Source: Bacteroidetes bacterium ADurb.Bin037
Lineage (GTDB): Bacteria > Bacteroidota > Bacteroidia > Bacteroidales > UBA932
Reading direction: 5' to 3'
Assembly (NCBI GenBank): GCA_002071175.1
Contig: MWER01000004.1
Span: 1-64,000 of the forward strand
Length of the DNA stretch: 64,000 bases
A program made the translations under genes and the position numbers. The notes beneath the pieces were generated by a model, which did not search any database, had not been told where the DNA came from, and saw only the letters and a program-made list of their open reading frames with translations. This document shows positions 1 to 64,000 of the stretch, piece by piece; position 1 is the stretch's first letter; each line of letters starts with the position of its first letter.

Positions 1-1
1 T

Positions 2-154
2 AGAGCAGAATATATTGAAGCGCTAAATAAAACAGAGGAACTCGGGGATATCTCAATATTTAGAGATTTTATTTGCAGTCAGCAAATTAAATTCTATAAT
101 GCTGAGATAGCAAAGTTTAAGCGAAAAGACAAGGGTTTTTATTTAATGTTTTAG
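2..154 (+). CDS. C-terminal fragment of a Fic-like protein (5' end outside window)
   Basis: An open frame enters from the left edge and stops at TAG 152-154, giving about 50 residues. The charged helical tail (YIEALNKTEELGDISIFRDF, then a QIKFYNAEI stretch and a final KDKGFYLMF) resembles the C-terminal end of Fic/DOC AMP-transferase proteins of Bacteroidota. The catalytic HPFxxGNGR motif would lie upstream, outside the window, so activity cannot be judged. No gene is seen in the about 155 nt that follow. The family call rests on resemblance of a short tail only. Confidence 0.45.
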   Translation, partial: RAEYIEALNKTEELGDISIFRDFICSQQIKFYNAEIAKFKRKDKGFYLMF

Positions 155-309
155 AAGCACTTTGCATAACACACGGTATTGTGCATGCGGTTTTTAGCGG
201 TTTGCAAGTGTTTGTTTAATACTCCCTGTTTTTCAACCACCGGGTTAGCTTTTTAAGTTTAGTTTTGTGTTTTTATGTTCTTTAATTTCTTGATAACTTT
301 TAATGGTTA

Positions 310-770
310 AGCAGCCTATTCATACCAGGTCGATGGGATATAATGATTCAGGCTTTGATGGGTCCGCTGGTTATTGTAATAGTTAAGATACTCTTTTAAT
401 CTGATCATCAATTCCTTTCCATCTTCTGCCGGATTCAGGTATACATATTCTCTTTTTTCAAATATTCAATCCAGCCTGAACAGGTAAACTGGGATCCCTG
501 ATCTGAGTTAATAATTTCAGGTTTACCATATGTTGAAATAGCCTCTTTCAATACTCCAAGTGTGTTTTCCGTATCCAATGTGTTGAACAATCCCCAACTT
601 ACTCAGGTTCTTTTGTGGATATATGGCCATGATGCCCATCTTTCGCAACAACCTTCGTACTCGTTTAGGCCCAACCAAAATGCCAAGTGATCTTATAAAA
701 TCTACCATACCCAATACCCCTAAGGACAACAAACAGGGCGATTCGTCGAATGTAATTATTTAATGTACTT
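310..770 (-). pseudogene. Decayed IS3-family transposase (orfB) remnant
   Basis: The minus strand encodes pieces of an IS3-type orfB transposase in several frames. Around 600-700 is the helix-turn-helix part before the catalytic core (VGPKRVRRLLRKMGIMAIYP, then KNLSKLG). Around 480-540 is the segment with the second catalytic Asp (YGKPEIINSDQGSQFT). Around 320-450 is the C-terminal tail (EYVYLNPAEDGKEL, then YFNYYN-like and THQSLN motifs). The pieces are separated by frameshifts, and the stretch between the SDQGSQFT motif and the tail, which carries the catalytic Glu, appears deleted. No orfA can be read with confidence. The element is dead and lies between the Fic fragment and the GH95 gene. 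Confidence 0.75.
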
Positions 771-944
771 TTACTTTGCCCGCGAAGGATAACCTGTTGC
801 TCTAGTTTTAGACAACTTGTTCAAATTCAGGAACAAGCACAATAGCTTGCTCTACAATAGTAAAACCCGATTTCTTTCTCATAATTAGAAATTTTAAGTG
901 AATAATTTCCAAGTAAGGAAAGAATCGGGTAATTTTGAAAGGCT

Positions 945-962
945 ATCCCGCCAAAGCGGGAT
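945..962. other. Perfect 7-bp inverted repeat with 4-nt loop in a 297-nt gene-free stretch
   Basis: ATCCCGC and GCGGGAT flank a CAAA loop. There is no T-run on either side, so it is not a classical terminator. It lies in the gene-free stretch 771-1067 upstream of the GH95 gene. No TAnnTTTG promoter is obvious there. A looser inverted similarity (about 862-880 against 915-932, AAAGAAATCGGGT-like) may be the end of the dead IS3 element. Confidence 0.4.
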
Positions 963-1067
963 TTAGTTCAACAATGCATATAAACAATAAATAAATTCAT
1001 CATAACCGCTTTGGTTATATTGCAATACAAGCCGGCGTTATAACCATGATATGGAGATTATTCAATT

Positions 1068-3377
1068 ATGAAATATAAAGTATTACCGCTGTTGTGGCTT
1101 GTCGTTTTTACAAGTTGCAAAAGCAAAACGGAACTTCAATTACGGTATGACAGCCCGGCTGGAATCTGGGAGGCTGCACTCCCTTTGGGTAACGGGCGGT
1201 TAGGTATGATGCCTGACGGCAATCCTTCCCATGAGACTATAGTACTTAACGAGATTACTATGTGGTCGGGATCGGAACAGGATGCCAGCAATCCCACGGC
1301 AAGGGAGTACCTTCCGCAGATAAGGAAACTCCTTCTGGAAGGCCGGAACGATCTGGCACAAGAACTTATGTATGAACACTTCGTGTGTGGCGGCGTTGGG
1401 TCGGGATACGGAGCCGGGGCAGATATACCGTTTGGTTGTTACCAGGTGCTGGGCAGTCTTCACCTGGACATTCCCGGTCAAACGGATCCCGGGGACGGCT
1501 ACCACAGGAGCCTTGATCTGAAGAAGGCTATTGCCTATACAACGACCAAAGATCAGAAACGTACCTACTTTACTTCCTTTGCCGATGATGTGGGAATAAT
1601 CCGGCTCGAATCAAAGAAAAGGACCCGTATGGTGATTCGTTTGGACCGTCCCCGGCAATTCACCACTACAGTCGAAAACAATTCGCTGATTATGAAAGGT
1701 GTTCTTTCCAGCGGGGTTGCAGGAAAAAATGGGACACAATACGTAGCCCGGATAGGAGTGAACAACCCGGGAGGCAGTGTCCTGTATGCCGGTGACAGTA
1801 TTGTCCTGGAAAACGTACGTAAAGCCACCCTTGTTTTTTCAGCGGCAACCGATTATTTCAATCAGGACCCCGAAGCACTATGTGGCGAACTTTTACAAAA
1901 GGCATTGTCCAAAAAATACCGGCAATTGCGCAAAGACCACATACGTAGTTACCAATCATTATTCGACAGGGTTTCCCTGCAACTGGGACCATACAGGAAA
2001 GCGACCAATCTGCCGACCGATCAAAGACTGCAATCGTATCACTCCAACCCCGATCCCGGTTTGGATGCCCTGTATTACCAATACGGACGATACCTTCTGA
2101 TCTCCTCTACGCGTCCCGGACAATTACCCCCGAACTTACAGGGACTCTGGGCCAATACCATCCAGACACCATGGAATGGGGACTACCACCTGAACATCAA
2201 TCTGCAAATGAACCATTGGCTGGCAGAACCGGGAAACTTGTCCGAACTGCACCTGCCTTTGATCGATTTTACAAGATCTCTGGTTCCTTCCGGGGAACAG
2301 ACGGCACGGTCATTTTACGGGGCAGAGGGATGGACCGCACATGTGGTATGCAATCCATGGTATTTTACTGCCCCGGGAGAGCACCCTTCGTGGGGTGCCA
2401 CCAATACCGGAGGAGCATGGCTATGCCAGCATTTGTGGACACACTACCTTTATACGCTTGACAGGGAATACCTACAGGAAGTTTATCCTGTAATGAAAGG
2501 CGCCTGCCAGTTTTTCCTGACTTCCATGATTGAGGAACCTTCTCACGGATGGTTTGTCACATCACCGACCACCTCCCCGGAAAATGCATTTTACCTGCCC
2601 GGTGGAAAAACAGCCGTAAGTGTTTGTATGGGATCTACAATGGACAATCAACTGATCAGGGAGTTATATACAAACACCCTGAACGCCACACGAATCCTTG
2701 GCCTTGACCGATCATTCGGGGAACAGTTGGTACATGCTCTGGAACGCCTGGCTCCAAACAGAATAAGTCCTAAGGGCTACCTGCAGGAATGGCTGGAAGA
2801 TTATCTTGAAACGGATCCGCATCACCGACATGTCTCCCATTTATACGGACTCCATCCGGGCACACAGATCACTTCGGATGCAACCCCCAATCTGGCACAG
2901 GCGTGCAAAGTAACCCTGGAACGCAGGGGGGACGGAGGGACCGGCTGGTCCCGTGCATGGAAAATCAACTTCTGGGCACGTCTTCATGACGGAGAACGTG
3001 CGTATAAATTGCTCAACAACCTGCTTTCGCCCGAAAGTACGTATCCCAACCTTTTTTGTGCTCATCCGCCTTTTCAGATCGACGGTAATTTTGGGGGAGC
3101 CTCCGGCATAACTGAAATGTTACTGCAAAGCCACAACGGTCGCATTCATCTGCTGCCTGCCCTGCCGTCAGCCTGGTCCTACGGTTTTTTCAAGGGGATG
3201 AAGGTACAGGGTAATGCCATAGTGTCCTGCAGGTGGAAAGAAGGGAAAGTGCAAAAAGTTACCCTGGAAGCGCTTTCAGGAGGAACGTTCTCAATAGAGG
3301 CAAACGGTCAGCACACTACCGTAACCCTGTCACCAGGTGAAAAAATCCGGCTGCGCTTTCCTCTGAAAAAAAGCTGA
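1068..3377 (+). CDS. GH95-family alpha-L-fucosidase-like lipoprotein
   Basis: Family GH95 enzymes hydrolyse terminal alpha-1,2-L-fucose (some act on galactose) from glycans by inversion. The 769-residue protein starts with a lipoprotein signal (VVFTSC, Cys17) and should be periplasmic or surface-anchored. The N-terminal beta domain begins with the family hallmark of a GIWEAALPLGNGRLGMM stretch followed by LNEITMWSG. The (alpha/alpha)6 core carries HLNINLQMNHW (Asn376 and Asn378, the pair that activates water), LQEWLED (Glu574, the expected general acid) and IDGNFGG (Asp672). All the key residues I recall for the family are present, so it looks active. It stands alone on the plus strand with no SusCD pair next to it. 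Its 3' end overlaps the convergent lpxK by 62 nt. Natural substrate is not determinable here; host or plant fucosylated glycans are inferred. Confidence 0.93.
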   Translation: MKYKVLPLLWLVVFTSCKSKTELQLRYDSPAGIWEAALPLGNGRLGMMPDGNPSHETIVLNEITMWSGSEQDASNPTAREYLPQIRKLLLEGRNDLAQELMYEHFVCGGVGSGYGAGADIPFGCYQVLGSLHLDIPGQTDPGDGYHRSLDLKKAIAYTTTKDQKRTYFTSFADDVGIIRLESKKRTRMVIRLDRPRQFTTTVENNSLIMKGVLSSGVAGKNGTQYVARIGVNNPGGSVLYAGDSIVLENVRKATLVFSAATDYFNQDPEALCGELLQKALSKKYRQLRKDHIRSYQSLFDRVSLQLGPYRKATNLPTDQRLQSYHSNPDPGLDALYYQYGRYLLISSTRPGQLPPNLQGLWANTIQTPWNGDYHLNINLQMNHWLAEPGNLSELHLPLIDFTRSLVPSGEQTARSFYGAEGWTAHVVCNPWYFTAPGEHPSWGATNTGGAWLCQHLWTHYLYTLDREYLQEVYPVMKGACQFFLTSMIEEPSHGWFVTSPTTSPENAFYLPGGKTAVSVCMGSTMDNQLIRELYTNTLNATRILGLDRSFGEQLVHALERLAPNRISPKGYLQEWLEDYLETDPHHRHVSHLYGLHPGTQITSDATPNLAQACKVTLERRGDGGTGWSRAWKINFWARLHDGERAYKLLNNLLSPESTYPNLFCAHPPFQIDGNFGGASGITEMLLQSHNGRIHLLPALPSAWSYGFFKGMKVQGNAIVSCRWKEGKVQKVTLEALSGGTFSIEANGQHTTVTLSPGEKIRLRFPLKKS

Positions 3378-4311
3378 TTCTAAGAGGAATTACCCACCCT
3401 GCTATTCCGGATCCGGTCAGACGTGCATCATCTTTGGCCGTCGTGATCAAATGCCAGTTGGGATGCTTTCCCAGCAATTGCTTTATCCGTGACAGGTCTT
3501 TTGCCGTAAACCGGTGGTGATCTGAAAATTCCAGATGACATTCCACCTTATATTGTGTCTGCAGGTAGTCCCGCAGGGGAGAAGCATAAGCTATACCGGT
3601 CAGCAACAGAACGGAAGATCCCTTTTCCGGCATAATTTCAGGATCGTTAAGCGGAATAAGATCGCCGTAAGACATCATCGTGGAAAATACCGGTATATCC
3701 GCTACCGGTTTTATAATTCCGGAAAACGGCATTTTTGGCTTACAACGTGTAAGAACCACACAATCCGCTCTCCGGACGGCAGACGGCAGATCACGCAGAC
3801 GCCCTAAAGGAAGGAGCGTATCTTTCCAGAAAGGCCTGGAACAGTCGGTCATCAGGATATTCTTTTCCGCCCGTATCCGTCTGTGCTGAAAGGCGTCGTC
3901 CAGTATAATCCAGGGATCTTGAGGATGATCCGCCAGCAGACGGCGGACTCCCCTTACCCTGTCCTCACATACTGCCACCACTGCCCGGCAAAAGCGCCTT
4001 TTGATCTGAAGCGGCTCATCCCCGACATCCGAAGCCGTATCGGAAAGGGTAACATACCGGAATCCCCTTGTTTTTCTTCCATATCCCCTGGAAAGGACTA
4101 TGGGGTTCCTGCCTTTCTCCAGGAGCCTTTCCACAAGGAATTCAGTCATGGGCGTTTTGCCCGTTCCTCCCACTGCCAGGTTCCCGACACAGATCACGGG
4201 TACGTCAAAAGACCAGGAGGTGAAGATTCCCCTATCGTAAAGGAAGTGCCTTAGGGCAAGCACCCACGAAAAGGGCGAAAGCCACGTCAGATATGTTTTT
4301 TTTATCCCCAT
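3316..4311 (-). CDS. lpxK: Tetraacyldisaccharide 4'-kinase (LpxK)
   Basis: LpxK phosphorylates the 4' position of the lipid A disaccharide at the inner membrane, a late step of the Raetz pathway. The 331-residue length is normal. Residues about 38-70 hold the P-loop region (CVGNLAVGGTGKTPMTEFL) followed by the conserved VLSRGYGRKTRGF; ILDDAFQHRR comes near residue 137, and the C-terminal TTAKDDARL segment is typical. The first nine codons overlap the 3' end of dusB (10 nt), which suggests translational coupling in a dusB-lpxK operon. The last 20 codons lie antisense to the end of the GH95 gene. Confidence 0.95.
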   Translation of the reverse strand: MGIKKTYLTWLSPFSWVLALRHFLYDRGIFTSWSFDVPVICVGNLAVGGTGKTPMTEFLVERLLEKGRNPIVLSRGYGRKTRGFRYVTLSDTASDVGDEPLQIKRRFCRAVVAVCEDRVRGVRRLLADHPQDPWIILDDAFQHRRIRAEKNILMTDCSRPFWKDTLLPLGRLRDLPSAVRRADCVVLTRCKPKMPFSGIIKPVADIPVFSTMMSYGDLIPLNDPEIMPEKGSSVLLLTGIAYASPLRDYLQTQYKVECHLEFSDHHRFTAKDLSRIKQLLGKHPNWHLITTAKDDARLTGSGIAGWVIPLRISFFSEESAAGFFHLVTGLR

Positions 4312-5276
4312 CTTTCTGCAATATGATCCAGTATCGCAAACAATTGTTGCGGATCGTTCTCCGTTACCAATTTTAAACGGACAGGTTTAAAGTCGGCGAG
4401 TCCTTTGAAATAACTGTTCAAATGCCGTCTCATTTCCAGAACTCCTACCCGCTCTCCCTTCACTTCCAATGATTTGGACAAATGCCTCTTGGCCAGTGAT
4501 ACACGTTCTACAACACCCATCGGGGGCAGTTCCCGTCCCGTCTGTAAATAGTGCCGGATTTCCCGGAAAAGCCAGGGATGCCCGAAACTGGCCCTGCCTA
4601 TCATAATCCCGTCTACCCCATAAGTGTCAAATGCTTGGCGTGCCTGTTGCGGTGTACAAATATCCCCGTTGCCTATTATAGGTATGCGTATCCGCGGATT
4701 GGCCTTGACCCTGCCTATGGGAGCCCAATCTGCCTTCCCTTTGTACATCTGGGCCCTGGTCCTGCCATGTATGGTAAGAGCCGCGATCCCGACATCTTGC
4801 AAGGCTTCGGCCAGGTGTTCAATGATAATTGTGTTTTCATCCCAGCCCAAACGGGTTTTTACAGTCACGGGCACCTTTACCGACCGGACCAACCGGCGGG
4901 TAATGTCCACCATGCCCTCCGGATCACGTAACCAACCGCTGCCTGCACCGCGCTTGGCGATCTTGTTCTTAGGACATCCGAAATTAATGTCTATTACATC
5001 GGGACGGGCTTCCTGTGCAATCAAGGCAGCCTGGAGCAATGCTTCGGCAATATGTCCGTATATCTGTATCCCGATGGGTCTTTCGCTATCCTCAATTACC
5101 AGTTTTTCACGACTCTTGTACGCATCGCGTATCAGCCCGTCGGCAGAAACAAATTCTGTGAACACCATATCCGCTCCGTATTCCTTGCATATATAACGGA
5201 ACGACGCATCACTTACATCTTCCATGGGAGCAAGCAAAAGCGGCTCTTTACCCAGCTCCGTACCGTTTATCTTCAT
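4302..5276 (-). CDS. dusB: tRNA-dihydrouridine synthase (DusB/NifR3 type)
   Basis: This FMN/NADPH enzyme reduces uridine to dihydrouridine in the D-loop of tRNA. The 324-residue protein has an N-terminal LLAPMEDVSDASFR flavin-barrel start, the INFGCPKNKIAKRGAGSG loop with the catalytic Cys, a VTVKTRLGWD strand, and DGIMIGRASFGHPWLF near residue 220, the phosphate-binding end of the TIM barrel. It is the first gene of a two-gene operon with lpxK. A TATCTTTG -7 box lies only 4 nt before the ATG (minus strand 5288-5281), so the mRNA is probably leaderless. This also supports the chosen start. Confidence 0.95.
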   Translation of the reverse strand: MKINGTELGKEPLLLAPMEDVSDASFRYICKEYGADMVFTEFVSADGLIRDAYKSREKLVIEDSERPIGIQIYGHIAEALLQAALIAQEARPDVIDINFGCPKNKIAKRGAGSGWLRDPEGMVDITRRLVRSVKVPVTVKTRLGWDENTIIIEHLAEALQDVGIAALTIHGRTRAQMYKGKADWAPIGRVKANPRIRIPIIGNGDICTPQQARQAFDTYGVDGIMIGRASFGHPWLFREIRHYLQTGRELPPMGVVERVSLAKRHLSKSLEVKGERVGVLEMRRHLNSYFKGLADFKPVRLKLVTENDPQQLFAILDHIAERWG

Positions 5277-5280
5277 ACGA

Positions 5281-5304
5281 CAAAGATAATTTTTTCTACT
5301 TTTG
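5281..5304. promoter_or_regulatory. Back-to-back -7 boxes for dusB (minus) and pfkA (plus)
   Basis: The 35-nt gap between the two start codons holds TATCTTTG on the minus strand (5288-5281, 4 nt before the dusB ATG) and TACTTTTG on the plus strand (5297-5304, 7 nt before the pfkA ATG). Both fit the Bacteroidota -7 consensus TAnnTTTG. I see no clear -33 TTTG for either. Both transcripts would start at or next to the ATG, and the two polymerase sites overlap, so mutual exclusion is possible. Confidence 0.65.
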
Positions 5305-5311
5305 TAATTAT

Positions 5312-6292
5312 ATGAAAAAGATTAAAACTATAGGAGTTCTCACTTCAGGCGGGGATGCCCCCGGCATGAACGCAGCTATCCGTGCCGTAGTCAGAACGGC
5401 AACCTACCATGGATGTGACGTTGTCGGGATACAATGCGGTTTTACCGGTCTTCTGCAAAACCTGTTCATACCTCTGCAAAATCACTCCGTAGCACAGAAA
5501 ATCTCACTCGGAGGTACTTTTCTTAAATCCTCCCGCTGTCCTGAATTCAAAACAAAGAAAGCCCGTTCTACGGCCTGGCAGAACATACAGCGACAAAGGA
5601 TTGATGCCCTGGTGGTCATCGGCGGTGACGGATCTTTCAGGGGTGCAGATCTGCTGGGTAAGGAATTCGGCTTGCCCGTTATAGGGATTCCCGGGACTAT
5701 TGACAACGATATTTTCGGCACCGATTACACGATAGGTTTCGATACGGCGGTCAATACGGCAGTTCAGGCAGTGGACAAGCTACGGGATACGGCAGATTCA
5801 CACAACATGGTGTTCTTTGTCGAAGTCATGGGCCGTGACGCAGGGTTCATTGCCCTAAACACATCTATTTCCACAGGAGCTGAAGCCACCTTGATCCCCG
5901 AGGTACAGACCGATATCGACAAGTTGTGCGAATACCTGGAACTGGAACGGCGCAAGAACAAGACTTCAGGCATCATAATAGTTGCCGAAGGTGAAGAACA
6001 GGGCAGTGCAACCGTAGTAGCCGCTAAAGTCAAGGAAAAGTTACCCAATTACGAAACGCGCGTTACAATACTCGGACATATACAGCGGGGAGGAGCCCCA
6101 ACAGCTAACGACCGGATGCTGGCAAGTATCCTCGGTCACGACGCCGTCGTCGCTCTTTTGGAAGGAAAAACAGGGATGATGGTAGGAACGGTCAACAATC
6201 AAACAGTGTTTACGCCATTCCATGAAGCTTACTCCCGTCATTGCAAAATTAACAAGCGTTGGGTTAATATTGCCTATATACTATCGCTTTGA
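5312..6292 (+). CDS. pfkA: ATP-dependent 6-phosphofructokinase
   Basis: The enzyme phosphorylates fructose 6-phosphate to fructose 1,6-bisphosphate, the committed step of glycolysis. The 326-residue length matches bacterial PfkA. Present are the nucleotide-binding GVLTSGGDAPGMNAAIRA start, GGDGSFRGA, the catalytic PGTIDNDIFGTDYTIGFDTA stretch with the Asp base, and VEVMGRDAGF for the sugar-phosphate site. The Gly-Gly-Asp-Gly (GGDGS) form is that of ATP-dependent enzymes, so a PPi-dependent role is unlikely. It is a single-gene unit whose stop codon overlaps the -33 element of the rplM promoter. Confidence 0.96.
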   Translation: MKKIKTIGVLTSGGDAPGMNAAIRAVVRTATYHGCDVVGIQCGFTGLLQNLFIPLQNHSVAQKISLGGTFLKSSRCPEFKTKKARSTAWQNIQRQRIDALVVIGGDGSFRGADLLGKEFGLPVIGIPGTIDNDIFGTDYTIGFDTAVNTAVQAVDKLRDTADSHNMVFFVEVMGRDAGFIALNTSISTGAEATLIPEVQTDIDKLCEYLELERRKNKTSGIIIVAEGEEQGSATVVAAKVKEKLPNYETRVTILGHIQRGGAPTANDRMLASILGHDAVVALLEGKTGMMVGTVNNQTVFTPFHEAYSRHCKINKRWVNIAYILSL

Positions 6293-6317
6293 TTTCTAGA
6301 AAAAAGTAGTATCTTTG
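6288..6317 (+). promoter_or_regulatory. Promoter of the rplM-rpsI-rpsB-tsf group
   Basis: TTTG at 6288-6291 (-33) and TATCTTTG at 6310-6317 (-7) are 18 nt apart, a full match to the Bacteroidota promoter. The -33 element overlaps the pfkA stop. The expected leader is about 55 nt and starts with GCAGCCCC, followed by a small hairpin (CCCT 6322-6325 with AGGG 6334-6337). Confidence 0.8.
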
Positions 6318-6375
6318 CAGCCCCTTTAATTTTAGGGATCGCAATTTTATTATATAATTTCTAAAAATCAACTAG

Positions 6376-6828
6376 GTGAACACACTATCCTACAAGACCG
6401 TAAGTGCCAATAAAGCTACCGTTACCAAAGAGTGGGTAGTCATTGACGCTACCGATCAGGTGTTGGGCCGTCTTGCCGTAAAAGCCGCTACTTTACTGCG
6501 CGGTAAGCATAAACCCAATTTTACCCCTCATGTGGACTGTGGTGATAACGTAATTATCATCAACGCCGAGAAGGTCCATCTGACGGGTAACAAACTGAAC
6601 GATAAAATGTACATCAGGTACTCCGGATACCCTAGCGGACAACGCAGCGAGTCAGCCAAAGAGTTGCTCAAGCGTAAACCGCTTGCTCTTGTGGAACACG
6701 CCATTAAAGGTATGCTCCCCAAAAACCGCCTTGGATCTGAGCTTTTCCGCAACCTTTATGTGTATGAAGGACCGGAACATCCTCACCAGGCACAGAAACC
6801 CAAACAAATCAACTTAAACGAAAACTAA
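6376..6828 (+). CDS. rplM: 50S ribosomal protein L13
   Basis: L13 binds 23S rRNA early in assembly of the large subunit. The 150-residue product has the usual [15 protein letters not shown] opening, the [20 protein letters not shown] core and the [19 protein letters not shown] tail. The start codon is GTG (GTG-AAC-ACA); the following [13 protein letters not shown] matches the usual Bacteroidota N terminus, which fixes this start. rpsI follows after 7 nt, the nearly universal rplM-rpsI pair. Confidence 0.97.
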
Positions 6829-6835
6829 ACAGAGC

Positions 6836-7225
6836 ATGGAAGTCATCAACGCCCTTGGAAGAAGAAAATCAGCTATTGCTCGCGTTTACGTTCAGGCCGG
6901 AAAAGGGAACATCATCATCAATGATCGTCCTATGGAAGAGTATTTTAAGGAAGGCACCCTGCAGTTTATTGCAAAACAGGCATTGGAACTGACAGGAACC
7001 ACCTCCCAGTTTGACGTTAAAGTCAACCTGACCGGTGGCGGCATTAAGGGACAGGCAGAAGCTTTGCGCCTGGCCATTGCACGTGCCTTATGTAAAATCG
7101 ATTCCGAGGCATATCGTGGTGTCCTTAAGTCCAACGGGATGCTTACCCGCGATGCACGCGAGGTTGAGCGTAAGAAACCCGGACAACCCGGAGCACGCAA
7201 ACGCTTCCAATTCAGCAAACGTTAA
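6836..7225 (+). CDS. rpsI: 30S ribosomal protein S9
   Basis: S9 sits in the head of the small subunit, and its C-terminal tail reaches the P-site tRNA. The 129-residue protein shows NALGRRKSAIARVYV at the start, GGGIKGQAEALRLAIARAL in the middle, and the conserved basic end ARKRFQFSKR whose final Lys-Arg contacts tRNA. It is cotranscribed with rplM. Confidence 0.97.
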   Translation: MEVINALGRRKSAIARVYVQAGKGNIIINDRPMEEYFKEGTLQFIAKQALELTGTTSQFDVKVNLTGGGIKGQAEALRLAIARALCKIDSEAYRGVLKSNGMLTRDAREVERKKPGQPGARKRFQFSKR

Positions 7226-7240
7226 ACCGCTGATTTACCT

Positions 7241-7342
7241 ATGCACGGCAATTGTAAAAACAACTGCGATCAATTTATTGCTACCGGATGTTTCGGTTGC
7301 CGCGGAAAATTAAAGCGGACTGTCAGAGACACTACCCTTTAA
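7241..7342 (+). CDS. Possible 33-residue Cys-rich small protein
   Basis: An ATG-to-TAA frame in the 158-nt rpsI-rpsB gap encodes 33 residues with four cysteines (Cys5, Cys9, Cys17, Cys20) and a basic C terminus. The start is 15 nt after the rpsI stop, so it could be translated from the same mRNA. The CxxxC and CFGC spacing could hold a metal ion. No known family is recognised, and a frame this short may be chance; only conservation would decide. Confidence 0.3.
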   Translation: MHGNCKNNCDQFIATGCFGCRGKLKRTVRDTTL

Positions 7343-7383
7343 TTGCTAAAAAGAGTAAAAATCAAATTTAAAAAAACAAAGAA

Positions 7384-8430
7384 ATGCCAAGAACAAATTT
7401 CCAAGACCTTCTTGATGCAGGCGTACATTTTGGCCACTTAAAACGTAAGTGGAACCCTAAAATGGCTCCCTATATTTTCATGGAGAAAAACGGGATCCAT
7501 ATCATAGATCTGCATAAGACCATCGTTAAAATAGATCAGGCAGCAAATGTTGCAAAACAATTTGCCAAGGCTGGCAGAAAGATATTATTTGTTGCCACCA
7601 AAAAACAGGCCAAAGATATTGTGGCAGAAGCCGCCAAGTCAGTCAATATGCCCTATGTTACAGAACGTTGGCCGGGAGGTATGTTAACCAACTTCCCAAC
7701 TATACGTAAAGCCGTCAAAAAGATGAACACCATTGACAAAATGATGTCTGACGGCACATTTGAAACCCTTGCAAAACGCGAACGCCTTCAGGTTACCCGC
7801 CAACGTGCCAAACTCGAGAAAAATCTGGGGTCCATAGCTGACCTGAACCGTTTACCAGCTGCCCTTTTTATAGTAGATATACAAAAAGAGGTCAATGCCG
7901 TAAGGGAAGCATCTCGTTTGAATATTCCGATAATTGCCATGGTTGATACATGTTGCGATCCCACTCCCATCGATTATGTGATTCCGGCAAATGACGATGC
8001 AGCTAAATCAATTGCCCTTATTATTGAAGTCATCTGTCAGGCCATTAACGAAGGTCTTGAAGAACGCAAGCTCGAAAAGGATAAAGAGATTATAGTGGAG
8101 TCTTCGGAGGAAAAAAGTGAAATACTTCCTGTCAGACGTACCCGTGCACGCAGGCAAAGGGTAGCAGATGAGGATAAAACCCCGGCTAATAAAGAAGAGG
8201 AAACTCCCGCCAAGGAAGAGAAAACTCCTGCCAAAAAGGAAGAAGCTGCTGTAAAAGAGACTCCCGCCAAGGAAGAGAAGACTCCTGCTAAAGAGAAAGC
8301 CGCTGCAGTAGAAGAAGTTCCAGTCAAGGAAGAAAAAACTCCTGCCAAAAAGGAAGAAGCTGCTGTAAAAGAAACTCCCGTCAAGGAAGAGGCTCCCGTA
8401 AGTGAAACAGAAGATAAACAACCTGAATAA
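7384..8430 (+). CDS. rpsB: 30S ribosomal protein S2 with long low-complexity C-terminal tail
   Basis: S2 joins the small subunit late and bridges its head and platform with S1. Residues 1 to about 225 form a normal S2 (FGHLKRKWNPKMAPYIF near the start, then VTERWPGGMLTNFPTI, RLPAALFIVDI and IPIIAMVDTCCDP). The remaining 120 or so residues are unusual: a basic VRRTRARRQR linker followed by Lys-Glu-Ala-Pro-Thr repeats of the TPAKEEK kind. Other Bacteroidota S2 proteins, as I recall, are roughly 250-280 residues, so this one is extended at 348. The tail is encoded by a recent DNA duplication. tsf follows after 10 nt. Confidence 0.96.
   Translation: MPRTNFQDLLDAGVHFGHLKRKWNPKMAPYIFMEKNGIHIIDLHKTIVKIDQAANVAKQFAKAGRKILFVATKKQAKDIVAEAAKSVNMPYVTERWPGGMLTNFPTIRKAVKKMNTIDKMMSDGTFETLAKRERLQVTRQRAKLEKNLGSIADLNRLPAALFIVDIQKEVNAVREASRLNIPIIAMVDTCCDPTPIDYVIPANDDAAKSIALIIEVICQAINEGLEERKLEKDKEIIVESSEEKSEILPVRRTRARRQRVADEDKTPANKEEETPAKEEKTPAKKEEAAVKETPAKEEKTPAKEKAAAVEEVPVKEEKTPAKKEEAAVKETPVKEEAPVSETEDKQPE
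8221..8391 (+). repeat. Direct 57-nt repeat (114-nt period) inside rpsB tail
   Basis: Positions 8221-8277 and 8335-8391 are 57 nt long and differ at only two bases, with a diverged copy of the same theme between them. The period of 114 nt equals 38 codons, so expansion or contraction keeps the frame. It encodes the TPAKKEEAAVKETP type of unit. The near-identity at synonymous sites points to recent duplication. Confidence 0.85.
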
Positions 8431-8440
8431 GAGAATATAT

Positions 8441-9265
8441 ATGGAAATCAAAGCAGTTGATGTTGCAAAACTCCGTAAAATGACCGGTGCCGGCATGATG
8501 GATTGCAAGAATGCCCTTGTAGAAGCCAACGGAGATTTTGAACGTGCACAGGAAATCATAAGAGAAAAGGGAAAACTGGTTGCCGCCAAACGCGCCGACC
8601 GTGAAACCACAGAAGGATCAGTAATAGCAATAACAAACCAGAAGAAAGATCGTGGAATCCTGGTGTGTCTGGGATGTGAGACCGACTTTGTGGCAAAGAA
8701 TAGCGAGTTTCAGGAACTGGCCTTGGGTATTGCCCGCACAGCCCTGGAAAATATGCCCGATTCATTGGAAGAATTGCTCCAACTCTCCTACGAAGAAAAC
8801 ACTATAGCAGAAGCCGTGACACTACAAACGGGAAAAAGCGGTGAAAAACATGCTGTACCTTTCTATAACAAATTGGAAGCACCTTTTGTTGCCTCATATA
8901 TACACATGAACAACAAAGTGGCCACCATAGTAGGTTTTAACAAGCCCATCCCGGCAGAAGCAGGTAAGGAAATCGCCATGCAAATTACGGCAATGTCTCC
9001 CGTATCCGTGAACCGGGATTCCTGTCCTAAAGAAATTATTGAGAAAGAATTGCACATTTACCGTGAGCAGATCCGCATGGAAGGCAAACCGGAAGAAATG
9101 GTAGAAAAGATCGCCATGGGCAAACTCAATAAATTCTTCAAGGAATTTACTCTGGAAGACCAGGTGTTCGTAAAGGACGGCAAGATCACGGTAAAAGAAT
9201 ACCTTAAGACCGTCGATCCCCAGGTAAAAGTTACCGGATTCTTCCGTTATTCACTAAACGACTAA
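8441..9265 (+). CDS. tsf: Elongation factor Ts
   Basis: EF-Ts exchanges GDP for GTP on EF-Tu. The start ATG at 8441 is chosen because MEIKAVDVAKLRKMTGAGMM is the canonical N terminus; an in-frame start 39 nt upstream lies inside rpsB. The 274-residue protein has the UBA-like domain with TGAGMMDCKNAL, the contact motif for EF-Tu, and the CETDFVAKN motif of the core. It is cotranscribed with rpsB, the usual pairing, and is followed by a strong terminator. Confidence 0.97.
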   Translation: MEIKAVDVAKLRKMTGAGMMDCKNALVEANGDFERAQEIIREKGKLVAAKRADRETTEGSVIAITNQKKDRGILVCLGCETDFVAKNSEFQELALGIARTALENMPDSLEELLQLSYEENTIAEAVTLQTGKSGEKHAVPFYNKLEAPFVASYIHMNNKVATIVGFNKPIPAEAGKEIAMQITAMSPVSVNRDSCPKEIIEKELHIYREQIRMEGKPEEMVEKIAMGKLNKFFKEFTLEDQVFVKDGKITVKEYLKTVDPQVKVTGFFRYSLND

Positions 9266-9332
9266 GACCGACGAGCGAACTTCACCGCGTCAGCCCTCCT
9301 TCGAAAGAACTCCGGGTAATAGATACAAAAAA

Positions 9333-9366
9333 GGGTGACTATTATTTTAGTCACCCTCTTTTTTTT
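9333..9366. terminator. Bidirectional terminator between tsf and the susD gene
   Basis: GGGTGACTA and TAGTCACCC form a 9-bp stem around a short AT loop (9333-9356). A T-run follows on the plus strand (about 9357-9367) and an A-run precedes it, so it can work for tsf on plus and for the susD-like gene on minus. Confidence 0.85.
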
Positions 9367-9375
9367 GTTCAAGAT

Positions 9376-11298
9376 CTACCAGCCGGGATTCTGGGTAATT
9401 GTGTACCCTTTATCCTTATACATTTCAATTACGTCGGTACATATGGGCTGCAGGTAGTTCCTGACTGTAAAAGCGTCACGGTTCTGAACACCCTGAGGTA
9501 TGTAGAACCCTACCATATCGGCTTGATTGCTTCCGTTATACGCCACAACTGTCCCGTCTGGTTTCATTACTTTCAATGCCTTGGCATCTCCCTGGTCGAT
9601 CTGTTTTCCTGGAATCAGATAATTGAAATTGATATCATTCCCGGATTGAGTCGTATTGAAATCACACCAGGTTCCCAGTAACAGATCGGGATTGGTTGAA
9701 CCGTTCATCAATTCCAGTTTTCCCCATCTGCGAATATCCAGAATACGATTGTTCTCGAACACGAATTCCATCCGACGTTCACGGCGGATCTCCCACAGCA
9801 GGGGATCGTTGACAATACCGGCAAGTGTATTGGCCTCAGCGGATGATGTGCGTGCCGGATCGTTGGGAATGTCGCCTAACATTAGCGGAGCCGTTTTCTT
9901 AACTCCTTCGGCAATGGCATGTTCATCCAGGGGCCGGCTACGTATGGCATTAATGGATTTGTCCAGATCACTTTGGGTAACGGCAGGTCCTCCATAGGAT
10001 AGAGCCAGTTCCTGTTTGGCCTCTATCCAGTTTAGAACCACTTCTGCCAAACGAACCACGGGGAAGCCGTTCGTATTGGTCATGGATGCATATTTTGCGG
10101 GCCTGGGAGCGGAAACATTGTCAAAAGAATAAGTTACTCCTTCCCTGTCAATGAATTTGCAGACATACAGCAGTGTGGCCGATGACTGTAAAGGAGCTCC
10201 CCAGAATGTGGCCTCAAAACGCGGGTCACGGGTAACAGCCATGTTTTTCAGTTCAAAGTTGTCGGCATCCGCAACCGTTGAGTTCTGCCAGGGTTTTCCA
10301 TCATTACATATGAATGCTTTGGCAAGGGCCAGGTTGGCTGCAGGGCCTTGAGATTCGGCAAGGTTTGAATAAGAAGCTATACAGTGTGTTGTCGAAAGTT
10401 CCGCACTATATTGCCTGTACAGGAGGGTCTCTTTCCCTACCTTATTGTCAGAGCCGAACAGAGAACGGAAATCGGTGTCGAAAGCATATAAGCCTGAATT
10501 AATTACTAAATCACCTGCCGAAACGACCAAGCCAAGGAATTTCTTTGCCAGTTCGTTAGTTCCCGATCCCTGATGATACTTGTACCAGGTCCCTTCAAAG
10601 AGCATATAACGGGAAGCAAGTGCTGCCGCTATATATTTGTTTATATAGTTTTCTCCGTCATTGGCCCTGATATTTTCAATGGCATAAACGAAATCTTCAT
10701 AGACCTTGTTCATAACGGTTGTCCTGGGATCCCTGTCTTTGTATTGTTCGTCCATATCGGTATCACTGACTGGTTTGTCGTAGTAGGGAACAGCGCCGAA
10801 TGACTGCACCAGGCGACTGTATTCCATACCCCTGAAAAGCCTGGCAACACCGTTCCAATGGTTATACTCTTCGTTTGTCAGATAGCCGTTCTCCTTCATA
10901 GTTTCCAGGCGATCGATCAGTGTATTCCATTTCCGGACCCATCCAAAATTCCAGGCAGAAGCCCCGCTTTGAGTGAGCCAATAAATGGTGGTCGCCGATT
11001 CCGATCGGTACCAATTGTCTGCAGGCACGGCTGCCAAAAATGAAGCTTGTTTGCCCGCGGAAGTCATATCGTCGTTGAAATTCGCGCCCCTGTAAGGAAC
11101 GTATGAAGTACCCCATGATCTGTCGTATCCGTTGAAATAATTGGGATAACCTCCATTCACAAACAGACGTACATTGGACTCGTTGGTCCAGTAGTTTGAA
11201 TCGTCCATAGCCGTCTTCTGGGGACGATCCAGAAAGTCGCTACACCCCGCCAGGGTGAAAGCAGCTAATAAACTTAAGATTAATATTTTTTTATTCAT
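9376..11298 (-). CDS. SusD/RagB-family nutrient-binding lipoprotein (pair 1)
   Basis: SusD proteins are surface lipoproteins that form the lid of a SusC TonB-dependent transporter and capture glycans or peptides. The 640-residue product has a lipobox (LAGC, Cys19) followed by SDFLDRPQKT, the typical mature start. The TPR-rich helical body includes FVYAIENIRAN and RLAEVVLNWIEAKQEL (a conserved SusD helix), then a late WEIRRERRMEFVFE region and RRWGKLELM. It lies 11 nt after the partner SusC gene. No catabolic enzyme lies next to it, so the ligand is unknown. Confidence 0.93.
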   Translation of the reverse strand: MNKKILILSLLAAFTLAGCSDFLDRPQKTAMDDSNYWTNESNVRLFVNGGYPNYFNGYDRSWGTSYVPYRGANFNDDMTSAGKQASFLAAVPADNWYRSESATTIYWLTQSGASAWNFGWVRKWNTLIDRLETMKENGYLTNEEYNHWNGVARLFRGMEYSRLVQSFGAVPYYDKPVSDTDMDEQYKDRDPRTTVMNKVYEDFVYAIENIRANDGENYINKYIAAALASRYMLFEGTWYKYHQGSGTNELAKKFLGLVVSAGDLVINSGLYAFDTDFRSLFGSDNKVGKETLLYRQYSAELSTTHCIASYSNLAESQGPAANLALAKAFICNDGKPWQNSTVADADNFELKNMAVTRDPRFEATFWGAPLQSSATLLYVCKFIDREGVTYSFDNVSAPRPAKYASMTNTNGFPVVRLAEVVLNWIEAKQELALSYGGPAVTQSDLDKSINAIRSRPLDEHAIAEGVKKTAPLMLGDIPNDPARTSSAEANTLAGIVNDPLLWEIRRERRMEFVFENNRILDIRRWGKLELMNGSTNPDLLLGTWCDFNTTQSGNDINFNYLIPGKQIDQGDAKALKVMKPDGTVVAYNGSNQADMVGFYIPQGVQNRDAFTVRNYLQPICTDVIEMYKDKGYTITQNPGW

Positions 11299-11309
11299 TG
11301 TGTCTGGTT

Positions 11310-14300
11310 TTAGAAAGTTAACTGAAGACCGACAGATGCGCTCTTAAAGGCAGGAGCGCCTACACCTGTACGGGAAGAGTTGTAGTTGCTCGTATTAAGA
11401 TAGGAGTACCCTGCAATTTCTTCCGGGTCTATGGGCAAACCGCGAAGGTGATCGAACGTAAGGAAGTTTTCCAGAGATACGTAAATACGTACATTGTTGA
11501 TCAAAGCCTTCCGGGTCAGATGTCTGGGAATGGAGTAACCTATGGTCAGGTTCTTCATCCTCAGATAAGCCATATTCAGCAGATACCTGTCTGACACCTG
11601 CATATTGTTACCGGTACTGCTAGCTCCCAAGTTGTAGGCACGGGGATAGAATGCATCGTAATTGCTGGCAATCACATTGCCGCTACCGTCTAAGGTTTCA
11701 TACCAGAAATCCTGGGCTATGACTTTAGACATGGCACCGTCGGAAGAGTTAAATCCAGGAATGGCAAGAGGGCTGGCTCCCCACATTTCACGTTTGCCGA
11801 CACCCTGGAAGAAAATAGAGAAATCAAATCCCTTGTAATCTAAGCCAAAACGGAAACTATATTCGTAACGGGGAGTCGTGTTCCCGATCACGGTCAAGTC
11901 TCCGTGATCATCTATCAGCTGGCTTCCGTTGTTTATAACGCCGTCTCCGTTAAGGTCCTTAAATTTAACGTCACCGGGGCCAAATCTGAAATTGGAGCTT
12001 GTCTGCAACTTACCTTGTGTAGGTGCGTTAGGATCTGCCAATTTGTTAATGGTGTATCCGTCTGAACTTCTTACGGTCACAAGCTTTCCGTTCTCGTATA
12101 CGAAATCATCTTTCTGATACAATCTATCAACACGATAACCCCATATTTCACCATAGATTTTGCCTTCATACCAGGCGTTGATGCTCTTCGTACTACCATA
12201 TTTTGTAATACGTGTAACGGCATCGAACAAAGTGGCACTGGCCGTGATACGAAGTCCGTTGCTAAACTGGTGTCCGAAATTCAGGTAAATTTCCCATCCG
12301 TTTGTCCTCAAAGATCCGAAATTACCCTTGGGAGCCGTAGTCCCGAATGTATAGGAGAAACCTTCCCCGGGAACGATCATGTTTTTGGTATCTCTTTGAT
12401 ACCATTCAAATGAAGCGTTCAATTTGCCGTTAAACAGACCGATATCGATTCCCGCATTGAGTGTAACGACATCCTGCCATGTGATAATGGAAGACACAGC
12501 AGCCGGCGTCCCGAAATAGGTATCTCTTGCTCCCGCGTGGAGCCAATAAGAGTTGGCTCCTCCCATGGTGGGAACATACAAGGCATTGCTAACAGACTGG
12601 TCACCGATAGATCCCCAGGATCCGCGCAATTTCAGGCTCGACAGGATAGGTTTGGCAAACCTCATCCAGGGCTCTTCCATCAGCCTCCATCCGAATGAGA
12701 AAGAAGGATACCAGCGCCATTGAAGGTCTTTGGGGAATTTAGACGTTCCGTCATAACGAATGTTTGCTTCAAGAAGATATCTTTCCTTAAAGTTATAGTT
12801 GATACGTCCAAAGAAACCAAGCTGTGAATCCCAGCGGGAATCACCGCCTGATGTCTGGGTCCCGGAAGCCAGGTCAAACTGCGGATTGGAATAATCCAGC
12901 AATTGGAGTTTCTGGGACCATGAATAATTGTAATCATAAGTCACAGCGTTCATACCTACCATAAAGTTGAACATGTGTGCATCGTTTATGTTCAGATCAT
13001 ATGTGGAAGTCATGTTTAACGTGCTGCGGGCACGGTTGGCTGCAGACCTGTATATATGGTCCGGATTGGATCCCGGAGCCGTATATCTTGAATAGTTGAG
13101 CATATAAGCCGGAATAGAAGCACCCAGGAGATTATACTCGTTCCATTCGTTGTCCCTGTATACCCGTGATCCGTCCTCATTTTTCAAGGGAACGGCGGCA
13201 ACCCAGGTATTTCCGGCCATAAAACTGGTTCCGGGGTGAAGCCGTATGGATTCCTGATTGGAATAAGTATAGTCCAGATTAATATTCCAGTCTTTCACCG
13301 GGGTCAATGTCAATCCTGCGTTGACACTGGTAAAGTTTTCGGTATTGGAGGCCGTATTGGCAAAGGCCGTTTCATATGTGGCATTGCGCAACGGATTACC
13401 GCTTTCATCAGTTTCTGCCATAGGGAAGGTCGGTCCCCATCTGTACATATAATACCAAATATCTGCAGTTGTTGAAGCAGTGGCATAGGCCCACCGTTTT
13501 TGCATCTTGGAATACATCAGACCGGCACGTACCGATAGAATTTTGTTGATTTGGGTACTGACCCTTGCCGACGCATTCCAACGTTGGAAGTCATCATGTT
13601 TGGCCGTTTTCATCATACCGCTTTGATCAAGGTATCCCAACCCGATATTAAAGTCGGTCTTTCCGGATTTCCCGTTGACAGATATATTGTGACTTTGGGT
13701 AGGAGCCCATTCCTTGATCAGGTAATCGTAAGGATCATAAGTTCTGATACCTATCTTACGATTGCTGGCATCTACATACCAGTCACGGCCATAAGTCATG
13801 GGGTCATAGGGATCAAGAGTGCTTCCGTATTTCTTGTCCCAGGCAACTGCAGCATTGTACCCTGCCCTGTCAATCAGCCAGAAAGCTCCTACAGGCGTCA
13901 TGGTACCAATACGTTCAGCGGCCTCAACCGTATAGTGTAAAGCATCTACACCTGCCATTTCATATTTTTTGGACATGTTCTGGAATGACAGATTCCCCGA
14001 ATAGTTTACACTGATACTTTCTGTCCTCGCTCCCTTTTTAGAAGTGATCAAAATTACCCCGAAAGCAGCTTTAGATCCGTAAATGGAGGCAGAAGAGGCA
14101 TCTTTCAACACGGAGATCGATTCAATATCGTCCGGATTGACCAGCTGTATACTGGGGATCTCAACGTGGTCCATCAATATCAGGGGGGCTGTAGATCCTT
14201 CGGCTGAACCGACATGACCACGTATCTTTATTAAAGCATCGGAGCCTACTTCACCGCTACCTACCTGGATCGTAAGACCAGGCGTGGAACCTTGTAGCGC

Positions 14301-14717
14301 ACGGCCCACGTCTGCTATAGGACGTGATGTCAATGCCTCCCCAACGTTAACAGAAGATACGGCTCCCGTCAGATTCGCTTTTTTCTGAGTACCGAATCCT
14401 ACAACAACGACATCTTCCAGAGTAATGACATCTTCCTCCATAACAACGTTAATCCTGGCTCTGCCATTGACAGGTACTTCAATGGTCTTATAACCAAGAG
14501 AGGAAAAAGTGAGTGACGCAGTAGACGGTGCCTTGATGGAATAATTACCATTCAGATCCGTAGTAGCGGATGTCATCGTCCCCTGCACAACAACCGTAAC
14601 CCCAACTACGGGACCGGTCTTATCCGAAACATTACCGCTCACGGTAATGTCCTGCGCATTTGCATACACTGCTGTCAGCAGGATGCAAACCATAAGGAAT
14701 GTTTTTCGTAAAAGCAT
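11310..14717 (-). CDS. SusC/RagA-family TonB-dependent transporter (pair 1)
   Basis: This outer-membrane beta-barrel imports a SusD-bound ligand using TonB energy. The 1135-residue protein has a signal peptide ending in ANAQ, then a carboxypeptidase-D-like domain (GNVSDKTGPVVGVTVVVQGT, about 28-110), a TonB-box-like region (LEDVVVVGFGTQKKANLTG), a plug domain (about 115-235, with DIESISVLKDASSASIYGSKA) and the barrel, ending in a terminal aromatic (SVGLQLTF). It is the first gene of a SusC-SusD operon. It lies 278 nt from a divergent SusC gene. No ECF sigma or anti-sigma gene accompanies it. Confidence 0.95.
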   Translation of the reverse strand: MLLRKTFLMVCILLTAVYANAQDITVSGNVSDKTGPVVGVTVVVQGTMTSATTDLNGNYSIKAPSTASLTFSSLGYKTIEVPVNGRARINVVMEEDVITLEDVVVVGFGTQKKANLTGAVSSVNVGEALTSRPIADVGRALQGSTPGLTIQVGSGEVGSDALIKIRGHVGSAEGSTAPLILMDHVEIPSIQLVNPDDIESISVLKDASSASIYGSKAAFGVILITSKKGARTESISVNYSGNLSFQNMSKKYEMAGVDALHYTVEAAERIGTMTPVGAFWLIDRAGYNAAVAWDKKYGSTLDPYDPMTYGRDWYVDASNRKIGIRTYDPYDYLIKEWAPTQSHNISVNGKSGKTDFNIGLGYLDQSGMMKTAKHDDFQRWNASARVSTQINKILSVRAGLMYSKMQKRWAYATASTTADIWYYMYRWGPTFPMAETDESGNPLRNATYETAFANTASNTENFTSVNAGLTLTPVKDWNINLDYTYSNQESIRLHPGTSFMAGNTWVAAVPLKNEDGSRVYRDNEWNEYNLLGASIPAYMLNYSRYTAPGSNPDHIYRSAANRARSTLNMTSTYDLNINDAHMFNFMVGMNAVTYDYNYSWSQKLQLLDYSNPQFDLASGTQTSGGDSRWDSQLGFFGRINYNFKERYLLEANIRYDGTSKFPKDLQWRWYPSFSFGWRLMEEPWMRFAKPILSSLKLRGSWGSIGDQSVSNALYVPTMGGANSYWLHAGARDTYFGTPAAVSSIITWQDVVTLNAGIDIGLFNGKLNASFEWYQRDTKNMIVPGEGFSYTFGTTAPKGNFGSLRTNGWEIYLNFGHQFSNGLRITASATLFDAVTRITKYGSTKSINAWYEGKIYGEIWGYRVDRLYQKDDFVYENGKLVTVRSSDGYTINKLADPNAPTQGKLQTSSNFRFGPGDVKFKDLNGDGVINNGSQLIDDHGDLTVIGNTTPRYEYSFRFGLDYKGFDFSIFFQGVGKREMWGASPLAIPGFNSSDGAMSKVIAQDFWYETLDGSGNVIASNYDAFYPRAYNLGASSTGNNMQVSDRYLLNMAYLRMKNLTIGYSIPRHLTRKALINNVRIYVSLENFLTFDHLRGLPIDPEEIAGYSYLNTSNYNSSRTGVGAPAFKSASVGLQLTF

Positions 14718-14926
14718 AGGTTAGTTATTTAGGTTAGATTTAGGTTGGATTTTTTAGTAAATTAGGTAAATATAAGGTTTTTCTGTTTTATTAACTGCTC
14801 AGGACAATAAAAGGTACTTGGAAGAATAAGTTCCAGAGAAATAATTTGTTGGAATTACCAGAAGTATCATTCATGCGAATATAAGAAATTATCCTGCAAA
14901 AAGGAACACTAATAGTTCTTTTTTGT

Positions 14927-14934
14927 TATATTTG
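14927..14934 (+). promoter_or_regulatory. -7 box for the second SusC gene
   Basis: TATATTTG fits TAnnTTTG and would give a leader of about 58 nt before ATG 14996. On the minus strand the divergent SusC has only a near match (TATATTTA, near 14770). Both leaders contain several AACCTAA-like stretches close to the start codon. Confidence 0.5.
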
Positions 14935-14995
14935 GCGATTATTGCACGGCAATAAACAAACCTTAACCAAATTACCCAACCTAATTTAATCACTT

Positions 14996-17900
14996 ATGGA
15001 TGTTTACAGAAAAAACGGTCGCCTGATCTTAACCTGCTTGGCGACTTTGGTTTTTGCACTAATTGCAGGACCTATGTGGGCTCAGAATATAACCGTTACC
15101 GGAAAGGTTTCCGATAATTCCGGTGAACCCATAATAGGTGTTTATGTATTAGTCCAAGGTACTACACGGGGTGTTTCAACAGGCATTGACGGTACCTATT
15201 CCATCAATGCTCCTGCAGACGGAACTTTGTTGTTCTCATTTATGGGATTTGAGAACGTTACCGAACAAATTAACGGACGTTCTGTCATTAACATTACCAT
15301 GTCCCCTGCTTCCGTTGCATTGGAAGAACTGGTCGTAACAGCCTTGGGCATTAAAAAAGATCGTAAAGCACTGGGCTTCTCCGTTACGGAAGTTGGTGCC
15401 GAAGAGTTACTAAGAAACAAGCAAACAAACGTTATTAACTCTCTGGCCGGAAAAGTCGCCGGTGTCAATGTCACCCAATCAGGTGGTTCTGCCGGATCCG
15501 GTTCTACCATTATCATTCGTGGGGGAAACTCCGCCAGTGAAGGACGTGACAACCAACCGCTTTTTGTGGTTGACGGCATCATATATGACAACTCGACGGT
15601 CATCGGCGGGAATTCGGGAACGGACGGTATGACAAAGACGGCATCTACTTTTAGTAACCGTGTAATGGACATCAACCCCGAAGACATTGAGTCCATGTCT
15701 GTTCTAAAAGGAGCAGCTGCCGCTGCTTTGTACGGATCACGTGCCGCAGACGGAGTGATTGTCATTACTACTAAAAAAGGAGCCAACGACGGAACCATTA
15801 CGGTAAACGTAGGTTCCAAATACCTCTATTCCTGGGCCAGATCACTTCCTGAACTTCAAGATGTTTACGGAAGAGGATACTACAACCAGGCCGGCGTATT
15901 CAGCGATTACACCTATAATTCATGGGGCCAGAAGAATACCGGGAAGGTTTATGATAACGTAAGCAGTTTCTTCCGTGGCGGCAATATCTGGGACAATAGT
16001 GTAAGCATATCCGGCGGAAGCAAGAACAACAGCTTCTACTTATCTGCATCTCGTTACGATCAGGAAGGGATTGTTCCTATGACAGGATATGACAAGACGA
16101 CGCTTCGTTTCAACGGAGAACAAAAATACGGGAAACTGACAGTTGGTGCCAATGTGGCCTATTCCATAGCCAACACACAAAAAACCCTTACTACAGGCGG
16201 CCTCTACGGAGGTGGCGGTAACGGTGCCATGACGGCAGTGTACGGATGGGCCCGCAGCGACGATATGACGCATTACCTGAACGAGGACGGCACAAAATAT
16301 CGTATGTTCGCTCAATATCAAGAGCTGGCCGATGACCGTGAAAACCCCTATTGGATCATCAATAAGAACAAATTGTCCGACCAAACACGCCGCTGGACAG
16401 GATCGGTTAGTGCCAATCTGGACGTAACCAACTGGTTTAACATTGTCTACCGCGTAGGTCTTGACACGTATACTTACGATGAATACACATACATTGCTCC
16501 GGGAGGAGCTGTCTCGGACAGATACCAAAATGGACGTTTAGCTAAAAGCGACAGGACTTACCAATACTTATCCTCTAACTTAATGCTGAATTTTCACAAG
16601 ACGTTCGGCAATTTTGACTTCAACCTGCTTTTGGGACAAACATCGGAAGACACCAAGAATATTCGTCAAAACCATTGGGGGTATGATTTCGTAACCGCAG
16701 GTACCATTAGTTTTGCCAATATAGCCAATGAGAATAAGTTCTTTGTCGAATCAACAATGCGTAAACGTCTTATTGGAGTATACGGAGAATTCAGAGCTGC
16801 TTATAAAAACATTGCTTATCTGACCGTTACCGGACGTAATGACTGGTCTTCCACCCTGCCGGTTGAAAACCGCTCGTATTTCTATCCGTCTGTCAGCGGT
16901 AGCTTGGTGTTCACCGAACTTTTCCCAAAGAACAACATCCTGTCTTTCGGAAAGATCCGTGCTTCATGGGCACAGGTAGGTAAAGACGCTTCTGCTTATG
17001 CGACCAACACCTATATGTGGGCTCCCGCCGCTGTCAGCCCCGGCTTTGTAGGTATAGGAAATAGCTGGACACGCGGTAATCCGTTCCTCAAACCCGAGAT
17101 CCAAACCTCCTGGGAAGTAGGATTGGAAGCCCGTTTCTTCGGAGGCAGACTGGGAATTGATTATACCTATTATAATAGCATAACTACCAACCAAATCGCT
17201 TCTCCCCGACTGGGGCAATCGACCGGTTATATCTTTATGTCAATCAACTCTGGTTCCGTATCCAACAAGGGAATGGAGCTGATGATCACAGCTACCCCTG
17301 TTGAAACAAAGAACTTCAGCTGGGATCTGACCCTGAACCTTTCCGGGAACAGGGGAACTCTTGGAGACTTTATGAAAGGAGTCGACCTGTTTTACGTAAC
17401 CGACGTCCAGATTGGCGGCGTTAAAGCGGCTGCCGTTCCCAACGGAGGCTATTTCCTTGGAATCACAGGGGACCGGTGGAGACGGGAAACAGAAATAATA
17501 AAAGACGAAGCAGGCAATGATGTTGAAGTTGAAATCCCTAATGGCCGTTACGTGGTAGATGAAACTACGGGGTTGTACAAAACTACCGGAGTAACTACCA
17601 ACGTGGTGGGTAACCGTGAACCGAGTTTCATTGGCGGTCTTGGGAACACACTTACCTACAAAAACCTGAGCTTCTCCATGTTGATAGATATCCGTAAAGG
17701 CGGAATGATATACAACGGTACGGAATACCTGCTGCTCAACAACGGATTGTCTCCGCAGACCCTGCAACGTGAATCCGTAACTGTGGAAGGAATATCGAGT
17801 GTTACTAAACAACCTGTTTCCTACACCTATAAGACCGGTCAGATATACATTGTGAATGGAGCTGAAAAGAGTGGTGATTACATGATCCAGAGTTACTGGA

Positions 17901-18193
17901 GCAATTATGCCGCTAATGCCTACAACCTGCTGACCGATACAAATTGGCTGCGTTTGCGTGCCATATCACTTTCTTATGACTTCAAAGGCCTGTTCGGAAA
18001 ACAAAGTTTCATTAAGGGCCTCACTGCTTCTGTAACCGGAACCAATCTCTTCCTGTGGAGCAATTACAAAGGAATGGATCCTGAGGTCAGTGTTTCCGGA
18101 TCCGGAACAGGCGGTTCCGGTTCATCGGGCATTGACTATTGCGGTGTTCCTGCTACAGCCGGTTTGTCATTCGGTTTAAATATCACTTTCTAA
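14996..18193 (+). CDS. SusC/RagA-family TonB-dependent transporter (pair 2)
   Basis: This is an outer-membrane active transporter of 1065 residues. A signal peptide ends near MWAQ, followed by the carboxypeptidase-D-like domain (GKVSDNSGEPIIGVYVLVQG). Then come LEELVVTALGIKKDRKALG, the consensus SusC plug entry, and a plug with LFVVDGIIYDN and DIESMSVLKGAAAAALYGSRA. The barrel ends with GLSFGLNITF. It differs clearly in sequence from pair 1 and represents a different SusC subgroup. The SusD partner follows after 27 nt. The substrate cannot be told. Confidence 0.95.
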   Translation: MDVYRKNGRLILTCLATLVFALIAGPMWAQNITVTGKVSDNSGEPIIGVYVLVQGTTRGVSTGIDGTYSINAPADGTLLFSFMGFENVTEQINGRSVINITMSPASVALEELVVTALGIKKDRKALGFSVTEVGAEELLRNKQTNVINSLAGKVAGVNVTQSGGSAGSGSTIIIRGGNSASEGRDNQPLFVVDGIIYDNSTVIGGNSGTDGMTKTASTFSNRVMDINPEDIESMSVLKGAAAAALYGSRAADGVIVITTKKGANDGTITVNVGSKYLYSWARSLPELQDVYGRGYYNQAGVFSDYTYNSWGQKNTGKVYDNVSSFFRGGNIWDNSVSISGGSKNNSFYLSASRYDQEGIVPMTGYDKTTLRFNGEQKYGKLTVGANVAYSIANTQKTLTTGGLYGGGGNGAMTAVYGWARSDDMTHYLNEDGTKYRMFAQYQELADDRENPYWIINKNKLSDQTRRWTGSVSANLDVTNWFNIVYRVGLDTYTYDEYTYIAPGGAVSDRYQNGRLAKSDRTYQYLSSNLMLNFHKTFGNFDFNLLLGQTSEDTKNIRQNHWGYDFVTAGTISFANIANENKFFVESTMRKRLIGVYGEFRAAYKNIAYLTVTGRNDWSSTLPVENRSYFYPSVSGSLVFTELFPKNNILSFGKIRASWAQVGKDASAYATNTYMWAPAAVSPGFVGIGNSWTRGNPFLKPEIQTSWEVGLEARFFGGRLGIDYTYYNSITTNQIASPRLGQSTGYIFMSINSGSVSNKGMELMITATPVETKNFSWDLTLNLSGNRGTLGDFMKGVDLFYVTDVQIGGVKAAAVPNGGYFLGITGDRWRRETEIIKDEAGNDVEVEIPNGRYVVDETTGLYKTTGVTTNVVGNREPSFIGGLGNTLTYKNLSFSMLIDIRKGGMIYNGTEYLLLNNGLSPQTLQRESVTVEGISSVTKQPVSYTYKTGQIYIVNGAEKSGDYMIQSYWSNYAANAYNLLTDTNWLRLRAISLSYDFKGLFGKQSFIKGLTASVTGTNLFLWSNYKGMDPEVSVSGSGTGGSGSSGIDYCGVPATAGLSFGLNITF

Positions 18194-18220
18194 TAACAAA
18201 CGGATTTAAAAACTAAGATT

Positions 18221-20164
18221 ATGAAAAAAATACTTTATATAGCTTTAAGTCTGTTGCTTACTTTGGGAATTACCGGTTGTAATGACTGGTTGGACGTGAA
18301 CGTAGATCCGGACAACCCCAACAATGCCAGCGCCACGGTAGAAAGCCGTCTTCCATGGATCCAGCACTATTATATGTACGCATGGGGGAATGCCAGCATG
18401 CGCGGTGTTACCATTGCCGGTCTGATGACCCAAACGAGTACCACAAGTACAAACGGACGTCTCTCGGGATGGGACCCTATACAGAGTGCAACGACTACCT
18501 CATACCAGAACTGGTTTATTGGGGCCGCATGTAACATAGATGATATGATTGCGGCAGCCGAACAAACCGGTGCCTACCATTACATTGGAGCTGCTCATAC
18601 CATTCATGCCATGGGATATATGCTCATGGCCGATCTTTATGGTGAAATGCCCTATTCGGAACCGTTAGGCAGTAATCCGACTCCCGTATACGATGACGGA
18701 CAGACTATTTTCAACGGATGTCTTGAACGTTTGGACCTGGCCATTGAATATTTTAACAAAGCACAGGAAGAAGGGGCCGTCCCCCTGTCTGCCGGCGATA
18801 GCTGGAACCAGGGTAATGTACAAAAATGGATCAAACTGTGCTACGGTCTGAAAGCACGGTGGTTGAACAAACTTTCCAAGAAAGCATTGTACAATCCCCA
18901 GGCTGTATTGGATGCTTTGGCAAAAGCCCCGCAATCCAATAATGAAAGCACCATTATGAAGCATAGCAATGCCGGCGACCAGGATACGAATTTCACCGTT
19001 GCCGACCCCTACCAGACTTGTGTAATATGGGACTGCGCCGCATGGGGTGCCACACAACGTTTTACCAGATGGTTTGCAAACCTGCATAGTAACCTCAGAG
19101 GGGCAGGTGTTATCGATCCCCGCCGGGACAAGGTCTTCCCTGCACGTATGAGCAAGATCCAGGTTAGTGACGCCGGAGCTCTTCTCAACTATGAATGGAC
19201 CCGGGATAAAGGAGTGGATGTTATGTACGGCTCCCGCAGGATTTACGGGGCATTGCTTAACGCAAGCGTTGCTACTTCCAATGTGGATAAAAAATATACT
19301 ATTAACGACGCTAATGCTAAAGCTGCCATTATTGCGTTCTTTGACCGGGAAGGATTTACCTACACGGTTAATGGAAATGAAGTTAACGTTACTTATCCCA
19401 AAGGTTGCCTGTACATAAACACCAACGATTTCAATCAGGTAATGGACCTGGAATACGTGAATATGAGGGCCCTGGCCGTATCGCAGACAGGAGGACGTGC
19501 AGAAAATGATATGTATTACTATCCCAGCACTTCATCCGATGCCGTTGCCGGCACCGGATCGTTCTGGGCCCGTCCCGATTCAGATTCGGACATTCTCACC
19601 TTCCATGAAATGTGCTTTATCAAGGCTGAAGTCAATATGCGTCAGGGAAATGCTGCAGCTGCATATACCGCATATCTGGATGGAATAAAAGCCAGTTTTG
19701 CCCGCATGCAAAGCAAATTACAAGACTGGGCAGCCACCGGCACCTCCAATCCCGACCAGCAACCTATGAGCCAGGGAGACATTAACGCCTATCTGGCCAG
19801 TGGTGCAGTAGCCCAAAGCGCAGCAGAGCTGAAAATGTCTGACATTATGTTGCAAAAGGCCATTGCCATGGGTATCAATGTGGAAACATGGAACGACATG
19901 CGCCGCTTCAATTACGGAGCAGGTAACATTGGCAACTTCGGACAGGTATATACCGATTATAAAAGACCTGCCGAATTTACGGCTACCAATAAGATCCCCG
20001 GAACATCTCCCACTCAGGAGAATTACTGGTTCCGCCGTTACAGCCAGTGTGCACACGAGACCAACTACAACAGGGACAATGTGGAAGCTTCCAATCCCCT
20101 GGCCCTGACCTTTGCCAACGGACCTATATGGAGCGAACCCGTTTGGTGGGATAAAGCTGAATAA
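18221..20164 (+). CDS. SusD-like lipoprotein (SusD-like 2 type, pair 2)
   Basis: The 647-residue lipoprotein (lipobox ITGC, Cys20) starts its mature part with NDWLDVNVDPDNPNNAS, typical of the SusD/RagB SusD-like 2 group. The body contains HTIHAMGYMLMADLYGEMPY, the conserved helix that packs on the TPR-like core, and HEMCFIKAEVNMRQGNAAAA near residue 465. It forms the surface lid of the neighbouring SusC. A terminator directly follows, so the operon is two genes. Confidence 0.94.
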   Translation: MKKILYIALSLLLTLGITGCNDWLDVNVDPDNPNNASATVESRLPWIQHYYMYAWGNASMRGVTIAGLMTQTSTTSTNGRLSGWDPIQSATTTSYQNWFIGAACNIDDMIAAAEQTGAYHYIGAAHTIHAMGYMLMADLYGEMPYSEPLGSNPTPVYDDGQTIFNGCLERLDLAIEYFNKAQEEGAVPLSAGDSWNQGNVQKWIKLCYGLKARWLNKLSKKALYNPQAVLDALAKAPQSNNESTIMKHSNAGDQDTNFTVADPYQTCVIWDCAAWGATQRFTRWFANLHSNLRGAGVIDPRRDKVFPARMSKIQVSDAGALLNYEWTRDKGVDVMYGSRRIYGALLNASVATSNVDKKYTINDANAKAAIIAFFDREGFTYTVNGNEVNVTYPKGCLYINTNDFNQVMDLEYVNMRALAVSQTGGRAENDMYYYPSTSSDAVAGTGSFWARPDSDSDILTFHEMCFIKAEVNMRQGNAAAAYTAYLDGIKASFARMQSKLQDWAATGTSNPDQQPMSQGDINAYLASGAVAQSAAELKMSDIMLQKAIAMGINVETWNDMRRFNYGAGNIGNFGQVYTDYKRPAEFTATNKIPGTSPTQENYWFRRYSQCAHETNYNRDNVEASNPLALTFANGPIWSEPVWWDKAE

Positions 20165-20190
20165 GATCAGTAAGATCCATATTAATAAAA

Positions 20191-20226
20191 AGAGCGGCCC
20201 AATGTAATGTGACCGCTCTTTTTTTA
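20191..20226. terminator. Terminator after SusCD pair 2
   Basis: AGAGCGG and CCGCTCT form the stem (20191-20219) and are followed by an 8-T run on plus. A-rich sequence on the other side lets it also serve the convergent minus-strand gene ending at 20230. Confidence 0.85.
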
Positions 20227-20229
20227 TGG

Positions 20230-20916
20230 TTAATTAGCCATTAGAAACTTGAACAACATCAATGATTGATCAGGATCGGAATAATCTATGGTGTTCTGAT
20301 TCTCATATTGTTGTATAAGTGCCTTTTTAGAAGGAAAAAAGCGTTTAAAATTTTTACGGTTAAGGACATAAGCTTTTTTGTCCTTTATCAGGTATGCGTT
20401 CTGATGAACAGTATAAGGCGTAGATTCCGCGGCAAGTGATCTTCCTCCGCTATTGATATGGTATCCTTCACTCCTGAGATCTCTCTTTTCAATGGGAACA
20501 TTCGGGGATTTTTCCTCCCGGCCGAATGCTCCGTAACGTTTTTCCGCTTCCAGTTGAAGGTACTGTTCCACCCCAAACATAACATTCCCGTCCGTATCCA
20601 ATATCTGTATATAATGACTCAGCAAAGGAATGAAGTAATTCCTGCCAATAGAGACGGATGCGACTTTGTCAATATCGGTAAAAATATCGGGTTGCCCCTC
20701 CTCATCAAGAAAACACAGGGTGGAAGATGCCAGCAAGATGTTTAATTGTCCGTTGTATACCGATCCGTCCGTAAATTGAATGGTTCCGCTACTATAATAC
20801 GGAAAATAATAGATCTCCGTATAAGGTCTGGAAATATCAATATCCAAAAAAACCTTTTGTGCATAGCCGGTTATAAATCCGGCTATAAATACCAGAAGTA
20901 GGATAAGTTTTTTCAT
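20230..20916 (-). CDS. Unknown secreted protein
   Basis: No family recognised. The 228-residue product has a signal peptide (hydrophobic residues 4-18, likely cut after GYAQ). The mature part is rich in beta-strand with many Tyr and Phe, including TIQFTDGSVYNGQLNILLAS, where FxDGxxY recalls MORN-like or outer-membrane usher-like strands. It ends with a charged helix and a hydrophobic C terminus (LMLFKFLMAN). The start is 1 nt after the stop of the serine hydrolase, so it is the last gene of a four-gene operon and may act in the envelope with the two hydrolases. Confidence 0.75.
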   Translation of the reverse strand: MKKLILLLVFIAGFITGYAQKVFLDIDISRPYTEIYYFPYYSSGTIQFTDGSVYNGQLNILLASSTLCFLDEEGQPDIFTDIDKVASVSIGRNYFIPLLSHYIQILDTDGNVMFGVEQYLQLEAEKRYGAFGREEKSPNVPIEKRDLRSEGYHINSGGRSLAAESTPYTVHQNAYLIKDKKAYVLNRKNFKRFFPSKKALIQQYENQNTIDYSDPDQSLMLFKFLMAN

Positions 20917-20917
20917 A

Positions 20918-22120
20918 TCATTTCATGATCGCTCCGGCCACAATATTGGCCACCCGTGTGCGCATAGCTGCGGCAGAGCCATCGTCATAAGGGTGTACCC
21001 GGTTAGCCAGTAATATAACTGCAGTATCCGATGCGGGATCAATAACCATACTCGTTCCCGTGTAGCCTGTGTGACCGTAAACCGTTGTCGGGTCAAACAG
21101 CTCTCCATTCCAAGATCCTTCCCGTCCCCAGCCTAAAGTCCTGCCAAAGGCAGCTACTTCCTCCGGTATACGCTCCATGGCCTTTACAGTTTGTGGTCCC
21201 AGGATGCGTCTTCCGTTCACTTCGCCGCCGTTGAGCAGGGCCACAGCTATAACCGCCAGATCCGGAGCATTGGAAAATACGCCGGCATTCCCTGAGTTCC
21301 CTCCGTTAAGCAGCCGGGCCAATGGGTCGTGCACATTTCCTACAAGCGGTAAGCCGTCTTCCTGCAATTCCGTAGGGGCACACAAAGCCAGTGTAGTTCC
21401 TTTGGGCATATATGTAGTATGTTGTAAGCCTAATTGATCGAAAACGTTTTTCTGTGCATATTCGGCCAACGTCATTCCGGTTATCTTCTCCAAAATATTT
21501 TGCAAGGTAATGAAATTCAAACAACTGTATTGATAACCCGTCTTAGGCTTGAAATGCCTGGGACACTGACAGATGTATTCCATCAATCCTTCGGGAGCGG
21601 GAGACCCGTAGCGTTCTATCAATTCCTGTGTGGGACCGTAGGGCGGCAACCCCGAAGTATGGGTCATCAGGTCTTCTATAGTAATAGGCACGTCTTTACC
21701 TGTTTCAGGATCTGTCCACGGTAAAAAACCGGGCAGGTACTGATCTACCTGATCTAAAAGACGGAGCTGACCTCTTTCCACCAATTGCATAATGCTTAAA
21801 GTCATCCCTACGCATTTGCTGACGGAAGCCAGATCGAATACCGTTTCTACGGTCATAGGAAGCGTATCGGGAATAAGCTGGCGGTTTCCGTAAGCTTTCA
21901 GGTAAACGATCCTGTCGTGCCGTACAACGGCCAGAACAGCCCCGGGGATGTCCTCCGCTTTTATGGCATCCCAAATCACATTATCTACAAGGGTAAGGCG
22001 TTCCGGATCCATACCTGCCGATCCGGGAGAAGCCATTGGTATAGTCGTATGTGTTGCCGTTTGGGTGCAGGCGGCAACAGCCCACACCCCCAGCAACAAC
22101 ATGAATAATTTGATCTTCAT
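20918..22120 (-). CDS. Class-C beta-lactamase-fold serine hydrolase lipoprotein
   Basis: Proteins of this fold act as esterases, peptidoglycan or D-peptide hydrolases, rarely as true beta-lactamases. The 400-residue product has a lipobox (AVAAC, Cys18). The SxxK motif is SVSK at 99-102 (Ser99 nucleophile, Lys102). The YxN equivalent reads FQYSCLNF-like (YQYSCLN), with Cys where Asn or Asp is usual; I recall the same YSCLNF form in other Bacteroidota members. The third motif is HTG in YGHTGYTG. It sits 4 nt after the M3 peptidase gene. A role in peptide or cell-wall turnover is inferred. Confidence 0.9.
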   Translation of the reverse strand: MKIKLFMLLLGVWAVAACTQTATHTTIPMASPGSAGMDPERLTLVDNVIWDAIKAEDIPGAVLAVVRHDRIVYLKAYGNRQLIPDTLPMTVETVFDLASVSKCVGMTLSIMQLVERGQLRLLDQVDQYLPGFLPWTDPETGKDVPITIEDLMTHTSGLPPYGPTQELIERYGSPAPEGLMEYICQCPRHFKPKTGYQYSCLNFITLQNILEKITGMTLAEYAQKNVFDQLGLQHTTYMPKGTTLALCAPTELQEDGLPLVGNVHDPLARLLNGGNSGNAGVFSNAPDLAVIAVALLNGGEVNGRRILGPQTVKAMERIPEEVAAFGRTLGWGREGSWNGELFDPTTVYGHTGYTGTSMVIDPASDTAVILLANRVHPYDDGSAAAMRTRVANIVAGAIMK

Positions 22121-22124
22121 GATA

Positions 22125-24227
22125 TTATTTCAATAAGCCACGGTTGCGAAGTAAAGGTTTTTCCGTCGGTTCTTTCCCACGGAAGCGCAGGTATTGATCC
22201 ATTGCTTCGTCCCATCCGCCTTCGGTAAGGATGTATTTCCGGAATTTTCCGGCAGTTTCCTGATCAAAAATATCCCCTGTTTCCTTAAAGGCATCAAAGG
22301 CATCGGCATCCAGGATTTCGGCCCATAGGTAAACATAATAACCTACGGCATATCCCCCGCTGAAGATATGTGAGAAATAAGTGGAACGGTAACGGGGAAT
22401 GATTTCATCTATCAGGCCGTATTTTTTCATGGCGTTCTTTTCGAACTCATTGACATCGCATTCCTGTTCCTGAGTCAATGTATGCCATTCCATATCGAGA
22501 AGCGCTGCAGCTATAAATTCCACAGTTGCAAATCCCTGATTGAAATGATCGCTGTTCACCAATTTTTGTATCAGCTCCTCAGGCATAGGCTCATCGGTTT
22601 GGTAATGACGGGCATAGACCTTTAATACTTCCGGCTCTACAGACCAATGCTCGTTGATCTGGGAAGGCAGTTCTATCATATCGCGCGGCAATGCCCCACA
22701 AATCCTATCGTAGTCCCCACGACTAAAGAATCCGTCCAGGGCGTGTCCGAACTCATGGAACAACGTTTCGGTTTCGCCCCAACTGAGCAATACAGGCTGG
22801 TCATCAACCGGAGCAGGGAAATTAGTCGTAACGGTCACCAACGGGAATTGTTCACTGCCATCGTCCAGTTTCCTGTATGAGCGCAACCCTGAGCACCATG
22901 CTCCGGCATTTTTCCCTTCACGTGTGGGATAATCCAGGTATAAAATAGCCAAATGGCTTCCATCCGCGTCTTTTACCTCATAAGTTTCAACTGACGGATT
23001 GTAAACCGGAATATCCGTATGCTTTTCAAAAGACAGTCCATACAGTTTGTTGGCCACATAGAACATTCCGTCCCTTACATTTTCAAGTTTCAAATAAGGT
23101 TTGATCTCCTGCTCGTCCAGATCGTACTTTTCTTTGCGCAATTTTTCGGCATAGTACCACCAGTCCCAGCTTTTCAATTTGAATCCGGCACCTTCACGGT
23201 TAGCAATTTTCTGCATGGCAGCCAATTCTTCTTTGGCCACTTTAAGTGCAGGTTTCCATACCCTCTGCAAAAAAGAAAAGACAGCTTCCGGGGTTTTTGC
23301 CATATTATTTACCAATATAAAGTCGGCATACGTATCGAATCCCAACAGTTTGGCACGACGTATCCTTAGATTGACAATTTTGCCAATAATCTCTTTGTTG
23401 TCATTTTCGTTGTCGTTGTCACCCCTCATAAAATACCCACGATACAGTTTTTCTCTCAGCTCCCTGTTATGCACATATTGCAGGAAGGGTATCCAGGAGG
23501 GCTTGTTGGGTGTGAAAACGTATTTGCCTTCCATCCCCATTGAAGTTGCCAGACTGGCTGCAGCACGTATGTTGCTTTCGGGCAGTCCCGCAAGGTCTTC
23601 TACATTGTCAACGACCATTTTGAAGCTGTTGGTTTCTGCAAGCAGATTTTGTGCAAACTGAAGACTCAAATCGGAGAGCTGTGTGTTGATGTCCTTCAGC
23701 GTTTCTTTATCCTCATCGGATAATGCGGCGCCATTGCGGACAAAATCATCGTAATATTTTTCCAGCGTTCTTTTTTGTTGCGGATTCAGCTGCAGTTCGT
23801 CGCGTTTCTCATACAACCGGCTGATCCTTTCAAAAAGTACGGGATTTAGCTGGATTTCATTGCGGTGTCTTGTCAGTTCAGGTGTTATCTCACGTGCTAA
23901 GGCCTGCAATTCCTCATTGGTATCGGAACTGTTGAGTGTGGAAAAAGCAGCTCTAACCTGACCCAGGAGTTCTCCTGCCTTGTCATAGGCAACAATCGTA
24001 TTCTCAAATGTAGGTTCTTCCTGGTTGTTGACAAGTGCCTCGATTTCGGCCTTGTGTTGTGCCATGGCCTCTCTGATGGCAGGCATAAAATGTTCCGTTT
24101 TAATTTTATCGAACGGAGGTGTTCCGAAAGGAGTGTCATACTTCCGTAATAAAGGATTGGTTTTCATAGGATCAGATGAACAGGCTACAAGAAAGCCCAG
24201 TAATAATAATAAGATCGTTTTTTTCAT
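22125..24227 (-). CDS. dcp: M3-family peptidyl-dipeptidase (Dcp-like) lipoprotein
   Basis: Dcp removes C-terminal dipeptides from oligopeptides. The 700-residue protein carries a lipobox (LVACS), so it is anchored in the envelope rather than cytoplasmic as in E. coli. The zinc site is HEFGH at 491-495 (His491, Glu492, His495), and a Glu ligand lies about 25 residues further on. The C-terminal part (FSGGYAVGYYVYLWAEILDADAF) is the hallmark of M3. Neighbouring genes encode a glycosyltransferase (12 nt upstream) and a serine hydrolase. Confidence 0.95.
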   Translation of the reverse strand: MKKTILLLLLGFLVACSSDPMKTNPLLRKYDTPFGTPPFDKIKTEHFMPAIREAMAQHKAEIEALVNNQEEPTFENTIVAYDKAGELLGQVRAAFSTLNSSDTNEELQALAREITPELTRHRNEIQLNPVLFERISRLYEKRDELQLNPQQKRTLEKYYDDFVRNGAALSDEDKETLKDINTQLSDLSLQFAQNLLAETNSFKMVVDNVEDLAGLPESNIRAAASLATSMGMEGKYVFTPNKPSWIPFLQYVHNRELREKLYRGYFMRGDNDNENDNKEIIGKIVNLRIRRAKLLGFDTYADFILVNNMAKTPEAVFSFLQRVWKPALKVAKEELAAMQKIANREGAGFKLKSWDWWYYAEKLRKEKYDLDEQEIKPYLKLENVRDGMFYVANKLYGLSFEKHTDIPVYNPSVETYEVKDADGSHLAILYLDYPTREGKNAGAWCSGLRSYRKLDDGSEQFPLVTVTTNFPAPVDDQPVLLSWGETETLFHEFGHALDGFFSRGDYDRICGALPRDMIELPSQINEHWSVEPEVLKVYARHYQTDEPMPEELIQKLVNSDHFNQGFATVEFIAAALLDMEWHTLTQEQECDVNEFEKNAMKKYGLIDEIIPRYRSTYFSHIFSGGYAVGYYVYLWAEILDADAFDAFKETGDIFDQETAGKFRKYILTEGGWDEAMDQYLRFRGKEPTEKPLLRNRGLLK

Positions 24228-24239
24228 AAGTATATTTGT

Positions 24240-25376
24240 TTAAATAGTTGTTTTCTTTTTGATCTGACCGACAAAATCCATAAGGTCAAGAGCAAAACGG
24301 TCCCATGTAAGGGCAGCTTTTTCCGTGCGGATATTGTCAATAAAGACATCCCTGTCCATAGTAAAAAATTTTCTTATGGCCTGCATAAGGGAACAGGCAT
24401 CGGTCCCCGATGTAACCAGGCCTGTGCCGGGACCTTCGATTGCTTCTGCCAATCCCCCCGCCGGTGTCACTATAACAGGTACCTCGAAGTGATAAGACAT
24501 GGCCGATATACCACTTTGGGTGGCTGTCCGGTAAGGCAATACGCAAACATCAGCTGCCGAGAAAAAAAGCGGTACTTCAGCATCTGCAATATATCTGTTG
24601 AACACTTTTACAGCAGAATGATCCGGCAGAAGCCGGATCATTTTATCGTATTTCTCAAAACTTCCGTAACATTCTCCGGCAATGACCAACTGATACATAT
24701 CTCCCAGATCGCAGAAAGCTTCCAGCAACAGGTCCAGTCCTTTGTAATCCCTGATAAAACCGAAAAACAACAACGTTCGTTTATCAGGATCTATTCCCAG
24801 TTTTGTTCTAGCTTCTTCCTTGTCCTGTAACGCTCCAAAATGATCATACAAAGGGTGGTTGCGAACAATGTGGGGCATCGTAGGACGCAAAGCAAGGATA
24901 TCATTGCAAACCGACGTGCTCATGGCCACACATCCGTCATTCTGGTCCAGGAACCACCTGGAAAGCGGTTTATCCAGCAGGGTTCTTTCGTGAGGGATCA
25001 GATTGTCTATGATGGAAACTACCGTAACGCCCCGTTTTTTTAATTTACGGGCCACTGATCCCAGTGAAGGGGCAAAGAAAGGCATCCAATATCTCATGAG
25101 AAGCAGATCGGGCTTTTCCTTCAGGATATGTTTCGCAGTACTGTAATACGAAACCGGATTTATGGAATCTAGTACGGGTTTACTGGGTACGGGGAACGCC
25201 TGGTCATCGGCGGGGACATGTTGTGTCTTGCCGGGAAAAAGCAATGACGGGTATTGTCTTTTGAAATTATACGCCTGTACCCGGTGTATTTTATCCAGTG
25301 CCTGAAAAAGATTGGCATTGAATTGGGCAATTCCACCCCGGAACGGATAAAAAACGGATAAATAAGCGATCTTCAT
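24240..25376 (-). CDS. Glycosyltransferase family 4 (GT-B fold)
   Basis: Such enzymes transfer a sugar from a nucleotide donor to glycan, lipid or protein acceptors. The 378-residue protein opens with MKIAYLSVFYPFRGGIAQFN, the Gly-Gly acceptor-side loop. The C-terminal Rossmann domain includes TLLFFGFIRDYKGLDLLLEAF and a YRTATQSGISAMSYHFEVPV stretch; the usual E-x7-E region is only partly preserved (QSG...). No membrane anchor is seen, so it is cytosolic. It is the first gene of the operon with dcp. A TAACTTTG box ends 4 nt before the ATG. Confidence 0.9.
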   Translation of the reverse strand: MKIAYLSVFYPFRGGIAQFNANLFQALDKIHRVQAYNFKRQYPSLLFPGKTQHVPADDQAFPVPSKPVLDSINPVSYYSTAKHILKEKPDLLLMRYWMPFFAPSLGSVARKLKKRGVTVVSIIDNLIPHERTLLDKPLSRWFLDQNDGCVAMSTSVCNDILALRPTMPHIVRNHPLYDHFGALQDKEEARTKLGIDPDKRTLLFFGFIRDYKGLDLLLEAFCDLGDMYQLVIAGECYGSFEKYDKMIRLLPDHSAVKVFNRYIADAEVPLFFSAADVCVLPYRTATQSGISAMSYHFEVPVIVTPAGGLAEAIEGPGTGLVTSGTDACSLMQAIRKFFTMDRDVFIDNIRTEKAALTWDRFALDLMDFVGQIKKKTTI

Positions 25377-25380
25377 ACTA

Positions 25381-25388
25381 CAAAGTTA
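25381..25388 (-). promoter_or_regulatory. -7 box of the glycosyltransferase operon, 4 nt before ATG
   Basis: TAACTTTG on the minus strand (25388-25381) is followed by four bases and the ATG at 25376. The transcript would be leaderless. No clear -33 TTTG is seen. Confidence 0.6.
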
Positions 25389-25554
25389 ATGATTTAGATA
25401 TCACTAAGCAATCTGTTTTTATCCGGATAAGATGCTCCGATTATCTGAACTTTGACAAGACACGATTCAGGATCATTTCAAATGCCAAACAACTTGCAGG
25501 ATAGTTGCCCGGCTACGAATTGATCTTGCCAATTATATATAAATAATATATATC

Positions 25555-25606
25555 CCGGCCAGTAAGCCGGTCCAACAGCCGCTATACCCGACATGGTACC
25601 GGCTGT
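25555..25606 (-). terminator. Tandem hairpins after rpsC (putative terminator)
   Basis: On the minus strand, ACAGCCG (25606-25600) pairs with CGGCTGT (25581-25575), then a second small hairpin uses CCGG at 25570-25567 and 25558-25555, followed by an AT-rich stretch. There is no clean T-run. It lies in the 251-nt gap 25377-25627 and would mark the end of the r-protein operon. The rest of that gap shows only the promoter of the glycosyltransferase. Confidence 0.45.
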
Positions 25607-25627
25607 AAACAAAGTTAAAAAAGGACT

Positions 25628-26392
25628 TTATTGAGGCCTTCTTCCGCGACCTTCTTTGCGATCTCCTCCACGACGGTCCCTGCCCCCGCGACCTCCGCGG
25701 CCACCTTCGGAAGGTATTCTACCAGGTCCGGTAGCAGTAGCTGCCGTTCCCACATTGGGTGACAGGTCACGTTTTCCGTAAATTTCACCATTACAGATCC
25801 ACACCTTGATCCCCAACACACCTACCTTGGTATGGGCTTCGGCCAATGCATAGTCAATATCGGCACGGAAAGTATGCAAAGGCGTACGTCCTTCCTTGAA
25901 CAGCTCCCGACGTGCCATTTCGGCACCACCCAAACGTCCGCTGATTAATACCTTGATCCCTTCGGCACCCATACGGATGGTCGAAGCCATCGCCATCTTG
26001 ATGGCGCGGCGGTATGAAACACGGCCCTCGATTTGCCTGGCTATGTTATTGGCAACGATAGTGGCGTCCAGTTCGGGACGTTTAACTTCAAATATATTGA
26101 TCTGTACTTCCTTATTGGATATTTTCTTCAGCTCCTCTTTAAGCTTGTCCACTTCCTGACCGCCTTTCCCGATAATTATACCCGGACGGGCAGTGTGAAT
26201 GGTGACAGTAATAAGCTTCAGGGTCCGTTCGATCACTATGCGTGACAAACTGGCTTTTGCCAAACGTGTGGAAAGATATCTACGGATCTTGGCATCTTCG
26301 GCCAGTCGTTCCGCATAATTCCCGCACCAGCTTGAATCCCAGCCACGGATGATCCCTATACGGTTACTGATAGGATTAGTTTTTTGTCCCAT
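25628..26392 (-). CDS. rpsC: 30S ribosomal protein S3 with Arg-Gly-rich tail
   Basis: S3 lines the mRNA entry tunnel of the small subunit. The 254-residue protein starts [19 protein letters not shown], contains the KH domain motif [17 protein letters not shown] and the C-terminal domain with [15 protein letters not shown]. The last 25 or so residues ([17 protein letters not shown] and on) form an RGG-like basic tail beyond the folded protein. It is the last gene of this operon: L16, L29 and S17, which normally follow, are absent and a glycosyltransferase operon comes next. Confidence 0.96.
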
Positions 26393-26393
26393 A

Positions 26394-26813
26394 CTATGCT
26401 TCTTTTACTGTTTGTTGTTTTTTATCCAATACTATAGTCACGTGGTTTGAACGTTTGCGGATCCTTACTGCACGGCCTTGCGGAGCGGTTCTTATCCTTT
26501 TCAGGATTCTGCCGCTGTCAACGGTTATACTCTTGACGATCACATTCCCGCTCTCCAGTTCTTTCCTTTCTCCCTCATTCTTAACCTCCCAGTTGGCAAT
26601 AGCAGATTTGAGAAGTTTCTCAAGTCTGATAGAAGGTTCGTTTTTTGTGTATTTCAATATATCCAAAGCACGATTCACCTCAACACCCCGGATAAGGTCT
26701 GCGACAAGACGCATCTTGCGGGGGGATGTAGGAACATTGTTCAGCTTGGCATAAGCTGTTTGTTTCCTTATTTCTTTATGGCGTTCGGCCATTATTCTTT
26801 TTCGAGCTCCCAT
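26394..26813 (-). CDS. rplV: 50S ribosomal protein L22
   Basis: L22 lines the polypeptide exit tunnel with its long hairpin. The 139-residue protein shows the [22 protein letters not shown] motif near the start and the loop [20 protein letters not shown] near the end. The MGARKR start matches other Bacteroidota. The stop is 1 nt from the rpsC start. Confidence 0.96.
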
Positions 26814-26834
26814 TAGTGTACTCCATTTATTCTG

Positions 26835-27101
26835 TTAACGATTGCCCGAATGACCCTTAAATGTACGGGTGGGCGCAAATTCACCAAATTTATGACCGAC
26901 CATATTCTCGGTTACATACACCGGAATGAATTTGTTTCCGTTATGCACGGCAACCGTATGGCCTACAAAGTCGGGAGAAATCACACTGGCTCTGGACCAG
27001 GTCTTCAGGACTTCTTTCTTTATTTTGCCTTCATTCATAGCAATGACTCTTTTTTCAAGACTTGCTTCAATAAAAGGACCTTTTCTTAATGAACGACTCA
27101 T
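26835..27101 (-). CDS. rpsS: 30S ribosomal protein S19
   Basis: S19 binds S13 and 16S rRNA in the head. The 88-residue protein has the universal [19 protein letters not shown] start, [22 protein letters not shown] and [18 protein letters not shown]. It is normal in every respect and lies in the standard order after rplB. Confidence 0.97.
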
Positions 27102-27119
27102 AATGCAAATTTTATCCGG

Positions 27120-27947
27120 TTATTTTTTCCTTCTACCTTCAATAATGAATTTCTTGGAATTCTTTTTAGGATTACGTGTTTTGTAACCTTTAGCAGGCAA
27201 TCCCTTGCGAGAACGCGGGTGTCCTCCGGAGGCACGACCTTCCCCACCACCCATCGGGTGATCAACGGGGTTCATGGAGACACCGCGGTTGCGCGGACGG
27301 CGGCCAAGCCATCTTTTTCTTCCGGCTTTGCCGTGTTTTTCAAGACTATGGTCGGGATTGGACACGGTTCCTATAGTGGCACGGCAGGTAACCCGCACCA
27401 TGCGCGTTTCACCCGAAGGCAAACGGAGGATGGCATGGTTCCCTTCCCTTGCCGTCAATTGAGCGTAAGCACCGGCACTACGTGCCATGGCAGCACCCTG
27501 ACCGGGATGTAATTCCACATTGTGCACCAGCGTTCCGAGAGGGATCTCGGACAGGAGCAACGTATTCCCGATTTCAGGAACGACACCGGGACCGGACTCG
27601 ATTTTCTGTCCGACCTGCAAGCCGTTGGGCGCTATGATATAGCGTTTTTCACCGTCTGCATAAGCTACCAGCGCAATGCGAGCACTGCGGTTAGGATCGT
27701 ATTCTATCGTTTTAACGGTGGCGGGATATTCGTCTTTGTTCCGTAAGAAGTCAATGATACGATACTGACGTTTGTGACCACCACCCAGGTAGCGCATGGT
27801 CATCTTCCCCTGGTTGTTCCTTCCGCCCGAGCTCTTTTTGGGAGCCAGCAGCGATTTTTCGGGAACAGTACAGGTGATGTCGTCGAATGCGCTTATGAGT
27901 TTATGTCTTTGACCGGGCGTAACCGGTTTAAATTTACGTACTGCCAT
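27120..27947 (-). CDS. rplB: 50S ribosomal protein L2
   Basis: L2 is a core protein near the peptidyl-transferase centre. The 275-residue protein has the normal length and motifs: [33 protein letters not shown], and the C-terminal [19 protein letters not shown], whose His is linked with peptidyl-transferase function. The following gene is rpsS after 18 nt. Confidence 0.97.
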
Positions 27948-27950
27948 AAC

Positions 27951-28241
27951 TTAAATGTTGCTGTAGAAATCAATTTTATCTTCACCCCGCAGCGTTATGT
28001 ATGCTTTCTTGAAGTGGTTGGTACGTCCGGTAAGAAACCCTGCCTTGGTATAACGGCTTTTGCGTTTCCCATAATAGTTAATGGTATTGACATCAACTAC
28101 GGTAACTCCGTACATGTTTTCAACCGCTTGCTTAATCTGCAATTTATTGGCTCTGCGGTCAACAATAAATCCGTAACGATTCAATTTCTCGCCTTGAATC
28201 GTCATCTTTTCAGTAATTAAAGGCTTTATTAAAATATTCAT
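27951..28241 (-). CDS. rplW: 50S ribosomal protein L23
   Basis: L23 surrounds the tunnel exit and is the docking site for trigger factor and SRP. The 96-residue protein contains ILIKPLITEKMT, the family start, and KLQIKQAVENMYGVTVVDVN. It lies 3 nt upstream of rplB in the standard order. Confidence 0.96.
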   Translation of the reverse strand: MNILIKPLITEKMTIQGEKLNRYGFIVDRRANKLQIKQAVENMYGVTVVDVNTINYYGKRKSRYTKAGFLTGRTNHFKKAYITLRGEDKIDFYSNI

Positions 28242-28243
28242 CG

Positions 28244-28885
28244 TCAGGCAGATTGAGTTGTCCCTAATTGCTTATTGATCATGGCCTCTACCCCTTCTAT
28301 AAAAATAAGGTTCTGGGCATTGACAATGTCGTAAGTGTTCAGGTCGTTGACCGTAATTACTTTCGCTCTTTCCACATTGCGGGACGACAGGTAAATATTG
28401 TTGTTATTATCGGGAAGCACCATCAGGATCTTTTTCCCTTCCACTTTAAGGTTCCTGCAAATAGCCAGGAAATCTTTTGTTTTGGGTGCATCCATGTTAA
28501 ACGGTTCAAGAATCGTGATCGCCTGCTCCTTGGCTTTGTAGGTCAAAGCGGAACGACGGGCAAGCTGTTTGAGTTTCTTATTCAGTTTGAACCGGTAATC
28601 CCTGGGCTGAGGTCCGAAAATCCTGGCACCACCTACGAACGTACCTGCCTTCAGGCTTCCATGACGTGCTCCGCCGGAACCTTTCTGACGAACGATCTTC
28701 CTCGTACTGTGAGCAACTTCCCAACGTTCTTTCGTCTTGTGTGTTCCCTGGCGTTGATTTGCAAGGTACTGTTTAACGTCCAGGTAAATCGCATGGTTGT
28801 TGGGTTCTATACCGAAAACGGTATCGTCAAGGATAACCTTTTTTCCGGAATCCTGACCGTCAATTTTATAAACTGAGATTTCCAT
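28244..28885 (-). CDS. rplD: 50S ribosomal protein L4
   Basis: L4 binds 23S rRNA domain I and lines the tunnel; in some bacteria it also represses its own operon. The 213-residue protein has the tunnel loop [21 protein letters not shown] near residue 70 and [21 protein letters not shown]. It is 4 nt after rplC. Confidence 0.96.
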
Positions 28886-28889
28886 ACGA

Positions 28890-29519
28890 CTACACCTCCA
28901 AAATTACGTAAGAACCATTAGCTCCGGGAACAGAACCTTTTACTACTACAAGGTTGTTCTCGGGAATGACCTTCATTACCCTAAGATTTAAAACTTTGAC
29001 TTTGTCTCCACCCATCCTGCCGGCCAGGCGTTTACCTTTGAAAACGCGTGAAGGCCATGCTGCTGCTCCTATAGAACCGGGAGCGCGGAGACGGTTGTGC
29101 TGACCGTGTGTCTGGTCTCCTGCACCGGAAAAGCCATGGCGTTTGACAACTCCTTGAAATCCTTTTCCTTTTGTAATGCCAGTCACGTCCACCCAGTCTA
29201 TAAGGCTGGGATCGAAAATGTCGTTAACGGTCACAGTGTCGCCCAAGTTCAATTCTTTGCCAAAATCATTGGGGAATTCCGCCAACTTGTACTTGGGTGT
29301 GGTATTTGCCTTTTTAAAATGGCCCTTTAGGGCCGCGCTGGTGTGTTTCTCTTTTTTCTCGTCATAGGCAAGTTGTACGGCGGCATAACCATCTTTCTCT
29401 TCCGTCCTGACTTGCGTAACTACACACGGACCAGCCTCAATCACAGTGCAGGGAATGTTTTTCCCATTACTGTCGAAGATCGAAGTCATTCCGATCTTCT
29501 TTCCAATTAATCCAGGCAT
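28890..29519 (-). CDS. rplC: 50S ribosomal protein L3
   Basis: L3 is one of the first proteins in large-subunit assembly. The 209-residue protein starts [16 protein letters not shown] and contains [20 protein letters not shown] and the GHQ loop ([20 protein letters not shown]), where the Gln is usually methylated. It is the first gene of this operon with its own strong promoter, and carAB rather than rpsJ lies upstream. Confidence 0.97.
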
Positions 29520-29558
29520 TGGTTGTTAATTTGGTGTTTATCAATAAAATGAACGTAT

Positions 29559-29609
29559 CCCGCAGAAAATGCGGGCTGCAAAGATAGGTGTAATTTTGAT
29601 AAATGCAAA
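29559..29609 (-). promoter_or_regulatory. rplC operon promoter and leader hairpin
   Basis: On the minus strand TTTG (29609-29606) and TATCTTTG (29586-29579) are 19 nt apart, a full Bacteroidota promoter. The transcript begins near GCAGCCCGCA and folds a 6-bp hairpin, CCCGCA (29575-29570) with TGCGGG (29564-29559). The leader is about 56 nt long. The segment TATCTTTGCAGCCC is identical to that of the rplM promoter. Confidence 0.8.
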
Positions 29610-29614
29610 AATTT

Positions 29615-32600
29615 TCAATACTCCTGCCAGCTCCTTATCTGAATATCTTCAACTGAAAGAGAACAAAAAGCGGTAATAAAGGCATCTGCCAAACGGGCAT
29701 TGGTAAGCAAAGGAATATTCAGGTCTATGGCAGCCCGCCGGATCTTATACCCGTTGTCCAACTCTCCCGAAGTAAGGTTACGCGGGATATTGACAACAAG
29801 ATCTATCTCTTTGCGGTGCAACATTTCCAGGGCTTGGGGATATTTGTCCGTTTCACTAGGCCAGTATACGCGGTGGCTCGGAATACCGTTCTCTTTCAGG
29901 AAACGGTATGTACCTCCGGTAGCATAGAGTTGGAAACCTTTTTGATGCAGCAGCGCTGCGGCATTGAGCATATCAACTTTTTGGCGGGGAGTTCCCGTGG
30001 AAAGTAAAATATTCCGGGCCGGAATCCTGTAACCTACGGCTAGCATACTTATCAGAATGGCTTCCAGCGTATCTTCAGCAATACAGCCCACTTCTCCTGT
30101 TGAGGCCATATCCACTCCCAATACCGGATCGGCCTTCTGCAACCGGTTGAATGAGAACTGGGATGCTTTGATCCCTACATAGTCCAGGTCAAATTCGTTC
30201 TTTTCCGGATGTTCCACCTCAAGTCCCAGCATGATCCGGGTAGCCATTTCAATAAAATTGATCTTCAGGACTTTGCTCACGAACGGGAAACTCCGGGATG
30301 CCCTCAGGTTGCATTCAATGACCTTGATCTCATTGCCCTTGGCCAGATATTGAATGTTAAACGGTCCCGAAATATGCAGTTCCCTTGCAATTTGCCTGCT
30401 TATTCTTTTTATCCGCCGGACAGTTTCCACATAGAGCTTTTGCGGGGGAAACTGGATCGTAGCATCCCCACTATGCACCCCGGCAAACTCCACATGTTCG
30501 CTTATGGCATAGGCTATGATCTCGCCTTCACGTGCCACGGCATCCATCTCTACTTCCTTGGCATTTTCAATGAATTGGCTGACTACAACAGGGTGTTGTT
30601 TGCTGACATTGGCCGCCAGGTTCAGGAACCGTTCCATTTCTTCGAGGTTGGAGCAGATGTTCATAGCCGCACCGCTGAGCACGTAACTGGGTCTTACCAG
30701 GACAGGGAATCCCACTTGACGAACAAACGCTTCGACATCCTTCATGGAAGAAAGCTCTTTCCATCGCGGCTGGTCCACTCCAATGCGATCGAGCATGGCT
30801 GAGAATTTGTGACGGTCTTCGGCATTGTCGATATACTTTGCAGGCGTTCCTAAAATGGGGACCTGTTGTCTGTCAAGTATGACAGCCAGGTTGTTGGGAA
30901 TTTGCCCCCCTGTGGAAAGGATCACTCCTTTGGGTTTTTCCAGTTCCACAATATCCATTGTCCGCTCGTTAGTCAGTTCGTCAAAATAAAGCCGGTCACA
31001 CATATCGTAATCGGTCGAAACCGTTTCCGGATTATAGTTTATCATGACAGAACGCCAACCTTCCTTACGGATGGTCAACAACGCCTGGACCCCGCACCAA
31101 TCAAATTCCACCGAACTGCCTATACGGTAGGCACCGGAACCAAGAACGATAATCGAGCGGCCGTCTTTCTCATAATCAATATCGTGCTCCTTACCCCCGT
31201 AGGTAAGATAAAGGTAATTGGTCTTTGCCGGATATTCAGCCGCCAGCGTATCGATCTGTTTAACTACCGGTACGATCCCCAGTGCCTTTCTCAACCGTCG
31301 CACCTGCAACGGACTCTCCTGCGTCATCTTCTTTTTCCATAAAGCACGGGCTATCTGAAAGTCCGAAAACCCCTGCCGTTTTGCACGGTACAATAATTCC
31401 TTTTCTTTTTCTCCCCAGTCTTTTCCTTCAGGGTCGGCGGGCAGACTCAGTTTTTCCAGTTTTTTCCCCGTCTCTATGATCCCCATGAGCTTTTGAAGGA
31501 ACCACCTGTCAATCTTTGTAAGATCGTAAATCTGTTCTACAGTGTATCCTGCCTGCATGGCCTTGCTCAGGACAAAGATCCGCATGTCGGTAGGTTCACG
31601 CAAAGCCTTGTCTATATCTTCGATTACCAATTCGCGGTTTTCCATGAAACCGTGCATGCCCTGGCCTATCATGCGCAATCCTTTCTGGATGGTTTCCTCA
31701 AAAGTACGACCGATAGCCATCACTTCCCCTACAGATTTCATACTGCTGCCGATTTCTTTGGCTATACCCTGAAACTTGCCCAGATCCCAACGGGGGATTT
31801 TGCACACCACATAATCCATGGCCGGCTCAAAGAAGGCGGAAGTCGTCCTGGTCACGGAGTTGGTCAGTTCGTGCAATCCGTAACCCAGTGCCAGTTTGGC
31901 TGCAACAAATGCCAACGGGTAGCCGGTTGCTTTGGACGCCAATGCCGAAGACCGGCTCAGACGGGCATTCACTTCTATGACCCTGTAGTCCTCACCCGCC
32001 ACATCGAAGGCATATTGTATGTTACACTCACCCACTATCCCAATATGACGGACTATCTTTACGGCCATCTCTTTTAAGAGCTGGCACTCTTTGCGATTGA
32101 GCGTCTGTGTAGGTGCTACGACAATGCTTTCCCCAGTGTGGATCCCCAATGGATCAAAATTCTCCATGTTGCACACCGTAATACAATTGTCGTATCTGTC
32201 GCGCACTACTTCATATTCTATCTCTTTCCATCCTTTCAGACTCTTTTCGACCAAGACCTGGGGAGCAAAGGCAAAAGACTTTTCTGCCAATGCGATCAGC
32301 TCCTCTTGGTTATCACAAAAACCCGAACCGAGGCCTCCCAAGGCATAGGCAGCCCGGAGAATGACCGGATATCCCAGGTTTTGGGCGGCAATTATAGCGT
32401 CTTCCAGTGAATTGACCGCAATGCTCCGGACGGTCTTGACATGTATCTGATTCAATTTACGGACAAAAAGATCCCTGTCCTCAGTCTCGATTATGGTCTG
32501 TATAGGGGTCCCCAGCACTTTCACCCCGTATTTTTCAAAAACACCGTTACGGTATAACTCCACCCCACAATTTAAGGCGGTTTGCCCTCCAAAGGCAAGC

Positions 32601-32848
32601 AATATACCGTCGGGCCGCTCTTTTTTTATCACCTGTTCTACAAAAAAAGACGTCACAGGCAAAAAGTAAACGGTGTCGGCCACCCCTTCGGATGTTTGTA
32701 CCGTCGCAATATTCGGATTGATTAAAACCGTCTTGATACCTTCTTCACGAATGGCTTTCAGCGCCTGTGAACCCGAATAGTCAAATTCGCCGGCTTCTCC
32801 GATCTTGAGAGCACCGGAACCGAGCACCAGTATTTTATTTATCTTCAT
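29615..32848 (-). CDS. carB: Carbamoyl-phosphate synthase large subunit
   Basis: CarB makes carbamoyl phosphate from ammonia, bicarbonate and two ATP for pyrimidines and arginine. The start MKINKILVLGSGALKIGEAG (32848) is the family N terminus; a 44-residue upstream extension would run into carA and is rejected. Of 1077 residues, the two ATP-grasp halves are both intact: GQTALNCGVEL and RAAYALGGLGSGF in the first, SIIVLGSGAYRIGSSVEFDW and RPSYVLSGAAM in the second. The C-terminal MGS-like domain (about 935-1077) shows WPSETDKY, IDLVVNIPRN and IRRAAIDLNIPLLTN, closer to my memory of animal CPS-I than to E. coli CarB. carA lies 4 nt upstream. Confidence 0.96.
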   Translation of the reverse strand: MKINKILVLGSGALKIGEAGEFDYSGSQALKAIREEGIKTVLINPNIATVQTSEGVADTVYFLPVTSFFVEQVIKKERPDGILLAFGGQTALNCGVELYRNGVFEKYGVKVLGTPIQTIIETEDRDLFVRKLNQIHVKTVRSIAVNSLEDAIIAAQNLGYPVILRAAYALGGLGSGFCDNQEELIALAEKSFAFAPQVLVEKSLKGWKEIEYEVVRDRYDNCITVCNMENFDPLGIHTGESIVVAPTQTLNRKECQLLKEMAVKIVRHIGIVGECNIQYAFDVAGEDYRVIEVNARLSRSSALASKATGYPLAFVAAKLALGYGLHELTNSVTRTTSAFFEPAMDYVVCKIPRWDLGKFQGIAKEIGSSMKSVGEVMAIGRTFEETIQKGLRMIGQGMHGFMENRELVIEDIDKALREPTDMRIFVLSKAMQAGYTVEQIYDLTKIDRWFLQKLMGIIETGKKLEKLSLPADPEGKDWGEKEKELLYRAKRQGFSDFQIARALWKKKMTQESPLQVRRLRKALGIVPVVKQIDTLAAEYPAKTNYLYLTYGGKEHDIDYEKDGRSIIVLGSGAYRIGSSVEFDWCGVQALLTIRKEGWRSVMINYNPETVSTDYDMCDRLYFDELTNERTMDIVELEKPKGVILSTGGQIPNNLAVILDRQQVPILGTPAKYIDNAEDRHKFSAMLDRIGVDQPRWKELSSMKDVEAFVRQVGFPVLVRPSYVLSGAAMNICSNLEEMERFLNLAANVSKQHPVVVSQFIENAKEVEMDAVAREGEIIAYAISEHVEFAGVHSGDATIQFPPQKLYVETVRRIKRISRQIARELHISGPFNIQYLAKGNEIKVIECNLRASRSFPFVSKVLKINFIEMATRIMLGLEVEHPEKNEFDLDYVGIKASQFSFNRLQKADPVLGVDMASTGEVGCIAEDTLEAILISMLAVGYRIPARNILLSTGTPRQKVDMLNAAALLHQKGFQLYATGGTYRFLKENGIPSHRVYWPSETDKYPQALEMLHRKEIDLVVNIPRNLTSGELDNGYKIRRAAIDLNIPLLTNARLADAFITAFCSLSVEDIQIRSWQEY

Positions 32849-32852
32849 CGGG

Positions 32853-33929
32853 TTAAATAATTTCCGTGAATTTATCAAATAGGGAAACGGTATCCGTAGA
32901 CCCATCGGATGTGTCAGGATAGAATTGAGAAGAAAAGAAGGGCTTGGTCCTGTGGCGGATGCCCTCATTCGTTCCGTCATTCAGGTTCGTATACAACGGT
33001 ATCCATTCCTTGTCAAGACTACCCGGATTCAGTGCATATCCGTGGTTCTGGGACGTAATATGGCACCTTCCCGTCTCTTCATCCCGCACAGGCTGGTTAT
33101 GGCCACGGTGCCCGTACTTCATCTTGTACACTTTTCCTCCTGCGGCAAGGCCAAGCAACTGATTTCCCATACCTATGCCGCAAATGGGTTTATTTCCTTC
33201 CAGGGCCTGTTTCAGATTGATAATGGTCGTCTTGCACATATTGGGATCCCCGGGCCCATTGCTAATAAACAGGCCATCGTACTCCAACGTCGTAAAATTG
33301 AAATCCCAGGGAACCCTGACAACCGTTACCCCGCGCTTCAGCAGACTGCGTATGATATTGTGCCTGACACCGCAATCTATCAGGACTACTTTCTTCGATC
33401 CGGGATCCCCCGTATAGACGATGATCTCTTTGCAAGAAACTCCCGCAACCAGGTTTTCCCGGTTTAAATCCGTAAAAGGAACGGTATCAGGATCATCAAC
33501 GGCAACCACCAGTTTGCCCTTCATCGACCCTTTTTCCCGCAGCAATTTGGTAAGGGCTCGTGTGTCAACATCATAAATACCGGGGACTTTTTCACTTTCC
33601 AGCCATTGGTGCAGGCTTTCCCTGGCATTCCAATGGCTGTAGGAATGGCTGTAATCGAATACGACAAGTGCCCGGACATGTATCTTCTCACTTTCCATGT
33701 GCAGGGAAATTCCCTTACTGTCAACAGCCTTTTCAGGAACTCCGTAATTTCCTACCAATGGATAGGTCATTACCAGGATCTGTCCCATATAGGACGGATC
33801 GGTCAAAGATTCGGGATATCCCGTCATGGCTGTATTGAAAACAACTTCTCCGGAAACAGATCTTTTGAAACCGAACGACTTCCCAAAAAATTCCGTCCCG
33901 TCCTCCAGGATTATGCGTGCCTTGTCCAT
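32853..33929 (-). CDS. carA: Carbamoyl-phosphate synthase small subunit with lost glutaminase triad
   Basis: CarA normally frees ammonia from glutamine with a Cys-His-Glu triad and passes it through a tunnel to CarB. The 358-residue protein is full length, with the N-terminal domain (GEVVFNTAMTGYPESLTDPS) and the class-I amidotransferase domain from about residue 175 (VVLIDCGVRHNIIR, ISNGPGDP). The nucleophile motif reads GIGMGNQL, so Gly253 stands where Cys is expected. The His motif reads QFYPD, giving Tyr337 for His and Asp339 for Glu. The 84- and 2-residue spacing equals that of the E. coli triad (269, 353, 355). The flanking sequence is well conserved, so this is not a decaying gene. I infer an ammonia-using enzyme. 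Confidence 0.94.
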   Translation of the reverse strand: MDKARIILEDGTEFFGKSFGFKRSVSGEVVFNTAMTGYPESLTDPSYMGQILVMTYPLVGNYGVPEKAVDSKGISLHMESEKIHVRALVVFDYSHSYSHWNARESLHQWLESEKVPGIYDVDTRALTKLLREKGSMKGKLVVAVDDPDTVPFTDLNRENLVAGVSCKEIIVYTGDPGSKKVVLIDCGVRHNIIRSLLKRGVTVVRVPWDFNFTTLEYDGLFISNGPGDPNMCKTTIINLKQALEGNKPICGIGMGNQLLGLAAGGKVYKMKYGHRGHNQPVRDEETGRCHITSQNHGYALNPGSLDKEWIPLYTNLNDGTNEGIRHRTKPFFSSQFYPDTSDGSTDTVSLFDKFTEII

Positions 33930-33950
33930 TAATATATGCTAAAAACCGGA

Positions 33951-33979
33951 CAAAGTTAAGAAAAATGATCTGTTACAAA
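33951..33979 (-). promoter_or_regulatory. carAB promoter
   Basis: TTTG at 33979-33976 (-33, over the end of the GH3 gene) and TAACTTTG at 33958-33951 (-7), 17 nt apart, on the minus strand. The predicted leader is under 20 nt, too short for a riboswitch or a leader peptide. Confidence 0.7.
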
Positions 33980-36147
33980 AGGATCGTCACTCTTTTTGTA
34001 AGTCTGATATCGCGGGACGATGTACCTATCAAAAGATCCGCCCTGCCCGGTTCCAGTGCCCAGTCCCGTGCAGTTTCATCCCAATGACGCAATGAGCTGA
34101 CAGGAATTTTTAATGTAACCTTTTTCGATTTTCCCGCATCCACCTGAATCCTCCGGAATGCTTTCAGTTCTTTTTCAGGGAACTCCACTTTTGTTCCGGA
34201 TCTATGGATGTAAAGCTGTACCACTTCTTCTGCATTGAAGCTGCCGGTATTTTCCAATCTAAATGTCACGGTGATCACGTCGTTGGGACGATACTGATCT
34301 TTGTTGGTCTGCGGCAATGAATAGGTAAATCCGGTATACGAAAGGCCGTGCCCGAAGGGATACAATGGATCGATCTTCCGGGAGTCGAACCAGCGATAGC
34401 CTACAAATATGTCTTCGGCATAATGTGCTTTGTCAAAATTCGGATATGTTTTCAATGCATAGGCCGGTGAATCTTCCAACCTGACCGGGAAAGTAAAGGG
34501 AAGCTTCCCCGAAGGGACTACCGTACCCAACAAAACATCGGCCAGTGCATTGCCTCCTTCCGAGCCGTTGAACCAGGATACCAGCATAGCTTTTGAATAC
34601 TGATCCACGTTGGACAGATCTACAGGTGCACCGGTGACTACTACGGTGATAATGTTTGGATTGACCCGGGCGATCTCCCGGATCAGTTCATCCTGCAAGG
34701 AAGGCAGGATCATATTCGTTCTGTCGGCTCCTTCGGTCTCTACTTCGCGGTTATTCCCCGCAAAGAACAGTACCAAATCGGCACCGGAAGCGACTTCGAG
34801 CGCCTCGGCCAACAAATCCGGATCAAGTTGTGCTGCGGAAGCATCACTCCCCGATAACATGCCACCTGTCCCTGTCAAAACCTCACCTCCCAACACGCCC
34901 CCACGTACTCTGTCCCGCCAGGAAAATCCTTTATAACCGCGGGCGAAAACCAAGTTGGCACGATCTCTTGTCTTTTGTTGCAGCGCTTCCATGGGAGTGA
35001 TCTCATAACGGGCCTTTACACCTGCCCCGATCCCGCCCGTGGCGTTCTTTCGAATAGCATTATCACCAATAACGGCTATTGTTTTGTTCTGGTCAAGGTC
35101 CAACGGCAGCAGGTTACTTTCGTTTTTGAGCAGGACGATCGACTTTGATGCGACTTCGTAGACTATTTGTCCGTGTTCCGGTGTGCTTACCGGATTTATA
35201 TGAGATGTTTCTTCTATGGGATCGATCGTCAGACGCACCCGCAGAATGTTGGCCACCTTTTGGTCAATCACCTCTTCCGGAACCGATCCGTTTCGTACGG
35301 AGTCCAACAACGCCTGTCCGAAAAAGTTGTTCCCCGGCATCTCTACGTCTAATCCGGATAGGGCAGCTTTTACAGTACTGTGAGTCCCGTACCAGTCAGA
35401 AATGACCATTCCGCGAAATCCCCATTCATCGCGCAATATTTTGTTCAGCAGCATATCGTTCTCTGCACACCAGGAACCGGCTACTTTATTGTAAGCAGCC
35501 ATCACTCCCAGAGCTCCCGCTTCTTCCACAGCTGCCCGGAACGGAGGCAGATAGATCTCCCTCATAGCACGTTGGCTGATCACAACATCCACCATCCCCC
35601 GATTGTTCTCCTGGTTGTTCAAGGCATAATGCTTGATACAGGCAGCTGCTCCGTTGTCCTGTACTCCTCTTACATACCCAACTGCCAGGCGGGCACTTAG
35701 CAGCGGATCTTCGCTGAAATATTCGTATGTCCTGCCTCCGGTCGGAATACGCTGGATATTTATCGCAGGACCGAGGATCATGTCTTTTCCCCTTGTTCTG
35801 GCTTCTTCTGCCATCCCTTTCCCATAGAGCCAGGCCATTTCTTCGCTCCAGGTAGCGGCCAATGCCGATCCGGTGGGAAAGAAGGTAGCTGAATCTGTCG
35901 TCAGTCGTAACGGCATCCATGAGTTGGGTTCCAGTTCTTCACGGATCCCGAACGGTCCGTCTGCATATTTCATGGGAGCAATACCCAAACGTTCCACGCC
36001 TGCAGAGGTAAACATAGTATGACCGTGCAGCATGTCCACTTTTTCTTCCAGCGTCATCTGAGCGATCAACTCATCTATTTTTTTATCCATACCGGCATTG
36101 CATGATCCCAGCACGCAAACGCACAAAAAGAAGATTGTTTTTTTCAT
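33973..36147 (-). CDS. GH3-family beta-glycosidase lipoprotein
   Basis: GH3 enzymes remove terminal beta-linked glucose, xylose or related sugars with retention. The start at 36147 (MKKTIFFLCVCVLGSC, lipobox Cys16) is chosen because a -7 box lies 4 nt upstream; the longer frame adds 27 unlikely residues. The 724-residue protein has the TIM-barrel domain with IKHYALNNQENNRG and the nucleophile in GMVISDWYGTH (Asp251), a second alpha/beta sandwich domain with LFFAGNNREVETEGADR (acid/base region), and a C-terminal fibronectin-III-like domain (about 620-710). The GLDVEMPG stretch favours beta-glucosidase-like members, but the substrate is not certain. Confidence 0.94.
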   Translation of the reverse strand: MKKTIFFLCVCVLGSCNAGMDKKIDELIAQMTLEEKVDMLHGHTMFTSAGVERLGIAPMKYADGPFGIREELEPNSWMPLRLTTDSATFFPTGSALAATWSEEMAWLYGKGMAEEARTRGKDMILGPAINIQRIPTGGRTYEYFSEDPLLSARLAVGYVRGVQDNGAAACIKHYALNNQENNRGMVDVVISQRAMREIYLPPFRAAVEEAGALGVMAAYNKVAGSWCAENDMLLNKILRDEWGFRGMVISDWYGTHSTVKAALSGLDVEMPGNNFFGQALLDSVRNGSVPEEVIDQKVANILRVRLTIDPIEETSHINPVSTPEHGQIVYEVASKSIVLLKNESNLLPLDLDQNKTIAVIGDNAIRKNATGGIGAGVKARYEITPMEALQQKTRDRANLVFARGYKGFSWRDRVRGGVLGGEVLTGTGGMLSGSDASAAQLDPDLLAEALEVASGADLVLFFAGNNREVETEGADRTNMILPSLQDELIREIARVNPNIITVVVTGAPVDLSNVDQYSKAMLVSWFNGSEGGNALADVLLGTVVPSGKLPFTFPVRLEDSPAYALKTYPNFDKAHYAEDIFVGYRWFDSRKIDPLYPFGHGLSYTGFTYSLPQTNKDQYRPNDVITVTFRLENTGSFNAEEVVQLYIHRSGTKVEFPEKELKAFRRIQVDAGKSKKVTLKIPVSSLRHWDETARDWALEPGRADLLIGTSSRDIRLTKRVTILL

Positions 36148-36151
36148 ATAA

Positions 36152-36159
36152 CAAATATA
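36152..36159 (-). promoter_or_regulatory. -7 box of the GH3 gene, 4 nt before ATG
   Basis: TATATTTG on minus (36159-36152), then TTAT and the ATG. Same geometry as the dusB and glycosyltransferase genes. The rest of the 158-nt gap to 36305 shows nothing further. Confidence 0.6.
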
Positions 36160-36305
36160 AGCATTCAGGAAAACTAATGTGTAATTAATAAAGTCTATTG
36201 ATAATAACCGTCTTTCTTCCAGGTTCATTGTCCCTTTTTGCAGAAAAACACAGTAAGGACAGCCGGAAGGAACGACAAAAGCATGTGTGTGACGCTGCAG
36301 GCAAA

Positions 36306-36815
36306 TCAGAAATTAACGGTTCTGGGCAGGTTGGCAAAACTATAGAAGGTGGCAGTCGCGTCTTTCAGATACAGGACTAACGTATTATCGTCATCTGCCC
36401 GGTACATGCTTTTCAATTGCGGATATTGATCCAGGACGTATTGTTTTGCTTCTAACCTTTCATCGGCGACAACTATGGCCTCAATACGCAGCCAGATTCC
36501 TTTTCCGGGATCATACGCACAGATCTCCACCTTGGGATTGGTCAGCATTTGCCTGGCCACATTCTTTTTTCTGCCGGTCTGAATGTAAAGTTTCTGCTCA
36601 AAGATGACGGCAGTTCCAAAAGGACGCACCCTGGGCTGATCATCATCAACGGTGGCAAGATAATATACCCCGCATGTCCTTAAAAAATCATGTACTTCTT
36701 TCATGGCTTGTTCATTTTGAGGATTTAGTTCTTTTGGTTGTGATTCCCGGTCTGTAGCAAAAGACACTGCTGAGAGCAGAAAAAAAACAGCAAAAAATGT
36801 TGTCCGGATTTTCAT
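36306..36815 (-). CDS. Pyridoxamine-5'-phosphate-oxidase-like protein with signal peptide
   Basis: The PNPOx-like split barrel binds FMN or F420 and occurs in many redox proteins. Here 169 residues begin with a clear signal peptide (FFAVFFLLSAVSFA), then YYLATVDDDQPRVRPFG, the usual flavin-binding strand pair, RKKNVARQMLTNPKVEICAY and a WLRIEA strand. Bacteroidota homologues are, as I recall, mostly cytoplasmic and annotated as flavin-nucleotide-binding, so export is unusual. It lies 38 nt after the P1 peptidase gene and is probably cotranscribed with it. Its substrate is unknown. Confidence 0.85.
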   Translation of the reverse strand: MKIRTTFFAVFFLLSAVSFATDRESQPKELNPQNEQAMKEVHDFLRTCGVYYLATVDDDQPRVRPFGTAVIFEQKLYIQTGRKKNVARQMLTNPKVEICAYDPGKGIWLRIEAIVVADERLEAKQYVLDQYPQLKSMYRADDDNTLVLYLKDATATFYSFANLPRTVNF

Positions 36816-36853
36816 GATGTGTTGTTTTAACGTTAATAGAACTTTTCCAATTG

Positions 36854-38029
36854 TTATTCCACATTCTTAACTATAGGGAACATTTTTACCACCTTTTCCA
36901 CCGGCAGGGCTTCAATGGTCCGACCTCCTTTACCTGTCATGGTCTCGGCGGCAAAAAGCGAGTTGAGAATGGCCTCTTCTGTAGCTTCAATAGCAGCCAG
37001 GAACAATGGGGAACAGTCATCGTTATGCAGGTAAACAGGCTTATATAACGGTGTGTCACGGATGAAGTTTTCCGGTGCAACCGATAGGGCAATGACATAG
37101 TCACCGCTTCCGTTCGAAGCAATGCCGCCGGTTCGGGCAAGGCCCATCATTCCGCGCTTGGCCAGCCGTTCCAGGTTACGTTCACTCACAGGAGCATCGG
37201 TAATGATGATGATCATGCAGGATCCGTCTGAAAAACCGGGATCGGCCGGTCCGTCTGTAACTGCAGATCCGGACTTTTTTTCAATATGGTTTCTGTAGGA
37301 GTATCGTCCCAGACGCTCTGCCACTTTTACACCTGCAATCTGCAACACACCCCCAAAATTCGTTTGTACCAGCACGCCTACGGTATAACCTCCCAGGCTT
37401 GCGGGCAAGACACGACTGGCAGTCCCGATCCCTCCTTTAAAACCAAAACAGACGGTTCCCGTTCCTGCACCGACGTTTCCCTCGGCCACCGACCCTGTAG
37501 CGGCCACTTTCAAAGCCTCCAGTATATGTGCGGGTTTTACGTGTCGGCCCCGGATATCATTTAATCCTCCGTCATTTGTTTCTCCCACGACAGCATTCAC
37601 AGACTGTATATTTCCATTACCGGGCTGATCCAGCGTATAGGTGATCAATCCTTCAATCCCTGCAGCCACCGACAAGGTGTTGGTGAGAATGACCGGTGTC
37701 TCGATGTTGCCAAGTTCTTTTATCTGGGTTGATCCTGCCAATTTTCCGAAACCGTTCCCAGCCCAGAATGCAGCAGGTACTTTTTCCCTAAAAATATTTC
37801 CCGGATGCGGAATAATAGCCGTCACACCCGTCCTGACACTATCTCCTGCAATCAATGTAACGTGCCCGACGGATACCCCTTTCACATCCGTTATGGCGTT
37901 CAACGGGCCGGTCTTCATAACACCTGTCCTGATCCCGAAATCGCGCATTCTTGCTTTTTGGGCAAAAGCGTTTACCGGAAAAAACAATATCGTGACAGAA
38001 GTAATAAACGATAAAATGACATGCTTCAT
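36854..38029 (-). CDS. P1/S58-family peptidase (DmpA-like aminopeptidase), secreted
   Basis: DmpA-family enzymes are Ntn-type hydrolases that split themselves before a Ser or Thr and then remove N-terminal L- or D-amino acids. The 391-residue protein has a signal peptide ending in AFAQ, followed by NAITDVKGVSVGHVTL, the family hallmark. Later come the NDGGLNDIRGRHV region and FSDGSCMIIIITDAP, where the bond before Ser is the expected autocleavage site. GGIASNGSGDYVIALS near the end is also typical. A -7 box (TATCTTTG, 38060-38053) lies about 24 nt upstream. Confidence 0.92.
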   Translation of the reverse strand: MKHVILSFITSVTILFFPVNAFAQKARMRDFGIRTGVMKTGPLNAITDVKGVSVGHVTLIAGDSVRTGVTAIIPHPGNIFREKVPAAFWAGNGFGKLAGSTQIKELGNIETPVILTNTLSVAAGIEGLITYTLDQPGNGNIQSVNAVVGETNDGGLNDIRGRHVKPAHILEALKVAATGSVAEGNVGAGTGTVCFGFKGGIGTASRVLPASLGGYTVGVLVQTNFGGVLQIAGVKVAERLGRYSYRNHIEKKSGSAVTDGPADPGFSDGSCMIIIITDAPVSERNLERLAKRGMMGLARTGGIASNGSGDYVIALSVAPENFIRDTPLYKPVYLHNDDCSPLFLAAIEATEEAILNSLFAAETMTGKGGRTIEALPVEKVVKMFPIVKNVE

Positions 38030-38052
38030 AGTTCCTTTTTTTGATATACAGA

Positions 38053-38077
38053 CAAAGATAAAAATTCATTATATTTG
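38053..38077. promoter_or_regulatory. Divergent -7 boxes for the P1 peptidase and the M48 protease
   Basis: TATCTTTG on minus (38060-38053) and TATATTTG on plus (38070-38077). Leaders would be about 20 and 32 nt. The two sites overlap within one polymerase footprint. Confidence 0.55.
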
Positions 38078-38113
38078 ATGTATAGATTCTTAGCTGTGAA
38101 ATAGTATTAACAT

Positions 38114-38944
38114 ATGCAGATGAAAAAAAAAGTCATTCTTTCATTACTTGCCCTGGTAATCTTGAATGCCTGTGGAACGACTGCCTTTACGGGCAGAAAA
38201 CAATTGCTTGTCTTTTCGGACGAAGCGGTTTCGGCCCTTTCTGACCAGTCATACGCCGAATTCCTCCAATCAGCGGTCATATCCAAAGATGCACTGCATA
38301 AGGAAATGATTCGTACCGTAGGCAACCGGATGGTAACAGCCCTTACCGCTTACCTGGAAGGGATCGGACAGCCGGATTACCTTACCGGACTGAACTGGGA
38401 ATTCCAGTTGGTAAAAGATCCGGCAGTGAACGCTTTTTGCCTTCCCAACGGCAAGATTGTTCTCTTTGAAGGCATTCTGAATTTTGCCGACAATCCAAAT
38501 CACCTGGCCATAGTCATTGGTCATGAAATGGGACACGCCGTAGCACGTCACGGAAATGAACGGATGAGCCAGCAGGCTTTATTGCAATCTGCGGGACAAA
38601 TTGCCACCCAGGTATTCGGTCAGACTAAATACGGACAAAATGAACAAGCTGTCAAGCTTTTTGCCCAAGCATTCGCTTTCGGCAGTAATGTCGGGATAGT
38701 GCTGCCCTTTTCACGTAAACACGAATACGAAGCCGACCGTATCGGACTGTACATTATGGCACTGGCAGGGTATGATATATATCAGACTCCGAATTTTTGG
38801 GAAAAAATGATGGCACATAACCATTCTTCATCTTTCGATTTTTTGAGCACACACCCGGCAGATATTAAAAGAATTGCAGCCATAGCGGAAATTCTGGAAG
38901 AAGCTGCAAAATATTACCGGGATCCGGAATTAAGAGTAAAATAA
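38114..38944 (+). CDS. M48-family zinc metalloprotease lipoprotein
   Basis: Envelope M48 proteases (LoiP/BepA-like) degrade misfolded outer-membrane proteins. The 276-residue product has a lipobox (LNACG). The zinc site is HEMGH (His137, His141) and EYEADRIG (Glu206), numbered from ATG 38114; an alternative ATG at 38120 (MKKK) fits the signal peptide equally well. TGRKQLLVFSDEAV near the N terminus is typical of the LoiP group. It lies alone and is followed by a terminator shared with the tRNA genes. Confidence 0.94.
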   Translation: MQMKKKVILSLLALVILNACGTTAFTGRKQLLVFSDEAVSALSDQSYAEFLQSAVISKDALHKEMIRTVGNRMVTALTAYLEGIGQPDYLTGLNWEFQLVKDPAVNAFCLPNGKIVLFEGILNFADNPNHLAIVIGHEMGHAVARHGNERMSQQALLQSAGQIATQVFGQTKYGQNEQAVKLFAQAFAFGSNVGIVLPFSRKHEYEADRIGLYIMALAGYDIYQTPNFWEKMMAHNHSSSFDFLSTHPADIKRIAAIAEILEEAAKYYRDPELRVK

Positions 38945-39012
38945 AGACTGTCCGATTCAATTGCCCCTAAAAAAGGAAAATGTTTTAGTCTAGTTTCAGT
39001 AATTAAAAATTA

Positions 39013-39043
39013 AAGCCCTGCAATTCTTTGTGAATCAGGGCTT
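39013..39043. terminator. Terminator after tRNA-Leu and M48 gene
   Basis: AAGCCCTG (39013-39020) pairs with CAGGGCTT (39036-39043). On the minus strand the stem is followed by a T-rich run, so it ends the tRNA transcript. The plus side has only CTCTTATTTG. Confidence 0.75.
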
Positions 39044-39059
39044 CTCTTATTTGCGTTAG

Positions 39060-39145
39060 TGCTCGGAACGGGAATCGAACCCGTACGGACATTTCTGTCC
39101 ACAGGATTTTAAGTCCTGCGTGTCTACCTATTCCACCACCCGAGC
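39060..39145 (-). tRNA. tRNA-Leu (anticodon UAA)
   Basis: The minus strand folds into a class-II tRNA. The acceptor is GCTCGGG with TCCGAGC, and the D arm carries GGTAGACA. The anticodon stem CAGGA/TCCTG encloses loop CTTAAAA (anticodon TAA), a long variable arm follows, and the T loop is TTCGATT. CCA is not encoded. Confidence 0.96.
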
Positions 39146-39172
39146 CGCTTGACTTTCAGTATTTATCTTAAA

Positions 39173-39197
39173 AAAACCTCTCGCCGGGAGAGGTTTT
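39173..39197 (-). terminator. Terminator between tRNA-Gly and tRNA-Leu
   Basis: AAAACCTCTC and GAGAGGTTTT form a 10-bp stem around a 5-base loop. On the minus strand a run of seven T's follows, a textbook rho-independent site directly after tRNA-Gly. Confidence 0.8.
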
Positions 39198-39198
39198 G

Positions 39199-39271
39199 AG
39201 CGGAAAACGAGATTCGAACTCGCGACCCTAACCTTGGCAAGGTTATGCTCTACCAACTGAGCTATTTCCGC
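39199..39271 (-). tRNA. tRNA-Gly (anticodon GCC)
   Basis: A 73-nt cloverleaf on minus. Acceptor GCGGAAA pairs with TTTCCGC, the D arm is GCTCAGTTGGTAGAGC, and the anticodon stem TAACC/GGTTA encloses TTGCCAA (anticodon GCC). The T loop is TTCGAAT and the discriminator is U. CCA is not encoded. Confidence 0.97.
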
Positions 39272-39291
39272 ATAAATGCAAAATTGGACTG

Positions 39292-39299
39292 CAAAGTTA
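39292..39299 (-). promoter_or_regulatory. -7 box upstream of tRNA-Gly
   Basis: TAACTTTG on minus followed by GCAGTCC, close to the GCAGCCC that follows the -7 box of both r-protein promoters. It places the 5' end about 20 nt before the mature tRNA. Confidence 0.6.
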
Positions 39300-39335
39300 G
39301 CGATTTTTTTTTAGTGACAAAAAATAAGAGGATCT

Positions 39336-40367
39336 TTAGAGTAATCCACTCTGGAACTGTTCCAGGAAACGTACGTCATTCTCGAAATAATGCCGTAGAT
39401 CCCTGACCTGCCATTTAAGCATGGCTATACGTTCCACACCCATCCCAAAGGCAAACCCCGTATGTTTTTCGGGATCTATTCCTGAGGCTTTCAACACATT
39501 GGGATCCACCATTCCTGCCCCCATGATCTCCAACCAACCGGTGTTTTTACATATATTACATCCGGCCCCTCCGCAAATATTGCAATTCATGTCAACTTCA
39601 GCCGACGGTTCGGTAAAGGGAAAATAAGACGGCCTTAAACGAATCCTGGCGGAAGACCCGAACATTTCGCGTACAAAGATCAGGATAGATTGTTTAAGGT
39701 CTGCAAAAGAGACATTCTCATCTATATACAATCCTTCCACCTGATGGAAGATACAGTGGGCCCGGGCAGAAATAGCCTCATTGCGAAATACCCTGCCCGG
39801 ACATACTACCCGGATGGGCGGTTTCTGCTTCTCCATAGTCCTGACCTGTACCGAGCTGGTATGCGTACGCAGCAATACGGGATTGTCGCTGTCATTGTTG
39901 ATAAAGAAAGTATCCTGCATATCCCGGGCCGGGTGATCCGGAGCAAAGTTCAGAGCACTGAAAACATGCCAGTCATCTTCGATCTCAGGCCCTTCTTCCA
40001 CGGAAAAACCCATTTTTCTGAAAATATCCAGGATCTCGCGTTGCACGATCGCAATGGGATGACGAGAGCCTGCATTCAGAAGATCTGCAGGTTTTGTCAT
40101 GTCTTCGGTTCGGGATTTTCCGGTCTCCGTTCGCGATAGCCTTTCCTTGTGTTCGTTAAGGGTTTCCTGAATCTGGTTTTTCAACAGATTCAGTTTTTTC
40201 CCCAATTCCTTTTTCCCGGCAGGATCAACGTTCCGAAATTCATCAAAGAGTCGGGTAAGGACTCCTTTGCGTCCTAACATACGCACACGGAATTCCTCTA
40301 CTTCAACCTGGGTACCCGGATGAAATCCTTTCAGTTCTTTTGTTACATTATCTATGGTATCCCACAT
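39336..40367 (-). CDS. pheS: Phenylalanyl-tRNA synthetase alpha subunit
   Basis: PheS carries the aminoacylation active site of the alpha2-beta2 enzyme. The start at ATG 40367 (MWDTIDNVTKELKGF) is preferred over TTG three codons earlier, because AGGA stands 5 nt before it. The 343-residue protein has the N-terminal coiled coil (about 1-85), then the class-II catalytic core with HPIAIVQREILDIFRKMGF, FNALN-like FSALNFAPDHPARDMQDTF, and motif 3 FGMGVERIAML. pheT is not adjacent. It is the last gene of a manC-arcA-M55-pheS run. Confidence 0.95.
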   Translation of the reverse strand: MWDTIDNVTKELKGFHPGTQVEVEEFRVRMLGRKGVLTRLFDEFRNVDPAGKKELGKKLNLLKNQIQETLNEHKERLSRTETGKSRTEDMTKPADLLNAGSRHPIAIVQREILDIFRKMGFSVEEGPEIEDDWHVFSALNFAPDHPARDMQDTFFINNDSDNPVLLRTHTSSVQVRTMEKQKPPIRVVCPGRVFRNEAISARAHCIFHQVEGLYIDENVSFADLKQSILIFVREMFGSSARIRLRPSYFPFTEPSAEVDMNCNICGGAGCNICKNTGWLEIMGAGMVDPNVLKASGIDPEKHTGFAFGMGVERIAMLKWQVRDLRHYFENDVRFLEQFQSGLL

Positions 40368-40377
40368 ATTCCTCAAA

Positions 40378-41142
40378 TTAAGTCAGAGTCCAGAACAGAT
40401 GCAACGCTTCTTCCAGAGAAGCCGTATGCAATGTTTTTTCAATATTGGGGGCATCGTATTTCCGGCGGATGGAGCAATACATGGTATAAGGTCCTTCCAT
40501 GCGGAAAACACAACGGTGTCCGTGTTTAAGGGCTTTTGACACATCGGACCGGATACGGTCACAGGCTTCCTGCGGATGCAAGCAAATGGCCGAACATCGT
40601 GACAAGCCTTCCTTTACAGAAGTGGTAACGATGTCACCGAACAGTTCCTTTGCCTGCCGGCAGGCTGCACTGTCCCCGGAAAGGTAAACTACCGGCACAT
40701 CGTACATGCCGGCTACCAGGGCGTTGTATCCCATTTCCGGCAAAGAAACCCCGTTGAGCGTAAATTCATCCACAGCCCGGGCCATAGTATGCGACAAGAC
40801 ACCGTCCGGTGTCCCGGCTTTAGCGTGGTATCCTATAAAGAGCACGGCATCGTAGCCCCTTTCTATAGTCAGGATCATAGCCCGGAAATCTTCCGAACAC
40901 CTGCCCTTGATATGGAAAGCCCTTTTGTCTAATAATTCGGGTATCAAGGATTTGTTCCCTCCATGCCCGTCACGGACAAATACTTCGGTAGCCCCGGCAT
41001 CGAACGCCCCTTCTATAGCGGCATTCATTTCTTTTGTATATTGAACACGGTTTCTTTCGTAATCTGAATTGCCCGGCGTTATGGAATCCCAGTCGCAGGC
41101 CGTTGCGATCCCTTCAATATCACCTCCAATTAATATTTTCAT
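40378..41142 (-). CDS. M55-family D-aminopeptidase (DppA-like)
   Basis: DppA-type zinc enzymes release N-terminal D-amino acids such as D-Ala from short peptides. The 254-residue protein opens MKILIGGDIEGIATACDWD, where Asp8 and Glu10 are metal ligands. It continues with EVFVRDGHGGN, LFIGYHAKAG (His ligand) and MGYNALVAGMYDVPVVYLSGD. It has no signal, so it is cytosolic. It lies 15 nt after arcA and 10 nt before pheS. The link with cell-wall peptide recycling is inferred. Confidence 0.92.
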   Translation of the reverse strand: MKILIGGDIEGIATACDWDSITPGNSDYERNRVQYTKEMNAAIEGAFDAGATEVFVRDGHGGNKSLIPELLDKRAFHIKGRCSEDFRAMILTIERGYDAVLFIGYHAKAGTPDGVLSHTMARAVDEFTLNGVSLPEMGYNALVAGMYDVPVVYLSGDSAACRQAKELFGDIVTTSVKEGLSRCSAICLHPQEACDRIRSDVSKALKHGHRCVFRMEGPYTMYCSIRRKYDAPNIEKTLHTASLEEALHLFWTLT

Positions 41143-41157
41143 ATGTTCATTTTTATG

Positions 41158-42429
41158 TTATTTCCAGTTCACCTGCTTGCGTTTCAAGGGAAGAGTCATA
41201 CAACGTGTACCTCCCCCTCCCCGGGCAAGTTCTGCCCCTACGATGGTTACAACGCATTTGCGAAGCTTGTGAATATCAACCTTTCCTGATGTCACATCTT
41301 CCGATGTGACGATTTCAAATCCATGTTTGGAGATTTCATTTAGAGTATGCTCATTGCGTGCATACGACATTACCTTTCCGGGAGCAAATGCAAAGAAATT
41401 GGCACCGGAATGCCATTGTTCGCGCTCCTGGTCCCATTCATCGCTTCCTCCGCAGGAGACAGGCTCCAGGTCCATGCCCAGTCTTCGCAATGATGTAAGC
41501 AGGCTGGGAACACGCCTGATCTTTTCCACCTTTCCGTTGTCCAGTGTGATCTGTACCGTACTGTAGCGCGTATCTCCCTGGATCAGGGGATCGAATACGA
41601 TGCATTTATCCACATCCAACATGGTAAACACCATATCCAGATGAATAAAACTTTCAGGAGAAGAAGGAAGTTGTTGTACAAAAATATAGCTTTTTCCTTC
41701 CGGTGCCGATTTCGAAAGCCGGTTCAAGAGCAGGTCAATTCCCTGGGATGTAGTCCGCATGCCGTTCCCCACTACAAGGATATCTTCCCTGAGTACCAAG
41801 ATGTCGCCCCCTTCTATCAGAATGGACCGGTCGTGGGGATGTTGCTCGAATGTGTTAATAACGTTCGAATTGAAATGCAGATTGTTATTGTATATAGCAT
41901 CCATGATCAGGGACTCCCTTACACGGATCTTATTGGCCATCCTGCATATTACGGCATTGTTCCCCACTACCGCAGATGCATCTCTGGTAAAATAAAAATT
42001 GTAAAGCGGCAGTAAGGCATAATATTCGTCATTGAGAAAGGAGGTCAGGCTGTCTATCCTGGCCGGCAGCCCTTCAATGAGTTTATTGGCCAATGTCCTG
42101 GACGACATTTCCATTAACTCATCATAATAATCGTTCACATTTTCAGTAAGGCATATCTTGCCGATCAATGAATTCCGGTGTGCCGGATTGTCCAGGACTT
42201 TTATCAACAGGTCTTTGACCTGATAAACTTTAGTAACCTTCTCCAGAAACAACGACAATTGTTCATATTCTTGCTGTGCCACCGAAAGGTTTAGGATATC
42301 GCTATAAAGCGCCCGTTCAACAGATCTGGGCGTCATGTTTTCCACTTCGGGCCCAGGTGTATGAAGGATAACGGCTTCCAATTCCCCTATTTCGGAATTG
42401 ATTTCAATATTAAATTTCAATTCACTCAT
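41158..42429 (-). CDS. arcA: Arginine deiminase
   Basis: ArcA converts arginine to citrulline and ammonia, the first step of the energy-yielding deiminase pathway. The 423-residue protein has the family landmarks LEAVILHTPGPEVENMTP, YNFYFTRDASAVVGNNAVI, SILIEGGDILVL and the C-terminal catalytic Cys410 in GGGTRCMTLPL. No carbamate kinase or ornithine transcarbamylase lies in the window. The start overlaps the manC stop by 4 nt (ATGA type), so both are on one mRNA. Confidence 0.94.
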   Translation of the reverse strand: MSELKFNIEINSEIGELEAVILHTPGPEVENMTPRSVERALYSDILNLSVAQQEYEQLSLFLEKVTKVYQVKDLLIKVLDNPAHRNSLIGKICLTENVNDYYDELMEMSSRTLANKLIEGLPARIDSLTSFLNDEYYALLPLYNFYFTRDASAVVGNNAVICRMANKIRVRESLIMDAIYNNNLHFNSNVINTFEQHPHDRSILIEGGDILVLREDILVVGNGMRTTSQGIDLLLNRLSKSAPEGKSYIFVQQLPSSPESFIHLDMVFTMLDVDKCIVFDPLIQGDTRYSTVQITLDNGKVEKIRRVPSLLTSLRRLGMDLEPVSCGGSDEWDQEREQWHSGANFFAFAPGKVMSYARNEHTLNEISKHGFEIVTSEDVTSGKVDIHKLRKCVVTIVGAELARGGGGTRCMTLPLKRKQVNWK

Positions 42430-43517
42430 ACAAATTCCTCATAATTATGTGCTATGTCGTTAAATAACTGACGGAACTGAGTTTCGTCCTTGGGACAGAT
42501 CAGTAACGCATCGGGCGTATCAATGACAATGTAATCTTTAAGACCCTTGACAACTAAAAGCTTGTTTTCCTGTCCGAAATACACCAGGCTGTCCCTGACA
42601 TTATCCAACAAGGCTTTTGACGCAATAACCGCATTACCCTTTGCGTCCTTGTCATAATGTATATAAATGCTCTCCCAGCTTCCCAGGTCAGACCAGCCAA
42701 ACGAAGCGGAAATAACATAGGTGTTGGTTGCTTTTTCCATGACCCCGTAATCTATGGAAACGTTCCGGATTTCCTCATAGACTTTGTTAATGAATTTCAT
42801 TTCATGGGGCGTATTATAAATACTCAACCCGTTTCGGAAAGGAAGACTGATCTCCGGTAACCAGCGCTCCAGTTGTCGTTCGATAGAAGCCAGACTCCAG
42901 ACAAAGATCCCCGAGTTCCAGTAAAATTCACCACTCTCGACCAAAACACGGGCAAGCTCCAGGTCCGGTTTCTCTGTAAAGGTCTTTACCGGATAAGCCA
43001 GATGATCTCCTATGGGCAGTGCTTCTTTTCTAACAGCCTGGATATAGCCGTAACCGGTTTCGGGACGGGTAGGTTTTATACCCAAGGTGATCAGGATGTC
43101 GTTCTCGCCGGCCAGCTGGAGTGCTGAAAGTATGGTTCCCAGAAAATCCTCGTCCCCGATAATCAGGTGATCGGATGGTGCCACTACTACAGAAGCCTCC
43201 GGATCCGTCTTCAATAGTTTGTATGTGGCATAGGCTATGCAGGGAGCCGTATTGCGCCGGTAAGGCTCTGAAAGTATGTTGCTTCCCGGAATGTCCGGAA
43301 GTTGCTCGCGGACAAGGTCTTTGTACTGTTCAGACGTTACTACCAAGATCCTTTCTGCCGGTATTATTCTGATAAACCGCTCATAGGTAAGCTGCAGCAG
43401 GCTCTTGCCTAAACCCAGGATGTCCAGGAATTGTTTGGGTTTGGCATTCCGGCTAAGGGGCCAGAAACGCGAGCCGATCCCGCCGGCCATGATGATGCAA
43501 TAATGATTTTTTGTCAT
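42426..43517 (-). CDS. manC: Mannose-1-phosphate guanylyltransferase
   Basis: The enzyme makes GDP-mannose, precursor of mannose, fucose and rhamnose residues in surface glycans. The 363-residue protein is the single-domain form without a fused isomerase. The N-terminal IIMAGGIGSRFWPLSRNAKPKQFL holds the nucleotide signature. EPYRRNTAPCIAYA, VAPSDHLI and FTEKPDLELA follow. Translation is probably coupled to arcA. Confidence 0.93.
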   Translation of the reverse strand: MTKNHYCIIMAGGIGSRFWPLSRNAKPKQFLDILGLGKSLLQLTYERFIRIIPAERILVVTSEQYKDLVREQLPDIPGSNILSEPYRRNTAPCIAYATYKLLKTDPEASVVVAPSDHLIIGDEDFLGTILSALQLAGENDILITLGIKPTRPETGYGYIQAVRKEALPIGDHLAYPVKTFTEKPDLELARVLVESGEFYWNSGIFVWSLASIERQLERWLPEISLPFRNGLSIYNTPHEMKFINKVYEEIRNVSIDYGVMEKATNTYVISASFGWSDLGSWESIYIHYDKDAKGNAVIASKALLDNVRDSLVYFGQENKLLVVKGLKDYIVIDTPDALLICPKDETQFRQLFNDIAHNYEEFV

Positions 43518-43589
43518 AAAAGAAGCATAAAAGCGTATGAAATGTATTCCGGTTCATAATCCGGATCATCAGACCGAACATGATGGCTA

Positions 43590-43877
43590 TCACACCAAAC
43601 CGCACTCCAGTTTGATACGGTGACATGCCCGTGCAGTCACCGTAACCATCCGTTGCTCTATCCTGTCAATGGTCTGTACAGGAGGTGCGACGGTCTGCCC
43701 CGGAACGGGAGCATACTTCAATAAAACGGATCTTATCAGCTTTCCGGCAATAATGTCCGGTTCCTTATGATCCGGAATCCCTTTCCGTTTGACAAATGTA
43801 GGTAATTTCAAAGATATCTCCAATGATCCGGTGCTGGCAGCAGCAGACAAGGCGGAATCCCGGAACATTACGGACAA
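43590..43877 (-). CDS. Doubtful 95-residue ORF in a 468-nt gap
   Basis: This frame lies in the 43518-43985 gap between manC and the OB-fold lipoprotein gene. It has no recognised domain, no signal peptide and no -7 box upstream. The composition is ordinary (basic, Val/Ile-rich). It may be chance or a decayed gene. Nothing else coding is visible in the gap, apart from the hairpins at 43922-43954 and near 43548-43565 (TCCGG/CCGGA). Confidence 0.2.
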   Translation of the reverse strand: MSVMFRDSALSAAASTGSLEISLKLPTFVKRKGIPDHKEPDIIAGKLIRSVLLKYAPVPGQTVAPPVQTIDRIEQRMVTVTARACHRIKLECGLV

Positions 43878-43921
43878 TGCAGAAAAGGCATAGCAAATCT
43901 AACGGTCTTTTTTTAACAACA

Positions 43922-43954
43922 CCTCCGGAAATCCCGTTATCCGGGACCCGGAGG
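43922..43954 (-). terminator. Strong nested hairpin after the OB-fold lipoprotein gene
   Basis: CCTCCGG and CCGGAGG enclose a second stem, TCCCG/CGGGA. It lies 31 nt after the stop of the minus-strand gene at 43986. No T-run follows on minus, so a processing or stability role is equally possible. Confidence 0.55.
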
Positions 43955-43985
43955 CATCGTAAATAATATTTAATCCAGAGTTCTG

Positions 43986-45512
43986 CTAATCATCCGCACC
44001 TACATGCGACACATAGAACCCGCTGCCAACTTGTGGCGTTCCTTTGTACGAAGTTCTCTTCCCTACAATCGTAATCAGGTCACCGGCCTTAAGTCCGGTT
44101 TCCGTAACGAAAGTCTGGAATTGTCCTCTGGCACCGCCCCAGCCTGAAAGCAGACCGTAAACGTAAACTTGTGACGTTTCATCGGAAATATTAAAGTTTC
44201 CGTATTTACCTGCACCAGACAAGTCTCCTACGATACCGGTCAGTCGATAATACGTATTATCTTCTGCGGCGGCCAGGAAAGCCGGTATGGTTGCCTCTAC
44301 AACCGGGATATGTGCATCCACTTTGGCGTTTATACCCTGTGGGTTTCCTTTATACGAGCCGCGGGGAGTAATAAGCGTAACAATATCGCCTACATTGATG
44401 CCCATATTTTTCCACTGTTTCGTTTTGCCTTCTGCGTTAAGCACTCCGTAAATGTAAACTTCTCCAGTAGCATCCTTGATGTAAATATTGCCGTAATCAC
44501 TGCCGGTATCTTTGGTGATAATCCCGGATATACGGTATTGGGTTGCATCTTCCGCAGCTGCAAGGAATTCGGCAACAGTAGCATCAATGATGGCACCAAT
44601 TTGCGTAACGGTAACCTGGATCGTGGAAGATGAACTGCTTGTGGCAGACGTCATAGAAATGGTGGCCTTACGGTCGCCGCCAAGGTTGGGTTGAGCCATA
44701 AACTTTACTCGTGTGGAATCATCGGCCCCTTTGATCATTGATCTGACGGAAAGCCACGCAGCGTCATAATTAATTTCCAAGCCATTTCCCTTATACAATA
44801 CCGCAACTTCAAATTCTCCGCCTTCCTTGGGAACCTGTACGGCATCCTTGGCCGCTTTTATCAGGGAAGGAGTGATCTTATCCACTGTTACGTCAACCAG
44901 TTCAATGGTTGAACCGTATGTGACACGGGGACCGTGTACCATTACGCGATCTCCCACAGCCAGACCCAGGCTCAGGAAGTTTTTGCTGTTGCCCTTGGCA
45001 TCAAGGGTTCCGTAAATGTATAAAGTTCCTGTTCCGTCATTAAGGTACCAGTTACCGTAAAGGGTATTGACAATAGAGGTAATCTGACCTTCAACCCAAT
45101 AAATCTTGCCGTCAACTCCTTTTTCAATCACGTCCTTACAGGAGGAAACAACGATCTCTACCGGACCGCAAACCTGCTTTACGATCAGTATCTGCGTCTT
45201 GCCGGCGCAATTAATATAAACTTCGGAAAAGTTATCGGAATCGGCAGCAGCAACAAAAAAAGTCACTTTGATCCCCTCCGGAGCGGCGTTACCGCTACTG
45301 GGAGTGACCGTTAACCATTCGGGAATATTTGTAATATTCCATTTGTCGGTAGCGGTCAGGGTGATCGTCTTTGAACCGGCTTCTGCTCCGAAACCGATGT
45401 AGGACATATCTACCTTAACCTCATCTAAGGAAGGTATTTCAATTTCCTCTTTACAACTTATAAAAAGTGTTGCAAAGGCAAACAACGATAGTAGTAAATA
45501 TTTGTGTTTCAT
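43986..45512 (-). CDS. Lipoprotein with BACON and three OB-fold domains
   Basis: The 508-residue product has a lipobox (FISC, Cys20) and should be displayed on the envelope. A BACON domain (about 30-115, with WNITNIPEWLTVTPSSG) is followed by an OB-fold (about 120-210, NWYLNDGTGTLYIYGTLDA). A second BACON-like domain comes next (about 215-305), then two more OB-folds (NIYIKDATGEVYIYGVLNA and NFNISDETSQVYVYGLLS). OB-folds bind nucleic acid or oligosaccharide; the three copies repeat a DxTGxxYIYG strand pair. It is 18 nt after the TonB-dependent receptor gene, the place where susD usually stands, so it may be that receptor's surface partner. Confidence 0.88.
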   Translation of the reverse strand: MKHKYLLLSLFAFATLFISCKEEIEIPSLDEVKVDMSYIGFGAEAGSKTITLTATDKWNITNIPEWLTVTPSSGNAAPEGIKVTFFVAAADSDNFSEVYINCAGKTQILIVKQVCGPVEIVVSSCKDVIEKGVDGKIYWVEGQITSIVNTLYGNWYLNDGTGTLYIYGTLDAKGNSKNFLSLGLAVGDRVMVHGPRVTYGSTIELVDVTVDKITPSLIKAAKDAVQVPKEGGEFEVAVLYKGNGLEINYDAAWLSVRSMIKGADDSTRVKFMAQPNLGGDRKATISMTSATSSSSSTIQVTVTQIGAIIDATVAEFLAAAEDATQYRISGIITKDTGSDYGNIYIKDATGEVYIYGVLNAEGKTKQWKNMGINVGDIVTLITPRGSYKGNPQGINAKVDAHIPVVEATIPAFLAAAEDNTYYRLTGIVGDLSGAGKYGNFNISDETSQVYVYGLLSGWGGARGQFQTFVTETGLKAGDLITIVGKRTSYKGTPQVGSGFYVSHVGADD

Positions 45513-45530
45513 AAAGAAAGTTTTAGCTGA

Positions 45531-48500
45531 TTAGTTGAAAAGATATTTAATACCTATCTGCAGAGACCAACATTGGCCAATCGAGTGATTGTAATCCCAG
45601 GTTTTGGCACCTGCCTCTACTCTTGTTTTAAATACGGGTACGCCTGCTTCATTGATGCTGTCCAATTGAAGGATACGCCCGCTCATGGCTTCGGTGGAAA
45701 GGATTTTGCTAACGCCCCAGGTGCTGTTGAATAAGTTTCCTATATTCATAAAGTCAACATTGAGCTGCAAGGCATTCCTGGTTTTTCCTATATTGACTAC
45801 AAAGTCATGAGAGTAACGGAAGTCAAAACGATGAACCCAAGGTGAATAGACACTGTATGCCTCGGCATACTGACCTTTATGTTTGCTCAGGTAAGTATCT
45901 TGGTTTGCATAGGCCCAGTAACGTTCGCGATCGCTTTTAGAAGCAAAAATAATTTCCGAATCATCTTTGGGAATGTACATTACATCGTAAGGAATATTAT
46001 CTCCGTTGAAGTCGCCGTAATATTGATAGGTATAGCTTGAACCGCCGCGATAACCCTGATAGAACAAGGAGAAGCGGTTATTGCACCTGTCTGCGTAGGA
46101 AACCGAGGCGATCACACGGTCAGGAGTCACGTACTGAGAATTGCTGAGTCCGGCAAAGTTGGGACCTTCAACGGAAGGAACGTACAGGTAGGCTGACTCT
46201 GCATTGGAACCGGGCATACCCGTAATTTCTTTCATGGTAGTACGTGTGTAAGAGGCCATGATGTCCAAATTCTCTATGGGTGACATATGTAACATAAAGT
46301 TGAGTGTCCAGCCGTAACCTTTTTTGGTGTTGGAAAGTACGTAGGCATCGGTTTTCGTATGCCTGTATTCGGCAGGATAGATGTGACGTTTGTCCGGTCC
46401 ATTCAATGTGGTAAAGCCGGCGTTGTCTTTTATATTCCAGTTCTTCAAGCAAATCCCGTTGATGGTTTTGTTGAAGATATATTCCCCGCTGATAGAGAAG
46501 GGAAACGAAGTGGGGAAGTTGTAATCCAGGGCAATGGAGCTCTTCCATACCTGAGGCATCCTGAAGTCGGGGTCGATCCCGTTGATCTGGGAGGGTTTTA
46601 CTCCGTCTTCCGGACTAATGGAAGTGGGGAATTTTTTCGGATCCAAACTGTGAAGTTTAGCGATCAACGCATCTACATCGGTGATCATATCTCCCTTGAA
46701 TGCTTCCAGAAGGGGATCAGGATTGGCCACACCGGCAGTATATCTTGTGGAAATGGCAACAACGTTCTGTACCATACCCGAGTTGGTGGGCATATTGGTG
46801 AAGAACACCAAAGGAAGACGTCCCGAGAACAACCCTGTTCCACCACGGACTTTCAATGAACGGTTTCCGAGTACGTCCCAGTTAAATCCTATACGAGGAG
46901 AAATCTGGAGTTTTGGTTTGGGCCATTTGCCGGTATCTACGCTTTTGCCATCATATTCAATTTCATAAATGGCGTTGTTACGCATCAAGTCCTTATTATT
47001 AAATATAATCTCGTCAAAACGAATACCGTAAGTCAACTTAAAGTTGTTCCCGACACTCCATTCGTCCTGCAAATACAGGCCAAACTGGTTGAAACGTACA
47101 CGTGCGGCAGGATTTAGTTCGCCATCGTAACCGTAGGTAAGGGCTACGGTTTCCGGGGTGGCCCCGTTAAGAAAGTCGTTTAAACTGCGATAACGGTAAT
47201 AACCCGTACCGTTTCTCATATAAGAGTTGTCGGCCATTTGATATTCAAAACTCAGACCGGCGGTAATTTTATGATTACCTTTATAAATGGTAATGTCGTC
47301 TTTCGCATTTATTACGGTATTATGAACCCCGTTATTCCAAGTAAACAACTCATAACCGGCCGACATATAAGGGACAATGGACTGAGTGATTTTTCCGCTG
47401 TTATCTACGGTATAACCTTCCAGGATGTCAATGAAGGGGAATTTGGCAGAAGTGCTTCCGCGGATGTCATCCAGCTGGGAATAGGTAACCAGAAGCTGAT
47501 TGGAAACATTGTCCCCAAAACGGCTGTTAAGGTCTACCGACACGGAATTAACGATGTTGTCCATAGAGTACATCGAATTGGCAAAAGACATGGAATATCG
47601 ACCCAGGCGGCTTTCCGTTGTACGTTGAAAACAGTTGGAAGAAGAAGCATTGGTGTTATTCCAGCCTCTGTTTAATGTGTAATTGTAACGAACGGCAAGG
47701 TTGTGATCCCGGCTGATGTTCCAGTCTATACGGGCCAATATCTTCATATTACTTTCATCGGCAGGATAATCCGTATAGGAACCTGTCTCATAGCCGTACT
47801 TACTGCTCAAAAAATCAGAAACTTTTTTCATGTCGGCCATGGTGGTACGCGAAATGTAATTGTCCGTATTGGCAACACCGTCTACCGAGGGCCTCCAACG
47901 GTTCACGATGGTAGGCGTTTTGGTATATTCAAAGTTGACAAAGAAGAACAATTTGTTCTTTACGATAGGACCACCTAAGGTAATTCCATAGGTAGTATTA
48001 CGATCAATGCCCCTTTCACCAAGTTCCACTCCGTCAACTCTGTTGCCCCTCATGTTTTCATTACGATGAAAAACATAAGCAGTTCCTCTCAGCGTATTGG
48101 TACCCGATTTGGTAATGGCATTGACTCCACCGCCAATGAAATTGGTCTGACGAACATCAAAAGGAGCTATCACTACCTGAACTTCCTCAATGGCATCAAT
48201 GGAAATAGGGGCTCCGCCACCGGGGAGGCGGGAACTTAAACCAAAGTTATTGTTGAAGTTGGCACCATCAACGGTAAAGTTGGACGAACGGCCATCCCCG
48301 CCGGCAAAGCTCATGCCGCTACCTCCGTAAGGCGAAAGCTTTGTTATGTCTGTAATACTCCTGCTGATAGTAGGCAGACTTTGGATGTTCCGGTTGGAAA
48401 TATTGGTAGAAGAACCGAATTTTTCTCCGGCAAAGGCAGAAGTGGCAGAAGCTACTACTACTATATCATCCAGTTGAACAGCTTCTTCTTTAAGTTCAGT

Positions 48501-48821
48501 ACTTAAATTGTAAACATCTCCCAATTGCAGGGTAATATCGGTAAAATGAATCGTCTTATATCCAATATAAGAAATTTCGACTTTGTAAGGACCACCGGTA
48601 CGCATACCCTGAATAGCATAGCGACCATCATTGTTGGTAACAGCAGTATATATGGTCCCGGAAGGCACGTGGGTGGCTACAACAGTAACACCTGCAGCAG
48701 CTAGTCCCACCTCGTCAGTGATCTTACCACCCAGAGACGAAGTGGTTACTTGCGCGTAAGCTCCCACACTCAGAAACATTAACGCCATAAGAGCGAGAAA
48801 ACATTGAATTGCTTTTTTCAT
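45531..48821 (-). CDS. Oar-like TonB-dependent receptor
   Basis: The 1096-residue outer-membrane protein has a signal peptide (AYAQ cut) and a carboxypeptidase-regulatory-like domain (GGKITDEVGLAAAGVTVVAT, about 30-120). Then follow a plug starting at VQLDDIVVVASA with GGDGRSSNFTVDGANFNNN, and a beta-barrel ending in a terminal aromatic region (LQIGIKYLFN). It lacks the SusC consensus and has no SusD partner, which places it in the Oar/OmpA-related group. The 96-nt gap upstream holds its own -7 box. It is paired with an OB-fold lipoprotein and a nuclease. Confidence 0.92.
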   Translation of the reverse strand: MKKAIQCFLALMALMFLSVGAYAQVTTSSLGGKITDEVGLAAAGVTVVATHVPSGTIYTAVTNNDGRYAIQGMRTGGPYKVEISYIGYKTIHFTDITLQLGDVYNLSTELKEEAVQLDDIVVVASATSAFAGEKFGSSTNISNRNIQSLPTISRSITDITKLSPYGGSGMSFAGGDGRSSNFTVDGANFNNNFGLSSRLPGGGAPISIDAIEEVQVVIAPFDVRQTNFIGGGVNAITKSGTNTLRGTAYVFHRNENMRGNRVDGVELGERGIDRNTTYGITLGGPIVKNKLFFFVNFEYTKTPTIVNRWRPSVDGVANTDNYISRTTMADMKKVSDFLSSKYGYETGSYTDYPADESNMKILARIDWNISRDHNLAVRYNYTLNRGWNNTNASSSNCFQRTTESRLGRYSMSFANSMYSMDNIVNSVSVDLNSRFGDNVSNQLLVTYSQLDDIRGSTSAKFPFIDILEGYTVDNSGKITQSIVPYMSAGYELFTWNNGVHNTVINAKDDITIYKGNHKITAGLSFEYQMADNSYMRNGTGYYRYRSLNDFLNGATPETVALTYGYDGELNPAARVRFNQFGLYLQDEWSVGNNFKLTYGIRFDEIIFNNKDLMRNNAIYEIEYDGKSVDTGKWPKPKLQISPRIGFNWDVLGNRSLKVRGGTGLFSGRLPLVFFTNMPTNSGMVQNVVAISTRYTAGVANPDPLLEAFKGDMITDVDALIAKLHSLDPKKFPTSISPEDGVKPSQINGIDPDFRMPQVWKSSIALDYNFPTSFPFSISGEYIFNKTINGICLKNWNIKDNAGFTTLNGPDKRHIYPAEYRHTKTDAYVLSNTKKGYGWTLNFMLHMSPIENLDIMASYTRTTMKEITGMPGSNAESAYLYVPSVEGPNFAGLSNSQYVTPDRVIASVSYADRCNNRFSLFYQGYRGGSSYTYQYYGDFNGDNIPYDVMYIPKDDSEIIFASKSDRERYWAYANQDTYLSKHKGQYAEAYSVYSPWVHRFDFRYSHDFVVNIGKTRNALQLNVDFMNIGNLFNSTWGVSKILSTEAMSGRILQLDSINEAGVPVFKTRVEAGAKTWDYNHSIGQCWSLQIGIKYLFN

Positions 48822-48880
48822 AGATGTTTATTTAGGTTTATTATAATGAATAACTGTATAGGGTTTTAAAAAACACGGTG

Positions 48881-48888
48881 CAAATATA
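48881..48888 (-). promoter_or_regulatory. -7 box of the Oar-like receptor gene
   Basis: TATATTTG on minus, about 60 nt before the ATG at 48821. It lets the receptor and OB-fold genes be expressed apart from the nuclease gene upstream. Confidence 0.5.
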
Positions 48889-48917
48889 TTACAATTTATA
48901 TAGAGAATAAATAAAAA

Positions 48918-50987
48918 TCAATTCAATCCCCAATCTTTTGGTATACAGGATGCTTCTATAATTTCTTCAATATGATCGGGTAAATTATGGAAGAAATCAA
49001 GACCCGTCAAAGCCTCTATTTCATCCAGGCTTTTGGCATCTGCAGCAGCAGGATATTTTTCGGTATATTCCCGGTTTTCGTAACAGAAGCCAATGGAGGA
49101 AAATCCTCCGTTCTCCGTCTGGTTGGTATTATACCTCAACAATACTTTGTAATACAGTTTGGGAACAGCCACCTGGTTTCCGTTGTTGTCGGACACATAG
49201 TTTACAGTCTGATCTTCTGCCGTCCTGATCATGGCTCCGGTAACTACATATAATGTATCGCAAGTTTCGGCCCATCCCCTGACTTTTATTTCCAGGTTAG
49301 CCCATAGGTTTTGATTGAGGGATGCATGCTGAGCAGTCAAATTGGTAAAATAAAAAGTGCTGGCATTGACATCTTGTGAATACAGACGGTCCGCCGAAGG
49401 CAATTGATGTCCCCTGTCATAGGTTGCGTTCCCGAACGAATAAAACAAAGCGGGCTGATAGCGTTTGGGAACTTTGGGATTGTAATCCCACGCATCTGTG
49501 CGGCTGCCGTTGCCCATTATATCCCGGTAAAGCGGGTAAGCCACCCATAGGGCCAGCCTGTTTTGGGTGTCGTACCAGAAAGCATAATTACGGACACTTT
49601 TTCCCTTCAGTGTTGTCATATGTGATATATAGGCAAATTCATTTTCCGGTTGCACACGGGGCAATTCCATCCAGGAGCGCACCGGATCCGAAACAAGTGC
49701 TTCGAACGGGCTTTGTGCAACATGCAGGGTCAATTTTTGCTGGGTAATTGAGGCGTCAGTTGTGGAAAAGACGATGTCTGCCGTACGCCGAGCAACTGTT
49801 GACGGATTTTGCGTATAAGTTACAGTTACAGGGGTTGACCCGCTCCCAGAGGAAGGTGATACGGCAAAATTTTCAGGGTCCGACGAAACGACTGTCCAAT
49901 CAACGTTGGCGGCCAGGGAAACAGCAAACTGTCCTTCTTCTCCGGAAATTTCCTTTTCAGTCGTATGAAGCATAAAGGTGGGAGCAGTGTAAAAACGCTC
50001 ACCTGTCAAACTTTCCCAATCAGAATCCTTTGCAAATGAGATCTGATAACGTTCGTTATATACACTGGCTATCCCTTTGAGCACCCCACTACCCGAAGGT
50101 ACGGTGACGTCTTTAAAAGACGAATACCTGGAAGAGAAAATGTCAAATGTCTCTTTGGTCTGTGCTATCATTCCTATGGAAGTATGCGAAGACCCTATAA
50201 CAAAGGTTTTGTTGAGATCTTCGTCAGTCACCTGAACGGAAGGTATGGCTACGTACATGGACTCATAATCTCCGGAGACCAATTGCGCCGCTGTTATTTC
50301 CTTTGCAACAACTGTTTCCGTTCCTGTTTTTGTTATGTTGGCCAAAGGAATGCCGTTCACCTGAAGGGGTCCGTTGTTGTATACCGATAATGTTTGACCC
50401 TTGAGCTGTATTTCCACTTTGTCCCCTTGTTTGAATACCGTGTTGTTTTCGGAACAAAAGAGTTGAATACCTGCCTCTTTGTCACTTACCACAATAGCTT
50501 TCATGGAAGTGTAATTATTCAGCCCCCCGTTGTCTATATGCATGTAATTGCTTATAACGGTAGCCCTTATAATTACTTTTTCCGTAATGACAACATCGGC
50601 ACCTTTGTATAAAGCACGTACCTGGGACACATTCCAAAGAAGGACTTCCTGCTCTTTCTGGGTGACAGTAATACGAACTTCCTTTTCAGCCGAATAAATT
50701 TTTACGACAGCAGTACGATCGGCCCCCGGATTGGCTTGTACAGAAAGAGTCAGGCTGCTGTTGCCCTGCCCATATTGGGGCATGACCGACAGCCAGTTGC
50801 TGCCTTCCGCTACTGCGACCGACCAACTGCAATTGGCTGTTACCTGGAGTATCTGTTCACCTGCGGAAGCATCGAAAGTGACCTGCATCTTGTCCGCGGT
50901 AAGGTGCTCCGGGACCGGTCTTTCACTACAAGCGGCAAGAAAGAATGCCAAGACCATTAGCACTCTATTGATTGTTCTAAGCTGCAT
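48918..50987 (-). CDS. Surface lipoprotein with DNA/RNA non-specific endonuclease (NUC) domain
   Basis: The 689-residue protein carries a lipobox (LAAC, Cys20) and a chain of domains. BACON 1 is about 30-112 (WLSVMPQYGQG). A DUF5689-like region is about 115-330 (ALYKGADVVITEKVIIRATV). BACON 2 is about 335-430. The C-terminal NUC nuclease is about 435-689. The active-site motif is YDRGHQLPSADRL (DRGH), followed by FYFTNLTAQHASLNQNLW with the metal-binding Asn, and LYVVTGAMI. NUC enzymes cut DNA and RNA without sequence preference. As a surface lipoprotein it would digest extracellular nucleic acid. It lies upstream of the Oar-like receptor on the same strand. Confidence 0.93.
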   Translation of the reverse strand: MQLRTINRVLMVLAFFLAACSERPVPEHLTADKMQVTFDASAGEQILQVTANCSWSVAVAEGSNWLSVMPQYGQGNSSLTLSVQANPGADRTAVVKIYSAEKEVRITVTQKEQEVLLWNVSQVRALYKGADVVITEKVIIRATVISNYMHIDNGGLNNYTSMKAIVVSDKEAGIQLFCSENNTVFKQGDKVEIQLKGQTLSVYNNGPLQVNGIPLANITKTGTETVVAKEITAAQLVSGDYESMYVAIPSVQVTDEDLNKTFVIGSSHTSIGMIAQTKETFDIFSSRYSSFKDVTVPSGSGVLKGIASVYNERYQISFAKDSDWESLTGERFYTAPTFMLHTTEKEISGEEGQFAVSLAANVDWTVVSSDPENFAVSPSSGSGSTPVTVTYTQNPSTVARRTADIVFSTTDASITQQKLTLHVAQSPFEALVSDPVRSWMELPRVQPENEFAYISHMTTLKGKSVRNYAFWYDTQNRLALWVAYPLYRDIMGNGSRTDAWDYNPKVPKRYQPALFYSFGNATYDRGHQLPSADRLYSQDVNASTFYFTNLTAQHASLNQNLWANLEIKVRGWAETCDTLYVVTGAMIRTAEDQTVNYVSDNNGNQVAVPKLYYKVLLRYNTNQTENGGFSSIGFCYENREYTEKYPAAADAKSLDEIEALTGLDFFHNLPDHIEEIIEASCIPKDWGLN

Positions 50988-51044
50988 AAGCTTTCCTCTT
51001 TTAATCCGGACGATCGCTTGTGTCGAATTTTGTATGTTGGATCA

Positions 51045-51052
51045 CAAAAATA
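51045..51052 (-). promoter_or_regulatory. -7 box of the nuclease gene
   Basis: TATTTTTG on minus, about 57 nt before the nuclease ATG (50987). It lies in the 292-nt region shared with the divergent metK. Confidence 0.45.
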
Positions 51053-51199
51053 GACAATTATTCGGCGTTCCCGGTTGTAATCCGGACAGAAACGGACTGA
51101 ACACCTGCAACACGCTGTCAATAAGTAATATAAGTTATCAACAAAGACCCATTTTTTATAAACAATAACGATTTAGATTTTTCGTTTAAAAAGATTTTA

Positions 51200-51207
51200 T
51201 ACCTTTG
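51200..51207 (+). promoter_or_regulatory. -7 box of metK
   Basis: TACCTTTG, about 70 nt before the metK ATG. The leader contains no recognisable SAM riboswitch; it is short and A/T-rich. Confidence 0.5.
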
Positions 51208-51279
51208 TCATCCATTTGTAACCCGATTGACATACTTGTGGATAGATTTGCTTGCTTGCAACCACTAAAAAATGCTAAA

Positions 51280-52491
51280 ATGAGAACACTTTTCACTTCC
51301 GAATCTGTGTCCGAAGGACACCCTGACAAAGTAGCCGACCAAATAGCCGATGCCATATTAGACGAATTCCTGCGTCTTGACCCGGACTCCAAAGTAGCCT
51401 GTGAAGTATTTGTATCTACAGGACTTGTAATCATTGGAGGGGAAGTGCGCTCCAAAGCCTGGGTTGATATTCAGCAAATCGCCCGTAAAGTGATAGCCGA
51501 TATCGGTTACACCCGTGCCGAATATAAATTCGAAGCTGAATCATGTGGTATCATTTCCGTCATACATGAACAATCTCCGGACATTTTCCGGGGAGTTGTA
51601 AAAAAGGATCCCGATGAACAGGGTGCCGGAGATCAGGGAATGATGTTCGGATACGCCTGTGACGAAACGGAAGAGCTTATGCCCTTACCGATAGTCCTGG
51701 CACACATTACGCTGATGGAACTGGCAGCCATCCGCAAAGAAGGAAGGCAGATGACTTATCTGCGACCCGACTCAAAATGCCAGTTTACCGTTGAATACGA
51801 TGAAAATAAAAAACCGCGGCGCATAGATACCCTTGTTTTGTCCACACAACATGATCCGTTCGCCGAAGATGATACGATGCACCGGCAGATCACCGAAGAT
51901 GTCAGCAATATCCTTTTGCCGCGTGTAATCAATAAGGTACACCCCTCCCGCAAGCATCTCTTTGATCACGACATGAAACTGCTGGTCAACCCCACGGGTA
52001 AATTCGTCATAGGAGGTCCTCACGGAGACACCGGTCTGACAGGACGAAAGATCATAGTAGACACCTATGGGGGACGGGGGGCACACGGTGGAGGCGCTTT
52101 TTCCGGAAAGGATCCCAGCAAGGTGGACCGGTCTGCCTGTTACGCCGCCCGCCACATAGCCAAAAACCTGGTAGCGGCCGGTGCGGCACATGAAGTCCAG
52201 GTACAACTTGCCTATGCCATTGGGGTTGCGCATCCTGTTAGCATTCATGTAAACACTTTTGGGACATCCCTGACCGGGAAAAAAGATGCCGAACTGGCAG
52301 CGATCATCTCCCAGGTGTTTGATCTGCGTCCGGCCCGTATCATAAAGGAATTTGGGCTAAAACACCCCATTTACAAGGCTACTTCCGTATACGGACATTT
52401 TGGAAGAGATCCTTTCAAAAAAGACGGTATTGAATATTTCTCCTGGGAAAAACTCAATTACGTAGATGTCTTAAGGTCCATGATATTCTAA
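51280..52491 (+). CDS. metK: S-adenosylmethionine synthetase
   Basis: MetK joins methionine and ATP to form S-adenosylmethionine. The start ATG 51280 ([20 protein letters not shown]) gives the canonical N terminus; an in-frame ATG 75 nt upstream is rejected because it would add an unrelated leader at the TSS. The 403-residue protein has [16 protein letters not shown] and the P-loop-like [21 protein letters not shown], with [16 protein letters not shown]. Its stop overlaps the stop of the convergent lipoprotein gene by 4 nt. Confidence 0.96.
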
Positions 52492-52874
52492 TCTAACGAA
52501 AAGACCCGCCAGATCTTGCGTTCCCGGCGCAGAGCGATCACCGAAACATCCGGTTCGGGTAAACTGTAAAACTCTATCCGGTAAGGCAACCGGAGGGTAT
52601 CTCTCTTGATTTTTTCCGGAATATCTATCGTGATCTTAACTGCTGACAGGTGGTTTTTAACCATCTCACGCTCTTCTTCGGTCAGGGAGTCCATGATGGC
52701 CTGAGATCTTTCCAGGACGTGGTAAAGTTCAGGAGCCGCATAGGTGCGTGCCGTCTGATAATCCGCAACAAAGAAGGATTCCAGGAATGCCCTGGCAACT
52801 TCCTGAGGTTCCTGTTCCACCCGGCATGACCCCAGTGCCATAAGGCATAAGATGACTGTTAGAGTCTTTTTCAT
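52488..52874 (-). CDS. Small lipoprotein, DUF4878/NTF2-like
   Basis: The 128-residue product has a lipobox (ALGSC) and a mature part of about 110 residues with an early helix ([22 protein letters not shown]), helix pair and beta-sheet, as in DUF4878 or lumazine-binding NTF2-like lipoproteins. Function unknown. It lies 8 nt after mutS2 and is probably the last gene of dacA-mutS2-lipoprotein. Confidence 0.75.
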
Positions 52875-52882
52875 GATTATAA

Positions 52883-55399
52883 TTATTCCAAATATACCAC
52901 GGTTATTCCCGCCCCGCCCCTTTCAACGTGTTCATCTTCAAAAGAGACCACTCCGGGAGCAGTCTTCAGGTGATTGCGTATGACGGTACGCAGGGCTCCC
53001 GTCCCTGTCCCATGCAATATGTCTACTTGTCCTATACCTACCATCAGGGCGTCGTCCAGAAACCGGATTACCCGACCGATCGCTTCATCCGCCCTCATAC
53101 CACGCACATCCAGGTGCGGCGAAAAGTTCAAACGGTGAGCAGACAGATCATCTTCCCTGTCAGGCTGTGACTTATGTGGGATACGAACGTGCGTCCTGTA
53201 TTCATTTTGTGATATCCGCTCCAGATTGGATGTCTCTGTCCAGGTGACTATCTGTCCTATACCTACACTGGCTTTTTTACCGCTAATCCTCAAAATCTCT
53301 CCAACCAATGTCCCGTCTTTTGTCCTTACCTTGTCTCCCTGCTTCAATGGTCCTTGCTCTTCTGCATCCTGCCATTTTGTTTTCCGGGTTTTTCCTTCTC
53401 CGGCAATGACTCCTTCCTTTGACTGCTTTCTTCTTTTTTCATTCTTTTCCTTTCGTTTGCGAAGCTGTTCCATCTTTTGGGATATCTTCCTGTCTTCCGC
53501 ATCTGAAGTTTCCCAAGCCAGGTCATCCCTGAATTGCTGCAATTCCTCCCTGATATTTTTTGTTTTTTCTTTTTCGGCCTGGGATTCCCTGATCTCACGT
53601 ATGGTGTTTTCCACCTTTCGGTTGGCTGCCTCTACTATCCGCAAAGCTTCCTGCCGGGCTTCTTCCAGGATCTTTTTCCGGACGGAACGGATCTCACTCA
53701 ATTCGTCCTGATATTTATTGGTTATGTTTTCCAGGGTTTTGTCCGTTTGTTTTATGCGGGCTACTTTTTCCTCCCATTTCCTGCGGTTGCGGGCAATGCT
53801 TCTGATATACTTTTCCGTTTCCACAAAACCTGCACCGGCTTTTTCCTTGGCTTTTTGTATCAATTCCCCGGGAAGGCCCATTTTACGGGCCAGCTCAAAG
53901 GCAAACGAATTTCCCGGGATGCCTGTTTCCAGTTTGAACAACGGTTGCATGTGCTGTACATCAAACTGCATGGCTCCGTTTAGGACTCCATTGCTCGTAG
54001 TGGCATAGAATTTCAGGTTCGTGTAATGGGTTGTGATCACACCAAAACATCCGTACTGCTCCCATTGTTCAAGCAAAGTTTCGGCAATGGCACCACCTGC
54101 GGCAGGTTCTGTCCCGGCGCCAAATTCATCTATCAAAACCAGAGATCTGTCATCTGCATGGTTGAGGATCTCTTTCATGTTCAGCAAATGGGAACTGTAG
54201 GTGCTCAGATCATTGTCCAGAGACTGTTCGTCACCGATATCGAGAAAGATCGATGTAAAAAGGGAAAATTCCGAAGTTTCAGCAGCAGGCACCAGCAGTC
54301 CGCACTGGAACATATATTGCAACAAGCCAACCGTTTTCAGACAAACCGATTTACCTCCCGCATTGGGACCGGAAATCAGGAGCATACGCTTTACCGGATC
54401 AAGCTTCAGGGTAAGAGGAACGATCTCTTTTCCTTCCCGTTGCAGGGCCGTTTCCAGTAACGGATGGCGGGCCCTTAGCAAAAAAAGTCCTTGCCGGTCA
54501 TTAACGATAGGTTTTCCGGCTTTCATTTTAAGTGCGAGCCGGGCTTTTGCGCGGAGAAAATCTATTGTCGCCAGAAAACGGGCCTGAACAATCAGATCGG
54601 GAACGTACGGTCTGAGAAATTCCGCAAATTCCATTAAGATCCTGGTGATCTCCCGTTGTTCGGCAAATCCCAGTTCCCTTATCTGGTTATTCAGGTTCAC
54701 CACTTCCATGGGCTCAATGAAGACTGTCTTGCCACTGGCCGATTCATCACAGATATATCCCTGGATCTTTTTTTTGTTGGAAGCAGGCACCGGGATTAAC
54801 ATGCGACCGTCACGGACAGAAGCAGAAGCGTCAGGATCGGTTATACCCTGATCCCGGGCTTCCTTAAGAATGCTTTGGGTCTTCTGAATGATCTGTTGTT
54901 CTTTTCTTTTGAGAGATTTCCGGATTTCGGCCAGTTCAGGTGAAGCATTGTCCCTTATCTGACCATATTTGTCGAGCAACTTATCGAGTCTTTGTACCAC
55001 TGCCGGAAAGAAAGTAACGGGACTACACAACGCTTTGAGCGCCGGATAGGCATCTTCCCGGGCGTTGCCAAAAAAATGAAGCAACGCTTTTACGGTTAAA
55101 ACTGCCGTCTGCAACTTCACCAGCGCTGTAACATCCGGGTAATAGGTCCTGTGGACCTCCATCTGTTGCAGGAATAACAGTGTGTCTTCATAGCCGTTTT
55201 CCGGAAATTGCTGTTCGAACATACAGATCTCACGCATTTCGGCCGTTCTGTCAAGTTCCTCTTTCAAAATGGAATGGTCTGTCATAAAACACATCCCTGA
55301 AACCAGTTCACGGCCGGCTTGGCTCATGCAATCCTGCATAAGCATTTCCCGTATCCTGTCAAATCCTATTTTTTGCTCAAACTGGGGCGGATAGATCAT
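52883..55399 (-). CDS. mutS2: Endonuclease MutS2 (Smr-domain MutS paralogue)
   Basis: MutS2 suppresses recombination and, in some bacteria, splits collided ribosomes. The start ATG 55399 (MIYPPQFEQKIGFDRIREML) is chosen over a frame 11 residues longer that overlaps dacA. The 838-residue protein has the MutS core with coiled coil (about 130-300), the ATPase domain with P-loop LLISGPNAGGKSVCLKTVG and LVLIDEFGAGTEPAAG, a long charged coiled-coil (about 520-660), a KOW-like GDKVRTKDGTLVGEI strand and the C-terminal Smr nuclease (LDVRGMRADEAIGRVIRFL; HGTGTGALR). It has no mismatch-recognition domain. Confidence 0.95.
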   Translation of the reverse strand: MIYPPQFEQKIGFDRIREMLMQDCMSQAGRELVSGMCFMTDHSILKEELDRTAEMREICMFEQQFPENGYEDTLLFLQQMEVHRTYYPDVTALVKLQTAVLTVKALLHFFGNAREDAYPALKALCSPVTFFPAVVQRLDKLLDKYGQIRDNASPELAEIRKSLKRKEQQIIQKTQSILKEARDQGITDPDASASVRDGRMLIPVPASNKKKIQGYICDESASGKTVFIEPMEVVNLNNQIRELGFAEQREITRILMEFAEFLRPYVPDLIVQARFLATIDFLRAKARLALKMKAGKPIVNDRQGLFLLRARHPLLETALQREGKEIVPLTLKLDPVKRMLLISGPNAGGKSVCLKTVGLLQYMFQCGLLVPAAETSEFSLFTSIFLDIGDEQSLDNDLSTYSSHLLNMKEILNHADDRSLVLIDEFGAGTEPAAGGAIAETLLEQWEQYGCFGVITTHYTNLKFYATTSNGVLNGAMQFDVQHMQPLFKLETGIPGNSFAFELARKMGLPGELIQKAKEKAGAGFVETEKYIRSIARNRRKWEEKVARIKQTDKTLENITNKYQDELSEIRSVRKKILEEARQEALRIVEAANRKVENTIREIRESQAEKEKTKNIREELQQFRDDLAWETSDAEDRKISQKMEQLRKRKEKNEKRRKQSKEGVIAGEGKTRKTKWQDAEEQGPLKQGDKVRTKDGTLVGEILRISGKKASVGIGQIVTWTETSNLERISQNEYRTHVRIPHKSQPDREDDLSAHRLNFSPHLDVRGMRADEAIGRVIRFLDDALMVGIGQVDILHGTGTGALRTVIRNHLKTAPGVVSFEDEHVERGGAGITVVYLE

Positions 55400-55403
55400 T
55401 ATA

Positions 55404-56189
55404 TTACTTATGAAAGGCGTTCTCCAGATCAAGGCGCAATTCTGCCACTCCGCTCAGTGTCTTAATTACTCCATCCTGCATTGTGGAAATATCCCCCGTT
55501 TCTTCAGATACTACTATAACAAAGGCGTCCGTTTGTTCGCTTAATCCTATCCCCGCACGGTGTCTCATACCGAAATACGGCGGTATCCCCTGGCTGTCTG
55601 ACATGGGAAAAGTACACCGGGCCGCCTGAATGCGGCCGTTGGCAATGACCATGCCCCCATCATGCAGGGGGCTGTTCCTAAAAAACACATTTTCTATCAG
55701 GCGTCGGTGAACCCGGGCCTCTATCCTGTCGCCGGTTTCTGTTATGAATCCCAGTGATGCCATCCGCTCCACTGCGATTAAGGCGCCGGTTTTCCGTTCA
55801 GACATCCTGCTGCATGCGTTGATGATCTCTTCCATCTCACTTTTTGACAAGGATTCTTGTCCCGGATAAAACAAGTTTTTCCATAATCCACGCCGCCCCC
55901 TTTCTTTGGTATATCTGGACCCGAGACGCAGCAGAAAACGTCTGATCTCCTGCTGGAAAACTACGATCAGGGCCAGGACCCCCACGCTGATCACCTTATC
56001 CAGGATCGTTGTCAGCAATTCCATATGAAGGGCTTTGACAACCAACCATATGAAATAAACAAAAAGGATCCCTAAAAAAATACTGACCGCAGCTGAGCCT
56101 CTAATGATCTTGTATACCTGGTAGATCAGCAATCCCACCAGGACAATGTCAATGATATCAATGATATCCAAACGCAGAAAGTCAGGCAT
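55404..56189 (-). CDS. cdaA: Diadenylate cyclase (CdaA/DacA)
   Basis: CdaA makes cyclic di-AMP from two ATP at the inner membrane, for potassium and cell-wall control. The start ATG 56189 (MPDFLRLDIIDIIDIVLVG) is fixed by a -7 box that ends 6 nt upstream; a longer frame begins before that box. The 261-residue protein has three hydrophobic segments (about 8-90) and the DAC domain. RHR (209-211) is intact, but the usual DGA is DGG (177-179, in LHDGGMVI). The neighbour comF lies upstream. mutS2 follows after 4 nt. Confidence 0.92.
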   Translation of the reverse strand: MPDFLRLDIIDIIDIVLVGLLIYQVYKIIRGSAAVSIFLGILFVYFIWLVVKALHMELLTTILDKVISVGVLALIVVFQQEIRRFLLRLGSRYTKERGRRGLWKNLFYPGQESLSKSEMEEIINACSRMSERKTGALIAVERMASLGFITETGDRIEARVHRRLIENVFFRNSPLHDGGMVIANGRIQAARCTFPMSDSQGIPPYFGMRHRAGIGLSEQTDAFVIVVSEETGDISTMQDGVIKTLSGVAELRLDLENAFHK

Positions 56190-56195
56190 AGTATG

Positions 56196-56203
56196 CAAAT
56201 ATA
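56196..56203 (-). promoter_or_regulatory. -7 box of cdaA, 6 nt before ATG
   Basis: TATATTTG on minus (56203-56196), then six bases and ATG 56189. It overlaps the last codons of the preceding comF frame region, so the two genes can be transcribed separately. Confidence 0.6.
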
Positions 56204-56208
56204 CGTTT

Positions 56209-56883
56209 TTATTCAACATAAGCCAGCGATGCCAGACTGAGCCTGATCGCGGGATTCCTGTCCATTATGGCAAGAGCACAGCTTTCCATTGTGGCCCCTG
56301 TAGTAATCACATCATCTATAAGCAAAACGTCACTGTATGGGATTGCTTTCGCCACAAATGCATTCTTCATATTTTCCCTGCGTCTTTCCCTGTCATATGC
56401 TACCTGACTTGTTTTTTCCCTGATTCTTTTAACTGCCGTTGTATCCATAGGCCAACCGGAAGCAAGAGCTATACCGGCAGCCAGCCATTCCGCTTGGTTG
56501 TAACCTCTTTTCCTCTGCTTAACAGAAGACATAGGCATGGGAATAATTACCGGGGCTGCAGAAAAAACAGAAGATCTGACCAATTCTTTCCCAAAAAGGG
56601 ATCCCAAATAGATCCCGATCCGGGACTCACCGCCATATTTAAATTGATGCAACAACTTTCGGTATGGACTTGCTTCCCTGAAAAAAAGAAACGAAGAAGC
56701 ATTGACAAATGATATTTTTCCCTTGAATGTTCCGGCCAAAGGGTTATCCGCCATCATCCACTGATAAGTTCTCGGAAGATCATGAAGGCACGGAAGGCAT
56801 AATACATCTTCCTGAGAGACAAGAATTTTTCCGCATACCCCGCAAAATCTGGGAAAACACATGTCCGTGAGAATACTCCGCAT
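56209..56883 (-). CDS. comF: ComF-family phosphoribosyltransferase-like protein
   Basis: ComF/GntX proteins help single-strand DNA uptake or competence and, in some bacteria, DNA use as food. The start ATG 56883 gives 224 residues; TTG at 56892 is rejected because it is the last TTG of a -7 box. Residues 8-35 hold a zinc site (FPRFCGVCGKIL...CLPCLHDLP). The phosphoribosyltransferase motif VLLIDDVITTGATMESCA is near residue 185. It has no close neighbour in the same transcript except cdaA. Confidence 0.9.
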   Translation of the reverse strand: MRSILTDMCFPRFCGVCGKILVSQEDVLCLPCLHDLPRTYQWMMADNPLAGTFKGKISFVNASSFLFFREASPYRKLLHQFKYGGESRIGIYLGSLFGKELVRSSVFSAAPVIIPMPMSSVKQRKRGYNQAEWLAAGIALASGWPMDTTAVKRIREKTSQVAYDRERRRENMKNAFVAKAIPYSDVLLIDDVITTGATMESCALAIMDRNPAIRLSLASLAYVE

Positions 56884-56889
56884 AAGGTT

Positions 56890-56916
56890 CAAATTTATGA
56901 AATATTACTATATTTG
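56890..56916. promoter_or_regulatory. Divergent leaderless promoters of comF and the M28 operon
   Basis: On minus TAAATTTG (56897-56890) lies 6 nt before the comF ATG. On plus TATATTTG (56909-56916) lies 5 nt before the M28 ATG. They overlap within one polymerase footprint, as at dusB/pfkA. Confidence 0.6.
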
Positions 56917-56921
56917 TTGAC

Positions 56922-58364
56922 ATGAAGTGGAGGTGCCTTTCAGGTATTTTAATACTTTCATTGCTTGTAGGCTGCAAAAACCCGCGCCTGCACCTTCTTA
57001 ACGTCTTTAAAAGTATTGACCTGGAAGTCAGCAACAATTCCCAGGCATATCAACTGTTGACTGATATTTGTGAACGCTACGGACCCCGGATGGCCGGAAC
57101 GGAGTCAGCCGCCTGCGTTGAAGAACTGACTGCCCTTCTGTTTCGTTCCTACGGATATGACAATGTGTTTTTCCAACCTTTCACTTTTAATCAGTGGCAA
57201 CGCGGCACGGCCCGGTTGCGTATTGATACTTCCGGCATATTTACCGATTTCCCGGCTCTCGCTCTAGCCTATACTCCTTCGGGTAACGTGAGTGCACCTG
57301 TAGTAGATGCCGGGAACGGAATGCCCGACGACTATGCAGGTATTGACGTTGCCGGGAAAATCGTTCTGATCCACCTGGGACTGCTCCCCGATACTCCGCC
57401 ACACATTCGTAATGTGCATCGTGCACAGAAATTATCCCTGGCCATAGCTCAGGGTGCCGTAGGCTGTATAGCCGTCAATCCTGTTCCCGGAAATCTGCCC
57501 ACCACAGGAAATTCCACCCTTGACGGGGGAATGATTAAGATCCCGGCCGTGAGCATCTCTTACGAACAGGGAGCTGCCTTAAGGAGTTGCCTGTCCCGTA
57601 AAAAGTGTACGGCAAGACTTAATACGAAAAACACATGCACCCCGGCAAATGCACGCAACATTGTGGCACGGCTGGAAGGGTATGAGTTTCCGGATGAGAC
57701 CATTGTGGTCGGTGCTCACCTGGATTCCTGGGATATTTCTCCGGGAGCTCTGGACAATGCATCCGGAGCCGTCTCGGTACTGGACATTGCCAGGATCTTC
57801 AAAACCCTGGACCTGAAAGTTCGCAGGTCCATTGACTTTGTACTGTTCATGGCCGAAGAACAGGGACATTACGGCTCTGAGCTATATGTAAGGGAAGCCA
57901 AGCACAGGAACCAGCTTGAAGGAATCCGGTATATGTTCAATCACGATATGACAGTCAATACGTACGGATTCAATCTGATGGGCAGGTATGAATCTGAGGA
58001 CCTGATAAGAGAGATCGGTACAATCATTAGCCGCACCGATTCTTCCTTTACAAATACCATTGCACACTTTACCTATCTGGGTAGCGACCATGCTCCTTTT
58101 CTTATGGAAGGGATCTCCACTTTTACACCTTTATGCCGTTATCAGCCATACCATACCTATCATACCAGTGCCGACACACAGCAATACATTACCCCTGAAA
58201 TGATCAATAGCAACATCAGAACGTCTGCAAAAATGATCTATGCACTGGCCAATTCACCGGTCCTTCCGGCCGTGCAACTAAATAATGAACAATTACGTCA
58301 ATACCTTATTGACAATCAATTGCAGGAAGAACTTGTGGTCTCGGGAGACTGGATATGGAACTGA
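56922..58364 (+). CDS. M28-family metallopeptidase lipoprotein
   Basis: M28 peptidases are two-zinc aminopeptidases or carboxypeptidases. The 480-residue lipoprotein (lipobox VGC, Cys18) has a PA domain inserted at about 110-240 (VAGKIVLIHLG, QGAVGCIAVNP). The zinc site shows GAHLDSWD (His266, Asp268), PGALDNASGA, AEEQGHYGSEL and NHDMTVN, with a late His in YHTYHTSADT. It is the first gene of a long plus-strand operon: hydrolase genes begin 19 nt downstream. It probably trims peptides outside the cytoplasm. Confidence 0.94.
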   Translation: MKWRCLSGILILSLLVGCKNPRLHLLNVFKSIDLEVSNNSQAYQLLTDICERYGPRMAGTESAACVEELTALLFRSYGYDNVFFQPFTFNQWQRGTARLRIDTSGIFTDFPALALAYTPSGNVSAPVVDAGNGMPDDYAGIDVAGKIVLIHLGLLPDTPPHIRNVHRAQKLSLAIAQGAVGCIAVNPVPGNLPTTGNSTLDGGMIKIPAVSISYEQGAALRSCLSRKKCTARLNTKNTCTPANARNIVARLEGYEFPDETIVVGAHLDSWDISPGALDNASGAVSVLDIARIFKTLDLKVRRSIDFVLFMAEEQGHYGSELYVREAKHRNQLEGIRYMFNHDMTVNTYGFNLMGRYESEDLIREIGTIISRTDSSFTNTIAHFTYLGSDHAPFLMEGISTFTPLCRYQPYHTYHTSADTQQYITPEMINSNIRTSAKMIYALANSPVLPAVQLNNEQLRQYLIDNQLQEELVVSGDWIWN

Positions 58365-58383
58365 CATTTATAAACACATAATA

Positions 58384-59643
58384 ATGAAACGCTTACTTAC
58401 TCCTCTAGTTGTCATTTTTGCTCTATCGTTGACAGGATGTACACCCCATGATGCCATTGGGGATATTGTCCCGAAATTTTTTGTAGAAGAGTTGAACACA
58501 TGGGATTTTACCGTCAGAGACGCAATGAACGCATTGCTGAACGAATTGGATGTGGATCAAGCAGATCCCACGGTCAACAAAGTCTTGAATTTGCTTGAAA
58601 GCTATCTGAATAAGGAAATCCGCGGTGTTGCCATTTCCTACAGGTCTTTCGATCCTTTCGGGAACCCGGTACTTGCGACCGGTGCCTTTTTCTATCCCCG
58701 TGACCTCAAACCGAGGGGAATTGTTGAGATCCCTCCCATTGCCCATCTTGACCGAAATGCCAGCGCTGCCATTTATATCGGCAGAAAACGTTTTTTTGAA
58801 GAAGCTTTTCCCTGTATGTTAAATTACATTACGATCAACACCGATCTTTTGGGAGTGTTATACACAGGGAATATACCCCGACCGTTCCTGCACGATGCCA
58901 ATTCCGGTCTTGTAGCGTACCATATGCGAAAAGCCGTTGAAGAATATCTGCTTATTACTGAAAATTACAGGCTTGGGAACCGTAGTTCCATATTCGGTTA
59001 TTCCCTTGGAGGTGCGTCCGCCATGTCAATCGCAAAATACTATACTGAAAACCAGACCGGGATCAAGGTTGACCAGGTTTTTACCGGAGGTGGCGTATAC
59101 GACGCGCTGGAAGCCTTCAAGGCATATGCACGTACCGAAAAAAGTGATTACCTGGCTATCCCGATGGTGATCATTGCCATGGATACTTTTTATAAACTAA
59201 ATCTGGATTATAGCAAGATTTTTGCTAATGGAATGGAAAATCCCGTGAATTCACCCGATCCTGGAGTAGGAGGTGACGGTTATGCCTATTGGTTTGACGG
59301 CACCCACAGTTCGGGAAGCATACACAAACGCTGGGGCAGTAACCTGCGCAATTATATGCATGAAGACTTCTTCCACCAGGAACCGCGCGGAGAGTTCCTC
59401 AAACTGCAGGAATGTATGCAGATCAATTCGATTGTGTACAACTGGGTCCCGAACCCGCTGATAACAATACGCGTGCTACACAGCGGGGAGGACAATCTGA
59501 TCCCCGTCGAATGTGCAGATCTGTTGTATAAGGTTTATAAAGAAAAAGGATGCTCCATTTATTATAACCGGACCACGGGAGACCATTATGAAGCAGGAGC
59601 CGAATTTATGATGACAGCCATGCTTTACCTGTTATTGAAATGA
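58384..59643 (+). CDS. Alpha/beta-hydrolase lipoprotein, paralogue 1
   Basis: The 419-residue protein has a lipobox (LTGC, Cys19), so it is anchored outside the inner membrane. The ATG 58384 is chosen because it gives this signal peptide; upstream in-frame codons overlap the M28 gene. The nucleophile elbow is FGYSLGG (Ser207), with a likely Asp370 in SGEDNLIP and His401 in TGDHYEAG. Family-wide marks shared with the next three hydrolases are ISYxxxDPxGxPV near residue 75 and YMHEDFF near residue 330. The fold recalls secreted lipases and esterases (LIP-like); the ester or peptide substrate is unknown. The stop overlaps the start of paralogue 2 (ATGA). Confidence 0.88.
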   Translation: MKRLLTPLVVIFALSLTGCTPHDAIGDIVPKFFVEELNTWDFTVRDAMNALLNELDVDQADPTVNKVLNLLESYLNKEIRGVAISYRSFDPFGNPVLATGAFFYPRDLKPRGIVEIPPIAHLDRNASAAIYIGRKRFFEEAFPCMLNYITINTDLLGVLYTGNIPRPFLHDANSGLVAYHMRKAVEEYLLITENYRLGNRSSIFGYSLGGASAMSIAKYYTENQTGIKVDQVFTGGGVYDALEAFKAYARTEKSDYLAIPMVIIAMDTFYKLNLDYSKIFANGMENPVNSPDPGVGGDGYAYWFDGTHSSGSIHKRWGSNLRNYMHEDFFHQEPRGEFLKLQECMQINSIVYNWVPNPLITIRVLHSGEDNLIPVECADLLYKVYKEKGCSIYYNRTTGDHYEAGAEFMMTAMLYLLLK

Positions 59644-60917
59644 TAAAAAAGTATTTGTATTTAATTGTCGTATTTTTGCCTCTCGTCATATGGGAGGGTT
59701 GTACGCCGCATGACAGCATTCGAAAGGATATTGTTCCCCGTTATTTTGTTGAAGAGTTGGCTGTATGGGACTTCACTGCAAGTTTCGCCCTGGAGTCAAT
59801 TCAGGAATTAGCCAAAGGGCTTGATTTTGAATTTTCGGAAAATACCCGCCAATTGCTGCTGAAATTGTTTGAAAAGGGACTTCACCGGGAAATCCGGGGT
59901 GTATCCCTTTCTTACAGAACGGTCGATCCTTTTGGGGACCCGGTGCTTACAACCGGTGCCTTTTTTTATCCACGGGACCTAAAGCCGGAAGGAGTCGTTG
60001 AAATCCCGCCCATTGCCCTGATGCACAATGAAAATGCTCCCTCCCTGTATGTTGAGCGTAAGGAATTCTCATTTGAAAGCGTCCCCTGTATGCTGGGTTA
60101 CATTATCATTAATCCCGATTTCCTGGGAGTGCGTTATACCGAAGATTGGCCCAGACCGTATCTGATCATGGACAACTCGGGTGTTGTGGCTTACCATATG
60201 CGCAAAGCAGTAGAAGAATACCTCCTGATGACCGAAAACTACCGGCTGCCCAGCCGGAGTACCATCATGGGTTATTCGCTGGGGGGAAGCACGTCTATGG
60301 CTATGGCCAAGTATTATGAGGAAAATCCCACCGGGATCATTGTAGACAGGGTTTATACGGGAGGGGGTGTATATGATGGGCTGGAAGCTTTCAGGGCCTA
60401 TGCAAGAACCGAGAAGAACGATTATCAGTCTATCCCGATGGTGATCATAGGACTCGACACGTATTACAACCTCAATCTGGATTATACCAAAATTTTCACC
60501 AATGGCATGGAAAACCCCGTTGATTCACCCAATCCTGAAGAAGGAGGCGACGGATACGTCTGGTGGTTCAGCGGCGAACGCAGCCTCTCAAGTATTGTCC
60601 GGCGCTGGGGCAGTAACCTGCGCAATTACATGCATGAAGATTTTTTCAATCAGCAACTGACCGGGGAATTCCTGAAATTAAAAGAGCCGCTTGAGGCTAA
60701 TTCAATAGTATACAACTGGACTCCAAGGCCGACTCTGAAGATCAACCTTATACACTCGGGGCAGGACAACCTGATCCCGGTGGAATGTGCCGACCTGCTT
60801 TACAATGAATACAAGAAGAGAGGCTGTGCCATCTCGTACGAACGGACTACCGGGGATCATTTTGATGCAGGATTCAGATTTATTGCAACCGTCATTTTTT
60901 ATCTATTAGTTAAATAA
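59640..60917 (+). CDS. Alpha/beta-hydrolase lipoprotein, paralogue 2
   Basis: Close paralogue of the preceding protein, with 425 residues, lipobox WEGC (Cys21) and the same TPHD mature start. The nucleophile is Ser213 in MGYSLGG, then SGQDNLIP and TGDHFDAG. It shares the stretches VEIPPIA, YHMRKAVEEYLL and VYTGGGVYD with paralogue 1, so the two come from a tandem duplication. Translation is coupled through the 4-nt overlap. The next start (a 45-residue ORF) is 8 nt downstream. Confidence 0.88.
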   Translation: MIKKYLYLIVVFLPLVIWEGCTPHDSIRKDIVPRYFVEELAVWDFTASFALESIQELAKGLDFEFSENTRQLLLKLFEKGLHREIRGVSLSYRTVDPFGDPVLTTGAFFYPRDLKPEGVVEIPPIALMHNENAPSLYVERKEFSFESVPCMLGYIIINPDFLGVRYTEDWPRPYLIMDNSGVVAYHMRKAVEEYLLMTENYRLPSRSTIMGYSLGGSTSMAMAKYYEENPTGIIVDRVYTGGGVYDGLEAFRAYARTEKNDYQSIPMVIIGLDTYYNLNLDYTKIFTNGMENPVDSPNPEEGGDGYVWWFSGERSLSSIVRRWGSNLRNYMHEDFFNQQLTGEFLKLKEPLEANSIVYNWTPRPTLKINLIHSGQDNLIPVECADLLYNEYKKRGCAISYERTTGDHFDAGFRFIATVIFYLLVK

Positions 60918-60925
60918 TTAGCATT

Positions 60926-61063
60926 ATGATTACCTTAACAAGCAACCCTCATTGGATATGGAAAGTATTCGCCATCCTGGGACCGCTTATGTGCCTGATA
61001 GGCAACTTGTGGTTCGGATGGGGATTTGAATTGATTTCCTATATTGTTGGACAAATCCTTTAA
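60926..61063 (+). CDS. Small membrane protein A (45 residues)
   Basis: An ATG-TAA frame gives 45 residues with one or two hydrophobic spans. The core KVFAILGPLMCLIGN is followed by two Trp-Gly pairs. It starts 8 nt after the paralogue-2 stop and ends 18 nt before the next small ORF. The core is alignable without gaps with small ORF A' (K-x3-I-x-GPL, a later Ile, then WG). No known family is recognised. Confidence 0.65.
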   Translation: MITLTSNPHWIWKVFAILGPLMCLIGNLWFGWGFELISYIVGQIL

Positions 61064-61081
61064 CCACTCATTTGCACGGTT

Positions 61082-61162
61082 ATGAATGGACTTCTAGACA
61101 TTGCCACTTTGTTCGGATTTATAATTACTTTCCTTGTATTTTTTTTCTTGGGAATTATGTAA
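61082..61162 (+). CDS. Small membrane protein B (26 residues)
   Basis: A 26-residue frame made almost wholly of one transmembrane stretch (LFGFIITFLVFFFLGIM). It ends in FLG plus two residues, as does B'. Acidic residue Asp6 precedes the span. It lies between A and A' with gaps of 18 and 15 nt. Confidence 0.6.
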   Translation: MNGLLDIATLFGFIITFLVFFFLGIM

Positions 61163-61177
61163 ACAAAATTATTCACT

Positions 61178-61270
61178 ATGAACATCAATTTAAATCTGAT
61201 CTTTAAGATCGCAGGTATAGCCGGACCGCTGATCATGATGATATGCCTGATCATCATGGCTTGGGGATAA
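61178..61270 (+). CDS. Small membrane protein A' (30 residues)
   Basis: A 30-residue frame, NINLNLIFK followed by the span IAGIAGPLIMMICLIIMAWG. It is a shorter relative of A with the same GPL and terminal WG at the same spacing. It lies 19 nt before B'. Confidence 0.65.
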   Translation: MNINLNLIFKIAGIAGPLIMMICLIIMAWG

Positions 61271-61289
61271 CAATTAATATTATACAGAA

Positions 61290-61370
61290 ATGGATCTGAT
61301 ATCAAAAATATTGATCATTGTGGGATCTCTGATATCCCTGCTGACTTTTATTTTCCTGGGGTCATTCTAA
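61290..61370 (+). CDS. Small membrane protein B' (26 residues)
   Basis: A 26-residue frame, MDLISK then the span ILIIVGSLISLLTFIFLGSF. It has the same length as B and the same G-x5-L-x-F-x-FLG pattern. It ends 7 nt before hydrolase paralogue 3, so the group is probably translated from one mRNA. Confidence 0.6.
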   Translation: MDLISKILIIVGSLISLLTFIFLGSF

Positions 61371-61377
61371 CATCTAT

Positions 61378-62577
61378 ATGACACATAAAGGGTTAAGGTT
61401 GACCTTTTTGTTGCTGGCTTTCGTATCGTGTAACAAAACGGATCAGATTGCCGTACAGCCGAAAGGTTATCTGTCGGCTGTATTGCGTTCTCAGGAATTC
61501 AGCACGCATGAAATGATTGATTTAACGCTCACGGATTTCCCGGAACTGGAGCAGACCATGCTGGAACCCGTTACCGATCTGTTCAACTTCGATATGCGGG
61601 TCAAGGTGACTGCTATTTCATATCATACGGTTGATCCAAAGGGTGACCCGGTGCTTGCCTCCGGTATTATCGTTCAACCGCTTGGGGTGGCTTCAAGAGG
61701 GGTGGTGCACGTCCCTCCCACTACACCTCTCTCCAGCCTGGAAGGAGGCAGTGACCTGCTGATCATCACCGAAGGGGTTTTCGCGCTCCTCGGCTTCACG
61801 GTGATCGTGCCGGATTTGATCGGGAGCGGAATCAGCGCCGACCTTCCACAACCTTTTCTATTCATGAACAATACAGGCAGGGTGTGCTACGATATGCATA
61901 TGGCGGCAATGGAGTACTATGATAAATATACGCAGGAAAGGCTGCCCTCCCATATGAGCATTGTCGGTTATTCGGGCGGGGCCACCGGAGCGGTTGCCCT
62001 GCTTCATTATATAGACGGCCTGCCCTCCTCGCCTGTCACAGTGACTAATCTTTTTGCAGGAGGGGGAGTATATGATATGCTATCGACTTTTCAGGTTTTG
62101 AAAGAACGGCGTTATGCAGAGTATCCGCTGACACCGTTGCTCATAAAATCACTGGACTACTGGCACGCTCTGGAACTGGATTATTCCAAAGTATTTACAG
62201 GACCCTTGTTGGAAAACATGGACGATTGGCTGGATGGTACAAGGAATGCCCGGCAGATGAAGGAGCTCATAGATCCCCGCCTGGACACATACATGCACCC
62301 CGATTTTTTCACCCCGGAGAAAAATCCCGAGATCCTGAAAATTGAGAACGCTTTGTCTTTACATACACTGCTCCGGAACTGGAAAACAAAAACCCGCATC
62401 TTCCTTGGGCATGCTACAGATGATCTTTCCGTTCCCTTTTCAGAAACACAGGCTTTGTACCATATGCTTAAGTCCCGATCGAATGTATCGATGACCTCCG
62501 GAACCGGCGGTCACTACGGCTATGGCATAAAATTTTTTATAAGTGCACACTTGTATTTAACGATTGATCAATTATGA
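61378..62577 (+). CDS. Alpha/beta-hydrolase lipoprotein, paralogue 3
   Basis: The 399-residue protein has a lipobox (FVSC, Cys18). It shares ISYHTVDPKGDPV and YMHPDFF with the others but is clearly from a second subgroup. The nucleophile is Ser199 in VGYSGGATG, the acid probably Asp349 in HATDDLSVP, and the base is in TGGHYGYG. It overlaps paralogue 4 by 4 nt (ATGA). Confidence 0.86.
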   Translation: MTHKGLRLTFLLLAFVSCNKTDQIAVQPKGYLSAVLRSQEFSTHEMIDLTLTDFPELEQTMLEPVTDLFNFDMRVKVTAISYHTVDPKGDPVLASGIIVQPLGVASRGVVHVPPTTPLSSLEGGSDLLIITEGVFALLGFTVIVPDLIGSGISADLPQPFLFMNNTGRVCYDMHMAAMEYYDKYTQERLPSHMSIVGYSGGATGAVALLHYIDGLPSSPVTVTNLFAGGGVYDMLSTFQVLKERRYAEYPLTPLLIKSLDYWHALELDYSKVFTGPLLENMDDWLDGTRNARQMKELIDPRLDTYMHPDFFTPEKNPEILKIENALSLHTLLRNWKTKTRIFLGHATDDLSVPFSETQALYHMLKSRSNVSMTSGTGGHYGYGIKFFISAHLYLTIDQL

Positions 62578-63713
62578 ACCGTTATTTTATTGATATACTA
62601 AAAGAAGGAGATTTTTCCATCAACGAGGTTTTTGTAGAAGTCAAAAAAGACTTTCCTGCGCTGAAACTTGCCTGGATAGAACCTCTTCTGAAAGCGCTGT
62701 TCAAAATGAAGGTGCGCATAACCGCCATATCCTACAATACGGTTGACCCTAATGGATCCCCGGTTGTGTCTTCAGGGATCATAATCAGACCCATTAACAA
62801 AAAGCCAAAGGGTGTGCTGCATTTTCTGCCATCTGCCAATATTGACAAATTCGGTTCGGGAAGCGATGTGCTGCTTATCTTTGAGGGGGTACTCGCCTTC
62901 CTGGGATATATTGTGATCATACCCGACCTGCTGGGAAACGGCATAACAAAAGATACGGTGGAGTATCCTTTCCTGATCAACGGAAATACGGGACAGGTAG
63001 CATATGACATGCACAGGGCCGCCATGGAATATTTTCCGACAGTCCTGGGTAAGCCTTTGCAAAAGCATATTTCCATAGGCGGTTATTCGATGGGTGGAAC
63101 CGGGGCGCTGGCATTGATCCGGCACATTGAAAAGGAAAATCCTTCCGATATTATTATAGACAGAGCAATTATAGGAGGCGGTCTATACGATTTGAACGTT
63201 GCTTTTGAAGAATTTGAGAAGACGGGGATTTCTTTGTATCCAGCAGCTCCGGGGGCCTTCAAAGCATACGATATATGGTATAATTTGAACCTTGACTATA
63301 CAAAGTTATTCAGGGGTTCTTTGCTGGAAAACATGCATAGCTGGCTGGACAGGACTCATAACAGGAAGGAGCTTACAGAGTGGATGGGAAAAGACCTGCA
63401 CGCGTATATGCACCCTGATTTTTTCACTGCGGGAAAAAACATGGAAATCAATAAGCTTTGGGAAAAATTTAAGGAAAATTCGCTGGCGGACGGATGGTCT
63501 CCTAAGACTAAAATTGTATTTTCACACGCTTCCGATGATTTTACAGTCCCCACGCGTGTTGCAACATATACTTATGAACGCTTCCGGGAACAAGGAGCAC
63601 CTGTCCGCATTCGTTACGGTAAGGGAGGACATTACGAATTTGGAAAATGGTATTTCTTACGTATGGGAATTTACCTGATCCTGAAACGCATGGCCTTCTG
63701 GACCCGTTCCTGA
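62574..63713 (+). CDS. Alpha/beta-hydrolase, paralogue 4, without signal peptide
   Basis: The 379-residue protein lacks a signal peptide or lipobox at its N terminus (MNRYFIDILKEGDFSINEVF), unlike the other three. Its mature part starts where the paralogues begin after the lipobox region, so it looks like a form that has lost export or is cytoplasmic. The triad appears complete: Ser172 in GGYSMGG, HASDDFTVP and KGGHYEFG. It belongs with paralogue 3. It is the last gene of the operon and is convergent with the LytTR gene 29 nt away. Confidence 0.86.
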   Translation: MNRYFIDILKEGDFSINEVFVEVKKDFPALKLAWIEPLLKALFKMKVRITAISYNTVDPNGSPVVSSGIIIRPINKKPKGVLHFLPSANIDKFGSGSDVLLIFEGVLAFLGYIVIIPDLLGNGITKDTVEYPFLINGNTGQVAYDMHRAAMEYFPTVLGKPLQKHISIGGYSMGGTGALALIRHIEKENPSDIIIDRAIIGGGLYDLNVAFEEFEKTGISLYPAAPGAFKAYDIWYNLNLDYTKLFRGSLLENMHSWLDRTHNRKELTEWMGKDLHAYMHPDFFTAGKNMEINKLWEKFKENSLADGWSPKTKIVFSHASDDFTVPTRVATYTYERFREQGAPVRIRYGKGGHYEFGKWYFLRMGIYLILKRMAFWTRS

Positions 63714-63742
63714 TCCCTATCTGTGTTCTGCCTGATAAAAAC

Positions 63743-64000
63743 TCAGGATCTTCTTCCCGCAACCTGACGTGTATATAAAGAATCCAGCCTATCCCGGTAA
63801 ACACGGCCGACAGGCAGGCTGATCTGCCCGGGATATTTTAAGACAACCCTGCTGCGGTCTGCACTTTGGATTTTATCCAGCGAAACAATGAAAGATTTAT
63901 GTATCCGTATGAAACGTTCGCTCGGAAGATCCTTTTCAAGGGCTTTGAGCGAACCGTATGCCGTAATCTTTTCATGTAACATGTGATAGGTTATGTATTC
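63743..64000 (-). CDS. LytTR-type DNA-binding regulator (C-terminal part; 5' end outside window)
   Basis: The frame stays open to the right edge, giving 86 residues of the C-terminal domain. It shows the LytTR pattern: TAYGSLKALEKDL, FIRIHKSFIVSLDKIQSADRS, then SLPVGRVYRDRL. In Bacteroidota such domains usually follow a response-regulator receiver domain and pair with a histidine kinase of the LytS type. Only the DNA-binding part is seen. It is convergent with the hydrolase operon, so control of that operon is possible but not shown. Confidence 0.85.
   Translation of the reverse strand, partial: EYITYHMLHEKITAYGSLKALEKDLPSERFIRIHKSFIVSLDKIQSADRSRVVLKYPGQISLPVGRVYRDRLDSLYTRQVAGRRS

Follow-up and report, generated by a model that had tools for sequence, protein, structure and literature searches.

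Four very short reading frames in the middle of a hydrolase gene cluster raise two questions: are they genes, and if so, what might their products do beside these enzymes? The window that we analyzed is a 64,000-nucleotide stretch of the Bacteroidetes bacterium ADurb.Bin037 genome (contig MWER01000004.1, positions 1 to 64,000). In it, hydrolase gene H2 ends at 60917 and H3 starts at 61378, and the 460-nt gap between these two alpha/beta-hydrolase gene pairs is filled by four ATG-to-stop frames in the order A-B-A'-B', all on the forward strand: A (60926..61063, 45 aa), B (61082..61162, 26 aa), A' (61178..61270, 30 aa), and B' (61290..61370, 26 aa). The spacers H2-A, A-B, B-A', A'-B' and B'-H3 measure 8, 18, 15, 19 and 7 nt. 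An earlier note on this DNA had described the frames, with spacers of 7-19 nt, as a duplicated two-gene unit encoding membrane mini-proteins. Rechecked on the sequence, the frames, lengths and spacers are as it gave them, and we find both the K-x3-I-x-GPL motif common to A and A' and the equal length and G-x5-L-x-F-x-FLG pattern common to B and B'. Its claim of a terminal WG at equal spacing in A and A' holds in part: a W lies at the same distance after GP in both, but WG is terminal only in A', and A runs 12 residues beyond it (FELISYIVGQIL).

We located the region in relatives by searching genomes with H3, and found it in 12 other species of the genus, where the order of the four frames is unchanged and their lengths differ little. 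In profile searches, A is present in all 13 genus genomes (E<=3.5e-23), as is the B/B' family. A, A' and B' are intact in all 13 species searched and B in 12, the exception being genome G007, where the B frame is broken by two indels, one within a T run; this may be a sequencing error or gene loss. The in-frame pN/pS ratio is 0.22 for A, 0.51 for B, 0.21 for A' and 0.24 for B', compared to 0.74-5.0 in the two shifted frames. Over independent species pairs, the 134 differences fall 36, 7 and 91 at codon positions 1, 2 and 3 (p about 3e-16), and this bias is significant for each frame singly (p 5e-7 to 4e-4). Moreover, the spacers have the lowest conservation in the alignment and hold most of its gaps. 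The contrast in pN/pS and the codon-position bias rule out chance frames, and all four mini-genes are under purifying selection on their coding sequence, with B the most weakly constrained. The earlier note had thought a chance origin unlikely and would have given up its reading had the frames or their order not been conserved in relatives or had they lacked synonymous bias; none of these outcomes occurred, and we are close to certain that the four frames are real genes.

The four genes are also related to one another. When local alignment scores were compared with those of column-shuffled alignments, A/A' gave z 6.8 and B/B' z 12.4, and none of 300 shuffles reached the observed score. Profile-profile comparison with hhalign likewise paired A with A' (E 1.6e-6) and B with B' (E 8e-11). 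Judged by these scores, A/A' and B/B' are paralogues that arose by duplication of an A-B unit. Comparisons of A-type with B-type sequences scored lower (z 4.8-6.4, above nearly all column shuffles; hhalign E 9e-5 to 6e-4), and the pattern [KR]-x5-G occurs in 13/13 A, 13/13 A', 13/14 B' and 5/12 B sequences. All four may thus share one common ancestor, a single origin being uncertain because all of them are short and hydrophobic. Two genomes show the units moving independently: in G010 (locus L041), A-B and A'-B' lie in two different gaps with another hydrolase gene between them and both pairs intact, and in G001 a further B' copy, differing at 5 of 81 nt and encoding an identical protein, lies in the next gap beside a duplicated H2. 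The separated pairs and the extra copy argue that the A-B pair is a modular unit. With the conserved order, the purifying selection and the likeness within each pair, they bear out the duplicated unit that the earlier note had proposed.

The only second locus of either mini-gene family in the genus genomes is in G012, which carries another A-B pair at a contig end (L047, G012:C114) that is closer to that of G003/G007; it may be contamination, the assembly being listed at 5% contamination, or a second operon. The mini-gene tree is too short for its deep branches to be resolved, and the groups that it does support match the H4 tree wherever the two are both resolved.

We found no credible match to the A profile outside the genus in 399 family genomes (386 of them non-genus), 393 order genomes and 395 phylum genomes, and none to the B profile in 300 family genomes (287 non-genus). 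Matches outside the genus, at E about 0.002 or worse and several with internal stops, were taken as chance. Neither the hydrolase clusters of a second genus in the family (L044, L081-L083) nor single hydrolase genes elsewhere have a comparable array, and searches of Pfam, NCBIfam, PHROG and the PDB gave no credible relative of the mini-proteins. The weak library matches (DUF4006, 0.19; Neurensin, 0.24; antiporter subunit G, 0.1; a mycoplasma lipoprotein model, 0.007; phrog_5552, 0.017) were judged to be composition effects. The genus has a public record in the metagenome-assembled genome Bacteroidales bacterium Bact_09 (LUZA01000015), and literature searches found no published report of such a mini-gene array. 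Genus-restricted small protein families are common in themselves, making up more than half of the families with at least three members in a global catalogue (PMC11364881). Single-span membrane proteins of small size that assist larger proteins are a known kind; this family, and the tandem arrangement of four paralogues beside a lipase cluster, appear to be new to the libraries and literature searched.

Each mini-protein is below 50 aa and contains one stretch hydrophobic enough to span a membrane, with maximum 19-residue Kyte-Doolittle means of 1.7 (A), 2.6 (B), 2.4 (A') and 2.5 (B'). In A, the predicted membrane helix covers residues about 10-33 and is followed by a hydrophobic C-terminal extension; an AlphaFold model built from two sequences shows one helix at residues 9-44 (pLDDT 82). 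One membrane helix is likewise predicted in B. The net charge of the window's four sequences is -1 to +1, and the membrane helices combine a hydrophobic moment of 0.21-0.31 with high mean hydrophobicity and are not amphipathic. Beyond the K/R that precedes the helix, there is no conserved polar residue that could line a pore.

The array sits in a run of genes on the forward strand that begins with an M28 family peptidase with a PA domain (56922..58364; Pfam PF04389, E 1.8e-36), the first gene of the presumed operon. It continues with the lipoprotein hydrolases H1 (58387..59643; start likely at 58387, the longest frame beginning at 58285) and H2 (59640..60917), the array, the lipoprotein hydrolase H3 (61378..62577), and H4 (62574..63713, 379 aa). 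All these genes share a strand and their junctions are short or overlap, which makes co-transcription of the whole run M28 peptidase-H1-H2-A-B-A'-B'-H3-H4 likely. A promoter scan, which does not cover Bacteroidota promoters, gave no excess over shuffles. The same terminator-like stem and T run occurs at corresponding places inside H1 (58666-58686) and H2 (59940-59960), probably inherited by paralogy. A gene for a LytTR DNA-binding domain (63743-63982, reverse strand; Pfam E 4.5e-14) converges on the cluster.

The hydrolases of the cluster form a local paralogous family. Their number upstream of the array varies from one to five among the genus genomes, and two clusters, at L037 and L040 (G006 and G009), hold seven paralogues in tandem. 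The hydrolase between the two mini-gene pairs of G010 (L041 reverse complement 3954-5294) is very divergent (branch length 2.35), an unusual acquisition or a fast-evolving copy. A GYSxG motif, the GxSxG elbow, occurs in every H3 and H4 and in the majority of the remaining hydrolases; the three hydrolases that do not have it, one each in G006, G008 and G009, may be inactive or altered. Among solved structures, Legionella lpg1103 (4ezi) and LipA of Xanthomonas come closest in sequence. Foldseek searches with a model of H4 (pLDDT 77.5) matched these two proteins as well (E 1e-21 to 1e-19), followed by Candida antarctica lipase A, with matches overall spanning E 1e-21 to about 1e-13 and TM scores by query length of 0.76 to about 0.55. 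Its modeled fold makes H4 a putative lipase/esterase of the CalA/LipA type.

H4 is the only hydrolase type that always adjoins the array. Full-length orthologues of it lie after the array in each of the 12 genomes whose contig permits the check, and G003 has a contig-end fragment. They are 73-100% identical within the genus and at most 44% identical to proteins outside it, so that H4 orthologues and array are equally genus-restricted. H3 is missing in G006, G008 and G009, all of which keep the array, and in the stretches examined from these three genomes we did not see the M28 peptidase upstream of it. H1, H2 and H3 start with lipoprotein-type signals; H4 has no signal peptide in any of the 12 orthologues, and its frame begins directly at the part that comes after the signal in the paralogues. 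At its other end, H4 carries a cationic, aromatic C-terminal tail (FGKWYFLRMGIHLILKRMAFWTR) that is present in all orthologues, reads FGKW(Y/F)FLRM..HL..KR.A.WTR in most, and extends past the ends of the paralogues, adding basic residues absent from them. With lipoprotein paralogues all around it, the missing signal and its own tail, H4 appears to have moved from outside the cell to inside it.

What, then, might the mini-proteins do? Our leading reading, held tentatively, is that they are single-span subunits that co-assemble in the inner membrane and hold or activate H4 at its cytoplasmic face. They would be translated from one mRNA with the lipase/esterase genes and insert into the inner membrane, N-terminus on the cytoplasmic side, a topology guessed from one or two charges per peptide. 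Conserved Gly/GP helix faces would pack them into a small hetero-oligomer, which would serve H4 as a membrane anchor or activator while the basic, aromatic tail of H4 lies on the cytoplasmic membrane surface. For the same class of ester or lipid substrate, the lipoproteins H1-H3 would do their part outside the inner membrane, leaving H4 to complete the process inside. The earlier note had listed subunits or regulators of the hydrolases, peptide signals and small toxins side by side; we favor membrane subunits or accessories of the hydrolases over a toxin or signal peptide, short of proof. Counting against an anchor for H4 are the weak constraint on B and its break in G007, and the need for four paralogues is unexplained by it. 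The adjacency of H4 could be simple operon inheritance, and its tail may simply close the hydrolase fold. In its fullest form, in which four paralogous single-helix proteins of 26-45 aa replace one four-helix protein and both anchor and control a cytoplasmic lipase that has lost its export signal, we consider the idea rather improbable; if true, a four-part membrane assembly of that kind would be previously undescribed.

The same operon and conservation data would also fit a small inner-membrane channel or carrier formed by the four peptides themselves, moving the fatty acids, acyl esters or peptides that the lipoprotein hydrolases and the M28 peptidase release by hydrolysis, which H4 then processes inside. 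Four paralogous helices could form a four-helix bundle, and sequence alone does not separate such a pore from an anchor for H4. We nevertheless regard a channel as unlikely, given that no conserved polar residue other than the K/R ahead of the helix could line a pore and that searches of Pfam, NCBIfam and the PDB showed no resemblance to a known transporter.

Less likely again are released or surface-active peptides that keep the secreted lipases near the cell. The precedent is LspU, a small protein from the sal1 lipase mRNA in Staphylococcus: small ORFs flank the lipase gene genus-wide there and change the location of the lipase SAL1 (PMC12607899). LspU-type peptides are amphipathic, whereas those of the array are uniformly hydrophobic; H1-H3 already bear lipoprotein signals of their own, and the cluster has no dedicated exporter gene.

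The array peptides, small, hydrophobic and encoded in tandem copies, resemble type I toxins in size and composition. A membrane-depolarizing toxin of the type I toxin-antitoxin kind is nonetheless very doubtful here: spacers of 7-19 nt inside a coding operon leave little space for separate control, and the array is found in all genus genomes rather than patchily. The same steady distribution, at one fixed place in every member of the genus, speaks against a multi-peptide leaderless bacteriocin, which we consider highly improbable. Aureocin A70 also consists of four small, related peptides encoded in tandem (30-31 aa, compared to 26-45 aa here; PMC6131525), but its peptides are cationic, carrying +4 to +5 where ours carry -1 to +1, and the neighbors of our array are hydrolases and an M28 peptidase, and genes for an ABC transporter, immunity or a regulator are absent from the cluster. 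Finally, we give hardly any credence to the idea that the frames are leaders or spacers whose own translation sets that of the downstream hydrolases, irrespective of the peptide made, for all the tight spacing and presumed co-transcription, since the amino acid sequence is strongly conserved, the units move and duplicate apart, and the spacers are the least conserved part.

Set beside known systems, the enzymes of this locus share the alpha/beta-hydrolase fold and GxSxG elbow with LipA of Xanthomonas oryzae, Legionella lpg1103 (4ezi) and Candida antarctica lipase A, but are at most 20% identical to them, and H4 is without an export signal. In psbEFLJ-type operons, four genes for small membrane subunits of photosystem II stand in a row, as in the array; their products are subunits of a large membrane complex, and none is encoded at our locus. 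Like LspU, the mini-genes are small ORFs found genus-wide beside a lipase gene, but LspU is an amphipathic, exported, PSM-like peptide of a Gram-positive bacterium, and the array peptides are hydrophobic and single-span. Aureocin A70 comes with secretion and immunity genes, which are not seen here.

The mini-proteins are like CydX, KdpF and AcrZ in their length of 25-50 aa, their one hydrophobic helix and their conservation. CydX forms part of an enzyme complex, and the partner to which AcrZ binds is a membrane pump (PMC4325964, PMC7267776). We found no sequence relation to any of the three; moreover, the array holds four tandem paralogues instead of one, and its neighbors, the hydrolases, are not integral membrane proteins. 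Annotation usually misses proteins of this length, and the named, described cases are single; four paralogues in a fixed order, with duplication, splitting and extra copies over 13 species, form a natural series that lets one ask how a membrane helix of only 26 residues finds a partner and why evolution retains it. Should the link to H4 prove true, the array would also show an exported enzyme family yielding a membrane-bound version inside the cell.
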